The notes under the pieces: generated by a model
Told to the model about the DNA's origin: nothing
What the model saw: only the letters and a program-made list of their open reading frames with translations
Database searches by the model: none
In this document: positions 1 through 64,000 of the stretch, piece by piece
Layout of the letters: the number at the start of each line of letters is the position of its first letter
How positions within the stretch are numbered: the stretch's first letter is position 1
From: Agromyces sp. H17E-10
GTDB taxonomy: Bacteria > Actinomycetota > Actinomycetes > Actinomycetales > Microbacteriaceae
Direction of reading: 5' to 3'
Assembly: GCF_022919715.1 (NCBI RefSeq)
Contig: NZ_CP095042.1
Location: 2,480,001-2,544,000, forward strand
DNA length: 64,000 nucleotides
Program-made: the position numbers and the translations under genes

Positions 1-287
1 GCCCGATCCTCATGACGGCGCTCGCGACGATCTTCGCGCTGCTCCCGATGGCGCTCGGCATCACGGGCCACGGCGGCTTCATCTCGCAGCCGCTCGCGAT
101 CGTCGTGATCGGCGGCCTGCTCTCGTCGACCGTGCTCACGCTCGTCGTGCTGCCGGTGCTCTACGACCTCGTCGAGGGTGGGCGCGAACGGCGCCGGGCG
201 AAGAAGGCGGCGAAGGTGTCGGCGAAGGCGGCCGACGCGGTGGGCCCGGCCGACGTGGCTGACGCCGGGGGCCCGGCCGCAGGCTGA
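1..287 (+). CDS. RND-family efflux transporter, C-terminal end (partial)
   Basis: Only the last ~95 codons are present; the gene enters from the left edge with its frame starting at base 3. The visible part begins [15 protein letters not shown] and contains the glycine-rich hydrophobic stretch and VLPVLYDL that close the last transmembrane helices of AcrB/HAE1-type RND exporters. Such pumps sit in the cytoplasmic membrane and use proton entry to export drugs, metals or lipids. The tail after the last helix is short, basic ([11 protein letters not shown]), then Ala/Gly/Asp-rich and cytoplasmic. The substrate cannot be read from this fragment. The gene converges on the sigma-factor gene, with a perfect palindrome between them. 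Confidence 0.8.
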
Positions 288-339
288 GTCGGCGGACTAG
301 CCGGCGGCGAGAATCCCAGCGGGCGACGGTTGGATTTCG

Positions 340-383
340 GCTGTTTCAGTTCCGCCTCATCGATGAGGCGGAACTGAAACAGC
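340..383. terminator. Perfect 44-bp palindrome between convergent genes
   Basis: Arms of 22 bases meet with no spacer at CATC|GATG: 340-361 is the exact reverse complement of 362-383. It lies between the end of the RND gene (287) and the end of the sigma-factor gene (525), where a bidirectional terminator is expected. There is no T-run on either side, so it could instead be a repeat element. The remainder of 288-524 shows nothing recognisable. Confidence 0.6.
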
Positions 384-524
384 TCGAACGAGGAACCGGC
401 ACATCCCCCTGGAGCGATCGGATCGCTCCGAGGCCCGCACGCGACGGTGTGTGGGTGTGGGGCGGCAGCGTGGCTCCCGGTGCGCGTCGCCCGCCCGGTT
501 CGGCGCTGCCGCCCGCCGAGAGCC

Positions 525-1838
525 TCAGTCGCCGAGCTTGGCGATCTTCGCGAGCAGCGCCTCGCGCTCGCGCGCGTTGCCCGTGAGCCGTGCTGCGGTC
601 TCGAGCTCGCCGCGCGCCTCGCCCGTGCGCCCGAGCCGGGCGAGCAGCTCGCCGCGAACGGCCGGCAGCGCCGGGTAGCCGGCGAGCTTGCCGTTGGCGA
701 CCAGTTCGTCGACCACGCGCAGGGCCGACGCCGGGCCCGTCGCCATCGCGATCGCGGCGGCGCGGTTGAGCTCGACCACGGGCGACGGTGCGATGCGCCC
801 GAGCGCCTCATAGAGCACGACGATCTGCGCCCAGTCGGTCTCGTCGGCGGAGGGCGCGACCGCGTGGCATCCGGCGATCGCAGCCTGCAGGCCGTAGGCC
901 CCGCGGCCGCGCCCGATGCGGTCGGCCCGATCGAGCGCCGCCCTGCCGCGGGCGATCTGCGCACGATCCCAGCGCGAGCGGTCCTGCCGGTCGAGCGGAA
1001 TGGCGCTGCCGTCGCGCGCCGTGCGCGCCGGGAACCTGGCCGCGGTGAACTCCATGAGCGCGACGAGCGACTGCGCCTCGGGCTCGCGCGGCATGAGCCC
1101 GGCGACGATGCGGGCGAGCCGCAGCGCCTCCGCCGAGACGTCGGGCCGCAGCCATTCGTCGCCGGAGGCCGGCAGGTAGCCCTCGTTGAAGATCAGGTAG
1201 AGCACGTGCAGCACCGAGGCGAGCCGCTCGGGGTACTCGTCGGGCTCGGGCACCGCGAACGGCACGTTCGCAGCCGAGAGCGTCTTCTTCGCGCGCACGA
1301 TGCGCTGCTGGATGGTCGCGGTCGGTACGAGGAACGCCCGCGCGATCTCCTCGCTCGAGAGGCCGCCGACGATGCGCAGCGTGAGCGCGATCTGCGCCTC
1401 GCGCGAGAGCACGGGGTGGCACGACACGAACACGAGCCGCAGCACGTCGTCGTCGATCGTGTCGGGGTCCCAGAACTGGTCGGATGCCTCGCCGCCCTGC
1501 TGCTCGAGGTCGCGGGCCATGGCGGCGTATCGTTCGTCGAGCCGCTCGCGCCGGCGCCACCCGTCGATCGCGCGTCGTTTCGCGACCGCGGTGAGCCATG
1601 CGCCGGGGTTGCGCGGCACGCCCTCGTCGGGCCACTGCTTCAGCGCTTCGAGGAGCGCCTCCTGGGCGAGGTCCTCCGCCTGGCCGACGTCGCCCGTGAA
1701 GCGCGCGAGGGTCGCGACGATTCGGGCCGACTCGATGCGCCAGACCGCCGCGACGGCACGCCGGGCCCGGTCGGCGTCGGCGTTCGCCGAACCGGCCGGG
1801 CCCGAGGCATCCGCGTCGCTCACGACTCGGTCACTCAC
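525..1838 (-). CDS. ECF-type RNA polymerase sigma factor (ECF42-like, with C-terminal helical extension)
   Basis: The 437-residue product has a sigma-70 region 2 near residues 30-100 (DVGQAEDLAQEALLEAL, then a WRRRE stretch), a region 4 helix-turn-helix around 150-200 (SSEEIARAFLVPTATIQQRI), and a long C-terminal helical, TPR-like part. This length and architecture match the ECF42 group, in which the extra C-terminal domain is needed for activity and no anti-sigma factor is encoded nearby. The gene is translationally coupled to the upstream DGPF protein (8-base overlap), the known partner of ECF42 factors. It probably recruits RNA polymerase to a small regulon including this pair. The start is a GTG with a weak ribosome site, and a second in-frame GTG at 1823 is possible. 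Confidence 0.85.
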   Translation of the reverse strand: MSDRVVSDADASGPAGSANADADRARRAVAAVWRIESARIVATLARFTGDVGQAEDLAQEALLEALKQWPDEGVPRNPGAWLTAVAKRRAIDGWRRRERLDERYAAMARDLEQQGGEASDQFWDPDTIDDDVLRLVFVSCHPVLSREAQIALTLRIVGGLSSEEIARAFLVPTATIQQRIVRAKKTLSAANVPFAVPEPDEYPERLASVLHVLYLIFNEGYLPASGDEWLRPDVSAEALRLARIVAGLMPREPEAQSLVALMEFTAARFPARTARDGSAIPLDRQDRSRWDRAQIARGRAALDRADRIGRGRGAYGLQAAIAGCHAVAPSADETDWAQIVVLYEALGRIAPSPVVELNRAAAIAMATGPASALRVVDELVANGKLAGYPALPAVRGELLARLGRTGEARGELETAARLTGNAREREALLAKIAKLGD

Positions 1839-2265
1839 TCGCGGTGCCGAGCCGACCCTCGGCCTCGGCGCGCCAGCCGGCCTCCTTCTGGATCCACTCG
1901 TTGTCCTGCGGGAAGTCCTCGAGCTCGGTGACGCGGCGCACCTCGAGCTTCGAGCCCGGGCCGAGCGGGCAGCGCTTGGCCCACTCCGCGGCCTCCTCGG
2001 GGCTCGACGCCTGGATGATCCAGAAGCCGTTGAACAACTCCTTCGTCTCGCCGTAGGGGCCGTCGGTCACGACCGGGGGAGTCGAGTCGAAGTCGACGAC
2101 GAAGCCCTCCTTCGCGTCGGTCAGTCCCTCGCCGGCGAGCAGCACGCCCGCCTTGATGAGCGACTCGTTGTAGGCGCCCATGGCGGCGATGACCTCGGTG
2201 AAGTCCATCTCCTCGTAGGCCTCGACGGCGGCGTCGTTCGATCGCATGATCAGCATGTACTTCAC
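1831..2265 (-). CDS. YCII-related DGPF-domain protein
   Basis: A 144-residue soluble protein starting MKYMLIMRSND from a GTG at 2265, chosen because AAGGAG lies 6 bases upstream. The DGPF signature appears as TDGPYGETKE around residue 85, followed by a WIIQASSPEEAAEWA helix typical of the YCII-like ferredoxin fold. The biochemical role of DGPF proteins is not established; they are regularly encoded with ECF42 sigma factors and are often their targets. Here the gene lies directly upstream of, and overlaps, the sigma gene, so both come from one message. A promoter is expected in 2266-2410, which also has to serve the divergent copper gene. Confidence 0.88.
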   Translation of the reverse strand: MKYMLIMRSNDAAVEAYEEMDFTEVIAAMGAYNESLIKAGVLLAGEGLTDAKEGFVVDFDSTPPVVTDGPYGETKELFNGFWIIQASSPEEAAEWAKRCPLGPGSKLEVRRVTELEDFPQDNEWIQKEAGWRAEAEGRLGTASE

Positions 2266-2410
2266 GGTGTGCTCCTTGTTCGGATCGGTGTCGAGGAGGG
2301 GCCGAAGTGCCCGCCTCACTCATGCGTCGAACGGGCGTGGCACGAGATCGACATCGCGGCGGAGAATCTTCGGAATTCCTTCGTTCATGTTGGCAGAGGC
2401 GATTCGCCGC

Positions 2411-2439
2411 TTGCGAGTGATACCCCACCGGGGTATAGT
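2411..2439 (+). promoter_or_regulatory. Promoter with embedded CsoR-type copper operator
   Basis: The palindrome ATACCCC-ACC-GGGGTAT spans 2420-2436, a GC-tract inverted repeat of the type bound by CsoR copper sensors. It sits between a plausible -35 (TTGCGA, 2411-2416) and -10 (TATAGT, 2434-2439) separated by 17 bases, so a bound repressor would cover the promoter. The CopZ-like gene starts 29 bases further on. An operator with the same arms and a 3-base spacer lies before the CopB gene at 11313-11329. No csoR gene is in the window. Confidence 0.8.
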
Positions 2440-2468
2440 TTCAACGACTTCGAGAAGGGAACACCGAC

Positions 2469-2840
2469 ATGACCCACAGCCACGCCGCCATGACCGTGCC
2501 CGAGGGCGCCACCGAGCTCCAGCTGACCGGTGAGGCCGGGGCGGATGCCTCGTGCTCGTGCTGCGCGATCCCCGATGCGTCGACGTCGTCGGCCACGAGC
2601 GCTGTCGCCTCCGATGCCTCGCTCGTCAGCGCCGACTACGCCGTCGCCGGCATGACCTGCGGCAACTGCGTGAGCCACGTGAGCGCCGAGCTCGCCGGCA
2701 TCGAGGGCGTCGAGGCCGTCGAGGTCGCGCTCGTCGCAGGCGGGGTCTCGACCGTGACCGTGCGCAGCACCGCGCCGCTCACCGACGCCGCGGTCGCCGC
2801 CGCCGTCGAGGAGGCCGGCTACGAGGTCGTCGCGCGCTGA
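2469..2840 (+). CDS. copZ: CopZ-like heavy-metal-binding protein with N-terminal Cys cluster
   Basis: A 123-residue protein whose second half (from about residue 56) is a heavy-metal-associated domain with the copper-binding loop GMTCGNC near residue 64 and the usual beta-alpha-beta pattern ending EEAGYEVVAR. It should carry Cu(I) in the cytoplasm, handing it to a pump or the sensor. Unlike ordinary 68-70 residue CopZ chaperones it has a ~55-residue N-terminal extension containing HSHAAM and a CSCC cluster, which could bind extra metal. Ribosome site GAAGGGA lies 9 bases before the ATG. The CsoR-type operator just upstream predicts induction by copper. Confidence 0.88.
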   Translation: MTHSHAAMTVPEGATELQLTGEAGADASCSCCAIPDASTSSATSAVASDASLVSADYAVAGMTCGNCVSHVSAELAGIEGVEAVEVALVAGGVSTVTVRSTAPLTDAAVAAAVEEAGYEVVAR

Positions 2841-2876
2841 GCCGCGCGCCAGCACTCCTCGCGCCCGCGCGCGATT

Positions 2877-2950
2877 CGTTCCGGGGGTGCTTTTCCGCAA
2901 GATGCGGGCCCGCTCGCGGTCCGAAGTTGCGGAAAAGCACCCCCGAAACG
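2877..2950. terminator. Long inverted repeat between convergent genes
   Basis: 24-base arms (2877-2900 and 2927-2950) match except at one position and enclose a 26-base loop. The element fills the gap between the ends of the CopZ-like gene (2840) and the molybdopterin oxidoreductase gene (3007). It probably terminates both, although the long loop and lack of a T-run leave room for a repeat-element origin. Confidence 0.6.
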
Positions 2951-3006
2951 TTTGCACCCCGGGCGGGCCGGGCAGGCGAGCGCGGGCGGGGCGCTCGCCG
3001 CGCGCT

Positions 3007-5340
3007 TCAGGCGCCGGCGACGGGCTCGAGGCGCACGATGACGGCCTTCGAGACCGGCGTATTGCTGCCGTCGGCCGCACTCTCGAGCGGCACGAGCACG
3101 TTCGCCTCGGGGTAGTAGGCGGCCGCGCAGCCGCGCGCGGTCGGATACGCGACGAGGCGTTGAGCGCGCAGCACGCGGTCGGGCTGGCCGGGCCACTCGC
3201 TCACGACGTCGACCCGCTGTCCGTCGGCGAGGCCGAGCTCGGCGAGGTCGTCGGGGTGCACGAACACGACGTCGCGGCCCTTCTTGATGCCGCGGTAGCG
3301 GTCGTTGAGGCTGTAGATCGTCGTGTTGAACTGGTCGTGCGAGCGCAGGGTCTGCAGGATGAGGCGTCCGGCCGGGCGTTCGAGGTGTTCCAGTTCGTTG
3401 ACGGTGATCTGCGCCTTGCCGCTCGGGGTGTCGAAGCGGCGCACCCGCGGTGAGATCGGCAGTTCGAAGCCGTTCTTGCGCCGCACGTCGTCGTTGTAGT
3501 GCTCGAAGCCGGGCACGACGCGCGAGATGCGCTCGCGGATGAGGTCGTAGTCGCACTCGAAGTCGGTCCAGGGGATCGACGCTCGCGGGTCGGGGGTCTC
3601 GATACGCTCGCCGGCGCTCGCTCCTCGACCGCCGAGCGTCGCCTCCGCCATGCGACAGACGACCGCGACCTCAGAGAGCAGGCCGGGCGCGACCGGTGGG
3701 ATCGCGCCGTGGCTGCCGTGCACCGAGCACACCGTGTCCTCGACCGAGACGAACTGCGGCACACCGCCCTGCAGGTCGATCTCGGTGCGGCCGAGCACGG
3801 GCAGGATGAGCGCCTCCTCGCCCGTGACGACGTGCGAGCGGTTGAGCTTCGTCGACACCTGCACGGTGAGCTTCGCCCTGCGCATCGCCTGCTCCGAGGC
3901 ATCCGTGTCGGAGATGGCGGCGACGAAGTTGCCCGCCATGGCGATGAAGACCTCGATCGACCCGTCGCGGAGTCCCTGCACGGTCTTGATCGCGTCGCGG
4001 CCGTGACCTCGCGGCACCGGGAAACCGAACTCGGCCTCGAGCGCGGCGAGGAACCGCTCGGGCATCTGCTCCCAGATGCCCATCGTGCGGTCGCCCTGCA
4101 CGTTCGAGTGCCCGCGGATCGGGGCGGCGCCCGCGCCCGGCTTGCCCATGTTGCCGCGCAGCAGCAGCAGGTTGACGATCTCCTTGATCGTGTCGACCGA
4201 CTTCTTCTGCTGGGTGAGTCCCATCGCCCACGTGACGATGACGCGGTCGGCGGCGAGGTAGGCGTCGGCGAGCTCGTCGATCTCCTGCGACGTGATGCCC
4301 GTCGCCAGCAGGACCTCGGCCTCGTCGAGGTCGGCCAGGTGCGCGCGGAACGCGTCGAGCCCCTCGGTGTGCGCCGCGAGGAACTCGTGGTCGAGCACCG
4401 TGCCGGGCGCGGCATCCTCGGCGTCGAGCACGCGCTTCGACACCGCCTGCAGCAGGGCCATGTCGCCGCCCGAGCGGATCTGGATGAACTGGTCGGCGAG
4501 CTTCGTGCCCTTGCCGACGATGCCGCGCGGCCGCTGCGGGTTCTTGTAGCGGATGAGTCCGGCCTCGGGCAGCACGTTCACGGCGACGATGCGGCCGCCA
4601 CGACGCTTCTGGGCTTCGAGGGCGCCGAGCATGCGGGGGTGGTTCGTGCCGGGGTTCTGCCCCATCACGATGATGAGGTCGGCCTGCTCGAAGTCGTCGT
4701 AGACGACGGTCGCCTTCCCGACGCCGATCGACGCGGTGAGGGCGGTGCCGGATGACTCGTGGCACATGTTCGAGCAGTCGGGCAGGTTGTTCGTGCCGAG
4801 CGCCCGCACGAACAGCTGGTAGAGGAACGCGGCCTCGTTCGACACCCGGCCGCTCGTGTAGAACGCCGCGCGATCGGGGCTCTCGAGGGCGCGCAGCCGC
4901 TCGCCGACGAGGGCGAACGCGGCGTCCCACGAGATCGGCTCGTAGTGATCGGAGCCCGCCGGCTTGTAGACGGGCTCGACGAGCCGGCCCTGCTGCCCGA
5001 GCCAGTACTCGCCCTTGTCGAGCAGCGACGTCAGCGAGTGCTCGGCCCAGAACGAGGTCGGCACGGTGACCGGCGTCGCCTCCCAGGTGACGGCCTTCAT
5101 GCCGTTCTCGCAGAACTCGAGGGTGTGCCGGTGCTCGCTCGGATCGGCCCAGGCGCAGCTCATGCAGTCGAAGCCGCCGTCCTGGTTGATCTTGAGCGAC
5201 AGCTTCGCCGTGCGGCCGATGCCCATGTCGTCGAGCGCGGGCAGCATGGCGTGCATGATGCCCGCGACGCCGACCGCCGAGTCCTCGTTCGGCCCGACCT
5301 CGAGGTCGGGATACGGCTCGGTCGACGGCTCATCGTTCAT
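3007..5340 (-). CDS. FdhF/YdeP-family molybdopterin oxidoreductase
   Basis: A 777-residue member of the formate-dehydrogenase-like molybdopterin family, YdeP branch. The N-terminal part has GGFDCMSCAWADP (about residue 55) for metal or Fe-S binding, then TSGRVSNEAAFLYQ and DCSNMCHESSG, the family signatures that follow the cofactor-binding start; the C-terminal third is the molybdopterin-dinucleotide-binding barrel (LQTLRSHDQFNTTIY). The substrate of YdeP-type enzymes is unclear; formate is not demonstrated. FdhD is encoded immediately upstream (2 bases between stop and this ATG) and is needed to sulfurate this enzyme type. The ATG at 5340 is chosen because GAGG lies 5 bases ahead; a GTG at 5346 would overlap the fdhD stop. 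A REP-like 36-bp element is embedded in frame at 3595-3630. Confidence 0.85.
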   Translation of the reverse strand: MNDEPSTEPYPDLEVGPNEDSAVGVAGIMHAMLPALDDMGIGRTAKLSLKINQDGGFDCMSCAWADPSEHRHTLEFCENGMKAVTWEATPVTVPTSFWAEHSLTSLLDKGEYWLGQQGRLVEPVYKPAGSDHYEPISWDAAFALVGERLRALESPDRAAFYTSGRVSNEAAFLYQLFVRALGTNNLPDCSNMCHESSGTALTASIGVGKATVVYDDFEQADLIIVMGQNPGTNHPRMLGALEAQKRRGGRIVAVNVLPEAGLIRYKNPQRPRGIVGKGTKLADQFIQIRSGGDMALLQAVSKRVLDAEDAAPGTVLDHEFLAAHTEGLDAFRAHLADLDEAEVLLATGITSQEIDELADAYLAADRVIVTWAMGLTQQKKSVDTIKEIVNLLLLRGNMGKPGAGAAPIRGHSNVQGDRTMGIWEQMPERFLAALEAEFGFPVPRGHGRDAIKTVQGLRDGSIEVFIAMAGNFVAAISDTDASEQAMRRAKLTVQVSTKLNRSHVVTGEEALILPVLGRTEIDLQGGVPQFVSVEDTVCSVHGSHGAIPPVAPGLLSEVAVVCRMAEATLGGRGASAGERIETPDPRASIPWTDFECDYDLIRERISRVVPGFEHYNDDVRRKNGFELPISPRVRRFDTPSGKAQITVNELEHLERPAGRLILQTLRSHDQFNTTIYSLNDRYRGIKKGRDVVFVHPDDLAELGLADGQRVDVVSEWPGQPDRVLRAQRLVAYPTARGCAAAYYPEANVLVPLESAADGSNTPVSKAVIVRLEPVAGA
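3595..3630. repeat. REP-like element inside the FdhF/YdeP-like coding sequence
   Basis: The 36 bases start GGTCTCGATACGCTCG and end CTCGCTCCTCGACC, a form I associate with dispersed intergenic repeats of Microbacteriaceae. Here it is exactly 12 codons long and read in frame, adding a polar loop (GGRGASAGERIETP) to the enzyme between its central and C-terminal parts. Related elements occur at 12437-12556, 52824-52860 and 62171-62197. Confidence 0.7.
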
Positions 5341-5342
5341 GG

Positions 5343-6311
5343 TCACCTCGGCTGGGCGGTTGCGGGCTGGCGTGTCGGGTGCGGGCGCGATGCGTCGGCT
5401 GCGGCATCCGGTTCGAGTGAGCGGGATGCGTCGGCTGCGGCATCCCGATCGAGCGGACCGGATGCCGCGAGCAGCCGGTCGGGCCGCGAGTAGGCGACGA
5501 GCGAGGGGTCGCGCACGAAGCCGAGCAGGGTGAGGCCGGCCTCGTTCGCGAGCTCGACCGCGAGCGACGACGGTGCCGACACCGCGGACAGCACGGGGAT
5601 GCCGGCCATCGACGCCTTCTGCACGAGCTCGAAGCTCGCCCGGCCCGACACCTGCAGCACCACGCCACGCAGCGGCAGCAGACCCTCGCGGGCGGCCCAG
5701 CCGATGACCTTGTCGACGGCGTTGTGCCGGCCGACGTCTTCACGCACGACGAGCAGTTCGCCCGTGCGTCCGTCGAAGAGGGCGGCCGCGTGCAGCCCGC
5801 CGGTCTTGTCGAACACGTCCTGCGCGGCGCGCAGCCGCCCGGGCAGGGCGACGAGCAGCTCGGGGGCGACGCGCACCGGATCGTCGTCGACGGCGAACGC
5901 CGAGCGGGTGCGCACCGCGTCGATGCTGGCCTTGCCGCACACGCCGCACGCGCTCGTCATGAGCAGGTCGCGCTGTACCGCGGCGCTCGGCGGGGTCACG
6001 CCCGGCGCGAGCGTCACGTCGAGCACGTTGTAGGTGTTCGCGCCTTCGGCGCCCGGTTTCGCCGTGGCGTTCGCGCAGTGGATGGCACCCGCGACGTCGG
6101 ACCCGCTCGTGACGACCCCCTCGGAGACGAGGTAGCCGATCGCGAGGTCGACGTCGTGGCCGGGGGTGCGCATCGTCACCGCGAGCGGCGAGCCGCCCAC
6201 CCGGAGCTCGAGGGGTTCCTCGACGGCGAGCAGGTCGTCGCGACGGCTGACCGTCGACGACCCGCCGACCGTGACGCGTACGACGCGCTTCCTCGCGGTG
6301 ATCCTGCCCAT
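5343..6311 (-). CDS. fdhD: Formate dehydrogenase accessory sulfurtransferase FdhD
   Basis: FdhD moves sulfur from a cysteine desulfurase to the bis-MGD cofactor of FdhF-type enzymes. The conserved CGVCGKAS motif, holding the two catalytic cysteines, is near residue 122; EDVGRHNAVDK (about 198) and SGRASFELVQKA (about 227) are also intact. FdhD proteins are normally about 270-280 residues; this one has 322 because of a C-terminal tail of imperfect 12-residue repeats (DAAADASR twice), encoded by a 36-bp tandem duplication. It is the first gene of a two-gene unit with the FdhF/YdeP-like gene. An AGGAGG stands unusually close to the ATG. The gene is divergent from mobA, so cofactor synthesis and enzyme maturation lie side by side. 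Confidence 0.93.
   Translation of the reverse strand: MGRITARKRVVRVTVGGSSTVSRRDDLLAVEEPLELRVGGSPLAVTMRTPGHDVDLAIGYLVSEGVVTSGSDVAGAIHCANATAKPGAEGANTYNVLDVTLAPGVTPPSAAVQRDLLMTSACGVCGKASIDAVRTRSAFAVDDDPVRVAPELLVALPGRLRAAQDVFDKTGGLHAAALFDGRTGELLVVREDVGRHNAVDKVIGWAAREGLLPLRGVVLQVSGRASFELVQKASMAGIPVLSAVSAPSSLAVELANEAGLTLLGFVRDPSLVAYSRPDRLLAASGPLDRDAAADASRSLEPDAAADASRPHPTRQPATAQPR
5389..5460. repeat. 36-bp tandem duplication in the fdhD 3' end
   Basis: A 21-base identical core occurs at 5389-5409 and 5425-5445, giving a repeat unit of 36 bases with a related spacer (GAG and GCGG elements). It encodes the low-complexity DAAADASR repeats of the FdhD tail and stays in frame. Each unit carries a GGCATCC heptamer, which is over-abundant in this window. 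Confidence 0.75.
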
Positions 6312-6437
6312 CCCTCCTTGGTAGCAGCATCGGTCGCGCGCGCAAAGCGCCGGGCGTCCACCGATTCAGATGCCCGGCATCGCGCATCGAGATGCCGTCG
6401 GTGCCCGGATGCCGCGGCGAGCGCCCGGTCGACTGCC

Positions 6438-6443
6438 TAGCAT
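6438..6443 (+). promoter_or_regulatory. -10 box TAGCAT of a leaderless mobA promoter
   Basis: TAGCAT ends 6 bases before the mobA ATG, placing the transcription start at the A of the start codon. No ribosome-binding sequence is present, consistent with leaderless translation as is common in actinobacteria. The same geometry is seen before hutG, the gene at 36157 and the acetyltransferase gene. Confidence 0.6.
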
Positions 6444-6449
6444 GAACGC

Positions 6450-7100
6450 ATGATCGACGTCGCTGCCGTGGTGCTCATGGGCGGACGCGCGTCGCGGCTC
6501 GGCGGCATCGTCAAGGGCGACCTCGTGGTCGACGGACGCACCCTGCTGGAGCGGGCGGTCGCGGCAGGCGCCGCGGTCGCGCGCGAGGTCGTCGTGGTCG
6601 GCGAGCCCGGGCGTTCGCGATTGCCGGCCGGCATCAGGGTCGTGCGCGAGGAACCGCCGTTCGGCGGTCCGGCGGCGGCCGTCGCGGCCGGCGTCCGGGC
6701 ATTGACTGGGGATGCCTCGGCCGTGCTGCTGCTCGCGGGCGACCTGCCGTTCGCTGCCGACGCGGTGCCGGCGCTCGTCGAGGAGTTCGCGGCCGGTGAG
6801 GCGGCCGGCGCCGGTGGTGCCGACCCGGGCGGTGCGGCCGGTGGTGCACGCGCCGCTGGAGTGCGCGCGGTCGACGACTCCGGTCGTGCCCAGCACCTGC
6901 TCTGCGTCGTGCGGCGCGACGCGCTCGACCGCGCGATCGAGGCGCTCGCGGCGCACCGCCCGCTCGACGGGGCGTCGATGCGAGCCCTCCTCGCACCGCT
7001 GAGATTCACGGACCTCGCGGTGCCGAAGGCTGCCACGATGGACGTGGACACCTGGGCCGACGCGAGTGCCGTCGGCGCGACTCGAGGGGAGACCTCATGA
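6450..7100 (+). CDS. mobA: Molybdenum cofactor guanylyltransferase, MobA-like NTP transferase
   Basis: A 216-residue protein of the MobA/NTP-transferase family, which attaches GMP to molybdopterin to form the dinucleotide cofactor. The N-terminal nucleotide-binding loop is present in altered form (VVLMGGRASRLGGIVKGDL, family consensus LAGGxSxRMGxxK), with PFGGPAAAVAAG near residue 72 and the LLAGDLPF metal-binding aspartate near 93. It is first in a three-gene unit with ATGA and GTGA overlaps leading into the DUF6457 and MoeA genes. Its likely client is the FdhF/YdeP-like enzyme on the other side of the divergent promoter. A cytidylyl- rather than guanylyl-transferase activity cannot be excluded from sequence. 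Confidence 0.85.
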   Translation: MIDVAAVVLMGGRASRLGGIVKGDLVVDGRTLLERAVAAGAAVAREVVVVGEPGRSRLPAGIRVVREEPPFGGPAAAVAAGVRALTGDASAVLLLAGDLPFAADAVPALVEEFAAGEAAGAGGADPGGAAGGARAAGVRAVDDSGRAQHLLCVVRRDALDRAIEALAAHRPLDGASMRALLAPLRFTDLAVPKAATMDVDTWADASAVGATRGETS

Positions 7101-7366
7101 CCGCGAACGACGACGATCTCGACCGCACGATCGAGGAGTGGGGCGACCGGGTGCGCGCCGAGCTCGGCGTGCCCGACGCGCCGCTCGACGTGAACGCCGT
7201 GCTCGGGGTCGCGGGCGTCGCGGCGCACGCGATCGTGCGTCCTGCCGCTCCGGTGACCACGTATCTGGCGGGATACGCCGCGGGCCTCGCCGTGGGCCGG
7301 GGCGCCGAACCAGAAGCCGCCGCGCGCGAGGCGCTCGAACACGTGCGACGGCTCGCGTCGTCGTGA
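7097..7366 (+). CDS. DUF6457 protein in the molybdenum cofactor operon
   Basis: An 89-residue, mostly helical, acidic protein matching what I recognise as the DUF6457 family of actinobacteria. It has no cysteine, no catalytic motif and no membrane segment. It overlaps mobA by ATGA at its start and moeA by GTGA at its end, so the three are made in step; this placement between two cofactor enzymes suggests a helper role in molybdenum cofactor synthesis. The function is otherwise unknown. Confidence 0.8.
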   Translation: MTANDDDLDRTIEEWGDRVRAELGVPDAPLDVNAVLGVAGVAAHAIVRPAAPVTTYLAGYAAGLAVGRGAEPEAAAREALEHVRRLASS

Positions 7367-8673
7367 CCGGCTCCGCCAGACGCGACACCTCCACGGGCGG
7401 GCACTCCGACAGCTCGGGGCCCGGCGCGGCGACCGCTGCGTGCGGCGGTCACGGCCGTGTCGACCTCGAGACCGCCCGCGCCGCGGCCGCCGCGGCGGCA
7501 TTCATCGCACCCGTCGAGGAGGTGCCGGTGCACGCCGCGACCGGGCGGGTGCTCGCCGGCGACCTGGTCACTCCGATCCCGTTACCGCACTACACCTCGT
7601 CGGCGATGGACGGCTGGGCCGTGCGCGGCGACGGGCCTTGGCGCGTCGTCGACGGTACCGCGCTCGCCGCGTCGGATTCTGGCGCCGAGGCGCCCGGGCT
7701 CGGGCCCGGCGAGGCCGTCGTGATCGTGACCGGTGGCCTCGTGCCGTCGGGTACCGACGCGGTGCTCAGGTCGGAGGCCGGGCACGTCGTCGACGGTGTG
7801 CTCGAGGCGGTCGGCGAGGTGGGGCGCCAGGATGTCGCGGGCCGGCGCCACCTCCGACATGCGGGGGCCGAGGCCGCGGCCGGCGACGTGGTGCTCGGCG
7901 ACGGCCTCGTGCTCACCCCGCCGCGCATCGCCCTCGCGGCCGCGACGGGCGCCGACGTGATGCGCGTGCGTCGACGTCCGCGGGTGGCGCTCGTGCTGAC
8001 CGGCGACGAGGTCGTCGAGTCGGGAGTACCGGCGCCGGGTCGCGTGCGCGACAGCTTCAGTGTCGTGCTGCCCGCGGTGCTCACCGAACTGGGTCTCGAG
8101 GTCGTCGGAGTGCATCGCGTCGCCGACGAGGTCACCGCGACCGAGGCGGCGCTCGTCGCCGATGCCGCCGAACTCGTCGTGACGACGGGCGGTACGGGCG
8201 GGTCGGGCGTCGACTTCGTGCGGGCCGCGGTCGAACGGCTGGGTGTCGAGCGGCCGGGCGTCGGCAGGCAGCGCGACGATGAGCCCGGTACCGAGTGGCT
8301 CGTGCCGTCGGTCGCGATCCGGCCGGGCGGGCCGACCTTCCTCGCGCGCGCCGGCGACCGCCTCGTGCTCGGGCTGCCCGGCAACCCGCTCGCCGCGGTG
8401 CTCGGGCTGCTCGCGGTAGGCGGGCCGCTCTTCGCCGCGTGGACCGGCCGCCCCGAGGCGACGAGCGAGATCGTCGTCGGCGTGCCGATCGGCGGCGCCG
8501 CCGGTGCGACGCGGCTCGTGCCGGTCGTCGTCCGCGATGGCCGTGCCGTGCCCGCGGCCCACGTCGGCACGGGCATGATGCGCGGGCTCGCCGACGCCGA
8601 CGCGATCGCCGTCGTGCCGTCGGGCGGCGTCGCCGCCGAGGCATCCGTCACCGCCCTTCGCCTGCCCTGGTGA
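7363..8673 (+). CDS. moeA: Molybdopterin molybdenumtransferase MoeA
   Basis: A 436-residue MoeA/GephE-type enzyme, which inserts molybdate into adenylylated molybdopterin. The order is as expected: a helical N-terminal part from HGRVDLETAR, the conserved SAMDGWAV near residue 80, a middle domain with the TTGGTGGSGVDFVR loop (about 275; family TTGGxSxGxxD) and GLPGNPLAAVLG near 338, then the C-terminal beta domain. The GTG at 7363 is chosen because it overlaps the preceding stop (GTGA) and gives family length plus a ~25-residue low-complexity N-terminus. Typical MoeA proteins have SVG in the middle loop where this has GGTGGSG, so activity is likely but not certain. Confidence 0.88.
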   Translation: MTGSARRDTSTGGHSDSSGPGAATAACGGHGRVDLETARAAAAAAAFIAPVEEVPVHAATGRVLAGDLVTPIPLPHYTSSAMDGWAVRGDGPWRVVDGTALAASDSGAEAPGLGPGEAVVIVTGGLVPSGTDAVLRSEAGHVVDGVLEAVGEVGRQDVAGRRHLRHAGAEAAAGDVVLGDGLVLTPPRIALAAATGADVMRVRRRPRVALVLTGDEVVESGVPAPGRVRDSFSVVLPAVLTELGLEVVGVHRVADEVTATEAALVADAAELVVTTGGTGGSGVDFVRAAVERLGVERPGVGRQRDDEPGTEWLVPSVAIRPGGPTFLARAGDRLVLGLPGNPLAAVLGLLAVGGPLFAAWTGRPEATSEIVVGVPIGGAAGATRLVPVVVRDGRAVPAAHVGTGMMRGLADADAIAVVPSGGVAAEASVTALRLPW

Positions 8674-8841
8674 GGTGCTGACCGCCGAACTGGCGGCGCC
8701 CGGAGCCGACCGCCTCCGGAGTGTAGGAAGAACCGAGCGACACGCCGCTCGAAGCCGGTCGACACGCCGGGCGATGTCAAGGAGTTCTCCACAAGCGTTC
8801 CGTACGCGGGCGGCCCGCCGCCGAGTCCTCCACAGGCGAAC

Positions 8842-8875
8842 GGCCCACCGCCCCGAGGAGTCGGGGCGGCGGGCC
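8842..8875 (-). terminator. Hairpin terminator downstream of copB
   Basis: 15-base arms (8842-8856 and 8861-8875), paired except for one G-T, enclose the loop GGAG just past the end of the CopB gene. As moeA ends on the other strand at 8673, it may act in both directions. The rest of 8674-8902 holds nothing recognisable. Confidence 0.7.
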
Positions 8876-8902
8876 GGACCAGGGCGCGCGGCGTGCGGCG
8901 GC

Positions 8903-11281
8903 TCAGCGCGAGCGCTCGAGCACCGCGCGGGTCGACGCCTCGGGGCGGAGGTCGAGACGACGCAGCAGCTGTGCGTTCGCCGCGACGATGATGGTCGAGA
9001 GGCTCATCAGGATCGCACCGAGCGACATCGGCATCACGAACCCGATCGGGGCGAGCACGCCCGCCGCGAGCGGCACCGACACGAGGTTGTAGCCGGCGGC
9101 CCACCAGAGGTTCTGGCTCATCTTGCGGTAGCTCGCCCGCGACAGCTCGATCACCGAGAGCACCGAGCGCGGGTCGCTCGAGGCGAGGATCACCCCCGCG
9201 GACGCGATCGCCACGTCGGTGCCGGCGCCGATCGCGATGCCGACGTCGGCCTGGGCGAGCGCCGGCGCGTCGTTCACGCCGTCGCCGACCATCGCGACGC
9301 TGAGGCCCTCGGCCTGGAGCTCCTGCACCTTGGCCGACTTGTCCTCGGGGCGGACACCCGCGTAGACCCGGTCGATGCCGAGCGCGGCTGCGACGGTGCG
9401 GGCCACGGGCTCGGCGTCGCCCGTGATCATGACGACCTGAACGCCGAGTGCGTGCAGCGCCTCGACGGCCTCGTGCGACTCGGGGCGGATCTCGTCGGCG
9501 AGGGCGATGGCCCCGGCCACGGTGCCGTCGATCACGACGTGCAGCACGGTCGCACCTGATTCGGCCCACGGCACGGATGCCTCGAGCACGTCGTGGCCCT
9601 CCTGGCGCAGCATCCCGGGGCCGCCGACCTGCACGGTGCGGCCGCCGACGTTCGCGCGCACGCCGATCGCGGCCGACGCCTCGAAGTCGGTCGCCCCGCG
9701 CAGCGCGAGTCCGCGGCGGGAGGCCTCGGTGACGATCGCCTTCGCGAGCGGGTGCTCGGAGTCGGCCTCGGCGGCGGCCGCATCGGCCAGGACCGCGTCG
9801 AGGTCGAAGCCGGGTGCGGCCGCGGCGTCCGTGACGGCGGGCTCGCCCTTCGTGAGGGTGCCCGTCTTGTCGAAGAGCACCGCGCCGACCGTGCGCATCG
9901 TCTCCAGGGCGAGGCGGTCGGTCACGAGCACGCCGCCGCGGGCCGCACGCTCGGTCGCGATCTGCACGACCAGCGGGATGGCGAGGCCGAGGGCGTGGGG
10001 GCAGGCGATCACGAGCACCGTGATGGTGCGGACGACGGCGTCGTCGGGGTCGCCGAGCAGGGTCCAGGCGATCGCGGTGATGACGGCGGCGCCGAGCGCG
10101 AACCAGAACAGCCAGCCGGCGGCGCGGTCGGCGAGGCGCTGGGCGTGCGAGCTCGAGGCCTGGGCCTGCGCGACGAGGCGCTGGATGCCGGCGAGGGCGG
10201 TGTCGTCGCCGACCGCGCCGACCCGCACGCGGATCGCGGTGTCGGTCGCGACCGTGCCCGCGACGACGTGGTCGCCGGGGCCACGGCTCACGGTGACCGA
10301 CTCGCCCGTGATCATCGACTCGTCGATCGCGGCGGTGCCGTCGACGACCTCGCCGTCGGCCGGCACGCGGCCGCCGGGGCGCACGATGACGAGGTCGCCC
10401 ACCTGCAGCTCGCTCGGGGCCACCTTCTCGATCGTCGTGGATGCCTCGGGGTCGTCGCCGTTCGCGGCACCCTCGACGACGCGCTCGGCCTCGTCGGGCA
10501 GCAGTGCGGCGAGCGCGTCGAGCGCGCTCGAGGCCTGCATGATCGAGCGCATCTCGATCCAGTGGCCGAGCAGCATGATCACGATGAGGAGGGCGAGCTC
10601 CCACCAGAAGTCGAGGTGGTGGCTCACGAGGCCGAACGTCGCGGCGAGGCTCGCGAAGTACGCGACCGTGATCGCGAGGCCGATGAGCAGCATCATGCCG
10701 GGCTTGCGCGCCTTGAGCTCCGACCAGGCACCCGTGAGGAACGGCTTGCCGCCCCAGAAGTACAGGACCGTACCGAGGATCGGAGAGATCCACGGGATGA
10801 TCGGGTTGTCGGGCAGCGTGTAGCCGAGGATCGACGCGAACATCGGGCTGAAGGCGATCGTCGGGATCGCGATGACGAGCATGATCCAGAACAGCCGGCG
10901 GAACTGGCCGACGTGATCGCCGTGGCCGCCGCCGTGGCCGGCGTGCATGTCGTGCCCGGCGTGGGCGTCGTGACCCGCGTGGGCGTCGTGACCCGCGTGG
11001 GCGTCGTGACCGGCGTGCGCGTCGTGACCCGCGTGCGCATCGTGCACCGACTCGGCCGTCGTGCTCGTGCCGTGACCGGCGTGGGTCTCGTGACCCGCGT
11101 GGGCGTCGTGACCGGCGTGCATGTCGTGACCGGCGTGCATGTCGTGACCGGCGTGCATGTCGTGACCGGCGTGCTGCCCGTGGTCGTGACCGGGGTGGCC
11201 CGCGTGGCCGTGCCCCGCGTGGCCGTCGTGCCCGGCGTGCGTATCGTGTTCGGTGTGCGTCTCGTTCTGGCCGGCGCCCAT
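8903..11281 (-). CDS. copB: CopB-type copper-translocating P1B ATPase with His/Met-rich N-terminus
   Basis: A 792-residue membrane pump that exports copper at the cost of ATP. After a ~125-residue cytoplasmic region of HAGHDM/HAGHDA repeats come transmembrane helices from FWIMLVIAI, the actuator TGES loop (about 325), a CPH motif (ACPHALG, about 427), the phosphorylation site DKTGTLTKG (about 469) and the hinge GDGVNDAPALAQ. CPH instead of CPC, and a His-rich tail instead of a heavy-metal-associated domain, mark subgroup IB-3 (CopB), for Cu(II) or Ag. The ATG at 11281 has AGGAGG 5 bases upstream. A CsoR-type operator lies at 11313-11329, so it should be induced with the CopZ-like gene. The neighbouring moeA converges on it. 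Confidence 0.95.
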   Translation of the reverse strand: MGAGQNETHTEHDTHAGHDGHAGHGHAGHPGHDHGQHAGHDMHAGHDMHAGHDMHAGHDAHAGHETHAGHGTSTTAESVHDAHAGHDAHAGHDAHAGHDAHAGHDAHAGHDMHAGHGGGHGDHVGQFRRLFWIMLVIAIPTIAFSPMFASILGYTLPDNPIIPWISPILGTVLYFWGGKPFLTGAWSELKARKPGMMLLIGLAITVAYFASLAATFGLVSHHLDFWWELALLIVIMLLGHWIEMRSIMQASSALDALAALLPDEAERVVEGAANGDDPEASTTIEKVAPSELQVGDLVIVRPGGRVPADGEVVDGTAAIDESMITGESVTVSRGPGDHVVAGTVATDTAIRVRVGAVGDDTALAGIQRLVAQAQASSSHAQRLADRAAGWLFWFALGAAVITAIAWTLLGDPDDAVVRTITVLVIACPHALGLAIPLVVQIATERAARGGVLVTDRLALETMRTVGAVLFDKTGTLTKGEPAVTDAAAAPGFDLDAVLADAAAAEADSEHPLAKAIVTEASRRGLALRGATDFEASAAIGVRANVGGRTVQVGGPGMLRQEGHDVLEASVPWAESGATVLHVVIDGTVAGAIALADEIRPESHEAVEALHALGVQVVMITGDAEPVARTVAAALGIDRVYAGVRPEDKSAKVQELQAEGLSVAMVGDGVNDAPALAQADVGIAIGAGTDVAIASAGVILASSDPRSVLSVIELSRASYRKMSQNLWWAAGYNLVSVPLAAGVLAPIGFVMPMSLGAILMSLSTIIVAANAQLLRRLDLRPEASTRAVLERSR
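10938..11262. repeat. 18-bp tandem repeats encoding HAGHDM/HAGHDA
   Basis: About seventeen near-identical 18-bp units (plus strand GTGACCGGCGTGCATGTC and variants) encode the hexapeptide HAGHD[M/A] in the N-terminus of CopB, interrupted once by TSTTAESV. Runs of exact units at 11109-11165 suggest recent expansion by slippage or unequal exchange. Unit length keeps the frame, so copy-number change would alter only the number of histidines. Outer bounds are approximate. Confidence 0.85.
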
Positions 11282-11312
11282 CGCGTCCTCCTGTGATCGT
11301 CCCCTCAGGTTA

Positions 11313-11329
11313 ATACCCCTAGGGGGTAT
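11313..11329 (-). promoter_or_regulatory. CsoR-type copper operator before copB
   Basis: ATACCCC-TAG-GGGGTAT, the same arms and 3-base spacer as the operator at 2420-2436. It begins 32 bases upstream of the copB ATG. On the minus strand a TTGACT -35 (11342-11337) stands beside it and TATTAA (11315-11310) is a possible -10, but with an unusually long 21-base spacer. Confidence 0.8.
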
Positions 11330-11436
11330 CTGCAAGAGTCAACTTCGATCGGCTTGGCGCTATTCCGCCCGGCGATGTCATCAGCGCTCGGCGAACACGA
11401 TGGCCTCGGAGGCCGGTGCTCTGCTGTGATGGCGGA

Positions 11437-12429
11437 ATGCAGATCCTGATCCTCGGCGGTACCCAGTGGCTCGGTCGCGAACTCGCCCGCGAGGCGATCC
11501 GGCGCGGGCACGACGTGACCTGCCTCGCCCGTGGCGAAGCCGGCGAGGTTGCGGACGGCGCCCGGCTCGTCGTCGGCGATCGATCACGCTCCGACGCCTA
11601 CGACGCGCTCGGCGACGCCGAATGGGACGCCGTGATCGACGTCACCCGGCAACCGGGCTTCGCCCGGCGTGCGGCGACGGCGCTCGCGGCGAACGCACGA
11701 CATTGGACGTTCGTCTCGTCGGGCAACGTCTACGCGCACCACGACGAGCCGGGCGCCGAGGAGACTGCCGAGCTCATGCCGCCGCTCGAGTCCGACGAGT
11801 CGACGCCCGAGACCTACGGCGAGGCGAAGTCGGCGATCGAGCAGGCGTACCGCGACGCCGTCGGCGACCGGTTGCTCGTGATCCGGCCGGGCCTCATCGG
11901 CGGGCCTGGGGATGCCTCGGGCCGCAGCGCCTACTGGGTCGCCCGCGCCGCGCGCGACGACGAGCCGATGCTCGTGCCTGACATCCGTGCCGCTGCAGCG
12001 CAGTTCATCGACGTGCGCGACCTCGTCGCCTGGACACTCGACTCGGTCGAGCGAGGGCTCACCGGCGCGTTCAACGCCGTCGGCGACCGGTCGACGTTCG
12101 GGGCCTTCCTCGATGCGTCGCGCGCGGTCGGCGGACACCGCGGTGAGGTCGTGATCGCCGCACCCGAATGGCTCGAGGCGCAGGGCGTGGCCGAGTGGGC
12201 CGGCGAGGAGTCGCTGCCGCTCTGGATCATCGACGCCGACTGGCAGTCCTTCCAGGATCGCTCGAACGCCGCGGCCCGCGCTGAGGGCCTCGACCTGCGC
12301 CCGGTCGAGCAGACGCTCGCCGACCTCCTCGAGTGGGAGCGGGAACAGGGGCTCGACCGGCCGCGCAAGGCGGGACTGAGCGCCGAACGCGAGCGCGAAC
12401 TCGTGGCGGTGCTGCGCTCGGTCGGCTGA
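11437..12429 (+). CDS. NAD-dependent epimerase/dehydratase-family protein (short-chain type)
   Basis: A 330-residue Rossmann-fold protein. It opens MQILILGGTQWLG, a nucleotide-binding GGTxxLG loop, followed by a basic RRGHD end that hints at cofactor choice, and has the epimerase-type segment WTFVSSGNVYAHHD near residue 87 and an ETYGEAKSAIEQAY stretch standing for the YxxxK catalytic pair near 125. It belongs to the extended short-chain dehydrogenase group acting on nucleotide sugars or similar compounds; no substrate can be named. The ATG at 11437 gives the canonical N-terminus; there is no convincing ribosome site. It is divergent from copB and followed by a REP-like pair, and looks like a single-gene unit. 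Confidence 0.82.
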   Translation: MQILILGGTQWLGRELAREAIRRGHDVTCLARGEAGEVADGARLVVGDRSRSDAYDALGDAEWDAVIDVTRQPGFARRAATALAANARHWTFVSSGNVYAHHDEPGAEETAELMPPLESDESTPETYGEAKSAIEQAYRDAVGDRLLVIRPGLIGGPGDASGRSAYWVARAARDDEPMLVPDIRAAAAQFIDVRDLVAWTLDSVERGLTGAFNAVGDRSTFGAFLDASRAVGGHRGEVVIAAPEWLEAQGVAEWAGEESLPLWIIDADWQSFQDRSNAAARAEGLDLRPVEQTLADLLEWEREQGLDRPRKAGLSAERERELVAVLRSVG

Positions 12430-12436
12430 CGCCTCC

Positions 12437-12556
12437 GCTGGTTGAGGAGCGCGCGACGAAGGAGCACGCGTCTCGAAACCCGGTGACCCGGTCTCGAGAT
12501 CGGCTCACGAGGTTTCGAGACGCGTCGCCGCTTCGCGTCGGCGCTCCTCAACCAGC
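12437..12556. repeat. Inverted pair of REP-like elements
   Basis: Two copies of a GGTTGAGGAGCG...GTCTCGAAACC element face each other. The outermost 16 bases (12437-12452 and 12541-12556) are exact reverse complements, as are inner blocks around 12468-12480 and 12511-12523. The whole can fold into a long interrupted hairpin directly after the stop of the epimerase-type gene and may serve as its terminator. It belongs to the same family as the elements at 3595, 52824 and 62171. Confidence 0.85.
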
Positions 12557-12562
12557 AGTGTC

Positions 12563-12578
12563 GTCTGGGATCGCAGAC
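12563..12578 (+). promoter_or_regulatory. HutR-type operator upstream of hutG
   Basis: GTCTGGGATCGCAGAC, an imperfect palindrome with one change from the site at 25861-25876. Its centre is 62.5 bases upstream of the hutG start codon, and 42 bases separate it from the -10 box, exactly as at hutU. It fits the consensus TCTGwwATwCCAGA that I recall for the corynebacterial IclR-type regulator HutR only in part (mismatches at the w positions and one in the right arm). Confidence 0.75.
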
Positions 12579-12620
12579 GTGGAGGCGGCGGAGGGACTGG
12601 GCGCACGCGGCTGCGACTCG

Positions 12621-12626
12621 TAGCGT
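12621..12626 (+). promoter_or_regulatory. -10 box TAGCGT of a leaderless hutG promoter
   Basis: TAGCGT occupies positions -12 to -7 relative to the hutG ATG, so transcription should start at the start codon itself. No ribosome-binding sequence is present. Confidence 0.65.
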
Positions 12627-12632
12627 GGGGGC

Positions 12633-13580
12633 ATGGCCGACGTCGCACTCTCGAACGATCCCCTCTGGCCCCGCGCGGGCGACTGGCCCGCGCCCGAGTC
12701 GCTCGATCCCGGAGCATCCGCCCGACTGGCCTTGCTCGGAGTGCCCGCCTGGCGCACGTCGCTCTCACCGACCAACGCGCACACGACGCCCGCGGCCGTT
12801 CGACAGGCGCTGCGCCGCTACAGCCCGGCGCTCGTTCCTGATCGGCAGAGCACCGCCCGCGAGCCGGGCCGCGACACGGTCGACCTCGGCGAGCAGGTCG
12901 TCGTCGACGCCGGCGACATCGTCGAGCCCGACGGCCCCGAGGGAGAGGCGCGCACGCGCGCCCGCGTCGCCGAGCTGCTCGAGCGCGCCGAGACCGTCAT
13001 GGCCATCGGCGGCGACAACTCGGTGACGGTCGCGACCGCGCTCGGCGCGTACGGCGACCGGCTCGACACCGCCGGCCTCATCACGATCGACGCGCACTAC
13101 GACCTGCGCGACGGCGTCTCGAACGGCTCGCCCGTTCGCCGACTCGTCGAGGCCGGGCTCGACCCGCGCCGCATCGTGCAGATCGGCATCGCCGACTTCG
13201 CGAACTCCGCCGTCTACGCGCGTCGAGCGGCCGAGCTCGGCATCACGGTGGTCCACCGCGACGAGCTGCACGGCCGCCGCCCGGCCGACGTCATGGCCGA
13301 GGCGCTCGAGATCGCCGGTGCCGCCGGCGGTCCGGTGCACTTCGACATCGACGTCGACGCGTGCGACCGGTCGGTCGTTCCCGGATGCCCCGCCTCGATG
13401 CCCGGCGGACTCGCGGCGTGGGAGCTCCGCGCGCTCGTGCGCGCCGCGGGCCGCGACCCGCGCGTCGTGAGCGCCGACCTCGCCGAGGTCGACGCGAGCG
13501 TCGACACCCCCGACGGACGCACCGTGCGGCTGACCGCGCTCTGCGTGCTCGAGTTCCTCGCGGGCGTCGCGGCGCGCTGA
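12633..13580 (+). CDS. hutG: Formimidoylglutamase (arginase/agmatinase family)
   Basis: A 315-residue ureohydrolase-fold enzyme with the three manganese-binding motifs in order: GGDNS near residue 129, DAHYDLRDG near 151 and DIDVDACDRSVVPG near 237 (family DxDxxDPxxxPG). By family alone it could be an agmatinase or arginase, but the HutR-type operator upstream, with the same spacing as at hutU and hutH, makes formimidoylglutamase the best call: it would split formimidoylglutamate to glutamate and formamide, the last step of histidine breakdown. GGDNS has Asn where arginases have His (GGDHS), which may reflect the different substrate. It stands alone, 2.2 kb from the end of hutI, and appears to be translated from a leaderless message. 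Confidence 0.85.
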   Translation: MADVALSNDPLWPRAGDWPAPESLDPGASARLALLGVPAWRTSLSPTNAHTTPAAVRQALRRYSPALVPDRQSTAREPGRDTVDLGEQVVVDAGDIVEPDGPEGEARTRARVAELLERAETVMAIGGDNSVTVATALGAYGDRLDTAGLITIDAHYDLRDGVSNGSPVRRLVEAGLDPRRIVQIGIADFANSAVYARRAAELGITVVHRDELHGRRPADVMAEALEIAGAAGGPVHFDIDVDACDRSVVPGCPASMPGGLAAWELRALVRAAGRDPRVVSADLAEVDASVDTPDGRTVRLTALCVLEFLAGVAAR

Positions 13581-13627
13581 CGCCCGCGTCGGCTCGACCC
13601 GGCCGTAGCGCGGCGCGCGGCGGCGTG

Positions 13628-13642
13628 ACAGGCTGAGCCTGT
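13628..13642. promoter_or_regulatory. 15-bp palindrome before the sulfite-oxidase-like operon
   Basis: ACAGGCT-G-AGCCTGT is perfectly symmetric around one base. It ends 44 bases before the ATG of the molybdoenzyme gene, a usual place for an operator. No regulator can be assigned; the rest of 13581-13686 is plain GC-rich sequence. Confidence 0.4.
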
Positions 13643-13686
13643 ACGCGACCGCCGCGGCGGCGGCCGCTCCCGTGAGGGGAGGCGCG

Positions 13687-14277
13687 ATGTCGTTCATCAC
13701 CAGAGGGTTCAGCGGTCGCAGTCGCGAGCGCGACGAGCGGCTCCCACCGGGGCAGACGCTCGTGCACGACTTCCCGGTGCTGTCGGCCGGGCCGACCCCC
13801 GAGGTCGACACGGCCGACTGGGAGTTCACGATCCGCACCGAGTCGGGCGAGCGCCGTTGGAGCTGGGATGAGTTCATGCGGCTCGAGATCGAGGACGTCA
13901 CGACCGACATCCACTGCGTCACGCACTGGTCGAAGCTCGGCACGAGCTGGCGCGGCGTCTCGCTCGATACGTTGTTCGCCGACGTCGAGACGGACTACGA
14001 CTACGTGATGGCGCACAGCTACGGCGGCTACACGACGAACGTGCCGCTCGACGAGCTGCTCGACGGCAAGGCCTGGGTGGCGTTCGAGTTCGACGGCGAA
14101 CCGCTCGACCCCGAGCACGGCGGTCCGGCGCGACTGCTCGTGCCGCACCTCTACTTCTGGAAGAGCGCGAAATGGGTGCGCGGGCTCGAGATGCAGCCCT
14201 CCGACGACCCGGGGTTCTGGGAGCAGAACGGCTACCACCTGCACGGCGACCCGTGGAAGGAAGAGCGCTACTGGTGA
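13687..14277 (+). CDS. Sulfite-oxidase-like molybdopterin-dependent oxidoreductase
   Basis: A 196-residue protein consisting of the oxidoreductase molybdopterin-binding domain. The cysteine expected to bind molybdenum is in DIHCVTHWSKLGTSW near residue 78, and the conserved MAHSYGGYTTNVPL and KWVRGLEM segments follow. It has no twin-arginine signal and no cytochrome domain, so it should be cytoplasmic and take electrons through a partner. That partner is probably the flavoprotein encoded next, whose GTG overlaps this stop (GTGA). Substrate unknown: relatives reduce or oxidise S- or N-oxides. Start supported by GAGGGGAGG 5 bases upstream. The molybdenum cofactor genes 5-7 kb to the left may serve it. 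Confidence 0.88.
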   Translation: MSFITRGFSGRSRERDERLPPGQTLVHDFPVLSAGPTPEVDTADWEFTIRTESGERRWSWDEFMRLEIEDVTTDIHCVTHWSKLGTSWRGVSLDTLFADVETDYDYVMAHSYGGYTTNVPLDELLDGKAWVAFEFDGEPLDPEHGGPARLLVPHLYFWKSAKWVRGLEMQPSDDPGFWEQNGYHLHGDPWKEERYW

Positions 14278-15041
14278 GCGGTGTGCAGCAGCTGCAGGCG
14301 GCGCCCCGCACCGGGTGGCACGTCGCCGAGGTCGTCGAGACGCGGCGCGAGACCCCGTCGGCCGCGCGCATCACGCTCGACGTCGACGGCTGGCCCGGCA
14401 ATCTCGCCGGGCAGCACCTCGACGTGCGACTCACCGCACCCGACGGGTACACGGCGACGCGCTCGTACTCGATCGCCTCGTCGGGCGACGGCGAGCGGGT
14501 GGTGCTCGCGGTGGATCGGCTGCCCGACGGCGAGGTGTCGCCGTTCCTGGTCGACGAGCTCCGTGCCGGCGACCGGCTCGAGGTGCACGGCCCGCTGGGC
14601 GCGTTCTTCGTGTGGCGGCCGCCGGCCGACGGCGGCACAGGGCGACCGGTGCAGCTCATCGCGGGCGGTTCCGGTGTCGTGCCCCTCGTCGCGATCGCGC
14701 GGGCGCACGCCGAGGCGGGGGATGCCACGCCGTTCCGCCTGCTGTATTCGGTGCGCACGCCCGACGACGTCTTCTTCGCGGACGAGCTCGAGACGGCGGC
14801 GCGTGGGCCCGCCCCGTTCGCGGTCGAGTTCGTCTACACGCGCCGCGCCCCTGCCGGCACCGACGCGCCCGTCGGCCGGATCACGCGCGAACGGCTCGCC
14901 GCCGGAGTGATCGGGGCCGACGCTGCCCCGGTCGTGTACGTGTGCGGGTCGACCGGCTTCGTCGAACGCGTCGCCGGCTGGCTGATCGAGCTCGGGCACC
15001 ATCAGACGGCCATCCGCACCGAGCGCTACGGAGGTACCTGA
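14274..15041 (+). CDS. FAD/NAD(P)-binding oxidoreductase (ferredoxin-reductase type)
   Basis: A 255-residue flavoprotein of the ferredoxin-NADP reductase superfamily. The FAD-binding signature RSYSIAS is near residue 63, the NAD(P)-binding GGSGVVPLVAI near 131 and the C-terminal YVCGSTGFVERV near 222; no iron-sulfur domain is attached. It should pass electrons from NAD(P)H to the molybdoenzyme encoded immediately before it, the two genes sharing a GTGA overlap, and the downstream zinc-ribbon gene starts within its stop codon (TGATG). The GTG start is chosen for that overlap. Confidence 0.87.
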   Translation: MSGVQQLQAAPRTGWHVAEVVETRRETPSAARITLDVDGWPGNLAGQHLDVRLTAPDGYTATRSYSIASSGDGERVVLAVDRLPDGEVSPFLVDELRAGDRLEVHGPLGAFFVWRPPADGGTGRPVQLIAGGSGVVPLVAIARAHAEAGDATPFRLLYSVRTPDDVFFADELETAARGPAPFAVEFVYTRRAPAGTDAPVGRITRERLAAGVIGADAAPVVYVCGSTGFVERVAGWLIELGHHQTAIRTERYGGT

Positions 15042-15313
15042 TGCAGCACTTCGACGGCAACCTGCTCGCGGGACCACTCGCCGACGTGTTCGCCTTCGAC
15101 CCGACGGGGGCGCGTGCGCGCTGCAACGGCTGCGGCGCCGTCGCCGAGCTCGCGACGATGCTCGTCTATCGCAGCGGCGCCGGCAGCGTCGCGCGCTGCC
15201 GCGACTGCGGTGCCGTGCTGCTCAGCCTCGTCGACGGCGACGGCCGGATGTTCGTGAACTTCATCGGCATGGGAGCGATCGAGATCGCGACGACAGGGAG
15301 GGACGACGCATGA
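15041..15313 (+). CDS. DUF6510 zinc-ribbon protein
   Basis: A 90-residue protein with two CxxC pairs, CNGCG near residue 28 and CRDCG near 52, arranged as a small zinc ribbon and flanked by hydrophobic strands. It corresponds to what I recognise as DUF6510. Its start codon shares a base with the stop of the flavin reductase gene and its end overlaps the next gene by ATGA, so it is tightly tied to the molybdoenzyme pair. It might act as an electron-transfer adaptor or assembly factor, but a zinc ribbon is not redox-active by itself; the function is unknown. Confidence 0.8.
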   Translation: MQHFDGNLLAGPLADVFAFDPTGARARCNGCGAVAELATMLVYRSGAGSVARCRDCGAVLLSLVDGDGRMFVNFIGMGAIEIATTGRDDA

Positions 15314-15795
15314 AGACGCTCTACCTCGTGCGGCACGCCAAGTCGGACTGGGGTGACCCGCTGCTCGACGACCACGACCGTCCGCTCAACGAACGCGGCC
15401 TGCGCGACGCCCCGGCGATGGGGCATCGGCTCGCCGAACGGGGTGTGCGCCCCGACCGCATCGTGACGAGCACCGCGGTGCGCGCGCGCAGCACGGCGCG
15501 GCTCCTGGCGCGCACGCTCGGCGTCGGCGACGACCACGTCGTCGAGGAGCCGCGCCTCTACGGTGCGACCGGGTCGGGCATCCTGGCGGTCGCGTCGACG
15601 CTCGACGACGCCCTCGGCTCGGCGATGCTCGTCGGCCACAACCCGGGCATGAGCGACGCCGTCGGCGAGCTCACCGGCGAGTGGGTCGAGCTGCCGACCT
15701 GCGCGGTCGTCGAGTGCCGCGTGAACGTCGATCACTGGGCCGAGCTCGTCGAGGGCACGGGCGAGCTCGTCTCGGTCGCGACCCCGAAGGACTGA
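15310..15795 (+). CDS. SixA-like histidine phosphatase family protein
   Basis: A 161-residue enzyme of the histidine phosphatase superfamily with the catalytic RHG-type motif as LVRHAKSDWGD at residue 6, an arginine in STAVRARSTARLLA near 55, and the second catalytic histidine in LVGHNPGMSD near 106. This is the compact SixA layout. SixA proteins dephosphorylate phosphohistidine on proteins or small phosphomonoesters; the substrate here is unknown. It overlaps the DUF6510 gene by ATGA, the fourth member of the sulfite-oxidase-like operon, though such housekeeping phosphatases may be passengers. It converges on hutI, 42 bases away. Confidence 0.88.
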   Translation: MKTLYLVRHAKSDWGDPLLDDHDRPLNERGLRDAPAMGHRLAERGVRPDRIVTSTAVRARSTARLLARTLGVGDDHVVEEPRLYGATGSGILAVASTLDDALGSAMLVGHNPGMSDAVGELTGEWVELPTCAVVECRVNVDHWAELVEGTGELVSVATPKD

Positions 15796-15837
15796 GGCGG
15801 CCCGCCGCTCAGCCGCCGCGAGTCGAGGGTCGTCGGG

Positions 15838-17061
15838 TCAGGCGACCAGCGCGCCCGCAGCCCAGACGCGGCGCACGAGCGGTACGCCGGGCCGGTAGGC
15901 GAGGTGCAGGTAGCTCGGCGCGTCGAGCTCGACGAGGTCGGCGCGCATGCCGGGTCGGAGGGCGCCGACGTCGGTGCGGCGCAGCGCCTTGGCACCCGCC
16001 GCGGTCGACGCCCAGAGCGCCTCGGCGGGGGTCATGTTCATGTCGCGCACCGCGACGGCGATGCAGAACGGCAGCGAGCTCGTGAAGCACGACCCCGGGT
16101 TGCAGTCGCTCGCGAGGGCGACCGTGACGCCGGCCTCGATGAGTCTGCGCGCATCGGGGTACGGCTGCCGGGTCGAGAACTCGACGCCGGGCAGAAGGGT
16201 CGCGACGGTGTCCGAGCCGGCCAGTGCCGCGACATCCTCATCGCTCAGGAACGTGCAGTGGTCGACCGAGGCCGCCCCGAGCTCGACCGCGAGGCGCACG
16301 CCGCCGCCCTCGCCGAGCTGGTTGCCGTGCACGCGGATGCCGAGTCCCGCGTCGCGGCCGGCCTCGAGCACGCGGCGCGACTGCTCGGGCGAGAACGCGC
16401 CGCGCTCGCAGAACGCGTCGACCCAGCGTGAGTACGGGGCGCAGGCGTCGAGCATCTCGCCGATGACGACGTCGACGTACGCGTCGCCCGCGGCGACGGG
16501 GTCGCCGTCGAAGCGCGGGTCCTCGCGGAACTCGAACGGCACGACGTGGGCGCCGAGGAAGGTGACCTCGTCGGTGACCTCGCGGGCGAGGCGCACGAGG
16601 CGCTCCTCGTCGGCGACGCTGAGGCCGTAGCCCGACTTGATCTCGAAGGTCGTCGTGCCCTGGGCGTGCAGCTCGGCGACGAAGCCCGCGAGGCGGGCGC
16701 GGAGCTCGTCGTCGGTCGCGGCGCGCGTGGCGGCGACCGTCGAGCGGATGCCGCCGGCCTCGTAGCGGCGACCGGCCATGCGCGCCGCGAACTCCTCGGC
16801 CCGGTCGCCGCCGAACACGAGGTGCGTGTGACTGTCGACGAAGCCGGGGATCATCGCGCGGTGGTGGGCGTCGACGATCTCTGCGCCCGATTCGGGCGTG
16901 TGGGCGGATGCCTCGGCGGCGGTGCCGACCCAGCTCACGAGTCCGTCCTGAACGAGCACGGCGGCGTCGCGCACGATGCCGAGCGGGCCGCCCTCGCGGC
17001 CGGGCTGCTCGTCGTTGGTGACGAGCTCGCCGATGTTCGTGATGAGGGTCGCGCGAGGCAT
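15838..17061 (-). CDS. hutI: Imidazolonepropionase
   Basis: A 407-residue amidohydrolase-family enzyme that opens 4-imidazolone-5-propionate to formimidoylglutamate, the third step of histidine breakdown. Metal- and substrate-binding motifs are in place: [19 protein letters not shown] near residue 72, [20 protein letters not shown] near 142, and NQLGEGGG with the following HCTFLSDED near 250. Length is normal for the family. The ATG at 17061 starts [17 protein letters not shown]; its ribosome site (AAAGG) is weak. hutI lies 122 bases behind hutU on the same strand, with a stable hairpin between them, so it is probably read from the hutU promoter at reduced level. Confidence 0.95.
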
Positions 17062-17118
17062 CCGGTTCGCCTTTCGATCTTCGTACTGGGTCGAGTGTTC
17101 TCGAGTCTGGTGAACCGA

Positions 17119-17169
17119 GTGGGCGATCTCGGCGGTTCGATCGCGGTGCGATGCGCCGAGATCGCCCAC
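17119..17169 (-). terminator. 16-bp-stem hairpin between hutU and hutI
   Basis: Perfect 16-base arms (17119-17134 and 17154-17169) enclose a 19-base loop, 15 bases after the hutU stop. There is no T-run. It could lower readthrough into hutI or protect the 3' end of a hutU message. Confidence 0.6.
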
Positions 17170-17183
17170 GCGGCGGAGGGGGC

Positions 17184-18923
<1,740 letters not shown>

Positions 18924-18977
18924 GATTCGATGGTCGCGCACGGGCGCCACCGCGACAACGGATGCCGCGTGCTGGGC

Positions 18978-18993
18978 GTCCGGTATCCCAGAC
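18978..18993 (-). promoter_or_regulatory. HutR-type operator upstream of hutU
   Basis: Read on the hutU strand it is GTCTGGGATACCGGAC, close to the sites before hutG and hutH. Its centre lies 62.5 bases from the hutU start codon and 42 bases separate it from the GACCAT box. Confidence 0.75.
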
Positions 18994-19019
18994 TTGCTCC
19001 GCCAGGGGACGCGAACGGC

Positions 19020-19047
19020 GCCCGCCCCGGCCGAAGCCCGGGCGGGC
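19020..19047 (-). terminator. Probable terminator of the CPBP-protease gene
   Basis: GCCCGCCCCGG (19020-19030) can pair with CCGGGCGGGC (19038-19047) with one bulged base. It lies 35 bases past the end of the CPBP gene. Confidence 0.45.
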
Positions 19048-19081
19048 CCTCAGTTGCACCTGGGTGACGCGCGTCGGCCGA

Positions 19082-19912
19082 TCAGGCCGGCGTGCGGGCG
19101 GGCACGAGGCCCTCGACGGCCGGCTGCTCGACGCGGCCGCGAATGAAGATGAGCAGGACGATGCCGGTGATCGTCACGACGATGTTGCCCAGCCCGGCGA
19201 GGTGCGGGAGTGCACCGTCGACCGGGTACGAGACCGTCATGAATGTCGACGGATCGGTCGCCGCGTGCAGCAGGATCGGCCAGATCAGGCGGCCGGTGAC
19301 GCGCAGGGTGAGGTACATGCAGACACCGAAGCCGAACGTGTATGGCACCTGGAACAACGTCGAGAGCAGGTCCTGCCCGGTGAGCAGGTTGCCGAGGTGC
19401 AGCGCGGCGAAGAGCGCGGCCGACACGGCGGCGACGGCGAACTCGTGGTGGCCCGCCTTGCGCATGAGGTTCACCACGAAGCCTCGGGTGAGCACCTCCT
19501 CGGCGAAGCCGATGCAGAGGCCGACGACGAGCCAGGAGATGACGACGGCGAAGCCCGCCTTCGCATAGTCGATCGAGGCGAAGTGCAGCACCGCGAAGAG
19601 CAGCGGCACGGCGAGGCCGATCCACATCCACCAGCGACCGCGGATCGGCTGCCGACCGAACAGCTGGCCGAACCAGCCGAGCGACCACGCGAAGAGCACG
19701 AGCAGCAGTCCGCCGAACCCGATCGGCAAGACGTAGTCGACCCAGAGCACGGCCACCGGGTCGTCGCCGACCGCCTCGGCGATGGGGCTGACGACCACGA
19801 ACGAGAACCCGGCGTACAGCGCGTAGTAAACCACGACGACGAGCAGCGACCGCCACCAGCCGCCCTGCTCCCAGAATCGCCGCCACGCGTTCGCGTGCTC
19901 GAGATCGGCCAT
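19082..19912 (-). CDS. CPBP-family intramembrane metalloprotease
   Basis: A 276-residue membrane protein with about seven hydrophobic helices. The protease motif EExxxR appears as FAEEVLTRGF near residue 141, with HLG near 178 (FAALHLGNLLTG) and the later HAATDPS supplying the other expected metal ligands. CPBP (Abi/Rce1-type) proteases cut substrates in or near the membrane; several protect bacteriocin producers, and no substrate is evident here. The ATG at 19912 has GAGAGGAG 8 bases before it. It is divergent from a MalT-type regulator gene, with 181 bases between starts holding a TCACCTGGGTGA palindrome, so the two may be linked in control. Confidence 0.88.
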   Translation of the reverse strand: MADLEHANAWRRFWEQGGWWRSLLVVVVYYALYAGFSFVVVSPIAEAVGDDPVAVLWVDYVLPIGFGGLLLVLFAWSLGWFGQLFGRQPIRGRWWMWIGLAVPLLFAVLHFASIDYAKAGFAVVISWLVVGLCIGFAEEVLTRGFVVNLMRKAGHHEFAVAAVSAALFAALHLGNLLTGQDLLSTLFQVPYTFGFGVCMYLTLRVTGRLIWPILLHAATDPSTFMTVSYPVDGALPHLAGLGNIVVTITGIVLLIFIRGRVEQPAVEGLVPARTPA

Positions 19913-20057
19913 CGCCGTACTCCTCTCAGGACCGCATGCCGCGGTCGTCGCCCGAGGCCCCCGGGTCCCGGCATCCACGCCTGGTCGACAGGCACGTTCC
20001 GACGGTATTGGACCCCGTCCGTCGGCCACGCATGCGGCACGCACGCGGCGCCGGAAT

Positions 20058-20069
20058 TCACCTGGGTGA
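20058..20069. promoter_or_regulatory. Palindrome TCACCTGGGTGA in a divergent promoter region
   Basis: A short symmetric site (TCACC-TG-GGTGA) 24 bases before the MalT-type regulator gene. Eleven of its 12 bases recur at 19057-19067, beyond the end of the divergent CPBP gene. It could be an autoregulatory operator; nothing else is recognisable in 19913-20093. Confidence 0.35.
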
Positions 20070-20093
20070 TTCCCTCGGCCAGAATGAAAGGCG

Positions 20094-22289
20094 ATGTTCC
20101 CGGCCACGAAGTTCCGACCGCCGACGCCGGGGTCGCACGCCATCGCCCGGCCCGAGGTCTTCGATCGGCTGCGCCTCGAGCGCCAGGACGTACTCGTCGT
20201 CCGCGCGCCCGCGGGCTACGGCAAGACCACCGCCGTCGCGCACTGGCTCGACGACGTCGCGGCGGGCCCGAAGCCGGCGCGGCACGTCTGGGTGACCCTC
20301 GACGAGGACGACGACGACCCGGCGGGCCTGTGGGAGGCGATCGCCGCGGCCACCGCGGGCGCGGGCCTCGACGACGGACGCTCGGTCGGGCCCGCGCCGG
20401 CCGGCGGAGTCCGGGCGAACACGATCGTTCCGCTGCTCGACGCGTTCGCGGACTCGGCCGACGACTGGGTGCTCGTGCTCGACGACGCCCACCTGCTCAC
20501 GAGGGAGGACACGGTCGCGAGCCTCGACTGGTTCCTCGGCCGCGCACCCGCGAACCTCGACACCGTGGTGGTCACGCGGGCCTCGCTCGAGCTGCCGGCG
20601 TTCGAACGCCTGCGAGCGCGCGGCCGCGCGCTCGAACTCGGCGTCGATGTGTTGCGCCTCGACGGCGACCGCATCGAACGCCTGCTGCGCGAGGCCTACG
20701 GGCTCGACCCGACCGCCGCCGAGGTCGCCCGCATCGACCACCTGACCGGGGGATGGCCCGCCGCGGTCTCACTCGTCGGCTCGGCGCTCGCCCGCGGCGT
20801 GCCGCTCGCGCGCGTCGGAGCATCGCGTGCCGACGACGGCGGTCTCGACGCCCTCGTGCACGAAGGCCTCGCGGGCAGTTCACCCGCCGACCACGAGCTG
20901 CTGCGCGACCTGTCGGTCTTCGAACGCTTCGACGCCGCGGCCCTTGATTTCGTCGTGCAGGATCCGCGGGCCTGGCCGCTCGCGATGGAGGTGGCCGACC
21001 GCACCGGGTTGATCGCCACGCTCGACGACGAGGCCCGATGGTGGCGCCTGCACCACCTCGTGCGCGACCGGCTCGCCATCGAACTCGAGCGGGCGGATCC
21101 GGTGCGGCGGCGGGCGCTGCACCGCCGTGCCGTCGACGCCTTCGAGCGCGAGAACGACCTCTCGGTGACGATGCACCACCTGTTCGGGGCCGAGGACTAC
21201 GACAGCATCGCCGACATCCTCTCGAACGTGCGGGCCAACGCGATCGTGCCACGGCAGGCGCTCGGCCTGAGCTGGCTCGACCGGATCCCCGAGTCGGCCC
21301 TGAGCCGCGACCCCCGCCTGGCGTTCTGGGAGGCGTGGGCCACCGCGACGGGCGGCGACCCGGCGCGGCGCGACCGGGCGCTCGCACGCGGTCGCTCGGC
21401 GGCGGGCACCCGGGCGGTCGACGCGTTCCGCACGTGGGACGACGTCGAGGACTTCGTCACCTCGATGGCCTGTTACGACGACGTGGGCGCCGCCCGTCGC
21501 GCGGGCGAACGGTTCCTCGCGCGATATGACGACTCGAGCCCGCTGGCGGCGCTCGTCGAGCTGCGGCTGGCGACGATGCTGTACCTCGAGGGCCGTTGCG
21601 ACGAAGCGATCGAGCGTCTCGCCCTCCTCGACGAGGGGGCGCCGCTCGCTCGCCCGCTCCGTGTGCTCGTACCCGCGTACCGGGCGTTGTGCCTCTTCGA
21701 GCTCGGTGAACCGGCGGCGGCGGCCACGCAGGTCGAACGGACCCTGCACGCGCGCACCGCGTTCGGGCTCGGGCAGGACCCCGTGTACCTGCCCGCCGAA
21801 CAGGCGCTCGCCCGGCACCGCACCGCGTCGGGCGACCCCGCCGCGGCGCACGCGACCGCCTCGAACGCCCTCGAGACCGCTCGCCAGCAGGGCGACACGG
21901 TGCTCGTCGTCCCGCACCTGCTGCTCGAGCTCGCCCGGGCCGATTTCCAACTCGGGCGCCACGACGATGCGGTCGTCTCGCTCAACCGTGCGGACGAACT
22001 CTGCGCGGGTCTCGCCGACCCGGGCGCCCTCGCCGTGCGCATCCGCGAACTGCGTCGGCGGTCCAACGCCGATCGCGCGCCGTCGACGGGTCGGGAGGGC
22101 CTCAGCCGCCGAGAGCTCGAGGTGCTCGCCCTGCTGCCGAGCTCGCTGAGCGCCTCGGAGATCGCGTCGGAGCTGTTCGTGTCGACGAACACCGCACGCA
22201 GCCACATCAAGTCGATCCATCGCAAGCTCGGGGTCACGAATCGAGACGAGGCCGTCGCCGCGGGCAGGCTCGCGGGACTCATCGTCTGA
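20094..22289 (+). CDS. MalT-type LuxR-family transcriptional regulator
   Basis: A 731-residue LAL/MalT-like regulator. The N-terminus KFRPPTPGSHAIARP precedes a Walker A site APAGYGKTTAVAHWL (about residue 42) and a Walker B VLVLDDAHLL (about 125); a winged-helix segment and TPR-like helices fill the middle; a LuxR helix-turn-helix closes the protein (LSRRELEVLALLPSSLSASEI, about 669-720). Such proteins are switched by a ligand and ATP and activate nearby promoters. The ligand is unknown. The divergent CPBP protease gene is the obvious candidate target. Ribosome site GAAAGG just before the ATG. Confidence 0.88.
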   Translation: MFPATKFRPPTPGSHAIARPEVFDRLRLERQDVLVVRAPAGYGKTTAVAHWLDDVAAGPKPARHVWVTLDEDDDDPAGLWEAIAAATAGAGLDDGRSVGPAPAGGVRANTIVPLLDAFADSADDWVLVLDDAHLLTREDTVASLDWFLGRAPANLDTVVVTRASLELPAFERLRARGRALELGVDVLRLDGDRIERLLREAYGLDPTAAEVARIDHLTGGWPAAVSLVGSALARGVPLARVGASRADDGGLDALVHEGLAGSSPADHELLRDLSVFERFDAAALDFVVQDPRAWPLAMEVADRTGLIATLDDEARWWRLHHLVRDRLAIELERADPVRRRALHRRAVDAFERENDLSVTMHHLFGAEDYDSIADILSNVRANAIVPRQALGLSWLDRIPESALSRDPRLAFWEAWATATGGDPARRDRALARGRSAAGTRAVDAFRTWDDVEDFVTSMACYDDVGAARRAGERFLARYDDSSPLAALVELRLATMLYLEGRCDEAIERLALLDEGAPLARPLRVLVPAYRALCLFELGEPAAAATQVERTLHARTAFGLGQDPVYLPAEQALARHRTASGDPAAAHATASNALETARQQGDTVLVVPHLLLELARADFQLGRHDDAVVSLNRADELCAGLADPGALAVRIRELRRRSNADRAPSTGREGLSRRELEVLALLPSSLSASEIASELFVSTNTARSHIKSIHRKLGVTNRDEAVAAGRLAGLIV

Positions 22290-22423
22290 CGGCGTGACTC
22301 GCGGCCGCGCGTGTCAGCGCAGGCCGATGGTGTGCGCGGCCGAGCCGACGCGGCTGCAGCGCTCGAGCCTCAGCGCATGCCGATGCAGAAACCGCCCGAA
22401 CCCACCGCCTGCAGCGCTCGGCG

Positions 22424-24031
22424 TCAGCCCAGGTCGATGCCGCGCGCGGCCATGAACGGGATGGCGTCGATCGCGCTGCCGCCGATGCGGACCTCGAAGT
22501 GCAGGTGGCAGCCGGTCGAGGCTCCGGTCGATCCGACGGCGCCGATGAGCTCGCCCGCCTCGACCTTCTCGCCGGCCTTGACGAGGATGCCGCCGTCGAT
22601 CAGGTGGGCGTACCCGGTGGAGACGCCCGAGCCGTGGTCGATGAGGATCCAGTTGCCGTAGCTGCCGTTCGGGCCGGCGTCGACGACGGTGCCGCCCGTC
22701 GCCGCGTAGACCGGCGTGCGGCAACCCGTGGCCAGGTCGGTGCCCCGGTGGAAGTCGTTGACGCCCGGCAGGGGCTTGTCGGGCCGCGGACCGAAGCCGT
22801 CGGTGACGTGGCTGCCCGAGACCGGCAGCGACCAGCCCTGGTTGCTCAGCTGGCCGGAGTCGGTCGGAAGCGTCTCGAGGAACGCGACGCTCGTCGACGC
22901 GACGCGTGTCTTCAGGCCCGAGAGCCCCGCGCGTGCGGCGCTGACCGCGCCCTTGGCCTGCTCGACCTTGCGCTCGGCGGCGTCGATGTCGATCGCGTCG
23001 ACGTCGGCCCACGCGTCGTCGGCGCGCTGCTGTGCGGCGTCGGCCTCGGCGTCGAGCTTGGCGGTGATCTTCAGCAGTTCGTCGGTGTCGCCGGCGATCT
23101 CGGTCACGCGCGCGACACCGCCGAGGCCGGCGAGCAGGTCGCGACCCGAGCCGAACGCGGCGCCGATGGAGTTCAGCGAGGCGTCGCCGCCCTTCGCCGC
23201 GGCGACGTAGACGGCGGCGGCCGAGTCGGCCTTCTCGCGCGCCTGCTCGGCGAGGGTCTGCATGCGTTCGGCGATGCCGCGAGCCACCTCGCGGGTCGAG
23301 CGCGCGGCGTCAAGCGCGGCCTCCGCGTCACGCAGGTCGGCGAGTGCGCGGTCGAGCTTGGCGCGGGCCTTCAGCAGGCTGCCGGCGTTCGAGTCGAAGC
23401 CGAGGCTCGCGATGCGGGCGAACGGGCCATCGCCGATGAGCACGACGGGTGCGCGCGGCGTCGTCGCGGGGGTGGCCGGTGCCGAGCCGGTGCCGGGCGT
23501 CTCGCTCGGCGAGGGGCTCGGGCTGTCGGTCGGCTCGGGAGTGTCGGTCGGCGTCGGGGTCGGCGTCGGCTTCGGCGTCTCGGTCGGGGTGGGAGTGGGC
23601 GTGGGCTTCGGAGTCGGCGTGGGGGTCGGCGTCGGGGTCGGCGTCTCGGTCGGGGTCGGCGTCTCGGTGGGCGTCGGCTCGGGCGAGGGGCTCGGCTCGG
23701 GCGAGGGGCTGGGGTCGGGCGAAGGGCTCGGCTCCGTCGCGGGCTCTTCGGCCGCGGCGTCGGCGTCGCTCGTGGTGCCCGAGTCGGTGGCGGATGCATC
23801 GGCCGTGCTCGCCGCGTCGGCGGCCGCAGCATCGGGCGCGTCGGTGGTGGTCGTCGTCTCGGACGTCGCCGTCGTCGCATCGACCGGTGTCGCCTCTTCG
23901 GCGAGGGCCGGGGTCATGCCCCCGACACCGATGAGCACTGCCACCGCGGCGGCCGCGATCGCCGTCCCGCTCGGGCGCAGTCTTTGCGGGCGGAGCGGGT
24001 CGTGCTGGTTCGAGGCGAAGCGGTGGGGCAT
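22424..24031 (-). CDS. Secreted M23-family peptidoglycan peptidase with proline-rich linker and coiled coil
   Basis: A 535-residue protein. A signal peptide (hydrophobic [20 protein letters not shown] cleavage near residue 44) is followed by an Ala/Thr/Asp-rich stretch, a long Pro-Thr/Pro-Ser linker (about 95-195), a helical coiled-coil region (about 220-400) and a C-terminal M23 domain with the zinc ligands in [10 protein letters not shown] (about 445) and HLHFEV (about 515). The layout resembles cell-wall hydrolases or their regulators (EnvC/RipA-like) that act at the septum or in wall remodelling; both zinc motifs look intact, so it should be active. The linker DNA is a low-complexity PT-repeat tract. 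It is convergent with the MalT-type gene. Confidence 0.9.
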
Positions 24032-24177
24032 AGGGTTCCGTTCGGTTTGCCGGTTCAGGGCCGACGAAACCCAGTCTCGCATCGACCCGGTGAGGGCACA
24101 ACAGGTCTGTTCACAGGCTTCGTGCCCTTTTCGGGGGAGACTTCGCGCCCGGCCGACGGCCGACTCGGCACGAACAA

Positions 24178-24222
24178 GGGCCGGCGCGGTCGCATCCGGA
24201 ACTGATGCGACCACGCCGGCCC
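24178..24222 (-). terminator. Hairpin terminator downstream of hutH
   Basis: 19-base arms (24178-24196 and 24204-24222), matching but for one G-T pair, enclose the loop CGGAACT, starting 24 bases after the hutH stop. The remaining part of 24032-24245, upstream of the M23 gene, shows no other structure. Confidence 0.75.
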
Positions 24223-24245
24223 TTCGGCGTCGGCGGGGACTCCGG

Positions 24246-25805
24246 TCAGTCGAGCCGACCGGCGACCGACGCCGCCTCGGCCGCGACGCGGCCGCTCGCG
24301 ACCGCGGCGGCGACGGCCTCGATCTCGGGCGACAGGAAGCGGTCGGGACCGGGGCCCGCGCCGAGCGACTCGGTGAGTGCGACGACCGCACCGGTCGGGG
24401 CGCCGGGCTCGAGCGGGGCGCGAAGCGCGAGACCGCGGGCGGCCGTGAGCACCTCGATGGCGAGCACGCGCGAGAGGCCGTCGACGGCGCGGCGCAGCTT
24501 GCGGGCGGCGGCCCAGCCCATCGACACGTGGTCCTCCTGCATGGCCGACGAGGGGATCGAGTCGACCGACGACGGCACCGCGAGGCGCTTCATCTCGGAG
24601 ACGATGCCCGCGGCGGTGTACTGCGCGATCATGAGGCCCGAGTCGACGCCGACCTCGTGCGCGAGGAAGGGCGGCAGGCCCTGGTTGCGGGCCCGGTCGA
24701 GGAAGCGGTCGGTGCGCCGCTCCGACATGGATGCGACGTCGGCAGCCGCGATCGCGAGGAAGTCGAGCACGTAGGCGACCGGGGCGCCGTGGAAGTTGCC
24801 GTTCGACTCGACCCGGCCGTCCTTCGTGAGCACGGGGTTGTCGACGGCGCTCGCGAGCTCGGCCTCGGCGACGGAGATCGCGTGGGCGACCGTGTCGCGG
24901 GCGGCGCCGTGCACGATCGGCGCGCAGCGCAGCGAGTAGGCGTCCTGCACCCGGCCGTCTTCGGGGCCCTTGTGCGAGTGGATGATCGGCGAGTCGGCGA
25001 GCAGCTTGCGGAAGTTGCCCGCCGAGATCGCCTGGCCGCGCTGCGGACGCAGCGCCTGCAGGTCGGCCGCGAACACGGCGTCGGTTCCCATGAGGCCCTC
25101 GACGCTCATCGACGCCGAGATGTCGGCGGTCGTGAGCAGCATCTGGAGGTCGGTGATCGCGAGCGCGAGCATGCCGAGCATGCCGTCGGTGCCGTTGATG
25201 AGGGCGAGGCCCTCCTTCTCACCCAGGTGGAGGGGCGTGATGCCGGCCGCCGCGAGCGCCGAGGCGGCATCCGTCGCCTGGCCCGTCGCGTCGCGCACGT
25301 CGCCCTCGCCCATGGCGACGAGCGCGCAGTGGGCGAGCGGTGCGAGGTCGCCCGAGCAGCCGAGCGAGCCGTACTCGCGCACGACGGGGGTGATGCCGGC
25401 GTTGAGGATCGCGGCGTAGGTCTCGGCGGTCTCACGGCGCACGCCCGTGCGGCCGGTCATGAGGGTCGAGAGGCGCAGCAGCATGAGGGCGCGCACGACC
25501 TCGCGCTCGACCTCGGCGCCCGAGCCGGCGGCGTGCGAGCGCACGAGGCTCGCCTGCAGCTGGGCGCGGCGGTCCTCCGCGATGAAGGTCGTGGCGAGCG
25601 CGCCGAAGCCCGTCGAGATGCCGTAGTGCGGGTTCGGGTCGGCGGCGAGGCCGTCGATGATCTCGCGGCTCGCGGCGACCTCGTCGAGGGCGGCGGGGTC
25701 GAGCACGACGGGCGCGCCGTGGCGAGCGACCGCGACGACGTCGTCGATGCTCAGGCCGGCGATGCCCACGGTGACGGCGGTGGGGGTCGAAGTCGCGTTG
25801 GTCAT
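24246..25805 (-). CDS. hutH: Histidine ammonia-lyase
   Basis: A 519-residue enzyme that removes ammonia from histidine to give urocanate, the entry step of the pathway. The prosthetic MIO group forms by cyclisation of an Ala-Ser-Gly triad; here the site reads [14 protein letters not shown] (about residues 144-157), with Cys in place of Ala, a variant I recall from actinobacterial histidases. The catalytic N-terminal YGISTGFG (about 62) is intact. The ATG is followed by [11 protein letters not shown]; no ribosome site is visible and a GAATAT box close to the start suggests a leaderless message. The HutR-type operator is centred 63.5 bases upstream and is shared with the divergent regulator gene. 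Confidence 0.96.
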
Positions 25806-25860
25806 GCCTGATATTCCACAACGTGGATGCCGCCGCCGGGAGTCCCTCGATCGGCCTGGT

Positions 25861-25876
25861 GTCTGGGATGCCAGAC
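25861..25876. promoter_or_regulatory. HutR-type operator shared by hutH and hutR
   Basis: GTCTGGGATGCCAGAC, a palindrome with 6-base arms, matching the TCTG..AT.CCAGA form recalled for HutR sites. For hutH it is centred 63.5 bases before the start codon. For hutR it ends 5 bases before a TAGGCT -10 box (25882-25887), so a bound protein would cover the hutR -35 region and repress its own gene. Confidence 0.8.
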
Positions 25877-25920
25877 CGGCGTAGGCTGGCGGAACGGATT
25901 CCCGACGAGGAGGTCAGCGC

Positions 25921-26697
25921 ATGACGACATCGAAGGTGCCCGCCGCCGACCAGACCCTCGCGATCCTCGCCCATCTCGCCGGGCAGCGCGGGCCCGTGCC
26001 GGCCGCGACGATCGCGCAGGCGCTCGAACTGCCCCGTTCGACCGTCTACCACCTGCTCGCGGTCATGCAGGAGCGCGGCTTCGTCGTGCACCTGCCCGAG
26101 GAGCGGCGCTACGGCCTCGGCATCGCGGCGTTCGAGCTCTCGAGCGGGTTCAGCCGGCAGCAGCCGCTCGCCCGGCTGGGCGGTCCGCTCGTCGCCTCGC
26201 TCGTCGACCGCATCGGCGAGAGCGGGCACCTCGCCGTGCTGCACGGCCGCGACGTGCTCTACCTCGTCGAGGAGCGCGCCCCCCGGCGGCCGTCGCTCGT
26301 GACCGACGTCGGCGTGCGGCTGCCCGCGCACCTCACCGCGACCGGCCGCGCGATGCTCGCCGCCCTGCCGCCCGCGCAGCTGCGTGCGCTCTACCCCGAC
26401 CGGGCCGCGTTCGCGTGGCGCGGCGACCCCGAGGCATCCGGCCGGTGGCGGTACTCGCTGCTCAAGCAGGTGCTGCACGGCGTGCGCGAGGCCGGTTTCG
26501 CCGGCGAGGACGGCGAGGTCACCGAGGGCCTCGCCTCGGTGGGCGTGGCCGTGCTCGACCACGTCGGCTGGCCGGCGGCCGCGATCGCGGTCACCTATCG
26601 GGCCGACTCGGATGCCGCGGCACGGGCCGACGAGATCACGAGCGCCGTCCGTGCCGCCGCGGGGGAGTTGTCGCGCCGCATCGGCGCCGTACGCTGA
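25921..26697 (+). CDS. hutR: IclR-family regulator of histidine utilisation (HutR-type)
   Basis: A 258-residue IclR-family protein: winged helix-turn-helix at about residues 8-70 (AATIAQALELPRSTVYHLLAVM) and an effector-binding C-terminal domain (GESGHLAVLHGRDVLYLVEE, then a PAHLTATGRAMLAALP stretch). It is divergent from hutH, and its predicted site recurs before hutG and hutU, so it very likely controls the whole histidine pathway; urocanate or histidine would be the natural effector. Site positions suggest activation of the hut genes and repression of itself. Ribosome site GAGGAGG is well placed, unlike at the leaderless hut genes. The name HutR is by analogy with corynebacteria. Confidence 0.85.
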   Translation: MTTSKVPAADQTLAILAHLAGQRGPVPAATIAQALELPRSTVYHLLAVMQERGFVVHLPEERRYGLGIAAFELSSGFSRQQPLARLGGPLVASLVDRIGESGHLAVLHGRDVLYLVEERAPRRPSLVTDVGVRLPAHLTATGRAMLAALPPAQLRALYPDRAAFAWRGDPEASGRWRYSLLKQVLHGVREAGFAGEDGEVTEGLASVGVAVLDHVGWPAAAIAVTYRADSDAAARADEITSAVRAAAGELSRRIGAVR

Positions 26698-26728
26698 GCC
26701 CTTCGGCCCGCTGCAGCGGCGCGTCGGA

Positions 26729-28669
26729 TCAGATGAGCCCGGACCGGCGGCCCCACGCGACGGCCTCGCCGCGACCGCGTACGCCGAGGCGGCGGTAGAT
26801 GTTCGAGGTGTGGTGCATCGTCGTCTTCGGTGCGACGACGAGCCGCTCGGAGATCTCCTTGTTGCTCATGCCGGCGGCGAGCAGCATGAGGATCTCGAGC
26901 TGTCGAGGGGTGAGCACGCTCTGCTCGGGGGGCTGCGGATTCGCCGTCGCGTCGGTGAAGTCCAGGGACTCCTTCGCGATGCGCGCCCAGCTCCACGCCG
27001 CTCCTTCGCCGCAGGCGCGGTCGAACGCCTCGTCGCCGAGCGCGGCGCGCACCTGTTCGATGGTGGCGTCGTAGAGGGCGCGGTTGGCACCGATGATCGC
27101 GCGACGTACGAGCTCGGCGTGGTCGGCGATCGCCCCGTGCAGCCGGGCGGCGAGGTGCGGTTCGCCGCTCGCGGCCGCGATGACGACCGTCGTCATGACG
27201 CCGATGCCGAGGCCCGCGGGCAGCCCGATCTCCACGGCGGCGCGCATCCCCGCGGCGGTGGTCCGCGCAGCCGTCGCCGGATCGTGCTCGAGGAGGCACT
27301 GCGCCGCGACGCCGTAGGCGGGGCCGAGCAGCGATCGACGGCGCGGCAACCGGTCGACGAGGAGCGCGATGTCCTGCACGGAGGGCCGGATCGCCGGGAC
27401 GTGCGCGGTGCCGGCCGGCAGCTGATGGAACATGAGCGCCGACTGGACGGCCGGCAGCAGCAGGTCGTGGCGCCGCGCAACGCTGTACGCGCGAGCGGCG
27501 AGCCGCCCCGCCTCGTCGTAGCGGCCCTCGACGTGGGCGATCATCGCGGCGAGAAGCTCGAAGTGGGCGAGTGCGATCGGACGACCGTTTCGAGTTGCGA
27601 GCGCGATCGCCTGCTCGGCGTGCCCGCGGGCCTGGTCGAAATGCCCGATCGTCCTCGCCGAGCCGACCGACTGCGACAGGCATTCGAGGCTGACGTCGAC
27701 ATCGCCCAGCTCGGTCGCGGCATCGACGAGGGCGCGCAGGGCGTCGGCGATCGCGTCGGCGTCGGTTCCGGGATCGACGGCCTCGAAGCGGCGACGCAGG
27801 CGATACGCCTCGAGGAGCAGCAGCAGTCGCGCGGGAACGCCTGTGGCGCCGATCGCGTCCCAGTCCATGCCCGCGACCACCTGATCGAGCAGTCCGCCGT
27901 CGGCGTTGAGACCGCCGTACTCGGCACCGTGCATCGACAGGGCGAGCGCCAACTCGCCCGCGCCCGTCGCCGAGTCGGCCACGGCCGCCGCACCGGCGTC
28001 GTCGCCCGCGAGTCGCCAGGCGGCCGCCCGGAGATCGCGCTCACGACGCGCGAGGACCGCGTGCCAGTGCTCGGCGGACGCGTCGTCGGCGAGACCGATC
28101 GCGAGGGCGGAGGTCGCATCGCGAGCGCAGGCGCGCAGCGCGCCGAGATGCGCCGCGCCGACGCCGGCACCGCGTTCCTCGAGCAGCTCGCGGTGCGGTC
28201 GGCGCAGGCGGAAGAGGGTCTCGGGCGCCGCCCGGTCGACGTCGACGAGGTCACGATCGACGAGTGCCGGGAGGTCGCCGATGAAATCGGCGGGGACGGC
28301 GTCGGAGAGCTCGGCGAGCGTGCACCAGTCGACGAAGCCGGCCAGGCGCTCGGCGAGGCCGAGCTCGGTCTCGCTCAGGTCGGCGAGCGCGTCGGCGACG
28401 CTGGCGTGGACGGTTGAGCGGCCGGGAGCTCGCCCGCGCACGTCGAGCACCTCGGCCATCGGGCGGTCGCGCAGGGCGCTGATGAGGTCGGGCAGCGACA
28501 GTGCGACCGTGCGGTGGGCGGCGAGCTCGATCGCGGGAGGCCAGCACTCGAGCAGCTCGCACAGCGTGGCGATGTCGGCGGCGTCGGCCTCGGCGTCGAA
28601 CGCGCGACCGCTCGCGGTCGCAGTCGTGACGAAGAGCGTCGCCGCGGCGTCGCCGGTCAGTCGAGGCAT
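26729..28669 (-). CDS. LuxR-family regulator with truncated ATPase region
   Basis: A 646-residue regulator. The C-terminal LuxR helix-turn-helix is clear (LTPRQLEILMLLAAGMSNKEI, about residues 580-640) and the middle is TPR-like helices. The first ~65 residues (ADIATLCELLECWPPAIELAA, SLPDLISAL) match the end of the NB-ARC-type ATPase module (usually ICRRLDGLPLAIELAA), but there is no Walker A or B before it, and the divergent gene begins only 76 bases upstream, leaving no room for it. It therefore cannot use ATP as its relatives do. TATCTT at 28694-28689 is a plausible -10. Start at ATG 28669; a GTG at 28678 is possible. The divergent 1277-residue secreted protein is its likely target. Confidence 0.82.
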   Translation of the reverse strand: MPRLTGDAAATLFVTTATASGRAFDAEADAADIATLCELLECWPPAIELAAHRTVALSLPDLISALRDRPMAEVLDVRGRAPGRSTVHASVADALADLSETELGLAERLAGFVDWCTLAELSDAVPADFIGDLPALVDRDLVDVDRAAPETLFRLRRPHRELLEERGAGVGAAHLGALRACARDATSALAIGLADDASAEHWHAVLARRERDLRAAAWRLAGDDAGAAAVADSATGAGELALALSMHGAEYGGLNADGGLLDQVVAGMDWDAIGATGVPARLLLLLEAYRLRRRFEAVDPGTDADAIADALRALVDAATELGDVDVSLECLSQSVGSARTIGHFDQARGHAEQAIALATRNGRPIALAHFELLAAMIAHVEGRYDEAGRLAARAYSVARRHDLLLPAVQSALMFHQLPAGTAHVPAIRPSVQDIALLVDRLPRRRSLLGPAYGVAAQCLLEHDPATAARTTAAGMRAAVEIGLPAGLGIGVMTTVVIAAASGEPHLAARLHGAIADHAELVRRAIIGANRALYDATIEQVRAALGDEAFDRACGEGAAWSWARIAKESLDFTDATANPQPPEQSVLTPRQLEILMLLAAGMSNKEISERLVVAPKTTMHHTSNIYRRLGVRGRGEAVAWGRRSGLI

Positions 28670-28744
28670 CCTCAGCACCCCCGAACCAAAGATAGGGCAA
28701 ACGCCCGATTGCCGGACAGCGGATCGGAGCAGTTGCGTTGGGTC

Positions 28745-31700
28745 ATGAATGCCAAGCGTCGTCTTCTCGCGATCGTCGCGGCGGTCGCCCTTCTCGCCGG
28801 CGTCGGCCTCGCGCCCGCCTCGATCGCGTCGGCGATGCCGCCGCAGGCCAGTGACCTGGTGCCGCCGATCATCGCCAACACCGAGAGCGGCATCCTGCGC
28901 GACCTGCCGACGAAGTACTACCAGGCCGTCGAGGACTTCGAGAACCAGGCGATCCGGGACGTGCTCGACACCCACTCGCTGCCCGACGGCGACGCGAACG
29001 CGGTGCGCGCGTGGGCGCGCGACGCCGTGCGTTCGCAGGAGTTCATGAACCTGCTGGGCATCATCTCGAAGCCCGCCGCCGAGCGGACGGCGGGCGAGGC
29101 GCTCGTCTACGAGTGGTTCCAAGGGGTCTACCAGCAGCAGCTCGTCGATCAGGCGCAGGCTGCGCTCGACCAGTACCTCGAGTGGTCGGGCCTCACGCTC
29201 GAGACGATCTCGCTCGATCCCGTCCCGCGTCTGCCCGACGGCGGCGGGTACTGCGACTTCCACCCGCCGAAAGCACTCGAGGAGGGCACCGGCGAGTTCG
29301 GCGGCGTCTACGACCCGAGCCTGCTGCCGCAGTGCCAGGACTCGACCGGCACCACGGTGGCCTGCCAGCTCGGGCCCACCGGATGCCCCGTGCCGTGGCC
29401 GACGGTCGAGCAGTTCGAGCAATGGGGGCGCTACCTCTCGCAGGAGGACCTGTGGGAGGACCCGGTGTTCCCGAACCTCGCGCTGGAGTCGTCGGTCGGC
29501 GTCGGTCTCGCCGCCGGCATGGTGGCGACCGGAGCGATCACGGCGGCAGCGCGAGCGTACATGGCGGCGACCGAGAGCTCGACCAACCTGTTCGCCAAGG
29601 TGTTCCCGTACGCCGGCCGAGCAGGTCTCAAGGCGACCACGGAAGGGCTCAAGCAGGCGCCCAAGTTCGCGACGACGGCGGCTCGCGCCTCTGCGGGCGT
29701 GGTCCGCGCCGGCGGGGTGGCGTTCGTCGTCGGCACGATCATCACCGCCCTGATCACGATCGCGCTCGAGTCGTACACGATCTACGAGCACCAGCAGATC
29801 CCGATCACGCTCAAGAAGTCGCTCGCCGACGCGAAGGCGACCCCGCCCGACCTCGCCGCCCTGGCAGCGAAGGAGTCCGGCGTCGGTGCGCTGCTCACGA
29901 CGTTCCTCTCCACCACGCGGATCGACGTCGACGTCGACTGCCAGCTCGAGAACGACTGGAACCCCTACTCGGCGTTCCCGTGCGCGAACGCCCCGGCCCC
30001 GGCGGTCCCCGTCGCGACCGACGCGAGTTTCTGGGTGTCGAGCGAGGTCGACGGTGTGACCTCGGGCGACTTCGCCGACGCGATCTACACGGTGAACCCC
30101 CTCGACTCGCAGGACGCGTTCACGCTCAACGAGCAGTCGAGGGCTTCGGGGAACGGCTGGTTCGTCGTGACGAAGTACGACGGCAGCCTCCCCGAGAACG
30201 TCGACGCGCCGACGACGGCAGGAGCGACGCTGCAGACCCTCCGGCTCTACTACCGCGACTGGGAGGGCGCGGGCAAGGTCGCCGAGCGGGTCGTGGTCGA
30301 CGACCGGCCGATGTTCGCGATCTCCTCGCTCGACAGCGCGGACGTCGGCGGGTGCACGACCGCCCCGGCCACCGGAGGGACCCCCCTCTGCCTGACCGAC
30401 ACGCTTCGGTACGTGCAGCCCGACGGCGCGAAGGTCTCGGCGCGCATCGTCGCAGCGGGTGCCGCGGGGCCGAAGGTGAGCGCGGTCGTGCCGGCACGGG
30501 TGGTCGCCGGCGAGCTGTTCGCCCTGTCCGCCACGGCCGAGGCGACCTTCGGCACCCCGCCCTTCACCTACCGGTGGATCGTCGCCGGCGGTCAGCACAT
30601 CGGACCCGCGGTGTCGGCCTCTTCGCAATACGCGGGCAATGTGGAGGTCTACCTCGAGGTGGCCGACTCGCAGGGCAACACGACCGCCGAGACCTATCCC
30701 GTGCTCGCGGCGCAGAAGACGACCGTCACGGTGAAGACCTGGCCGGCGGGAGACGTGCCCTACGGCGGCACTCGGAAGGTGTGGGCGGCGATCAGCCCGC
30801 TCAAGGCGCAGGGCACGCAGTGCACCTGGAACCAGCAGACCGGTGAGCTGGGGTGCACCAGTCCCACCGGTGCGGTGCAGTTCTTCGTCGACGGGCGTCC
30901 CCTCGGCGACCCGGTGCAAGTCACACAGCAGTACCTCGAGCCGTGTTTCACGGGCGGCGGGTGCCCGTGGACGTGGGGCGACAATGTCGCCTACGCCCCG
31001 GCCATCGCGCTCCCGACGACCGGCATGGCGACGGGAAGCACCCACGAAGTGACGGCCGTGTACTACGGCGACGAGAAGTTCGTCGGCGCGACGAGCCAGA
31101 CGCTCGATCTCGCGATCGTGAAGGCGACGCCGGTCGTGACGCTGACCTCGGGGTCCACCTACCCCAGCCCCGACACGCCCGTGACGCTGACCGCGAAGGT
31201 GCAGGCGTCCGACGGCTCCCGAGGCGTGCCGACGGGCACGGTGCAGTTCCTCGAGGGGAACTCGCTCGCCCCGCTCGCGCCGCCCGTCACGGTCGACTCG
31301 GCCGGCAACGCAACCCTGACCGATGTCGAGCTGAAGTTCGTCAACTCGCTCGCCGTGCGGTACCTCGGCGACCAGAACTTCACTGAGGCCGTGAGCGGCG
31401 TGACGCCGATCCGCTTCCCCGTCGCGACGAGCGCGACCGTCGAGCCGGCGTCGAGCACCGTGCTCGCCGGGTCGCAGGTCGACCTGTCGATCACCCTGCT
31501 CGACGAGCTCGGCGAGCCCATCGCCGGCGCGCCCGCCACGGTGTCGCCGGGCGGGCACACCGCAACGACCGACGCCGAGGGCGTCGCGAGCGTCTCGGTC
31601 ACGAACGACGCGATCGGCGAGGTCACCTATGCGGTCTCCTCCGGGTCCGCCACCGGGCTGGGCTCGGCGACGGTGCTCTACGGCAGCGTGCCGGTGATCG

Positions 31701-32578
31701 ACGACGCGGATGCCACGGCCGAGGTCGGCGTGCCCTTCAGCCGCACGCTGAGTGCCGAGGGCGTACCCGCTCCCGCCGTCTCGGTCGGCGGGCTGCCCGA
31801 CGGCCTGTCGTTCGACGCCTCGACCGGCGAGGTGACCGGCACGCCGAGCGGGGCGGGCACGACCGAGACGCCGATGACGGCGACGAACGTGCTCGGCTCC
31901 GCGAACGCGACGTTCTCGGTCACCGTGCACCCGGCCGTGGCGATCACCACGACCGGGCTGCCCGACGGCACCGCGACGCTGCCGTACGACGCGCTCGCCG
32001 AGGCCGGCGGCGGGCTCGCCCCGTTCAGCTGGTCGGCCGACGGACTGCCCGACGGACTCGTGCTCGACGCGTCGACCGGCGCGATCACCGGCTCGACGAC
32101 GATGGAGGGCACGACCGAGGTCGTGCTGCACGTCACCGACGCGCTCGGGGGCACCGACTCGGTCGCGCTCGACCTCGTCCTCGCCCCGAAGCCGCGACCC
32201 GATCTCGAGGTCGGGCTCTCGGTCGGCCGCCTCGTCACCGGGCAGACGGCGCGGTACGCCGTCGCCGTGGAGAACGCGGGCAACGCCGTGGCCGAGGCGC
32301 CCGTCGTCGTCAGGACGACCCTCGACCCGGGGCTCCGGTTCATCGGCCTCGCGAGCGTCGGGTGGGGCTGCACGACCGCACGCCAGGTCGTGACCTGCAC
32401 CCGTCAGGTCGACCTCGCGGCCGGCTCGGTCGCAACGCTCGAGCTCGACGTACGAGTCGTCACGAGGCCCGGCTCGGTCACGACGGACGTCACCGCGGTG
32501 CCGGTCGTCGACGAGATCGACACCGTCGATAACCTGACCGCGCTCACCACGAGCGTCGTTTCGAAGTCGCGGCGGTGA
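28745..32578 (+). CDS. Large secreted multi-domain protein of unknown function with Ig-like and DUF11 domains
   Basis: A 1277-residue exported protein. A signal peptide (RRLLAIVAAVALLAGVGLAP, cleavage near ASA-MPP, ~34) leads into an unrecognised helical region (about 40-240), then hydrophobic segments VGVGLAAGMVATGAI (about 248) and GGVAFVVGTIITALI (about 322). From about 650 come beta-rich repeats: Big_3-like modules (about 655-890), one Ig-like module (897-975), two putative-Ig (He_PIG) modules with PDGLSFDASTGEVTG and PDGLVLDASTGAITG (about 980-1150), and a DUF11-like end (about 1151-1270). There is no LPxTG anchor and no C-terminal membrane helix. Internal hydrophobic helices in a secreted protein could be a membrane-inserting part. 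A toxin, adhesin or wall protein are all possible; no catalytic motif was recognised. Confidence 0.8.
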   Translation: MNAKRRLLAIVAAVALLAGVGLAPASIASAMPPQASDLVPPIIANTESGILRDLPTKYYQAVEDFENQAIRDVLDTHSLPDGDANAVRAWARDAVRSQEFMNLLGIISKPAAERTAGEALVYEWFQGVYQQQLVDQAQAALDQYLEWSGLTLETISLDPVPRLPDGGGYCDFHPPKALEEGTGEFGGVYDPSLLPQCQDSTGTTVACQLGPTGCPVPWPTVEQFEQWGRYLSQEDLWEDPVFPNLALESSVGVGLAAGMVATGAITAAARAYMAATESSTNLFAKVFPYAGRAGLKATTEGLKQAPKFATTAARASAGVVRAGGVAFVVGTIITALITIALESYTIYEHQQIPITLKKSLADAKATPPDLAALAAKESGVGALLTTFLSTTRIDVDVDCQLENDWNPYSAFPCANAPAPAVPVATDASFWVSSEVDGVTSGDFADAIYTVNPLDSQDAFTLNEQSRASGNGWFVVTKYDGSLPENVDAPTTAGATLQTLRLYYRDWEGAGKVAERVVVDDRPMFAISSLDSADVGGCTTAPATGGTPLCLTDTLRYVQPDGAKVSARIVAAGAAGPKVSAVVPARVVAGELFALSATAEATFGTPPFTYRWIVAGGQHIGPAVSASSQYAGNVEVYLEVADSQGNTTAETYPVLAAQKTTVTVKTWPAGDVPYGGTRKVWAAISPLKAQGTQCTWNQQTGELGCTSPTGAVQFFVDGRPLGDPVQVTQQYLEPCFTGGGCPWTWGDNVAYAPAIALPTTGMATGSTHEVTAVYYGDEKFVGATSQTLDLAIVKATPVVTLTSGSTYPSPDTPVTLTAKVQASDGSRGVPTGTVQFLEGNSLAPLAPPVTVDSAGNATLTDVELKFVNSLAVRYLGDQNFTEAVSGVTPIRFPVATSATVEPASSTVLAGSQVDLSITLLDELGEPIAGAPATVSPGGHTATTDAEGVASVSVTNDAIGEVTYAVSSGSATGLGSATVLYGSVPVIDDADATAEVGVPFSRTLSAEGVPAPAVSVGGLPDGLSFDASTGEVTGTPSGAGTTETPMTATNVLGSANATFSVTVHPAVAITTTGLPDGTATLPYDALAEAGGGLAPFSWSADGLPDGLVLDASTGAITGSTTMEGTTEVVLHVTDALGGTDSVALDLVLAPKPRPDLEVGLSVGRLVTGQTARYAVAVENAGNAVAEAPVVVRTTLDPGLRFIGLASVGWGCTTARQVVTCTRQVDLAAGSVATLELDVRVVTRPGSVTTDVTAVPVVDEIDTVDNLTALTTSVVSKSRR

Positions 32579-32661
32579 ACCGGCTCGCGAGTCGCCGGAA
32601 AGTGTCGGGAAATCGACGGGGAAGGACGCTTTTCGGCGACTCGGCGTGCGCTCGGCATCGG

Positions 32662-32667
32662 TAGCGT
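32662..32667 (+). promoter_or_regulatory. -10 box TAGCGT before the cupin gene
   Basis: TAGCGT ends 7 bases before the ATG at 32675, close to the leaderless geometry seen at hutG and mobA. No ribosome site is present. Confidence 0.5.
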
Positions 32668-32674
32668 GGCGGGT

Positions 32675-33103
32675 ATGACGGCTTACGAGGTACTCGAGAT
32701 CGGCGCGCTCGACGAGTGGCGCTCGCACTACGGCGGATTCCGCCCCGACAGCTCGCGCGACGGGCGCCGGGTCGTCGACCACGATCTCGAGATGCAGTAC
32801 ATCGGGCTCACCGCGAACGCGCTCGAGCCCGGCGAGGAGGCCGGCTACTGGCACACGCACGCGCGCATCGAGGAGCTCTATGTCTTCCTCTCGGGGCGCG
32901 GGCAGATGGGGCTCGACGACGAGGTCGTCGAGGTCGGCCCCGGCACGGCCGTGCGCGTCGGCCAGGACGTCGCCCGCACGTGGCGCTGCGCGCCCGACGG
33001 CACCGAGCAGCTGCGCTGGCTGTGCATCCGCGCCGGTGGCGCCGAGCTGCCGCACCTGCCCGACGACTCGCGGCGACTGCCCGAGAAGCCGATGCCGTGG
33101 TGA
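32675..33103 (+). CDS. Cupin-domain protein
   Basis: A 142-residue single-domain cupin. The first metal-binding motif is visible as GYWHTHARIEELYVFLSGRG (about residues 60-79), giving two His and one Glu; the second is degenerate (GPGTAVRVGQDVARTWRC), lacking the usual His-Pro. Small cupins of this sort bind a metal and act as isomerases, dioxygenases or sensors; the substrate is unknown. It stands between the large secreted protein gene and a convergent monooxygenase-domain gene whose end is 9 bases away, and looks monocistronic, probably with a leaderless transcript. Confidence 0.82.
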   Translation: MTAYEVLEIGALDEWRSHYGGFRPDSSRDGRRVVDHDLEMQYIGLTANALEPGEEAGYWHTHARIEELYVFLSGRGQMGLDDEVVEVGPGTAVRVGQDVARTWRCAPDGTEQLRWLCIRAGGAELPHLPDDSRRLPEKPMPW

Positions 33104-33112
33104 CCGGACGCG

Positions 33113-33715
33113 CTACTCGACCGACGGCTGCTTGTGCAGCCAGCGGTGCAGCATGCGCGTGACCCACGGCAGCACCCAGTAGGTCATGATCGGCGTGAGC
33201 ACGAGCGTCGTCGCGAGCACCCGCAGCCAGATCGGCAGCTCGCCGAAGCCGGGCACGGGTGCCACGAGGTACGAGAACGCGAGGTTCACGGGGAAGAACC
33301 CGAGCCAGATCGCGACGGCCTGCTTCCACCGCGGCGGGGCGAACGGCACGGATGCCTCGGGGTCGACGTGGCCCGTCGCATCCGTCGCGGGAATCGAGCC
33401 GGTGGCCGGGTCGTCGAACCAGCCCTCGATGCCGGTGCGGCGCTTCGAACGTTCGTTGCGCACGAAGCCCTCGCCCATCGAGAGCCACCATTCGCGTTCG
33501 GCCGACCGCTCCCAGGCGTCGAGCGTCTCCTCGCTCGCGAACCGGTAGAGCATGTGCCAGACCTGCGACGACTCGCCCGCGCGCACCCAGCCCGAGCCGA
33601 GGAAGCCCGGGTACTTGTTGGCGAGGTTGACGCCGGTCTGCACCCAGGCGGTCGCCTCCGAGATGCGCGACGGGTCGACCTCGCGCCGGATCGAGACGGT
33701 GATGGGTTCGGACAT
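33113..33715 (-). CDS. Antibiotic-biosynthesis-monooxygenase-domain membrane protein
   Basis: A 200-residue protein. The N-terminal ~100 residues fit the ABM ferredoxin-like fold (MSEPITVSIRREVDP, later VWHMLYRFASEETLDAWE), found in quinone-forming monooxygenases and haem-degrading enzymes. The C-terminal half has two hydrophobic helices (AVAIWLGFFPVNLAFSYLV and LATTLVLTPIMTYWVLP), so the domain is held at the cytoplasmic membrane. This ABM-plus-two-helix layout recurs in bacteria without a known reaction. It starts 17 bases after the stop of the LuxR-type regulator on the same strand and should be cotranscribed with it. Confidence 0.83.
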   Translation of the reverse strand: MSEPITVSIRREVDPSRISEATAWVQTGVNLANKYPGFLGSGWVRAGESSQVWHMLYRFASEETLDAWERSAEREWWLSMGEGFVRNERSKRRTGIEGWFDDPATGSIPATDATGHVDPEASVPFAPPRWKQAVAIWLGFFPVNLAFSYLVAPVPGFGELPIWLRVLATTLVLTPIMTYWVLPWVTRMLHRWLHKQPSVE

Positions 33716-33732
33716 GGCGGTACCTCTGGGCG

Positions 33733-35967
33733 TTACGGGGCTGGGGGGCCCGACGTGGCGCCCAGCAGGTCGAGCTCGAACGCGCGGTCGACGACCTCCG
33801 AGCGGGTCGTCGCGCCGAGCTTGCGGAAGATCGCGGCCATCTGCGTGCTGACCGTGTTCGGCGAGACGTAGAGGCGCTGCGCGATCTCGGCACGGGTGAG
33901 GTGCGTCTGCAGGTAGGGCAGGAGGCGCTGCTCGGCCGCGGTGAGGGCGATCGATCGGGCGCGCAGCTCGGCCGTCTGGGTGTGCTTCTGCAGCAGGTCG
34001 CGGGCGGCCGCGACGCGGTCGTCGAGGGCGCCGCGCGACAGGCCCGGCGGCAGCATCTCCTGGATCTCGTCGAGCAGCAGGCGAGCGGCGTCGGAGTCGC
34101 CGACGCGAAGCTGCGCCCGGACGAGGAGGAGACGGCTCGGAATGCCGAGGAGGGGCACCGCGCTGCCGCAGCGCTGCCGCTCGGACATGGCCTTCGCGAG
34201 GTACTGCGCGCCCGTCGTCCGGCGGCCCGCGTTGAACTCGACGCACGCGGCGGCGGCGTGCGCGTACGCGGCCATGACGTAGCCGTCGATGCCGCCCGTG
34301 CGGATCGTCTCGAGCGCCTTCTCGACGTGCGCCTCGGCCGACGCCCAGTCGCCGCGCTCGATGGCGAGCAGCGCGAACTCCGACTCGCCGATCACGACCG
34401 TCGCGGGGTTGCCGCGGGCATCGGCGAGGTGCATCGCCTCGGTGAGCACCTTCCGCCCGCGCTCCTCCTGTCCGGCGTGGAGGAGCGTCGAGCCGAGGAT
34501 CTGCAGGGCGGGGTCGCGCCAGGGGCTCTCGAGCGGCTCGACCTCGCCGGCGAACTCGGCGTCCGCGAGGGCGCGCTCGACGCCGCCCTGCATCATGATG
34601 GCCCGGATCATCGCCTTCGCCGACGCGACGTTCATGCCGGGGGCCTCGGCGTCGTCGGGCACGCTGCCGAGCAGGGTGCTCCACTTGCGCGCGTCGTCGT
34701 CCGTGCTCGAGAGCACGGCGAACCAGGTGATCACCACGACCGCCGACGCGTTCTTGAGCAGGTTGACGTCGCCGATCTCGCGGACCCATCGCCCGAGCGC
34801 CCCGCTCTGGCCCGACTCGTAGGCCTGCAGCGCCGCACCGGTCACGAGCATCGTGGCGGTCGTGAAGTCCCGCGCCGAGATCGCGTGCTCGATGGCGGCC
34901 GGCAGCTGGCCCCGCTCGGCGAACCACTGCGCCGCCCTGCGGTGCAGGGTGGGCACGGATGCGGCGAACTCGAGCTGCAGCTCGCCCTCCAGGTATTCGC
35001 GGAACAGCGGGTGCAGGCGGTAGGCGCGCTGCTCGCGATCGGCGGTGACGAAGAGCTGGCGGGCTTCGAGGTCGCGGAGGATCCGTGCCGAGTCGGTGCG
35101 CTCGAGCACCGCGTCGCAGAGGTCGGGGATGTGCGCGCCGAGGATCGAGCTCTCGAGCAGGAACCGACGGGTGTCCTCGGGGAGGTCGCGCATGCACTCC
35201 TGGTAGAGGTAGTCGGCGAGGACCGCCTGGTCGCTGAACTCCGAGAACGGCCGGTCCTTCGACAGGAGGGCGCACATGTGCAGCCCCGCCGCCCAGCCGT
35301 CGCACCGCTCGACCCAGTCGGCGAGCGTGTCGGGGGCGACGAGCGCGCCCGCCTCCTCGGCGATCTTCGCCGCGCCGTCGAGGTCGATCCGCAGCTCGGC
35401 AGCACCGATCTGCGCGGCCGACGCCGTCGCCCGCCCGCGGGCGAGTCGGGTGGGGTGGCGCCGGCTGGCCAGCACGACCTGCGACCCGGCCGGCACCCCG
35501 GCGAGGGCGATCTCGAGCACGTCGAGGCACCCGGCGTCGTCGAGCACGTGCACGTCGTCGACGAAGAGCACGAACGGCTGCTCGCAGCGCGACAGCGCGA
35601 GTGACAGCGCCGGTGCCATGCGACCGAGCACGCCGTCGTGCGTGGTCGCGATCTGCTTGAAGACCGAGTCCGTCTCCGATGCGAAGGGCGCGCACGCGTG
35701 CGCGAGCAGGCGCAGGACCGCGGCCGGGTCGTCGTCCTCCACGCGGAGCGTGAGCCAGCCGGTGGCGCGGTCCTCGGCCTCGCGCCATTCGGCGAGGAAC
35801 GACGACTTGCCGTACCCGGCCGGGGCGGTCACCGTGACGAGGCGCGATCCCTGTGCCCTGAGGGCGTCGACGAGCTCGGGCCGGCGGACGAACGCACCGT
35901 TGAACACCGGTGCGGTCGTCTTGCTCTCCAGGAGCAGCATCCCCAGATCATCGTCTGCGAGCAGCAT
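33733..35967 (-). CDS. MalT-type LuxR-family transcriptional regulator
   Basis: A 744-residue regulator. It has an intact ATPase module with Walker A VTAPAGYGKSSFLAEWR (about residue 46) and Walker B FVLFVDDVHVLDDAG (about 135), a helical TPR-like middle, and a C-terminal LuxR helix-turn-helix (LTAAEQRLLPYLQTHLTRAEI with SPNTVSTQMAAIFRKLGA, about 675-735). It is followed 17 bases later by the ABM-domain membrane protein gene, probably in one transcript. The start is uncertain: the ATG at 35967 is used because AGGTGG lies upstream; a GTG at 35979 and a downstream ATG (MLLLESKTT) are also possible. It ends with TAA, rare here. The inducer is unknown. Confidence 0.86.
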   Translation of the reverse strand: MLLADDDLGMLLLESKTTAPVFNGAFVRRPELVDALRAQGSRLVTVTAPAGYGKSSFLAEWREAEDRATGWLTLRVEDDDPAAVLRLLAHACAPFASETDSVFKQIATTHDGVLGRMAPALSLALSRCEQPFVLFVDDVHVLDDAGCLDVLEIALAGVPAGSQVVLASRRHPTRLARGRATASAAQIGAAELRIDLDGAAKIAEEAGALVAPDTLADWVERCDGWAAGLHMCALLSKDRPFSEFSDQAVLADYLYQECMRDLPEDTRRFLLESSILGAHIPDLCDAVLERTDSARILRDLEARQLFVTADREQRAYRLHPLFREYLEGELQLEFAASVPTLHRRAAQWFAERGQLPAAIEHAISARDFTTATMLVTGAALQAYESGQSGALGRWVREIGDVNLLKNASAVVVITWFAVLSSTDDDARKWSTLLGSVPDDAEAPGMNVASAKAMIRAIMMQGGVERALADAEFAGEVEPLESPWRDPALQILGSTLLHAGQEERGRKVLTEAMHLADARGNPATVVIGESEFALLAIERGDWASAEAHVEKALETIRTGGIDGYVMAAYAHAAAACVEFNAGRRTTGAQYLAKAMSERQRCGSAVPLLGIPSRLLLVRAQLRVGDSDAARLLLDEIQEMLPPGLSRGALDDRVAAARDLLQKHTQTAELRARSIALTAAEQRLLPYLQTHLTRAEIAQRLYVSPNTVSTQMAAIFRKLGATTRSEVVDRAFELDLLGATSGPPAP

Positions 35968-36144
35968 CCGAACCCCCACCTGTCATTCGTCGACACGGCC
36001 CGCCCCCGTCGTCGACGGCCCGGCCCCGTGATCCGCGGACGGCGGTGCGCAGCCGAGCCGGCGGAACGAGGGCGAGGGTCATCGTACCGGCAAAGGGCGA
36101 ACTGAACGTCGCGCAGCGTCTCACGGCGTCGAGTCGCCCGCCGG

Positions 36145-36150
36145 TAGCGT
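36145..36150 (+). promoter_or_regulatory. -10 box TAGCGT of a leaderless promoter
   Basis: TAGCGT occupies -12 to -7 relative to the GTG start at 36157, the same geometry as at hutG and mobA. The rest of 35968-36156 shows nothing further. Confidence 0.55.
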
Positions 36151-36156
36151 TGAGGC

Positions 36157-37449
36157 GTGATCCGACTCCTCTGCTTCGGCCTGCTCGGTGCCGTGATCGC
36201 GAGCGCGACGGCGTGGGCCGTCTCGGGCGACGACGCGTGGGTGGGGTTGTTCGTGCCGTGCGTCATCGCGTTCAGCGTGCTGACCCCGATCGTGCTCGCC
36301 CTGCGCAGCATGGCGGGCGCGGGACTCGGCGGGGTGCTCGCCCCGGCGCCGACGGGCGAGGAGCTCGCCCGGGCCGAGTCGGAGGGGCGGCTCGCGCTCG
36401 CCCGCGTGCGGGCCATCAGCCGCACCGGCACGTCGATCAACGACCAGCCGGTGTGCGACCTCGACCTCGTCGTCGTGCCGCGATTCGGCAGCCCGTTCGA
36501 GGTGCGCACGCGGCGGCTCGTCGACCTCGTCGAGATCCCGCGGCTGCAGCCCGAGTGCGTGGTGGTCGTGGCGATGCAGGATGCCGCGCCGTCGCCGGTC
36601 TCGATCGTGATGGATCCGCCCGACGAGTGGGTCAGGTTCGCGCAGAGCGACGAGCGCGTGCGCGAGACCCGCACCGCTCCGGCGTACCTGCCGGCCCCAT
36701 CGACGGCGAAGACCGCGGGCGGGCTGCGACGGATCCACCCGGCGTTCTACGTCGTCGCGGTGCTCGCGGGCGCCGCGCTCGCGCTCATCCCCGCGTATCC
36801 GACGATCTCGGCGATCGCCTCGGGCGAGACCACGATCGGCGACGTGCGCTACGCGAACTCGTGGGAGGGCCGCATGGCCGCCGACGAGCGGGCCCGCGCC
36901 GACGCCGAAGCCGCTGAGGCGGCCGAGGTGGCCGCGGCGGGCATGTTCGTCGGCGACAACGCGGCGCAGGCGGTCGACGCGCTCGTCGCCGAGCTCGGTT
37001 CGCCGCAGGTCGTGCAGCTCGCGTTCTGGGGCGACCGCCTCTCGGCGATCGCGCCGAGCGCGCCCGGTGCCGTGACGCTCGACTCCTACGGGGTGCTGCG
37101 CGGCGACGTCACCGACGACGGCCCGGCGGGCAGTCAGCCCGAGCCCGGTGTGCTCGACCTGCAGCTCTTCGACGCGACGACGTTCGACGCCTCGATGATG
37201 CCCGAGCTCATCGCCCGGGCGAAGGAGCTGAGCGGGTTGCCCGAGGTCGACCCGACCCGCGACCAGTGGGTGTACGTCTCACGGTCGGGCTCCTCCGACG
37301 ACGGGCCGCCGCCCGTCGGCGTCGACGTGCCCGTGTACGGCGAGTACTACGACGCGTGGGTCACGTTCTCGCTCGACGGCGAGGTCGTCTCGATGCGTGG
37401 CGGGGCACCCGGTTCGGCGAGCTACGAGGCCGAGCACGCGAACGACTAG
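36157..37449 (+). CDS. Membrane protein of unknown function
   Basis: A 430-residue protein I do not recognise as a named family. Two hydrophobic helices open it (LLCFGLLGAVIASATAWAV and GLFVPCVIAFSVLTPIVLAL), a cytoplasmic beta-rich domain follows (about 65-170, ARVRAISRTGTSINDQPVC), then a third helix (FYVVAVLAGAALALIPAYP, about 195) and an Ala/Glu-rich, acidic external part ending in a soluble domain (about 260-430). The first soluble domain resembles a small OB/SHOCT-like module common next to membrane helices in actinobacteria, but this is only an impression. It starts with a GTG behind a leaderless-type -10 box and overlaps the convergent ArsR-like gene by 4 bases at the ends. Confidence 0.75.
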   Translation: MIRLLCFGLLGAVIASATAWAVSGDDAWVGLFVPCVIAFSVLTPIVLALRSMAGAGLGGVLAPAPTGEELARAESEGRLALARVRAISRTGTSINDQPVCDLDLVVVPRFGSPFEVRTRRLVDLVEIPRLQPECVVVVAMQDAAPSPVSIVMDPPDEWVRFAQSDERVRETRTAPAYLPAPSTAKTAGGLRRIHPAFYVVAVLAGAALALIPAYPTISAIASGETTIGDVRYANSWEGRMAADERARADAEAAEAAEVAAAGMFVGDNAAQAVDALVAELGSPQVVQLAFWGDRLSAIAPSAPGAVTLDSYGVLRGDVTDDGPAGSQPEPGVLDLQLFDATTFDASMMPELIARAKELSGLPEVDPTRDQWVYVSRSGSSDDGPPPVGVDVPVYGEYYDAWVTFSLDGEVVSMRGGAPGSASYEAEHAND

Positions 37450-37997
37450 TCCGTCGGGTCGGGCATGAGCACCGTCGACAACAGGACCGCGCGCCGCGCA
37501 TCGCCGGCGGCCCGCTCGTCGTCGCCCGGCTGCGTCAGGTAGGGCGCGAGCAGCTCGCCGAGGCCTGCCTGGATTCGCGCGAGGTCGCCGTCTCCGACGT
37601 GCAGGCGGACCTGTCCGAAGCCGACGAACTCGCGGAACTCCGGGGTCGACGACGCGCGGTCGAAGTCCTCGCCCAGGTGGGCGAGGAAGGTGAGGAACGA
37701 CTGCTGCAGTTCGCGGTCGCCCATCTCGCGCAGCTCGTCGTGGTCGACGTGGGCCATTCGGTCGCCGAGGGCGAAGGTGCGCTCGACAGCGCCTCGGACG
37801 CGGCGCTCCTCGACGACGGCGACGACTCCGGCGTCGACGAGCGCCGCCACGTGCCGATAGAGCGTCGCCTGCGCGATGTCGGGCAGCGCGCTTCGCAGGT
37901 CCGAGGTCGTGACGCGCCGATCGTTGCCCAGTTGCTGGATGATCCGCAGCCGAACCGGGTGCATGACGACGTCGGCGATCGGCGAACGCTTGCGCAC
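37446..37997 (-). CDS. ArsR-type helix-turn-helix transcriptional regulator
   Basis: A 183-residue regulator with an N-terminal winged helix (IADVVMHPVRLRIIQQL, then SDLRSALPDIAQATLYRHVAAL; about residues 8-65) of the HTH_20/ArsR kind and a helical C-terminal domain of ~110 residues that probably dimerises or binds an effector. No metal-binding cysteines are present, so metal sensing is unlikely. It is divergent from an ABC exporter pair, with an inverted repeat over its own promoter between them, and should repress both. A GTG start with GAGGAGGG 6 bases upstream. Confidence 0.85.
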   Translation of the reverse strand: MRKRSPIADVVMHPVRLRIIQQLGNDRRVTTSDLRSALPDIAQATLYRHVAALVDAGVVAVVEERRVRGAVERTFALGDRMAHVDHDELREMGDRELQQSFLTFLAHLGEDFDRASSTPEFREFVGFGQVRLHVGDGDLARIQAGLGELLAPYLTQPGDDERAAGDARRAVLLSTVLMPDPTD

Positions 37998-38015
37998 GGG
38001 TGCCCTCCTCGAATA

Positions 38016-38052
38016 TTCTCACGATGAGAACATTCGCATGATGTGAACATTC
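38016..38052. promoter_or_regulatory. Operator region of the ArsR-like regulator and ABC exporter
   Basis: TTCTCA-CGA-TGAGAA (38016-38030) is a perfect inverted repeat over the likely ArsR-gene promoter. GAACATTC occurs directly after it (38028-38035) and again at 38045-38052. This AT-rich patch contrasts with its surroundings and lies between the two divergent starts, a fitting dimer-binding site. Confidence 0.65.
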
Positions 38053-38090
38053 TCGATCACCGTCCGAGTATTCCACCGAAGGGTGTCCGA

Positions 38091-38807
38091 ATGAATCCCA
38101 CCGCGATCGACGTCGCCGGTCTGTCGAAGCGCTTCGGCGAGGTCGAGGCCGTCAGTGACGCGAGCTTCCGAGCCGAGCCGGGTCGCGTCACCGGCTTCCT
38201 CGGGCCGAACGGCGCCGGCAAGTCGACCACGCTCGGCATGCTGCTCGGGCTCGTCCGGCCCGACGCGGGGCGAGCGTGCATCGGCGGGGTCGCCTACCGC
38301 GACCTCGACGATCCGACGGGCATCGTCGGGGCCGTGCTCGACGACGCCGGGGCGCACCCGTCGATGACCGGTCGCGGTCACCTGCGCGCGTACGCCGAAC
38401 TCGGCGGGCATCCGCTCGCCCGCGTCGCAGCGGTCGCCGCGACGACGGGAATCACCGAGTACCTCGACCGCCGCATCCGCGGCTACTCGACCGGCATGCG
38501 GCGGCGACTCGCGCTCGCGACCGCGCTCGTCGGCGATCCCGCCGTGCTCGTCCTCGACGAGCCCTCGAACGGCCTCGATCCGGCCGGCATCGTGTGGTTG
38601 CGCGAGTTCCTCCGCGCGTTCGCCGATCGCGGCGGCACCGTGCTGCTGTCGAGCCACGTGCTGACCGAACTGCAGCACGGCATCGACGACCTCGTGCTCA
38701 TCGACCGGGGGCGCATCACCTGGTCGGGGCCGCTCGACGACTTCACCACCGCCGGCTCGAGCCTCGAGACGGCGTTCCTCGCCCACACCATGGAGGTGCC
38801 CGCATGA
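38091..38807 (+). CDS. ABC transporter ATP-binding protein
   Basis: A 238-residue ATPase with all the needed motifs: Walker A GPNGAGKSTT near residue 39, signature YSTGMRRRLALA near 133 (a diverged LSGGQ), Walker B VLVLDEPSNGLDPAG near 153, and the switch histidine in LLSSHVLTELQ near 187. It belongs to the DRA/CcmA-type subfamily that drives drug or bacteriocin export with a separate permease. The permease gene follows with an ATGA overlap. GAAGGG lies 7 bases ahead of the ATG. Expression is probably held down by the divergent ArsR-like protein. Confidence 0.93.
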   Translation: MNPTAIDVAGLSKRFGEVEAVSDASFRAEPGRVTGFLGPNGAGKSTTLGMLLGLVRPDAGRACIGGVAYRDLDDPTGIVGAVLDDAGAHPSMTGRGHLRAYAELGGHPLARVAAVAATTGITEYLDRRIRGYSTGMRRRLALATALVGDPAVLVLDEPSNGLDPAGIVWLREFLRAFADRGGTVLLSSHVLTELQHGIDDLVLIDRGRITWSGPLDDFTTAGSSLETAFLAHTMEVPA

Positions 38808-39601
38808 TCGCGCTCGTTCGCGGCGAACTCGCCAAACTGCTCGCGACCCGGCTGCCGGTCGCCACCCTGCTCGTCGCCCTCGGCTGCGGTCTCGGGTTCA
38901 CGGCGTTGCTCGCGCTCGCCGGGCCCGGCAACTCGACCCCGCCGCTGCCGGGTATCGAGAGTGCCGAGGGCGTCGGCCTCGTCGTCGGCATGGGCGGGCT
39001 GCTGCTCTTCGTGCCCGCGCTCATCGGCACGATCGCCGTCACGGGCGAGTACCGCCATCGCACGATCGGCACGACGTTCCTGACCGTGCCCCGGCGCGGC
39101 CGGGTGCTCGTCGCGAAGCTGCTCGTGTTCGGCGGGCTCGGGCTCGCCTACGGCGTCGTCGCTGGGGTCGGCACCGCCGGGGCGCTCGTCGCGAGTGCCG
39201 CCGTCCGCGGCGTCACGCTCGGGGTGCCCGCCGGTGCGCTCGCCGTGATGCTCGGGCAGCTCGCCGTCGCCGCCGCGGTGTACGCCGTGCTCGGGGTCGC
39301 GATCGGCGCGCTGGCGCGGCACCAGCTGCTCGCCGTCGGCATCGTGCTCGGCTACTTCTACTTCCTCGAACACGTGCTGCTGCTCATTCCCGGGGTGAAC
39401 GTCATCCACCCGTTCCTCCCCGGCGGGGCGACGGCGGCGCTGACCGACTTCACCTTCCTCAGCGATGCGATCGGCGAGCAGCTCCCGATCGCGATGCCCG
39501 TCGCGATCCCGCCGGCGGTCGGCGCGCTCGTGCTGCTCGGCTACGCCGCGATCGCCGCGGCGATCGCGGTCGCGGTGCCGCTCCGGCGCGACGTGCGGTA
39601 G
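38804..39601 (+). CDS. ABC transporter permease
   Basis: A 265-residue ABC-2-type permease with about six hydrophobic helices. It begins MIALVRGELAKLLATRLPVAT, the amphipathic segment usual before helix 1 in this family, and has the conserved TGEYRHRTIGTTFLTVPRR cytoplasmic loop near residue 80. It partners the ATPase encoded just before (ATGA overlap). The exported compound is unknown; antimicrobial peptide or drug export would fit the regulated two-gene layout. Confidence 0.88.
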   Translation: MIALVRGELAKLLATRLPVATLLVALGCGLGFTALLALAGPGNSTPPLPGIESAEGVGLVVGMGGLLLFVPALIGTIAVTGEYRHRTIGTTFLTVPRRGRVLVAKLLVFGGLGLAYGVVAGVGTAGALVASAAVRGVTLGVPAGALAVMLGQLAVAAAVYAVLGVAIGALARHQLLAVGIVLGYFYFLEHVLLLIPGVNVIHPFLPGGATAALTDFTFLSDAIGEQLPIAMPVAIPPAVGALVLLGYAAIAAAIAVAVPLRRDVR

Positions 39602-39635
39602 GCCGATCGCGGCGCGCGGGCGAACCGGATGCCGC

Positions 39636-40559
39636 TCACTGGGCGAGCTGGCCGAGCAGTGCGGCGGCGGGCGTCGACACCGGTTCGCCCGTGCGCCACA
39701 CCGCTCGGAGCCGTCGGCGCAGGTCGAGCCCCTCGACGGGCACCTCGACGAGTTCGCCGCGGGCGATCCACGGTCGCACCGCGAGCTCCGAGAGCACGGC
39801 GGGGCCGGCGCCCGACGCCGCCGAGATGAGCACGGCCGCATTGCTCGAGAGCACCATCGCCGGAGCGGCGAGCTCTGGCGCGGCGAACTCGGGCGCGGTC
39901 CCGCCGCCGCGGCCGGCGCCGAGGGCCTCGGCCAGGGTCGACCGCGTGCCCGAGCCAGGCTCGCGGCTCACGAGCGGCGTCGCCGCGAGCTCGTCGGGGG
40001 TGACATGCGTGCGTCTCGTCCATGGATGCGACGCCGCGACGACGACGACCAGCCGATCTCGTGCGACCGTTCGGCTGTGCAGCCCGCGCGGCACGGTCGG
40101 CGACTCGACGAAGCCGAGGTCGATCGTGCGCTCGGCGAGCAGCTCGAACACCTGGGTCGAGTTCTCGACGCGCACGCGAACGTCGAGATCGGGGTGTGCG
40201 TGCCGCAGACCCGCGATCCACGCGGGCAGCAGGTACTCGGCGACTGTGAGGCTCGCGGCGATGTCGAGCCGCGCCTCGTGACGTTCGCGCAGCGCCCGGC
40301 TCGTGGCGAGCAGTTCGCCCGCCCCGTCGACGAGCCGGGCGGCCTGCTCGGCGACCACGACGCCGTCGGCCGTGAGCCGCGACCCGCGCGGATGCCGCTC
40401 GACGAGCGAGAGCCCGAGGTTGCGTTCGAGCGTCGCGATCGCGCGGCTCGCATTGGGCTGCGCCATTCCCACCGCCCGCGCCGCCGCCCCGAGCGAGCCG
40501 TGCTCGCCGATCGCCGCGAGCAGTTCGAGCACGGCGAGGTCGGGCCAGCGGGTCGGCAT
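39636..40559 (-). CDS. LysR-family transcriptional regulator
   Basis: A 307-residue LysR protein: N-terminal helix-turn-helix (LELLAAIGEHGSLGAAARAVG and AQPNASRAIATLERNLG, residues about 8-60) and a periplasmic-binding-like effector domain from about 90. It is divergent from a YeiH-type membrane protein gene, matching the yeiE-yeiH pairing seen in enterobacteria, where the regulator responds to sulfite. By analogy this one may sense sulfite or a related anion, which is inference. A GGCATATC-N5-GATATGCC palindrome overlaps its start codon. Confidence 0.9.
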   Translation of the reverse strand: MPTRWPDLAVLELLAAIGEHGSLGAAARAVGMAQPNASRAIATLERNLGLSLVERHPRGSRLTADGVVVAEQAARLVDGAGELLATSRALRERHEARLDIAASLTVAEYLLPAWIAGLRHAHPDLDVRVRVENSTQVFELLAERTIDLGFVESPTVPRGLHSRTVARDRLVVVVAASHPWTRRTHVTPDELAATPLVSREPGSGTRSTLAEALGAGRGGGTAPEFAAPELAAPAMVLSSNAAVLISAASGAGPAVLSELAVRPWIARGELVEVPVEGLDLRRRLRAVWRTGEPVSTPAAALLGQLAQ

Positions 40560-40575
40560 ATCGGAATGATATGCC
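40555..40575. promoter_or_regulatory. LysR-type operator overlapping the lysR start codon
   Basis: GGCATATC and GATATGCC, exact reverse complements, are separated by 5 bases and include an ATAT...ATAT core of the LysR T-N11-A type. The LysR-gene ATG (40559-40557) lies inside the left arm; the YeiH-type gene starts 56 bases away. Binding would block the regulator gene itself while leaving the divergent promoter free to be activated. Confidence 0.7.
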
Positions 40576-40630
40576 TCGATGTCGGAATCGCGCCTACCGG
40601 CGCCGTGATCCGGCTGCGAGCGTAGAGGTG

Positions 40631-41707
40631 ATGTACCGCCCCACCCCCACTCCGCGCACCGCTCCGATGCCCGCCCGCGTTCGACGCGCCGGCCGCCGAT
40701 TCGGTGCCCGCGTCGCGACTCTCGCGCCGGGGCTCGCCCTCTGCGCGGCCGTCGCCGGCCTCGCCCTGGCCGTGACCCTCGTGCTGCCGACGCTCAGCGC
40801 GTTGCTCACGGCGATCGTCGTCGGGGTGGTGGTGCGCAACACCGTTCGCCTGCCGGCCGTCCTCGAGCCGGGTATCGCGTTCGCCGCCAAGCCGCTCCTG
40901 CGACTCGGCATCGTGCTGCTCGGCCTGCAGCTCGTGGTCGGCGACATCCTCGCCCTCGGCCCCGGCATGGTCGTCGTCGTCATCGCGATCGTCGTCGGCG
41001 GCATCACCGCGACCCTGCTCATCGGCCGGTGGCTCGGCATCGGGGCGACGCAGCGCCTGCTCATCGCGTGCGGGTTCTCGATCTGCGGCGCTGCCGCGGT
41101 CGCGGCGGTCGACGGTGTCGTCGACGCCGATGAGGAGGAGGTCGTCACCGCCGTCGCACTCGTCGTCATCTTCGGCACGCTCATGATCCCGCTCGTGCCC
41201 TTCGTCGCCGGACTCATCGGCCTGACGCCCGTCGAGGCGGGCCTGTGGGCGGGAGGTTCGGTGCACGAGGTCGCCCAGGTCGTCGCGATCGGCGGCACCC
41301 TCGGCGGTGCGGCGCTCGGCGTCGCCGTGGTCGTCAAGCTCGCGCGCGTGCTCATGCTCGCGCCGGTCATGGCGGTGATCGGCCTGCAGCGTCGCCGTGC
41401 CCTCGCGAAGGCCGGTGCGGATGCCGCGGGCAGCCGTGGCGGCAAGCTGCCTCCGCTCGTTCCCCTCTTCGTCGTCGGGTTCGTCGTGATGGTCGCGATC
41501 CGCTCGCTCGGCGTCGTGCCGCCCGAGGTGGTCGCGGGTGCCGGCATCGCCCAGACCGTGCTGCTCGCGGCGGCGATGTTCGCGCTCGGCATCGGCGTGC
41601 GGTTCAGCATGTTCCGCCGGGTCGGCGCGAAGCCGTTCGTGCTCGCGGGCGCCTCGACGCTCGTCGTGGCGGGCATCGCGCTCGGCGGCGTCATGCTCGT
41701 CGGCTGA
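40631..41707 (+). CDS. YeiH-family (UPF0324) putative sulfate/sulfite exporter
   Basis: A 358-residue membrane protein with about ten helices of the YeiH family. Recognisable stretches include PLLRLGIVLLGLQLVVGDI (about 95), CGFSICGAAAVAA (about 150) and AGGSVHEVAQVVAIG (about 215), the last with the conserved VHEVAQV signature. Family members have been linked to export of sulfur oxyanions, but the transported compound is not firmly known. It is divergent from a LysR gene as in other bacteria. The ATG at 40631 has GAGG 2 bases ahead, a poor spacing; a start at the later ATG of MPARVRRAG is possible. Confidence 0.87.
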   Translation: MYRPTPTPRTAPMPARVRRAGRRFGARVATLAPGLALCAAVAGLALAVTLVLPTLSALLTAIVVGVVVRNTVRLPAVLEPGIAFAAKPLLRLGIVLLGLQLVVGDILALGPGMVVVVIAIVVGGITATLLIGRWLGIGATQRLLIACGFSICGAAAVAAVDGVVDADEEEVVTAVALVVIFGTLMIPLVPFVAGLIGLTPVEAGLWAGGSVHEVAQVVAIGGTLGGAALGVAVVVKLARVLMLAPVMAVIGLQRRRALAKAGADAAGSRGGKLPPLVPLFVVGFVVMVAIRSLGVVPPEVVAGAGIAQTVLLAAAMFALGIGVRFSMFRRVGAKPFVLAGASTLVVAGIALGGVMLVG

Positions 41708-41789
41708 GGTCGGCTGACATCAGCGTCAACTGACATCGGCCGTCCGTCTCGTGGCCTCATCGGCGGCGGTGGGTTCCTCCCAGCGGCGC

Positions 41790-41844
41790 GACCACATGAC
41801 CACATGACCACATCGTCGACGACCACATGACCACTTGACCACAC
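41790..41844. repeat. Two triplets of the 8-bp repeat GACCACAT
   Basis: Three head-to-tail copies of GACCACAT (41790-41813), a 7-base spacer CGTCGAC, then three more (41821-41844), the last two with single-base changes. The array lies between the convergent ends of the YeiH-type and acyltransferase genes and encodes nothing plausible. The surrounding 41708-41901 otherwise holds no gene. Confidence 0.8.
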
Positions 41845-41901
41845 CCGCTGCGGCGGGGGCCCTGCCCCCGGCTCGCGGCGATGCGGGCTCCGCGACGGGT
41901 G

Positions 41902-43281
<1,380 letters not shown>

Positions 43282-43452
43282 GGGCGGCAGGCTACGAACG
43301 CGGTTGCTACCGGGACATCACCCCCGAGAGCGGTCGTGCGCCCCTACCCGGGTACGGCCGGGATGCCGCGACGGAAACCCCGGTCGACGGCCGTGCGAAC
43401 GCCGAGGGGAGGCCGCCGCGCGAACGCGACGACCGCCCCGGTGTTCGGCGGC

Positions 43453-44127
43453 TTACCCCGCGGAGGGCGTGACGAGCCCCGTGTCGTACGCGAGCACGAC
43501 GGCGTGCACCCGGTCGCGCAGGCCGAGCTTCTGCAGGATCTTCGAGACGTGCGTCTTGACCGTCTGCTCGGCGATGAAGAGCGCCGACGCGATCTCGGAG
43601 TTCGACATGCCTCGGCCGACGAGCGTGAGCACCTCGAGCTCGCGCTCGGTCAGGGCGGCGAGCCGGTTGCCGGTCGGCTTCGGCGGCGGACCCGAGCGCG
43701 CGAAGTCCTCGATCAGTCGGCGGGTGACGCTCGGGGCGAGCAGCGCCTCGCCCGCGGCGACGACGCGCACCGCGGCGACGAGTTCTTCGGGAGTCGCATC
43801 CTTCAGCAGGAAACCGCTCGCGCCCGCTCGCAATGCGTCGTAGACGTACTCGTCGATGTCGAAGGTGGTGAGCATGAGCACCTTCGGCACGTAGTCGGAG
43901 CTGCGTGGGGACGTCTGCAGCGCGAGCGTCGCCTCGATGCCGTTCAGCTGCGGCATCCGCACGTCCATGACGACGACGTCGGGACGCAGTTCGTGCGCGA
44001 GGGTGACCGCCTCCCGCCCGTCGGCGGCCTGGCCCACGACGTCGATGCCGGGCTGGGCACCGAGTACCGCGGCGAAACCGGCGCGCACCATCGCCTGGTC
44101 GTCGGCGATCAGCACCGAGATCGTCAC
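43453..44127 (-). CDS. NarL/FixJ-type response regulator
   Basis: A 224-residue two-component regulator. The receiver domain (residues 1-125) has the phosphorylation aspartate in VVVMDVRMPQLNG near residue 53, the acidic pair at ADDQ near 9 and the switch lysine in GFLLKDATPEE near 106. The C-terminal LuxR-type helix-turn-helix is TERELEVLTLVGRGMSNSEIA (about 160-215). It is the partner of the histidine kinase encoded just upstream, whose stop it overlaps. The GTG at 44127 is chosen for its GTGA overlap and the GGAGG 6 bases upstream. Its target genes are not evident; the nearest downstream gene is the acyltransferase. Confidence 0.93.
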   Translation of the reverse strand: MTISVLIADDQAMVRAGFAAVLGAQPGIDVVGQAADGREAVTLAHELRPDVVVMDVRMPQLNGIEATLALQTSPRSSDYVPKVLMLTTFDIDEYVYDALRAGASGFLLKDATPEELVAAVRVVAAGEALLAPSVTRRLIEDFARSGPPPKPTGNRLAALTERELEVLTLVGRGMSNSEIASALFIAEQTVKTHVSKILQKLGLRDRVHAVVLAYDTGLVTPSAG

Positions 44128-45398
44128 CACGGCCCTCCGTCCGACCCGAGCGGAAGGGTCGCGAGTACACGGTAGCCGCCGCCCGGCCGAGGGCCGTGCT
44201 CGGCGCGCCCGCCGAGGAGCGACGCGCGCTCGTCGATGCCGACGAGCCCGTGGCCGGTGCCGTCACGCGCCTCCACGTCGGGCGCGGCATCCATGGCGGG
44301 CGCGGCGTCGACGTCGGGCGCGGCATCCGGCCCAGCCGACGCAGCCGGGGGTGCGTCGTTCTCGACGCCGACGACGAGCTCGTCGGCCAGCACCTCGACC
44401 GAGACGTGGGTCGGCGCGCCGGGCGCATGGCGCACGACGTTGCTCAGCGCCTCCTGCACGATGCGGAACGCGGCGGTCGCGGCGAGCCCGCTCGATGGCA
44501 GCCCGTCGCCGACCTCGAGCGTCACCGGTACGCCCGCCCGTTCGACCGAGGCGACGAGCGACGACAGCTCGTCGAGGCCCGGCTGCGGCGCCGTCTCGAC
44601 GATCGCGTCCGAGCTGCGCAGCACGCCGAGCAACTGCCGCATCTCGGTCATCGCGGTACGGGCCGACTCGGCGATCTCGGCGAACTCGACGCGCGCGGCG
44701 TCGCTCAGTCCATCGACCCGGTACGGCGCGCTCGTCGCCTGCACATGGATGATCGAGAGCCCGTGCGCGACGACGTCGTGCAGTTCACGGGCGATGCGGT
44801 TGCGCTCCTCGACGAGCACACGGCGCTCCTGCTCGGCGGCCGAGACCGCGCGCTCGCGGAACAGCTCGCGGGCGATCACCCACCGCTGGGTGACGAGGAG
44901 CGCGACGGGAAGGCCGACGGCGGTGATGCCGGCGGCGGCGATCGCGTTCGCGAGCGCACCGGCGTCGACGAAGGCGAACGGTGCGGTCACAGCGACGCCC
45001 GCGAGCCACACGACGAACATGCCGCGCCAGCTCATGCCGTTCATGCCGAGCAGGAACAGCAGCGCCGTCTGGCCGACGATCGTCGTCGCGGCCCACGGCC
45101 ACGGGGCCCCCTCCGACCCGGCCGAGAGCAGCGCGAACGCGAAGATTCCGGCGACGGCGACGATCGCCGCCGCCCGTGGAAAGCGCATGGCGAGCGGCAG
45201 CGCGCCCGCGAGGGCGAGGCCGGTCGCGAAGGCGCCGAGCACGTGCATCCCGTAGATCGTGGCGGCCAGCGGCACCGAGATCGCGAACAGCACCACGGCG
45301 AGGGCGGATGCCGCGACCCACGACCACGCGCGGAGCCGTCGTTCGGCGCCGGGCGTCACGGGCGCGGTGCGCGGCAGGTCGGGCAAGGAGGTGTTCAT
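44124..45398 (-). CDS. Sensor histidine kinase (HisKA_3 family)
   Basis: A 424-residue kinase with about five membrane helices in the first 170 residues and little external sequence, so it probably senses within the membrane. The phosphoacceptor helix is NRIARELHDVVAHGLSIIH (about 205-223), and the ATP-binding domain has FRIVQEALSNVVRHA (about 315) and GHGLVGIDERASLLGG (about 390). Between these boxes sits an extra low-complexity piece with DAAP repeats (about 358-378), placed in the ATP-lid region and encoded by repeated GGGCGCGGC units. It is cotranscribed with the response regulator, which overlaps its stop by GTGA. Confidence 0.92.
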   Translation of the reverse strand: MNTSLPDLPRTAPVTPGAERRLRAWSWVAASALAVVLFAISVPLAATIYGMHVLGAFATGLALAGALPLAMRFPRAAAIVAVAGIFAFALLSAGSEGAPWPWAATTIVGQTALLFLLGMNGMSWRGMFVVWLAGVAVTAPFAFVDAGALANAIAAAGITAVGLPVALLVTQRWVIARELFRERAVSAAEQERRVLVEERNRIARELHDVVAHGLSIIHVQATSAPYRVDGLSDAARVEFAEIAESARTAMTEMRQLLGVLRSSDAIVETAPQPGLDELSSLVASVERAGVPVTLEVGDGLPSSGLAATAAFRIVQEALSNVVRHAPGAPTHVSVEVLADELVVGVENDAPPAASAGPDAAPDVDAAPAMDAAPDVEARDGTGHGLVGIDERASLLGGRAEHGPRPGGGYRVLATLPLGSDGGPW

Positions 45399-45490
45399 GA
45401 TGCCAGCCAGCCTGTCATGGCCGATCGGCGGGCACATCCCTCCGCGGAGCGGTCTCGGCCCGGTACCCAGGTAGGGGTTCCGTGTGCCCG

Positions 45491-46471
45491 TCAGTCGAGT
45501 CGCAGGTGGCGCGACGCCCGGACGTCGTGGAGGCGCTCCTCGCGGTTCTTCACGATGAGCCGGTCGTCACGGAGGGGCAGCTGCACCTGCTCCTCGGCGA
45601 TGATGCCGGCGCGCAGCTGGCGCGCCCGCTCGACCTCGGTGTCGAGCACCGCGCCGAACAGGAGCGCGAGGTTCGACAGCCACACCCACAACAGGAACGC
45701 GATCGCGCCGCCGAGCACACCGTAGGTGCGCGAGTAGGTGCCGAACCCGAACACGTAGAGCCCGAACAGCGCGCTCACCCCGACCCAGGCCAGCAGGGCA
45801 CCGGTCGCTCCCACGCTGAACCAGCGGAGGTGCCGGCGCCGGACGTTGGGTGCCGCCCAGCACAGCAGCGCGATCGCGACGACGCCGATCGCCGCGAGCA
45901 GCGGCACCTTTCCGAGGTCCCACCAGAAGGCGACGCCCTCGTCGAGCCCGAGCGCCCGTGCCGTGGCGGCCGCGATCGGGCCGGTGATGACGAGCCCGAC
46001 GACCGCGATCGCCGCGAGCAGCAGCACTGCGGCCGAGACGGCGAGCATGGCCGGTCGCATCGCCCAGAACGGACGCCCCTCCTCGACCCGGTAGATGCGG
46101 TTGAGCCCGCGACCGAGCGAGCCGACGTACCCCGACGTCGCCCACAGCGCAGCGAGCAGGCCGGTCGCGAGCGCGAGACCCGCGTGCGAGGCATCGAGGA
46201 GTTGTCCGAGCGGCTCGCGCACCGCGTCGACGGTCTGCGCGCTCGCGGACTCCTCCACGACCCGGAGCGCGAGAGCCACGACCGCCTCGGCGCTGCCGAA
46301 CACGCCGATCGCGGCGAGCGCCGCGAGCAGTGCGGGCAGTGATGCGAGCACGGCGTAGAAGGTGAGCGAGGCGGCGATGTCCTGCACCTGGTTGATGCGG
46401 TACTCGTGCACCGTTCGGGTGAGGATGACGCGCCAGTCGTCACGGGTGAAGCGCACAGGGGAGTCGGGCAT
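45491..46471 (-). CDS. YihY/BrkB-family inner membrane protein
   Basis: A 326-residue membrane protein with six helices of the YihY (formerly RNase BN) family. The N-terminal DIAASLTFYAVLASLPALL (about 31-49) and WATSGYVGSLGRGLNRIYRVEE (about 110) are typical, as is the YGVLGGAIAFLLWVWLSN stretch near 255. The C-terminal tail is charged and cytoplasmic. The family's function is unsettled; a flippase or transporter role is proposed. GGAGG lies 4 bases before the ATG. The gene appears monocistronic. Confidence 0.9.
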   Translation of the reverse strand: MPDSPVRFTRDDWRVILTRTVHEYRINQVQDIAASLTFYAVLASLPALLAALAAIGVFGSAEAVVALALRVVEESASAQTVDAVREPLGQLLDASHAGLALATGLLAALWATSGYVGSLGRGLNRIYRVEEGRPFWAMRPAMLAVSAAVLLLAAIAVVGLVITGPIAAATARALGLDEGVAFWWDLGKVPLLAAIGVVAIALLCWAAPNVRRRHLRWFSVGATGALLAWVGVSALFGLYVFGFGTYSRTYGVLGGAIAFLLWVWLSNLALLFGAVLDTEVERARQLRAGIIAEEQVQLPLRDDRLIVKNREERLHDVRASRHLRLD

Positions 46472-46541
46472 GCGGCCTCCGATCGGCCCCGAGCCTACGG
46501 CGCGGAGTGCTCGCAGGGCAGGGGGTTGCGCGTCGTGTCCG

Positions 46542-47600
46542 TCAGCCCAATCGCGCGTGCAGGAATGTCGCGACGCGCTCGCGCAGGGGCTCGTCGAGGA
46601 TGCCGATCGAGTGCTCGCCACCCGGTACCACGGCGAGCTCGACGGGGACACCGGCGGCCTCGAGCACTGCGGCGAGCCGCGTCGACTGCCCGAGCGGCAC
46701 GATCTCGTGCTCGGAGTGGCCGATGAACATGGGCGGGTCGCTCGGGTCGACGTGCGTCGCGGCCGAGGCCTCCATCGCCTGCGGACAGTGCGCGTCGGGC
46801 GCGTTGGGCTCGCAGCCGAGGTAGTCGGCGATGATGCCGCGCAACCAGACCGACGCCCGGTCGGTGTCGAGGGCGGCCGAACCGAGCCCGACCGGCCCCG
46901 AGAGCTCGACGACCGCGGCGACGCGCGACCCCGAGTCGAGCGCGCCGTCGCCCGTCGTGCCGAGGAGGGCCGCCAGGCTGCCACCCGCCGAACCGCCGAA
47001 GGCGCCGATGCGCCCGGGGTCGATGCCGAAGCGCTCGGCCTGTTCGGGGTCGCGCAACCACTCGACGGCCAGTGCGACGTCGTCGATCGCCGCCGGGAAC
47101 ACCGCGCCCGGCACGAGCCGGTAGTTCACCGAGACGCCCACGAAGCCCTCGCTCGCGAGCCACAGGCAGACGTTGCGCCAGTCGGTGTTGGCCTTGTCGC
47201 CGCGGGTCCAGCTGCCGCCGTGGATCGAGACGACGGCGGGGAGGGCGGTGGTTTCCGGGGCGGCGGGGTCGGCCGTCGCCGAGGCGTCCGTCGAGGGGCT
47301 CGTCACCTCGGCCGGACGGCAGACGTCGAGCGTCAGCAGCGTGCCGTCCTCGCGCACGCCGTACTCGAGGTCGGCGTCGACCCGCAGCCCGGCCGGCGGC
47401 GTGAACGTGCGGATGCCGATGATCTCGTCGCCGACGACCTCGCTCGCGGCATCCGACCCGGGCGGATCGATCGCGCGCACCTCCTGGTGGAAGCCCGAGA
47501 GCGCGACGACGCCCGCGATGGCGGCGGCTACGGCCGCGGCGGCCAGGGCCACCCGCTTCTGGCGGGTGCCGGAGCCGCCTGTGCGTCGGGTCGAGTTCAC
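46542..47600 (-). CDS. Alpha/beta hydrolase (esterase/lipase, hormone-sensitive-lipase-like)
   Basis: A 352-residue hydrolase anchored or exported by an N-terminal hydrophobic helix (VALAAAAVAAAIAGVVAL, about residues 17-34). The oxyanion motif HGGSW is near residue 125, the nucleophile is in AFGGSAGGSLAALLG (about 197), and an acid residue (HVDPSDPPMFIGHSEHE, about 285) and final His (GGEHSIG, about 328) complete the triad. It resembles BD-FAE-type esterases that release acyl groups from polymers or small esters; the natural substrate is unknown. A GTG start with GGAG 6 bases upstream. The acetyltransferase gene upstream lies 111 bases away. Confidence 0.87.
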   Translation of the reverse strand: MNSTRRTGGSGTRQKRVALAAAAVAAAIAGVVALSGFHQEVRAIDPPGSDAASEVVGDEIIGIRTFTPPAGLRVDADLEYGVREDGTLLTLDVCRPAEVTSPSTDASATADPAAPETTALPAVVSIHGGSWTRGDKANTDWRNVCLWLASEGFVGVSVNYRLVPGAVFPAAIDDVALAVEWLRDPEQAERFGIDPGRIGAFGGSAGGSLAALLGTTGDGALDSGSRVAAVVELSGPVGLGSAALDTDRASVWLRGIIADYLGCEPNAPDAHCPQAMEASAATHVDPSDPPMFIGHSEHEIVPLGQSTRLAAVLEAAGVPVELAVVPGGEHSIGILDEPLRERVATFLHARLG

Positions 47601-47711
47601 ACCGGGCTCCGGGTTCAGGGGTGGAGTGATGCTAACTCACGTTCGGCCCGATCTGGAAACGCTTGCGCGCCTCGAGCCGGACCCGCTCGCGCAGGTGGTC
47701 ACCGAGCGGCC

Positions 47712-48263
47712 TCAGCCCCGCGCGAGCTCCTTCGCCAGGCAGACGCTGAACTCCTCGCCCACATACGGGCCGAACTGCTCGATGCGGCGGTAGCCGTGCT
47801 TCTCGTAGAGCGCGAGCGCGGGCAGGTGCCGCGGGCCGGTCTCGAGCACGATCTCGTCGATGCCTCGCTCGGCCGCGTCGGCCTCGATGCGCGCGAGCAG
47901 CGCACCGGCGACGCCGAGCCCGCGCCCGGCCGGGTCGACGAACATGCGCTTGAGCTCGCCGCGCTTCGTGCGGCCGGGCGGTGTCGCGCCCGGCGCATCC
48001 GCATCGCCATCGACGCCGCCGTCGACGAGCGCCGCGATGCCGACGGCCGCCCCGTCGCCGTCGCGCGCGACGTACAGGTGCACCCCGGGGCGCTCGAGCT
48101 GCGACACGTCGAGCAGGAAGCACGCCTCGGGCGGGTACAGCCCCCGCGAGTACTCGGTGCTGCCCTCGAGGAGGCGCTCGACCTCGGGCTGCCGGGGTGG
48201 CTCGATCGAGATCGAGATCGAGATCGAGGCGGATGCGACGGAGCTGGGTCGTGCGGCGGGCAT
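47712..48263 (-). CDS. GNAT-family N-acetyltransferase
   Basis: A 183-residue acetyltransferase with the GNAT fold. The acetyl-CoA-binding motif is ELKRMFVDPAGRGLGVAGALL (about 105-125; Q/RxxGxG/A as RGLGVA), followed by IVLETGPRHLPALALYEKHGY, a standard motif B. The acceptor is unknown, probably a small amine. Near the N-terminus is an ISISISIE run from an (ATCGAG)4 microsatellite. TACGCT lies 6 bases before the ATG, so the transcript is probably leaderless. Confidence 0.85.
   Translation of the reverse strand: MPAARPSSVASASISISISIEPPRQPEVERLLEGSTEYSRGLYPPEACFLLDVSQLERPGVHLYVARDGDGAAVGIAALVDGGVDGDADAPGATPPGRTKRGELKRMFVDPAGRGLGVAGALLARIEADAAERGIDEIVLETGPRHLPALALYEKHGYRRIEQFGPYVGEEFSVCLAKELARG
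48205..48228. repeat. Hexanucleotide microsatellite (ATCGAG)4 in the acetyltransferase 5' end
   Basis: Four perfect ATCGAG units, read on the minus strand as Ser-Ile repeats near residue 15 of the GNAT protein. Copy-number change would keep the frame. Confidence 0.85.
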
Positions 48264-48269
48264 GCGCCG

Positions 48270-48275
48270 AGCGTA
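48270..48275 (-). promoter_or_regulatory. -10 box TACGCT of a leaderless promoter for the GNAT gene
   Basis: Read on the minus strand TACGCT occupies -12 to -7 relative to the ATG at 48263; no ribosome site is present. Confidence 0.55.
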
Positions 48276-48319
48276 GGCGGTGCGCGTTTCGCGCACGTTT
48301 CCGCGCGTATGCCCCCAGA

Positions 48320-48472
48320 ATGGGCACAACGTGCTTCACCTACGACATCGACAAGGAGGAGATCGGCGCCGCATGGCTCGACGGTACGGAGGTCATCGCC
48401 CCCGCGCGGGTGAACGTTCGCTCCGTCCGTGAGCTGAAGGACTTTTCCACCTGCCTGACTTGCGCAGGATGA
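48320..48472 (+). CDS. Possible small protein ending in CLTCAG
   Basis: A 50-codon reading frame with mostly G/C third positions, fitting local coding sequence until its last ten codons. The product is soluble, with one Cys near the start (GTTCFTYDID) and a CxxC near its end (CLTCAG). It lies between the divergent GNAT gene and the secreted-protein gene at 48488, whose ribosome site begins within 5 bases of its stop. It could be a small gene cotranscribed with the next one or merely leader sequence. No family was recognised. Confidence 0.4.
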   Translation: MGTTCFTYDIDKEEIGAAWLDGTEVIAPARVNVRSVRELKDFSTCLTCAG

Positions 48473-48487
48473 ATCTAGGAGCTGCCC

Positions 48488-49312
48488 ATGCTTGATCGTC
48501 AGTCCGAGAATCTCTCACCGAACGACGTGCACCCGTTCCCCGGCCGCCGCGAGCCCGTGGTCTCCGGCCCACGCCGCGGAACCCTGTTCCGGGCCCTCGC
48601 CGTGACCGGCGTCCTCGCCCTCGCCGCCACGGTCGGCGGCATCGCGTACGCGGAATCCGCCCAGGCGGCCGAGCTCGCAGCACGCGAGCTCGCGATCCAG
48701 GAGAACGGCGGCCGTGTCGGTATCGGCTCCGTCGATGCCGACATCCCCGCCTACCGCGATGCCGGCGCTGGGTTGGTCGCTGGTTCCGCCGCCGACGCGG
48801 CGAAGGCGATCCTCGACGATGCCTCGGGCGAACTTCCCGCCGAGCAGCTGGTGAAGCTCGCCGATGCTCGCACCGACCTCCTCGCGGCCGCCGCCCACCG
48901 CGCCACCGCTGATGACCTCGTTGCGAAGATCGCGTCGATCGAGACCGAGGGCGGCAACGTGTCGAAGCTCCTGTCCGAAGCACGGAAGGCCGCCGCGGAA
49001 GCGGCCGCCCGCGCCGCGGCGGAGCATGCGGCAGCCGAGGAGGCGGCACGCATCGCTGCGGAGGAGGCGGCCTGGGAGGACTCGAGCGAGGACTGGTCGA
49101 ACGACTCGACTGCCGACGCGTCGACCGGTTCGCCGTCCGAGCCGGCCGCGCCCGCGCCCGCGCCCGCAGCGGAACCGGCACCCGTGCCGGCGCCCTCGGA
49201 GGAGTCGTACCCGGGCCTCGGCCCGATGCCGGACGACTGCGGCCCCTGCCTCGGACGCGAGATGTTCCCACTCTTCAGCGAGGGGAAGTGGCGCTGGGCC
49301 TGCAAGCCCTGA
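48488..49312 (+). CDS. Membrane-anchored or secreted coiled-coil protein with C-terminal Cys motif
   Basis: A 274-residue protein of no recognised family. A basic N-terminus (about residues 1-34) precedes one hydrophobic helix (FRALAVTGVLALAATVGGIAYA, roughly 35-56), which may be an anchor or an uncleaved signal. The outside part is helical, with an Ala/Glu-rich coiled coil (about 155-200), a Pro-Ala-rich linker (PAAPAPAPAAEPAPVPAP, about 216-236) and a short C-terminal module with three cysteines (DDCGPCLGREMF, then WRWACKP). The last part is conserved-looking and probably functional; the same kind of ending occurs in actinobacterial wall-associated proteins. AGGAG lies 7 bases before the ATG. 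Confidence 0.75.
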   Translation: MLDRQSENLSPNDVHPFPGRREPVVSGPRRGTLFRALAVTGVLALAATVGGIAYAESAQAAELAARELAIQENGGRVGIGSVDADIPAYRDAGAGLVAGSAADAAKAILDDASGELPAEQLVKLADARTDLLAAAAHRATADDLVAKIASIETEGGNVSKLLSEARKAAAEAAARAAAEHAAAEEAARIAAEEAAWEDSSEDWSNDSTADASTGSPSEPAAPAPAPAAEPAPVPAPSEESYPGLGPMPDDCGPCLGREMFPLFSEGKWRWACKP

Positions 49313-49323
49313 TCGCACGACGC

Positions 49324-49356
49324 AGCGGCCCCGCGATCGAGGATCGCGGGGCCGCT
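49324..49356. terminator. Bidirectional hairpin terminator
   Basis: Perfect 15-base arms (49324-49338, 49342-49356) with a GAG loop, between the convergent ends of the coiled-coil protein gene and the M14 peptidase gene. Confidence 0.8.
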
Positions 49357-49378
49357 GTCGGTGCGAAGGCGGGCCGGA

Positions 49379-52201
49379 CTAGCCGACGATCGCCTCGGGC
49401 GTGACGCCCTGCTGGTGGATGCGCTGCACGAGCTCCCGCAGGAACGGGTGCTCGTCGGCGCTCAGCCCATCGGGGTTCGCGATCGTGAAGACCGTGCTGC
49501 CCCCGGCGGTCGCCTTCGTCGCGTCGTCGGTGTACTCCGCGACGAGCGCGGCCACCTGCTTCGCGTCCTTCGGAGCCACGGTGATCGAGATCGGCCGCCA
49601 CTCGCCGCCGAGGTCGGCCGCGACCGGAGCCGCCTGCGCCGCCGCCCGGTCGGCCGTCGCCCGGCTGGATGCCGCGATCGCGGTGTCGCCCGACGGCATG
49701 AGCAGTGCGTTCGCCACGAGCTGCATGCCCGAGTCGTTGTACGCCCGGAACAGCGGGTTGAACGCGTACAGCACCGCGTGGCCCGAGCCCATCGGCTCGT
49801 CGACGACCGCGGCGGAGCCGCGGAGCGCGTCGGCGCCGACCGAGTACCCGTTCGTCCAGAACGAGTCGCCCGTCGGGTAGGTCACCACGTTGGCGCCCGT
49901 CGTCGACGGCTCGAGGATCGGGTCGCCGTTGTTGAAGGCGAAGTCCTCACCGGGGCGGCCGAGGCCGATCGCGTTCGAGTCGTCGGTGTCGACGCGGAAG
50001 TGCGAGCCGACCACCTGATAGCCGGCCGGCTTCGCCCGCTCGGTCGTGCTCGTGAGTCCGGCCGAGCGCGCCACGCGGGTGCCCTCGTTGCGGAACCCGA
50101 GGTAGACGCCGCCGTCTTCGACCCAGGCCTTGAGGTTCGCCTGGCCGGTCGCGGTGAGCCCGCCGGTCGCGTTCGAGCCGTCGGGCACGACGAGCACGTC
50201 GCGGTCGGTGAAGGCCGCCGTGTTGTCGTTGATGTCGGCCGTCGTCACCGGTGCGAGATCGAGGCCCCAGCGCTCGCCGAGCACGAACCGGGTCTCGCCG
50301 TGCGAGCCCGCCGTGAGCGAGATCCCGGTGCCGCCGAACAGGCCGACGTCGGGCAGGCTCAGCGCCGAGGCATCCGCCGGCGTCGGCACGTTCGCGAGGG
50401 TGATGCCCGACGAGCGCGCGAGCCGGTCGAGGTCGACCGAGCGCATGGCCGACGTCGGCACGACGACGGTGCCGTCGGCGGTGCGCTGCAGCGCGACGCC
50501 CTGGCCGAGCAGCGCGAACGTGAGGTCGGCCGCCTTCGACGAGTCGAGGGGGTACGCGTACGACTCGCCCTTCTTCGCCGAGCTCCCGATGCCGCCCGCG
50601 GTGTCGGTGACGCGCTTCGCCTTCGGCGTCACGTCCTCACCGGTGGAGAGGGCGTTCATGCCGGCCAGCAGCGGGTTGCTCCACGACGAGACGTCGTAGA
50701 AGTACGGGAACGGCACGTACGGGTCCTCGCCGAGGGTCGCCTGGATCCAGTGCTTCTGGGGCTGCGCCATCGGGATCCAGTAGGAACCCGCGGGCACGGT
50801 CACGTCGGTCGCGTCGCGGCCACCGAAGAGGCGGGCCGAGTCGAGTGTGAGGGGCTTCTGCACCTCGTAGACCTCGACGTCCATCCGGCGCAGCCGGTCG
50901 ACGAGCTCGCGCACGTCGCCGAGCTGCCGGTCGGGCAGCAGGTAGTAGCTGCGCACCGTCAGGTCGGGCACCGGGAACTGCACCGTGTTCGTCGGCTGCA
51001 CGACCTCGTTCGGTTCGAGCGTGCCGGCCTCGCCCTCCGCGAGCGCGGTCTTCCAGATGTCGTACCAGCTCGAGAGGATCTCGTGCTTGTTCTCGGCGGC
51101 CCAGCCGGTCGTCGCCCACTGGGTGAGGAACTGCTGCTGCACCCGGTCCTCGGTCGCCGAGGCCGAGCCCTTCTCGTACGTCATGCCCGCCGCGCCGAAC
51201 CCGGTCGCGGGCACGGTGTCGCCGTAGCCCATGTAGAACATGTCGTACGAGCGGTAGTTGAAGTAGCACTCGGTCGTGACCGTGTCGGTGCAGATGCCGT
51301 TGACGTTCTCGGTGAACGTCGCGGCGTTCGCGTCGCCGATGCGGTTGATCCAGTCGACCGGCTGGTCGGCGATCTCGTGGTGGATCGGGTCGGCGTTCGG
51401 CGGGAAGAAGTACTGCCTGCCGCCCATCTCGTGCGCGTCGATGAACACCTGCGGCGGGAAGGCGCGCAGGAGCTCGAGCTTCGCGTCGGTCTCGACCTGG
51501 GTGCGCGCGAACCAGTCGCGGTTGAGGTCGAAGCCGAAGTCGTTCTGGCGCCGGTTCGCGTTGCGCCCGTCGGGGTTCTGCGTCGGCATGATGACGGTGA
51601 TCAGGTTGTCGAGCCGGTCTTCGACGTCGCAGGAGAGCCCCGACGAGAGCTCGTAGAGCGTCTTGAGCGCGGCGTCGGCGCCCGACTTCTCGCCACCGTG
51701 CACGTTGCCCGCGATCCAGGCGATCGCCGGCAGGTCGTCGGCGTACTTCGCGGCCTTCGCGTCGGTGATCGCGCGCGGGTCGCGCAGTTCGCGGATCTGC
51801 CGGGCGATCTTGTCGAGCGCCGGCTTCGTGACGTTCGCCGACGTCGACACGATCGCGTAGGGCATCTCCTCGCCGCCGTTGCTCGTGGCGACGGTGCCCG
51901 AGACGACCCGGTCGCTCGCGGCATCGATGTCGGCGACGTACTGCTGGATCTGGTCGACGGTGACCGGGTCCGCCTGGCCGAGGCCGAGCGGAGTTCCGAG
52001 CGCTTCCTCGGGGGAGGGCACGGACTCGATGCGCGCGTTCGGGTCGGCCGAGCAGTCGGCGGTCGAGGATGCCGCGGCGAATGCGCTCGCCTGCGGCTGG
52101 GCTGCCGCGGCTGCGGCCGGGACCACGGCGGCGGCGGGAATGAGCAGCGCGCTCGCGAAGAGCGCGGTCGTGCGGGTGAGACGGAGTTGTTTGTGCTTCA
52201 T
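49379..52201 (-). CDS. Secreted M14-family zinc carboxypeptidase (large form)
   Basis: A 940-residue exported enzyme. The signal peptide runs through TALFASALLIPAAAVVPAAA (cleavage near residue 34). The peptidase domain has the zinc-binding H-x-x-E as GNVHGGEKSG (about 167-170) and further family motifs NRDWFARTQVET (about 232) and FIDAHEMGG (about 256), the latter probably giving the second histidine. About 500 residues follow the peptidase domain, beta-rich and without a clear family name; they include a GATase-like segment (DVLVVPDGSNATGGLT, about 665) of the sort found in large M14 proteins of actinobacteria. It should trim C-terminal residues from external peptides or wall peptides. AGGAA lies 8 bases before the ATG. 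Confidence 0.88.
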   Translation of the reverse strand: MKHKQLRLTRTTALFASALLIPAAAVVPAAAAAAQPQASAFAAASSTADCSADPNARIESVPSPEEALGTPLGLGQADPVTVDQIQQYVADIDAASDRVVSGTVATSNGGEEMPYAIVSTSANVTKPALDKIARQIRELRDPRAITDAKAAKYADDLPAIAWIAGNVHGGEKSGADAALKTLYELSSGLSCDVEDRLDNLITVIMPTQNPDGRNANRRQNDFGFDLNRDWFARTQVETDAKLELLRAFPPQVFIDAHEMGGRQYFFPPNADPIHHEIADQPVDWINRIGDANAATFTENVNGICTDTVTTECYFNYRSYDMFYMGYGDTVPATGFGAAGMTYEKGSASATEDRVQQQFLTQWATTGWAAENKHEILSSWYDIWKTALAEGEAGTLEPNEVVQPTNTVQFPVPDLTVRSYYLLPDRQLGDVRELVDRLRRMDVEVYEVQKPLTLDSARLFGGRDATDVTVPAGSYWIPMAQPQKHWIQATLGEDPYVPFPYFYDVSSWSNPLLAGMNALSTGEDVTPKAKRVTDTAGGIGSSAKKGESYAYPLDSSKAADLTFALLGQGVALQRTADGTVVVPTSAMRSVDLDRLARSSGITLANVPTPADASALSLPDVGLFGGTGISLTAGSHGETRFVLGERWGLDLAPVTTADINDNTAAFTDRDVLVVPDGSNATGGLTATGQANLKAWVEDGGVYLGFRNEGTRVARSAGLTSTTERAKPAGYQVVGSHFRVDTDDSNAIGLGRPGEDFAFNNGDPILEPSTTGANVVTYPTGDSFWTNGYSVGADALRGSAAVVDEPMGSGHAVLYAFNPLFRAYNDSGMQLVANALLMPSGDTAIAASSRATADRAAAQAAPVAADLGGEWRPISITVAPKDAKQVAALVAEYTDDATKATAGGSTVFTIANPDGLSADEHPFLRELVQRIHQQGVTPEAIVG

Positions 52202-52553
52202 CGGACAGATTCCTCCAGAACCGGCCGCGGGGGGCGGCCTTCGGCCGAGTCTGCCAGTGGCCCCGAACCGCGGAAAGTCCTCCTTTCGGCCCACCGGCCG
52301 CGCTGTCGATGCGGGGGATTCCCACCCTGTACGGGGCTTTCACAGCCGGTTTCCGGTAGTCTCGACGGGTCGGTTCTGGACACCGCGTTCGCGCGGATGG
52401 GTTTGTGAGTCTGAAGGGCCGGTTCCGAGACGTCCGGTCTCGGATAGTCACCGTATGTGAACGGCCCCGGTCGACGATGTTCCGGGTTCTCAGCGTGCTG
52501 CGCTCGCAGCCGCGCTGCCATGTACCTCTCGTACAACCCAGGAAGTGTCATCC
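52202..52553. other. Intergenic region with divergent promoters and probable long helicase leader
   Basis: 352 bases between the divergent M14 and DEAD-box genes. An inverted repeat CCGAGAC-N5-GTCTCGG lies at 52425-52443. The part nearest the helicase gene (about 52450-52553) has no reading frame of its own. Long structured leaders are common for RNA helicases of this type and can be temperature-sensitive; that role is only inference here. Confidence 0.4.
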
Positions 52554-54575
52554 ATGCCCAAGAACAAGAAGCCCAAGGGCGGCCGACCGGCCGCGAACTT
52601 CGACCCGTCGTACGCGAAGGGCGGCAAGTCCGGCCGCAAGCACGGCGCCGCCGGCGCACAGGGCCGCAACTCGCAGAAGGCCGGTTCGCGCAGCCCCGGC
52701 CACCGCGGCTACCGCCCCGAGGAGGAGGCGCCCGCCAAGCAGCGCTGGACGCGCGACGAGCGCGTCGCGTCGGGCCGAACCCCGCACCGCGCCGACCGCG
52801 AAGGCCGTGCCGGCACGTCGGCTGGTCGAGGAGCGGAGCGCAGCGGAGCGTCTCGAGACCACCGCGACGACCGTGCGCCCCGCCGCGAGTACGGCGACCG
52901 CCCTGCACGTCCGCAGTACCGCGAGGAGCGCCCCGCCCGCTCGTTCGACCGTGACGACCGTGCGCCGCGCCGCTCCGACCGTGACGACCGTGCGCCGCGT
53001 CGGTACGAGCGTGACGAGCGTCCGGCCCGTTCGTTCGACCGTGACGACCGTGCGCCGCGTCGGTACGACCGTGACGAGCGTCCGGCTCGTTCGTTCGACC
53101 GTGACGACCGTGCGCCGCGCCGCTACGACCGCGACGACCGCGCGCCCCGCTCGTACGAGCGCACTGAGCGCACCGACCGCGCCGACCGGCCCCGTCGCGA
53201 CGACCGTTCGCCGCGCCGCGAGTTCGACCGTCCCGGCTTCCGCGACTCCGAGCGCCGGCCCTCCAACTTCTTCCCCGCCCGCGATTCCGCACCTCGCTTC
53301 TCGTCGAACGACGACGTCGTGCTCGAGCGCCTCGCCGCCGAGGCCATCACGGCCGACGCCGTCGAAGGCGTGACCTTCGCCGACCTCGGCCTGGGCGGCA
53401 ACGTCGTGCGCACCCTCGAGGAGCTCGGCGCCATCGCGCCGTTCCCGATCCAGGCAGCGACGATCCCCGTCGTGCTCGAAGGGCGCGACGTGCTCGGTCG
53501 CGGCCGCACCGGCTCGGGCAAGACCATCGCCTTCGGCGCCCCCGCCGTCGAGCGGCTCATGCAGCTCTGGTCGGCATCGGGCAAGGCAGGAGGCCGTCGC
53601 CAGTTCGGCCGCAAGCCCCGAGCGCTGATCCTGGCGCCGACCCGTGAGCTCGCCCTGCAGATCGACCGCACCGTGCAGCCGATCGCGCAGAGCGTCGGCC
53701 TCTTCACCACGCAGATCTACGGCGGCGTCCCGCAGGGCCGTCAGGTCGGCGCGCTGCAGCGCGGCGTCGACATCGTGATCGGCACCCCCGGTCGTATCGA
53801 AGACCTCATCGAGCAGGGTCGCCTCGACCTCTCCGAGGTCGTCATCACCGTGCTCGACGAGGCCGACCACATGTGCGACCTCGGGTTCCTCGAGCCCGTG
53901 CAGCGCATCATCCGCCGCACCGCGCCGGGCGGACAGAAGCTGCTGTTCTCGGCGACCCTCGACACCGGCGTGGCCGCGCTCGTCGACGAGTTCCTCGTCG
54001 AGCCGGCCGTGCACGAGGTCGCCGGTGAGGACCAGGCCTCGTCGACGATCGACCACCGCGTGTTCGTGATCGACAACCGCGACAAGCGCGACATCGTCGC
54101 CGAGCTCGCGAACCGCGAGGGCAAGACCCTCGTCTTCAGCCGCACGCGCGCCTTCGCCGAGGATCTCACCGACCACCTCGAGGACGCCGGCATCCGTGCC
54201 GTCGCCCTCCACGGCGACCTCAACCAGGCCAAGCGCACGCGCAACCTGCAGCAGCTCACGAGCGGCCGGGTCGATGTGCTGGTCGCGACGGACGTCGCGG
54301 CCCGCGGCATCCACGTCGACGACATCGACCTCGTGATCCAGGCCGACGCGCCCGACGAGTACAAGACCTACCTGCACCGCGCCGGCCGCACCGGCCGCGC
54401 CGGCAAGGTCGGTCGCGTAGTCACCCTCATCCCGCGCAACCGCCAGCGCCGCATGGCCGAGATGCTCGGCCGCGCCGAGATCGAGGTCGACTTCGAGGAC
54501 GTGCGACTCGGCGACGAGGTGCTCGTCGCCGTCGGCCGCCTCGACGACACGGCAGGCGACACGACCGCTTCCTGA
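52554..54575 (+). CDS. DEAD-box ATP-dependent RNA helicase with RD-rich N-terminal region
   Basis: A 673-residue helicase. A basic, disordered N-terminal region of ~230 residues, rich in Arg and Asp (repeats of FDRDDRAPRRYDRDERPARS), precedes the helicase core with FPIQAATIPVVLEGRD (Q motif, about 297), GRTGSGKT (about 320), PTRELA (about 362), DEAD (about 437), SAT (about 465) and HRAGRTGRAG (about 608). Such enzymes unwind RNA in ribosome assembly and cold response; Arg-rich tails usually sit at the C-terminus, so an N-terminal one is less common. A REP-like element is embedded in the tail at 52824-52860. AGGAAG lies 8 bases before the ATG. Confidence 0.94.
   Translation: MPKNKKPKGGRPAANFDPSYAKGGKSGRKHGAAGAQGRNSQKAGSRSPGHRGYRPEEEAPAKQRWTRDERVASGRTPHRADREGRAGTSAGRGAERSGASRDHRDDRAPRREYGDRPARPQYREERPARSFDRDDRAPRRSDRDDRAPRRYERDERPARSFDRDDRAPRRYDRDERPARSFDRDDRAPRRYDRDDRAPRSYERTERTDRADRPRRDDRSPRREFDRPGFRDSERRPSNFFPARDSAPRFSSNDDVVLERLAAEAITADAVEGVTFADLGLGGNVVRTLEELGAIAPFPIQAATIPVVLEGRDVLGRGRTGSGKTIAFGAPAVERLMQLWSASGKAGGRRQFGRKPRALILAPTRELALQIDRTVQPIAQSVGLFTTQIYGGVPQGRQVGALQRGVDIVIGTPGRIEDLIEQGRLDLSEVVITVLDEADHMCDLGFLEPVQRIIRRTAPGGQKLLFSATLDTGVAALVDEFLVEPAVHEVAGEDQASSTIDHRVFVIDNRDKRDIVAELANREGKTLVFSRTRAFAEDLTDHLEDAGIRAVALHGDLNQAKRTRNLQQLTSGRVDVLVATDVAARGIHVDDIDLVIQADAPDEYKTYLHRAGRTGRAGKVGRVVTLIPRNRQRRMAEMLGRAEIEVDFEDVRLGDEVLVAVGRLDDTAGDTTAS
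52824..52860. repeat. REP-like element inside the DEAD-box helicase gene
   Basis: 37 bases starting GGTCGAGGAGCGGAGC and ending GCGTCTCGAGACC, the same family as the element at 3595-3630. It is read as part of the disordered N-terminal tail (AGRGAERSGASRDH), in the same frame relative to the element as the copy in the FdhF/YdeP-like gene (both give GRGA). Confidence 0.7.
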
Positions 54576-54669
54576 CGCCGAGGGGGTCGCGCCGCTAGCA
54601 TGAGCGCGACGCGACTCCCCGGCACGGCCGTCGGGGCTCGGGCGGGAGCGCGGTGGGAGGCGCACCCGC

Positions 54670-55449
54670 ATGACCGATGAGCAGAACCCGCAGGCCGCTC
54701 CGCTGTCCGGTCAGCCGGCCGCTGCGCCGTCGCCCGCCGGAACCAATGCCCCTGCCGGAGCTGCGGCAGCGGCATCCCCGCCCGTGAACCGGACGATGCT
54801 CATCTGGTTCGGCGTCATCATCGTCGTGCTCTCGTTCGTCGCCGCGTTCCTCGGATCGTGGGTCGCCCGCGGCGGCACGCCCGAGGCCGCCCCGACGCCG
54901 ACCCCGACGGTCGACGAGGCCGCCTACGAGGAGGCGATCGAGGAGATCCTCCCCGCAGGCTCGGCGGTGCGAGCCGGCAGCGGCGCACCCGAAGCGGGCA
55001 AGGGCTACGAGGGCGACGTCTACATCGACATCACCGATTCCGACGTCTACCTCTTCAAGGACGGCGAGTGGACGCTCGTCGGCAACATCCGAGAGTCGGC
55101 CGCCGAGAACCTGACCGGGGCGAAGGGAGCGACCGGCGCAACCGGTGCGACCGGCGCGCAGGGCGAGACCGGAGCGACCGGGGCCACGGGCGCGCAGGGC
55201 GAGCCGGGCGCACCGGGTACCCAGGTGCTGCTCGGTGTCGGCGCTCCCGCGAACGACACCTGCACGGCGAACGGCGACGTCTACATCGACACCTCGACCG
55301 TGCAGTTCTACGAGTGCGCGGCCGGATCATGGCGACTCTTCGGACCGCCGTCGACCCCGGCACCCGCGCCGACCGAGCCGCCCGCCCCGAGCGACGAGCC
55401 GACCGACAGCGAGGCGCCGGCCGATACTGAGGCGCCGGTCGGCGGCTGA
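54670..55449 (+). CDS. Collagen-like membrane-anchored protein
   Basis: A 259-residue protein with a disordered cytoplasmic start (about 1-40), one membrane helix (MLIWFGVIIVVLSFVAAFLG, about 43-62) and an external part: a small domain (about 85-150), eleven uninterrupted Gly-X-Y triplets (about 151-183, GAT/GAQ/GEP types), a short domain with two cysteines (CTANGDVYIDTSTVQFYEC, about 198-216) and a Pro-rich end. The phrase GDVYID appears on both sides of the collagen stretch, hinting at a duplicated domain. Collagen-like repeats trimerise and may make a surface fibre or stalk. The ligand is unknown. GGGAGG lies 8 bases before the ATG; it converges on recQ. Confidence 0.85.
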   Translation: MTDEQNPQAAPLSGQPAAAPSPAGTNAPAGAAAAASPPVNRTMLIWFGVIIVVLSFVAAFLGSWVARGGTPEAAPTPTPTVDEAAYEEAIEEILPAGSAVRAGSGAPEAGKGYEGDVYIDITDSDVYLFKDGEWTLVGNIRESAAENLTGAKGATGATGATGAQGETGATGATGAQGEPGAPGTQVLLGVGAPANDTCTANGDVYIDTSTVQFYECAAGSWRLFGPPSTPAPAPTEPPAPSDEPTDSEAPADTEAPVGG

Positions 55450-55455
55450 CCGCCG

Positions 55456-57603
55456 CTACCCGCGCACCGCGAGCGCGAACGGCAGCACCTCGGTCGCCCC
55501 GGCCCTGCGGAGTTCGCGGGCGGCGACCGTGAGGCTCCAGCGGCTGTCGACCTGGTCGTCGACGAGCAGCACGGGCCCGGCGGGCACGTCGAGCCCCGCG
55601 GTCGAGAAGCGGCCCCACACGCCCGCGAGCCGGAACGCGCTGTTGCCGCCCGGCTGACCGGTCGGCCCGCCGTCGACGAGTTCGAGCGCGCCGAGGTACG
55701 GGAGGCGCCCGACCTCGGCGATGCCGCGGGCGAGCGAGTCGACGAGCTGCGGCTTCGAGCGCGACGGCATCGCGATCACGGCGACCGGCCGTTCGGCCCA
55801 GCCCCACTCGGCGAGCACGCGCACGCAGCCGTCGAGCACGCGCGGAGGCACCGGTGCATCGGCCGCGCCCGCGGCGAACAGCTCGCGCAGCGTGCCGCCC
55901 CAGCCGAGGTCGGTGAGCCGGGCGAGTGCCCGGCCCTCGGCGGCCCGCTCGTCGGGCGCGATGCGGCCCTTCACGGGCACGCCGAGCCGATCGGCACCGG
56001 TCGGCCACTGCGCGCGCGGCTCGATCGGCACGCCGACCCGGTCGAGGGCACCGCGTGCCGCTGCGGATGCCTCGCCGCCGACGGCCGTCGGGTACCAGGC
56101 GCCCGCGCAGTTGTCGCACCGGCCGCACGGCGCCGCGGTGTCGTCGTCGAGCGAGCGCTGCAGGAACTCCATGCGGCAGACGTCGGTCGTCTCGTACTCG
56201 ATCATGTGCTGTTGCTCGGCCTTGCGCTCGGCCGCGATGCGACGGTAGCGGTCGCCGTCGTAGACCCACGGCGCGCCGGTCGCGACCCAGCCGCCCTGCA
56301 CCCGGCGCACCGCGCCGTCGACGTCGAGCACCTTGAGCAGCAGCTCGAGCGGCGTTCGGCGGATGTCGACCATCGCCTCGAGCGCGGGCGTCGACGTGGG
56401 CTGCTCGGGCGAGAGGGCCGAGATGACCCGGTTCGCCCGTTCTTCGTCGGGCATCGACGCGGTCGCGAAGTAGTGCCAGATGTCGGGGTCTTCGGTGCCC
56501 GGCATGAGCAGCACGTCGGCCGACTCGGTCGCGCGGCCCGCTCGACCGACCTGCTGGTAGTACGCGACGGGTGACGACGGGGCGCCGAGGTGCAGCACGA
56601 AGCCGAGGTCGGGCTTGTCGAAGCCCATGCCGAGCGCGCTCGTCGCGATGAGCGCCTTGACCTCGTTGCGCTTCAGCATGCCCTCCGACTCGGCACGCTC
56701 GTCGGGGTCGGTCTGGCCCGTGTAGGCGCGCACGGCGTGGCCGTGCTCGCGCAGCAGGCGCGCGGTGTCGTTCGCCGCGGCGACCGTGAGCGTGTAGATG
56801 ATGCCCGAGCCCGGCAGCTCGTCGAGGTGGTTCAGGAGCCAGGCGAGCCGGCTCGGCGAGTCGGGCAGGCGCAGCACGCCGAGGCGCAGCGACGCCCGGG
56901 CGAGCGGCCCCCTGATCGTGAGCACGTCTGCGGCGGCATCCCGGTCATCGACGTCGCCGCCCCTCGCGTCGGAGCCGCCGAGCGCCGCCGTGGTCGCGCC
57001 CAGCTGCTCGGCGACGTCGGCCACGACCCGGCTGTTGGCGGTCGCGGTCGTCGCGAGCACGGGAACGTCGGCCGGCATCTGCGCGATGAGGTCGCGCAGG
57101 CGCCGGTAGTCGGGCCGGAAGTCGTGCCCCCAGTCGCTGATGCAGTGCGCCTCGTCGACGACGAGCAGGCCGATGCGGTCGACGAGGGCGGGCAGCTGCG
57201 TCTCGCGGAACGACGGGTTGTTGAGCCGCTCGGGCGAGACGAGCAGCACGTCGACCTCGTCGGCCGCGAGCTGCTGCTCGACGTCGCGCCACTCGTGCGC
57301 GTTCGTCGAATTGATCGCGACGGCACGCACACCGGCCCGTTCGGCGGCGGCGATCTGGTCGCGCATGAGGGCGAGCAGCGGGGAGACGAGCAGGGTCGGG
57401 CCGGCGCCGGCCCGCCGCTGCAGCAGCGTCGAGACGAAGTACACGGCCGACTTGCCCCAGCCGGTGCGCTGCACGACGAGCGCGCGCCGCCGCCCCTCGA
57501 CGAGCGCCTCGATCGCCTCGAACTGGCCGTCGTGGAAGTCGGCGTCGTCGCGGCCGACGAGGTCGCGCAGGGCGTCGAGGGCTGGCTGGCGCAGGTCGGT
57601 CAT
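55456..57603 (-). CDS. recQ: RecQ-family ATP-dependent DNA helicase with phosphoribosyltransferase-like C-terminus
   Basis: A 715-residue helicase acting in DNA repair and recombination. Core motifs: QRTGWGKSAVYF (Walker A, about 45), VDEAHCISDWGHDFRPDY (about 150), GMGFDKPDLGF (about 335) and YQQVGRAGR (about 362). A zinc-binding Cys set follows (CRMEFLQRS, CGRCDNC, about 490-515). The last ~120 residues contain GPVLLVDDQVDSRWSL, the PRPP-loop pattern of type I phosphoribosyltransferases, instead of the usual RQC/HRDC ending. This fused form is familiar from actinobacteria; what the extra domain does is unknown. It reads divergently from the MFS transporter gene. Confidence 0.92.
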   Translation of the reverse strand: MTDLRQPALDALRDLVGRDDADFHDGQFEAIEALVEGRRRALVVQRTGWGKSAVYFVSTLLQRRAGAGPTLLVSPLLALMRDQIAAAERAGVRAVAINSTNAHEWRDVEQQLAADEVDVLLVSPERLNNPSFRETQLPALVDRIGLLVVDEAHCISDWGHDFRPDYRRLRDLIAQMPADVPVLATTATANSRVVADVAEQLGATTAALGGSDARGGDVDDRDAAADVLTIRGPLARASLRLGVLRLPDSPSRLAWLLNHLDELPGSGIIYTLTVAAANDTARLLREHGHAVRAYTGQTDPDERAESEGMLKRNEVKALIATSALGMGFDKPDLGFVLHLGAPSSPVAYYQQVGRAGRATESADVLLMPGTEDPDIWHYFATASMPDEERANRVISALSPEQPTSTPALEAMVDIRRTPLELLLKVLDVDGAVRRVQGGWVATGAPWVYDGDRYRRIAAERKAEQQHMIEYETTDVCRMEFLQRSLDDDTAAPCGRCDNCAGAWYPTAVGGEASAAARGALDRVGVPIEPRAQWPTGADRLGVPVKGRIAPDERAAEGRALARLTDLGWGGTLRELFAAGAADAPVPPRVLDGCVRVLAEWGWAERPVAVIAMPSRSKPQLVDSLARGIAEVGRLPYLGALELVDGGPTGQPGGNSAFRLAGVWGRFSTAGLDVPAGPVLLVDDQVDSRWSLTVAARELRRAGATEVLPFALAVRG

Positions 57604-57688
57604 ACCCTCAAGCCTGCCTGATGCCGCCGACAGCTGCCGATGCGGTGGGGCTCTTCCGCGCGACCGACCCGATGCGATACGCTCTCAA

Positions 57689-57714
57689 TTCCCTACCGAA
57701 CAATCGGTCAGGAA
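57689..57714. promoter_or_regulatory. TetR/PaaR-type operator before the MFS transporter gene
   Basis: TTCCCTACCGA-ACA-ATCGGTCAGGAA, an imperfect inverted repeat just after a TACGCT -10 box (57678-57683), so it covers the likely transcription start. It shares CCGAAC-NN-TCGGTCAGGAA with the site at 59229-59250 before the phenylacetate genes. I recall a similar ACCG...CGGT palindrome for PaaR of Corynebacterium. Confidence 0.7.
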
Positions 57715-57796
57715 ATCGAGCACGACGCGGCCCCCGTCCCTCCCCGGGCCGTGCCGACCGCCGACCTGGCCGCCCCCACAGAACAACGGAGTTCGC

Positions 57797-59116
57797 ATGT
57801 CGACTGCTGTCACCGACCCCGCACCGCCCCGCAGCATCACCGCCGAAGAACGGAAGGTGCTCGCGGGCACCCTCGTCGGCACCTCGATCGAGTGGTACGA
57901 CTTCTTCATCTACGCGCAGGCCGCCGGCCTCGTGCTCGCGCCGCTCTTCCTCGCGCCCGTCGCCGAGTCGAACCCGGGCCTCGCCCAGGTGCTCTCGTTC
58001 GCGACGATCGGCATCTCGTTCCTGTTCCGCCCGCTCGGCGCGATCGTCGCCGGCCGACTCGGCGACAAGCTCGGCCGCAAGAAGATGCTCGTCTTCACGC
58101 TCGTCATGATGGGCCTCTCGACCGCGCTCATCGGCGTGCTGCCGACGTACGCGGCGATCGGCATCGCGGCGCCGATCCTGCTCATCCTCCTCCGCATCCT
58201 GCAGGGCTTCTCGGCGGGCGGCGAGTGGGGCGGTGCGGCGCTCATGGCCGTCGAGCACGCGCCCAACGCGAAGCGCGGGTTCTTCGGTGCGTTCCCCCAG
58301 ATCGGCGTGCCGGTCGGCATGATCCTCGCGACCTTCACGCTCTGGGTGCTCACGAGCTCGATGTCGCCCGAGGCGTTCATGGAGTGGGGTTGGCGCATCC
58401 CGTTCCTGCTCTCGATCGTGCTCATCATCGTCGGCTACGTCATCCGCAAGGCCGTCGAGGAGAGCCCCGTCTTCGAGGAGCTGCTGCGCCGCCGCAAGGA
58501 GGCCTCGGCCCCGCTCCGCGAGCTGTTCCGCAAGAACACGAAGCAGGTCGTGCTCACCGCCGTGATCTTCATCGCGAACAACGCGGCCGGCTATCTGCTC
58601 ATCGCCTACTTCGCGACCTACGCCGTGACGGCCCTCGGCATGGACCGCCCCGCGGTGCTGCTCGCGACGACGCTCGCCTCCTTCGGCTGGCTCGGCTTCA
58701 CGCTCTGGGGCGGCCGCATCTCCGACCGGCTCGGCCGGGTGCGCACCTTCCAGGTCGGCTACGTGTTCCTCGCGCTCTGGGCCGTGCCGATGTGGTTCCT
58801 CATCGACACCGGTGAGATCCTCTGGTATTTCGTCGCGCTGTTCGTGATGACGTTCGGGCTCGGCCTCTCGTACGGGCCGCAGGCGGCGCTCTACGCCGAG
58901 ATGTTCCCGGCCAACGTGCGCTACTCGGGCGTCTCGATCGGGTACGCGCTCGGTGCGATCCTCGGCGGTGCGTTCGCCCCCATGATCGCCGAGGCGCTCA
59001 TGAACCAGTTCCACCAGTCGTGGACGATCGGCGTCTACATCGCGATCGCCGCCGTCATCTCGCTCATCGGCGTCTCGCTCGTGAAGGAGACGAAGGACGT
59101 CGACCTGCTCGACTGA
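57797..59116 (+). CDS. MFS transporter, metabolite:H+ symporter (MHS) family; probable phenylacetate or aromatic-acid uptake
   Basis: A 439-residue carrier with twelve helices. The MHS-type start EWYDFFIYAQAAGLVLAPLFL (about 33-53) and the family loop GRLGDKLGRKKMLVF (about 87) are clear, with a second copy GGRISDRLGRVRTFQ near 305. Family members take up organic acids with protons. The shared operator with the paa genes immediately downstream suggests phenylacetate or a related acid as substrate, which is inference. The gene is monocistronic: a strong terminator at 59131-59167 separates it from the thiolase gene. A weak GGAG lies 5 bases before the ATG. Confidence 0.88.
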   Translation: MSTAVTDPAPPRSITAEERKVLAGTLVGTSIEWYDFFIYAQAAGLVLAPLFLAPVAESNPGLAQVLSFATIGISFLFRPLGAIVAGRLGDKLGRKKMLVFTLVMMGLSTALIGVLPTYAAIGIAAPILLILLRILQGFSAGGEWGGAALMAVEHAPNAKRGFFGAFPQIGVPVGMILATFTLWVLTSSMSPEAFMEWGWRIPFLLSIVLIIVGYVIRKAVEESPVFEELLRRRKEASAPLRELFRKNTKQVVLTAVIFIANNAAGYLLIAYFATYAVTALGMDRPAVLLATTLASFGWLGFTLWGGRISDRLGRVRTFQVGYVFLALWAVPMWFLIDTGEILWYFVALFVMTFGLGLSYGPQAALYAEMFPANVRYSGVSIGYALGAILGGAFAPMIAEALMNQFHQSWTIGVYIAIAAVISLIGVSLVKETKDVDLLD

Positions 59117-59130
59117 TCGTTCGACCGGCA

Positions 59131-59167
59131 CGGATGCCCCGGGGTGCGCGTCACCCCGGGGCATCCG
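59131..59167 (+). terminator. Strong hairpin terminator after the MFS gene
   Basis: Perfect 16-base arms (59131-59146, 59152-59167) with a 5-base loop CGCGT, 15 bases past the stop. Each arm contains one GGATGCC/GGCATCC heptamer. Confidence 0.85.
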
Positions 59168-59219
59168 TCGTCTCTGCCGGATCGATGATGCGGAAGTCGC
59201 GGCGGGGCCCGCGACATGC

Positions 59220-59250
59220 CATAATTACTTCCCGAACGCTCGGTCAGGAA
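59220..59250 (+). promoter_or_regulatory. Promoter and TetR/PaaR-type operator of the phenylacetate operon
   Basis: CATAAT at 59220-59225 is a good -10 in an otherwise GC-rich region. TTCCCGAACGCTCGGTCAGG (59229-59248) overlaps the expected start of transcription, so binding would repress. It shares CCGAAC-NN-TCGGTCAGGAA with the site at 57689-57714. The thiolase gene starts 62 bases further on. Confidence 0.75.
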
Positions 59251-59311
59251 TTCGGCCGGGCGATACCGTGCACACGGTGCCCCATCGGACGACGCAGTCA
59301 GGAGAGAGCGC

Positions 59312-60505
59312 ATGGCCGAGGCCTATCTCGTCGGAGGGGCGCGCACGCCCGTCGGCCGCTACGGCGGTGCCCTCGCGACCGTCCGTCCCGACGACCTCGC
59401 GGCGCTCGTCGTCGGCGAGGCCGTGCGCCGATCGGGCCTCGCGCCCGGCGAGGCGGGCGAGATCGACGAGGTCATCCTCGGCGCGGCGAACCAGGCGGGG
59501 GAGGACAACCGCAACGTCGCCCGCATGGCCGTGCTGCTCGCCGGGCTCCCCGACGAGGTGCCGGGCGTCACCGTCAACCGGCTCTGCGCGTCGGGCATGT
59601 CGGCCATCACGATGGCGGCCCAGGCGATCCGGGCCGGCGACGCCGACCTCATCGTCGCCGGCGGCGTCGAGTCGATGACCCGCGCGCCCTGGGTGCAGCA
59701 GAAGCCGAGCTCGGCGTGGGCGAAGCCCGGCGCAGCGTACGACACGTCGATCGGCTGGCGCTTCCCGAATCCCGAGCTCGTCGCGCGCGACAAGGCCACG
59801 TTCTCGATGCCCGAGACCGCCGAAGAGGTGGCCAGGGTCGACGGCATCACGCGCGCCGAGGCCGACGCGTTCGCGCTGCGCTCGCAGCAGCGGGCAGCCG
59901 CGGCGATCGCCGCGGGTCGCTTCGAGGCCGAGATCGTCGGCGTGCCGACGCATCGCGGCGACGTGCTCGTCGACGAGGGGCCTCGCCCCGACTCGACCCT
60001 CGAGGCCCTCGCCCGGCTGCGTCCGGTCGTACCCGGCGGTGAGGTCGTGACGGCGGGCAACTCGAGCTCGCTCAACGACGGCGCCTCAGCGATCGTCGTC
60101 GCGAGCGGTGCCGCGGTCGAGCGCTACGGACTCACGCCGCGGGCGCGCATCGTCGTCGGCACGAGCGCCGGCATCGCCCCCGAGATCATGGGGCTCGGTC
60201 CCGTGCCCGCGACCGAGAAGGCGCTCGAGCGCGCGGGCATCGACCTCGACGAGATCGGCTCGATCGAGCTCAACGAGGCGTTCGCCACGCAGTCGATCGC
60301 GTGCATCCGCCGGCTCGGCCTCGACGACGCGATCGTCAATGCCGACGGCGGCGCGATCGCCCTCGGGCACCCGCTCGGCTCCTCCGGGTCGCGACTCGTC
60401 GTGACCCTGCTCGGCCGCATGGAGCGCGAGGGCTCGCGCTACGGCCTCGCGACCATGTGCGTCGGCGTCGGCCAGGGATCGGCCCTCATCGTGGAGCGGG
60501 TGTGA
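59312..60505 (+). CDS. paaJ: Thiolase, probable 3-oxoadipyl-CoA thiolase of phenylacetate degradation
   Basis: A 397-residue type-II thiolase. The nucleophilic cysteine is in NRLCASGMSAI (about residue 91), and the other active-site motifs are intact: NEAFATQS (about 325), GHPLGSSGSR (about 355) and CVGVGQGSA (about 386). Beta-ketoadipyl and acetoacetyl-CoA thiolases cannot be told apart by motifs alone; the 3-oxoadipyl assignment rests on the neighbouring paaH- and paaZ-like genes. It would yield acetyl-CoA and succinyl-CoA. First gene of a unit whose next gene begins in its stop codon (TGATG). GGAGAG lies 8 bases before the ATG. Confidence 0.88.
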   Translation: MAEAYLVGGARTPVGRYGGALATVRPDDLAALVVGEAVRRSGLAPGEAGEIDEVILGAANQAGEDNRNVARMAVLLAGLPDEVPGVTVNRLCASGMSAITMAAQAIRAGDADLIVAGGVESMTRAPWVQQKPSSAWAKPGAAYDTSIGWRFPNPELVARDKATFSMPETAEEVARVDGITRAEADAFALRSQQRAAAAIAAGRFEAEIVGVPTHRGDVLVDEGPRPDSTLEALARLRPVVPGGEVVTAGNSSSLNDGASAIVVASGAAVERYGLTPRARIVVGTSAGIAPEIMGLGPVPATEKALERAGIDLDEIGSIELNEAFATQSIACIRRLGLDDAIVNADGGAIALGHPLGSSGSRLVVTLLGRMEREGSRYGLATMCVGVGQGSALIVERV

Positions 60506-61262
60506 TGGGCGACGACACGACGAACCCGGGCGGTGAGACGCTCCGCATCGAGCGGCTCGACGACCGCGTCGTCGCGACGCTCGACCGCCCCGAGAAGCGC
60601 AACGCGATCGACCAGGCGACGATCGACGCGCTGCACGCGCTCTGCGCCGAGCTCGAGGCCGACCCGCGCATCCTCATCCTCACGGGCGCCGGCGGGGTCT
60701 TCGCCTCGGGCGCCGACATCGCGCAGCTGCGCGACCGCCGCGCCCACGACGCGAAACGCGGCATCAACGCGAACGCCTTCATCCGCATCGCCGACCTGCC
60801 GATGCCCGTCATCGCCGCACTCGACGGGTACGCCCTCGGCGGCGGCGCCGAGCTCGCGTACGCGGCCGACATCCGCATCGCGACGCCGTCGCTGAAGATC
60901 GGCAATCCCGAGACGGGGCTCGGCATCATCGCCGCGGCAGGCGCGAGCTGGCGACTGAAGGAGATCGTCGGCGACGCCCGCGCGGCCGAGCTGCTGCTGA
61001 CCGGCCGCACGATCGATGCCGCTGAGGCGCTGTCGATCGGGCTCGTCTCGTCGGTGCATCCCGCCGCCGAACTGCTGCCCGCCGCGCACGCGATCGCCGA
61101 TCGCATCGCCCGCAACGACCGCGCCGCGACGATGGCGACCAAGCGCGTGTTCCGTGCGCCGCGTTCGGCGCACCCCGCCGTCGACCTCGACGAGCAGGCG
61201 GTGCTGTTCGAGAGCCCCGAGAAGATGCGGCGCATGACCGAGTTCCTGGAGAAGAGGTCGAA

Positions 61263-61266
<4 letters not shown>
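60505..61266 (+). CDS. Enoyl-CoA hydratase/isomerase of the phenylacetate operon
   Basis: A 253-residue crotonase-fold enzyme. The oxyanion-hole segments are ASGADIAQLRDR (about 70) and YALGGGAELAYAADIRIAT (about 112), and the catalytic glutamates are in GNPETGLGI (about 134-139; first position GGGAEL also offers one). It could be PaaF (hydratase) or PaaG (the isomerase forming the oxepin); the sequence does not settle which. It overlaps the thiolase gene by one base and the paaH-like gene by GTGA, so all are translated in step. Confidence 0.87.
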
Positions 61267-62168
<902 letters not shown>

Positions 62169-62170
62169 GG

Positions 62171-62197
62171 GGTCTCGACACGCTTCGCTACTCGACC
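62171..62197. repeat. Short REP-like element between paaH and paaZ
   Basis: 27 bases starting GGTCTCGACACGCTTCGC and ending CTACTCGACC, the short form of the family at 3595 and 52824. It begins 2 bases after the paaH stop and its right flank (CACCGAGAGG) provides the purine-rich stretch that appears to be the paaZ ribosome site. Confidence 0.7.
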
Positions 62198-62215
62198 ACC
62201 GAGAGGGACTGACAG

Positions 62216-64000
62216 ATGACGACCGAGATGCTGCCGAGCTACGTCCGCGGCGAGTGGTGGACGCCCGCCCCTGAGGCCGCCGAGCGGGCGACCGAGGTGC
62301 GCGACGCGTCGACCGGGGAGGTCGTCGCCCTGGTGTCGACCGAGGGCCTCGACCTCGGCGCCGCGCTCGAGTACGCGCGCACCGTCGGGCAGGCCAGCCT
62401 CGGTGGGCTGACCTTCCACCAGCGGGCCGTGCTGCTCAAGCAGATGGCCCTCGCGCTCACCGAGCGCAAGGCCGAGCTGTACGAGCTCTCGAACCGCACG
62501 GGCGCGACGAAGCAGGACTCGTGGGTCGACATCGACGGCGGCATCGGCGTGCTCTTCACTTACTCGGGCAAGGGCCGCCGTGAGATGCCGAACGCGAAGG
62601 TCTACGTCGACGGGGCGGTCGAGCCGCTCTCGAAGGACGGCTCATTCCTCGGGCGGCATATCTACACGCGCCTGCCCGGGGTCGCCGTGCAGATCAACGC
62701 CTTCAACTTCCCGGTGTGGGGGTCCCTCGAGAAGTTCGCGCCCGCGTTCCTCGCCGGCATGCCGACCGTCGTGAAGCCCGCCACGCCCACCGGCTACCTC
62801 GCCGAGCACATGGTGCGCATCCTCGTCGAGTCGGGCCTCCTGCCCGACGGGGCGCTGCAGCTCGTCTCGGGCAGCGTGCCGACCCTCTTCGACGAGCTGC
62901 GCCTCGGCGACCTCGTCGGCTTCACCGGGTCGGCCTCGACGGCCGAGCGCCTGCGCGCGCACGACTCGGTGCAGACGGGCGGCGTGCGGTTCACGAGCGA
63001 GACCGACTCGATCAACGCGAGCGTGCTCGGCACCGACGCCGTCGCGGGCACACCCGAGTTCGACGTGTACGTGAAGCAGCTCGTCGTCGAGATGACGACG
63101 AAGGCCGGGCAGAAGTGCACCGCCATCCGCCGGGCGATCGTGCCCGAGGCATCCGTCGACGCCGTCATCGACGCCGTGCGCGCCCGCATCGCCGAGCGCG
63201 TCGTCGTGGGCGACCCGCGCGCCGAGGGCGTCACGATGGGCCCGCTCGCCTCGCTCGAGCAGCGCGACGAGGTGCTGCGCCAGGTCGGCCGGCTCGAGGC
63301 CGCCGGCGGCGAGGTCGTCGTCGGCTCGACCGCCGCGCCGACGGTCACCCTCGCCGACGGTTCGCAGGGCGAGGCCTCCGACGGCGCCTTCGTCTCACCG
63401 GTGCTGCTGCGCTTCGCTGATTCCTCGGCCGAAGCGCTGCACGAGGTCGAGGCCTTCGGCCCCGTGTCGTCCATCGTCGGCTACGGCTCGCTCGACGAGG
63501 CCGCCGCGCTCGTCGCGAGGGGCGGCGGGTCGCTCGTCACGAGCGTCGCGACCCACGACCCCGAGGTCGCCGTCGCGCTCGCGGCGGGCATCGCCGCGTA
63601 CAACGGGCGCGTGCTCTTCCTCGACCGCGACGACGCACGGACCTCGACCGGGCACGGCTCGCCGCTGCCCAACCTCGTGCACGGCGGGCCGGGTCGGGCC
63701 GGAGGCGGCGAGGAGCTCGGCGGCATCCGCGCCGTGCTGCACCACATGCAGCGCACCGCAGTGCAGGGCTCGCCCGAGATGCTCACCGCGCTCACGGGCG
63801 TCTGGCACCAAGGCGCCTCCGCCCGGCCGTACCAGGCCAGTGGCGAGCCGCACCCCTTCCGCAAGTCGCTCGCCGAGCTCCGCATCGGCGACCAGGTCGC
63901 GTCGGCGCCGCGCGTCGTCACCCTCGACGACATCGAGACGTTCGCGAACTTCACGGGCGACACGTTCTACGCGCACATGGACGAGGAGGCGGCGGCCGCG
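62216..64000 (+). CDS. paaZ: PaaZ, bifunctional aldehyde dehydrogenase and oxepin-CoA hydrolase (partial, 3' end outside window)
   Basis: 595 codons are open to the right edge. The first ~520 residues are an aldehyde dehydrogenase domain: [21 protein letters not shown] (about 148-168), [13 protein letters not shown] (about 187), [12 protein letters not shown] (about 238) and the catalytic cysteine in [13 protein letters not shown] (about 301). From about 550 a MaoC-type hydratase domain begins ([26 protein letters not shown]) and is cut. PaaZ hydrolyses the oxepin-CoA ring and oxidises the resulting aldehyde to 3-oxo-5,6-dehydrosuberyl-CoA. The ATG has GAGAGGG 8-10 bases upstream, next to a REP-like element. 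The fused form with both domains is usual. Confidence 0.95.

Follow-up and report, generated by a model that had tools for sequence, protein, structure and literature searches.

HutR of Corynebacterium resistens (Schroeder et al. 2012) has been described as an IclR-type regulator encoded with the hut genes (PMC8222616, PMC3350403), and its motif is listed as GTCTGWWATWCCAGAC (PMC8222616). In a survey of IclR-family sites, Suvorova and Gelfand (2021) found that most lie between -20 and -80 relative to the gene start and show helical periodicity (PMC8222616). That survey is pooled over the family, and the accessible part of its text gives no fixed spacing for HutR and uses the term 'leaderless' 0 times (PMC8222616). 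For M. tuberculosis, starts are characterized by C at -1 and TANNNT 7-12 bp upstream, according to the accessible part of PMC3898074.

We analysed a window of 64,000 nt from Agromyces sp. H17E-10. As described for C. resistens in the accessible part of the sources, the window encodes an IclR-family protein beside the hut genes and carries a palindrome resembling GTCTGWWATWCCAGAC 5' of them. HutR, its motif and the positioning of IclR-type sites are already known. The fixed operator geometry and the exchange of leaderless for leadered messages described below appear new; among the open papers listed by literature searches, no title or beginning of an abstract reports such spacing for hut genes.

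Operators and promoters of the hut genes in the window

Table 1. Positions of hut genes and of their operators and promoter elements in the window.
Feature	Position	Strand	Remarks
HutR operator of hutG, GTCTGGGATCGCAGAC	12563..12578	+	Centre 62.5 nt 5' of ATG 12633
hutG -10 hexamer TAGCGT	12621..12626	+	42 bp past operator, 6 nt 5' of ATG
hutG, formimidoylglutamase-like, predicted leaderless	12633..13580	+	TIGR01227 best match; conserved operator
hutI, imidazolonepropionase	15838..17061	-	ATG 17061; downstream of hutU; TIGR01224, 358 bits
hutU, urocanate hydratase, predicted leaderless	17184..18923	-	ATG 18923; family search and operator
hutU -10 hexamer GACCAT	18930..18935	-	42 bp from operator
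hutU -35-like TTGTCG	18953..18958	-	17 bp from -10
HutR operator of hutU, GTCCGGTATCCCAGAC (GTCTGGGATACCGGAC on the gene's strand)	18978..18993	-	Centre 62.5 nt 5' of ATG 18923
hutH, histidine ammonia-lyase, predicted leaderless	24246..25805	-	ATG 25805; family search and operator
hutH -10 hexamer TGGAAT (G in place of key A)	25813..25818	-	42 bp from operator, 7 nt 5' of ATG
HutR operator common to divergent hutH and hutR, GTCTGGGATGCCAGAC	25861..25876	.	Centre 63.5 nt 5' of hutH ATG 25805 (- strand)
hutR -10 hexamer TAGGCT	25882..25887	+	-35 region falls within operator
hutR Shine-Dalgarno AGGAGG	25908..25913	+	7 nt 5' of ATG; contrast to hutG, hutU and hutH
hutR, IclR-family regulator	25921..26697	+	Best models IclR-family, all under their own cut-offs

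An initial annotation had proposed three operators centred 62.5, 62.5 and 63.5 nt before hutG, hutU and hutH, and we found the same coordinates and distances (Table 1). These sites were the top three palindrome matches in the window. At up to one mismatch, GTCTGGN4CCAGAC occurred exactly three times, always at a hut gene, while simulation gave a mean of 0.27 and a maximum of 2 sites (100 runs). The only perfect match in the whole genome (4.25 Mb, one contig) was the hutH site, and two of the seven distinct places with one mismatch were those of hutG and hutU. Looser forms of the motif were not enriched: at up to three mismatches the window held 18 sites against 45 expected, and at up to two mismatches the genome held 111, fewer than the 159 of the reversed control.

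A sharper pattern, GTCYGGNATNCCRGAC, was present in 53 of 60 Agromyces genomes, and its reversed control in 0 of 60. Nine of its sites away from hutR were fetched among the matches listed, and all lay 5' of a hut gene (hutG, three; hutU, six). Simulation, genome counts, the reversed control and the counts of ATG distances given below rule out a chance origin of the strict motif. The search of this genome and its relatives that the annotation had suggested thus bore out both an operator conserved 5' of hut genes and a strict motif beyond chance.

The -10 hexamers named earlier for hutG (TAGCGT) and hutU (GACCAT) stood, and the one named for hutH did not. That hexamer, GAATAT, is not conserved; the conserved one is TGGAAT, found in 47 of 54 Agromyces hutH promoters. 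With TGGAAT, operator and -10 are separated by exactly 42 bp at each of the three genes, which retains only the lower end of the 42-44 bases first given, and the extra base at hutH falls between the -10 and the ATG. The three window genes also lack a Shine-Dalgarno (SD) core at a spacing of 4-10 nt, in agreement with the ribosome site reported missing.

The gene starting at 12633 had been called arginase-like and assigned to hutG. TIGR01227 was its best family, at 135.6 bits, which is under the curated cut-off of 229.15. An operator was conserved before its orthologues (22 of 23 Agromyces hutG rows), and this sequence context supports the hutG role for a gene left uncalled by the standard model.

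Operator spacing in Agromyces and other lineages

Orthologues of hutR were found in 57 of 60 Agromyces genomes. A first set of 40 regions around HutR plus the window gave 16 hutG, 33 hutU and 40 hutH promoters. All 89 had an ATG 62.5 or 63.5 nt from the operator centre, and in none of them was an SD core present at spacing 4-10. Over all Agromyces promoters with an operator, an in-frame ATG lay at one of these two distances in 54/54 hutH, 53/54 hutU and 20/22 hutG. The other two hutG had theirs at 61.5 or 64.5, and the exceptional hutU (L370) had an SD-led start at 133.5. Across all distinct promoters of the study, 151 in-frame ATGs lay at 62.5, 71 at 63.5 and at most eight at any other distance.

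These rows are distinct by sequence and not phylogenetically independent; rows without an operator were not de-duplicated. L019-L040, L111-L156 and parts of L237-L286 were chosen for carrying an operator, which biases its presence and not its distance from the ATG. The tally excludes L002-L018, which are pattern matches in the own genome (L006 and L007 being the hutG and hutU sites already counted via the window). Family codes served to sort the loci into taxon groups by hand; L207 and L231, of uncertain group, were kept apart, and hutH there was at 62.5/63.5 in two of two.

Measured against the proteins of the window, the N-termini shifted by 0 to +19 residues in hutH, -4 to +22 in hutU and -3 to +3 in hutG, indicating that the start codon shifts along the coding sequence and holds its place with respect to the operator. 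Mean pairwise identity of the 18 bp beside the operator was 0.46 for hutH, 0.61 for hutU and 0.41 for hutG. Because N-termini vary and these flanks have diverged, the spacing appears to be a constraint rather than mere descent of sequence.

No SD core at spacing 4-10 was found before any of the 127 Agromyces starts at 62.5/63.5. The same test, applied as an imperfect control, detected a core near 21 of 41 hutR and 13 of 32 hutI candidate starts. A GGAG/AGGA/GAGG-type core did lie 0-3 nt 5' of 52 of the 127 starts, including 32 of 54 hutH, which is too close for a usual SD, yet not negligible. The genes have a -10 hexamer 6-7 nt 5' of the start, within the 6-8 nt expected of leaderless genes, and no SD at normal spacing, and C occupied position -1 in 78 of 89 Agromyces hutG, hutU and hutH promoters. 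They resemble actinobacterial leaderless genes as far as these are described in the accessible part of PMC3898074, where the -10 precedes the start codon by about 7-12 nt, position -1 is C and an SD at normal spacing is missing. Compared with that description, they differ in that the predicted lack of a leader goes together with a regulator held at a fixed distance, and does so at several genes, with a leader instead in other lineages.

In Agromyces, 50/54 hutH and 54/54 hutU promoters had a hexamer of the form [TG]R...T at a distance of 42 bp from the operator; for hutG the gap was split between 42 bp (10/22) and 43 bp (12/22). The three promoters use different types of -10, TAGCGT-like at hutG, GAGCAT/TGNGAT-like at hutU and TGGAAT-like at hutH. 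An A at the second position occurred in 0/54 hutH as against 25/54 hutU. A -10 that lacks the key A in all 54 hutH promoters fits dependence on an activator. With G at -11, it is also a poor sigma-70-type -10, so that another sigma factor or another start may operate at hutH.

In other genera of the family, starts at 62.5/63.5 were found for 58/60 hutH, 10/12 hutG and 5/8 hutU, and the hexamer lay at 42 bp in 55/60 hutH promoters. An SD core at normal spacing accompanied four of the 58 hutH starts. No operator was within reach in 34/42 hutU rows, 28/40 hutG rows and one hutH row of these genera; it is therefore mainly hutH that keeps the spacing rule there. Other families of the order had starts at 62.5/63.5 in 19/23 hutH, 1/1 hutG and 0/11 hutU, and four further hutH rows were without an operator. 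One of these 11 hutU had its start at 64.5, and nine had an SD-led ATG at 102.5-121.5. The hexamer was at 42 bp in 11/23 hutH and 5/11 hutU of this group.

The other families of the class had 11 of 17 hutH at 62.5/63.5 and 10 of 17 with the hexamer at 42 bp; one further hutH row was without an operator, as were all seven hutU rows. Among the six remaining hutH, one was at 64.5. In four others an ATG is retained at 62.5-65.5 and begins a frame of 23-36 codons ending at or near the hutH start. For a comparison of leader peptides within one genus, the five genomes there are too few. Another hutH (L309) has tandem operators, the nearer one with an ATG at 63.5.

In g225, presumed Corynebacterium, HutR was encoded in 50 of 121 genomes, and 20 regions around it were taken. 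The likely hutU starts lay 99-234 nt from the best site in 18/18 rows, 17 of them with an SD-like core (a count that also admits AAGG, with one of the 18 sites weak, at 9 of 13), in contrast to the start codon at 62-63 in the window. On a stricter tally, 12 of 13 starts were outside 62.5/63.5, and the thirteenth (L360) combined an in-frame GTG at 63.5 with an SD-led ATG at 150.5. At the threshold used, no operator was found in 38/39 hutH and 7/20 hutU rows of this genus.

Despite this mostly SD-led leader, 12 of 13 presumed Corynebacterium hutU promoters had TANNNT at offset 50, counted from the ninth base of the operator, and none of the other offsets between 20 and 109 had it in three or more of the 13. 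Offset 50 corresponds to a 42-bp gap, as in the window, and is the -10 offset of Agromyces hutH and hutU. The conserved quantity is thus the distance from operator to -10, and in Agromyces the start codon would sit on the predicted transcription start. The geometry described as fixed in the initial annotation is real, the spacing being far beyond chance; its deeper invariant is this gap rather than the distance to the ATG.

Proposed regulation by HutR and alternative explanations

CRP at -61.5 of lac is an example of class I activation. As at lac, a single operator in the window is centred at about -62.5 and leaves the -35 free; HutR differs in belonging to another protein family and in acting on messages predicted to be leaderless, and contact with polymerase is assumed here. 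If the A of the start codon is also the first base transcribed, an operator 42 bp upstream of the -10 would have its centre near -62.5, from where class I activators reach RNA polymerase. Start codons placed on the transcription start would make the messages leaderless. With histidine or a breakdown product as the presumed ligand, HutR would switch on all three units together. We consider it likely that HutR acts from about -62 as an activator of hutG, hutUI and hutH, whose messages would be leaderless, and that it represses its own gene. Activation of the enzyme genes is suggested by an operator that keeps a strict spacing and stays outside the core promoter, and by the weakness of the -10 elements (those of hutU and hutH are poor). 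The assignment to class I follows from a single operator upstream of the -35 near -61.5 at strict spacing, provided that transcription starts where predicted.

On the hutR side, the operator lies over the -35 region in the window, as previously suggested, and would allow HutR to repress its own gene. Projected from the shared operator, the first HutR residue falls at distances of 21.5 to 245.5 nt in the Agromyces regions. In 25 of 40 of them a TANNNT (TAGGCT/TACGCT-like) begins 10-17 nt from the ninth base of the operator, so that the operator covers the -35 region; in the other 15, none was found at 10-17 nt past the operator. Such loose spacing, with the -35 region covered, suggests that hutR is repressed.

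The operator and its geometry may also be real with no class I contact at -62, if HutR worked through DNA bending, a second factor or another sigma factor. IclR-family proteins can bind as tetramers, according to the accessible part of PMC8222616, and the hutH -10 (TGGAAT/TGCAAT) lacks the usual A. We regard this as unlikely, since promoters with TANNNT (hutG and presumed Corynebacterium hutU) have a gap of 42 bp (43 in part of hutG) and those with TGGAAT have 42 bp as well. Somewhat less probable still is that HutR at the upstream site keeps the enzyme genes repressed until histidine or urocanate releases it, with the fixed spacing reflecting something else. The family does include repressors, activators and dual regulators (accessible part of PMC8222616), but the operator, at about -70 to -55, overlaps neither the -35 nor the -10, and a conserved second site for looping was not found (second-best scores 7-10 of 12 in 89 promoters). 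Spacing is strict on the enzyme side and loose on the hutR side, and the -10 elements of hutH and hutU are degenerate, which also argues against repression. That the genes are not leaderless, with transcription starting further upstream and the ATG distance fixed by common descent of the region, is very improbable: the leaders of hutU in presumed Corynebacterium and other families and the purine-rich core close to 52 of 127 Agromyces starts would fit, but the distance is common to three unrelated genes and is kept across 18-bp stretches of 41-61% mean identity and N-terminal length changes, a -10-like hexamer lies 6-7 nt 5' of the ATG, and SD at normal spacing is 0/127.

Activation by HutR at leaderless enzyme genes, as read in the initial annotation, is therefore supported at the level of sequence, with activation, binding and transcription start as predictions and two refinements, the hutH -10 and the operator to -10 invariant. 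On balance, we also favour a regulon that extends through the class Actinomycetes. Here an IclR-type activator would occupy one strict position (42, sometimes 43 bp from the -10) at non-homologous promoters, some with a -10 that lacks the key A. In some lineages the start codons would have shifted to the transcription start; others would have acquired an SD leader or a short upstream frame that is itself leaderless, the position of the regulator unchanged.

An annotated regulator thereby becomes a testable mechanism, for which comparison predicts the operator, the -10 and the points where transcription and translation begin. One promoter type occurs in these lineages both with a 5' leader and without, a natural series that bears on when and why leaderless messages arise. 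Spacing from operator to ATG can also expose leaderless starts and correct gene starts. The comparison supports the role of hutG as well.

GTCTGAGATCCCAGAC at genome position 2170332 was set aside as a candidate extra member of the regulon, with no start codon at 62.5/63.5 on either side. This site sits at the 3' end of one gene and upstream of another ORF, which by eye we take to resemble an Orn/Lys/Arg decarboxylase.

Purine-rich sequence at the start codons

Among 127 Agromyces hut promoters (54 hutH, 53 hutU and 20 hutG, each with an ATG 62.5 or 63.5 nt from the centre of the predicted HutR operator), 52 carried a purine-rich core (GGAG, AGGA, GAGG or longer) 0–3 nt 5′ of the ATG, most commonly at hutH. 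This spacing is too short for a usual Shine-Dalgarno sequence.

Regions considered for the purine-rich core, and a palindrome pair outside the window
Feature	Position	Scope
Core region	12621-12632	window and relatives
Core region	18924-18935	window and relatives
Core region	25806-25818	window and relatives
Palindrome pair (L004, L005)	2170332-2170368	own genome

Variant arrangements ahead of hutH

In four loci of family f38 (L286, L299 and L304 of genus g169; L301 of genus g127), an ATG 62.5–65.5 nt from the operator opened a frame of 23–36 codons that closed at or near the hutH start, its stop overlapping that start as ATGA in L286 and L301. Judged from sequence, this frame may encode a leaderless leader peptide coupled to hutH. 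In the remaining two g169 genomes (L294, L296) hutH itself began at the operator-spaced ATG, without a short frame. At L309, hutH was preceded by two tandem HutR-type operators 31 bp apart, the closer one at 63.5 nt.

Operators beside other genes

Among loci chosen for carrying an operator, Peptidase_M20 family genes adjoined it at L132, L133, L134 and L146, with a GTG at 62.5 nt in L133 and L134. We guess that these genes are of the allantoate amidohydrolase kind; their product is perhaps a replacement enzyme of histidine breakdown. At L121, hutR and a Rieske/VanA-type oxygenase gene diverged from an operator that lay between them, and no hut enzyme match was found in that 3-kb stretch. Inside the hut region of L154, an operator preceded a Transp_cyt_pur permease gene (PF02133; ~4080), a candidate uptake gene.

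The own-genome pair comprises two HutR-like palindromes, GTCTGAGATCCCAGAC and GTCTGCGTCCCCAGAC, 21 bp apart, located where one gene ends and ahead of a second.
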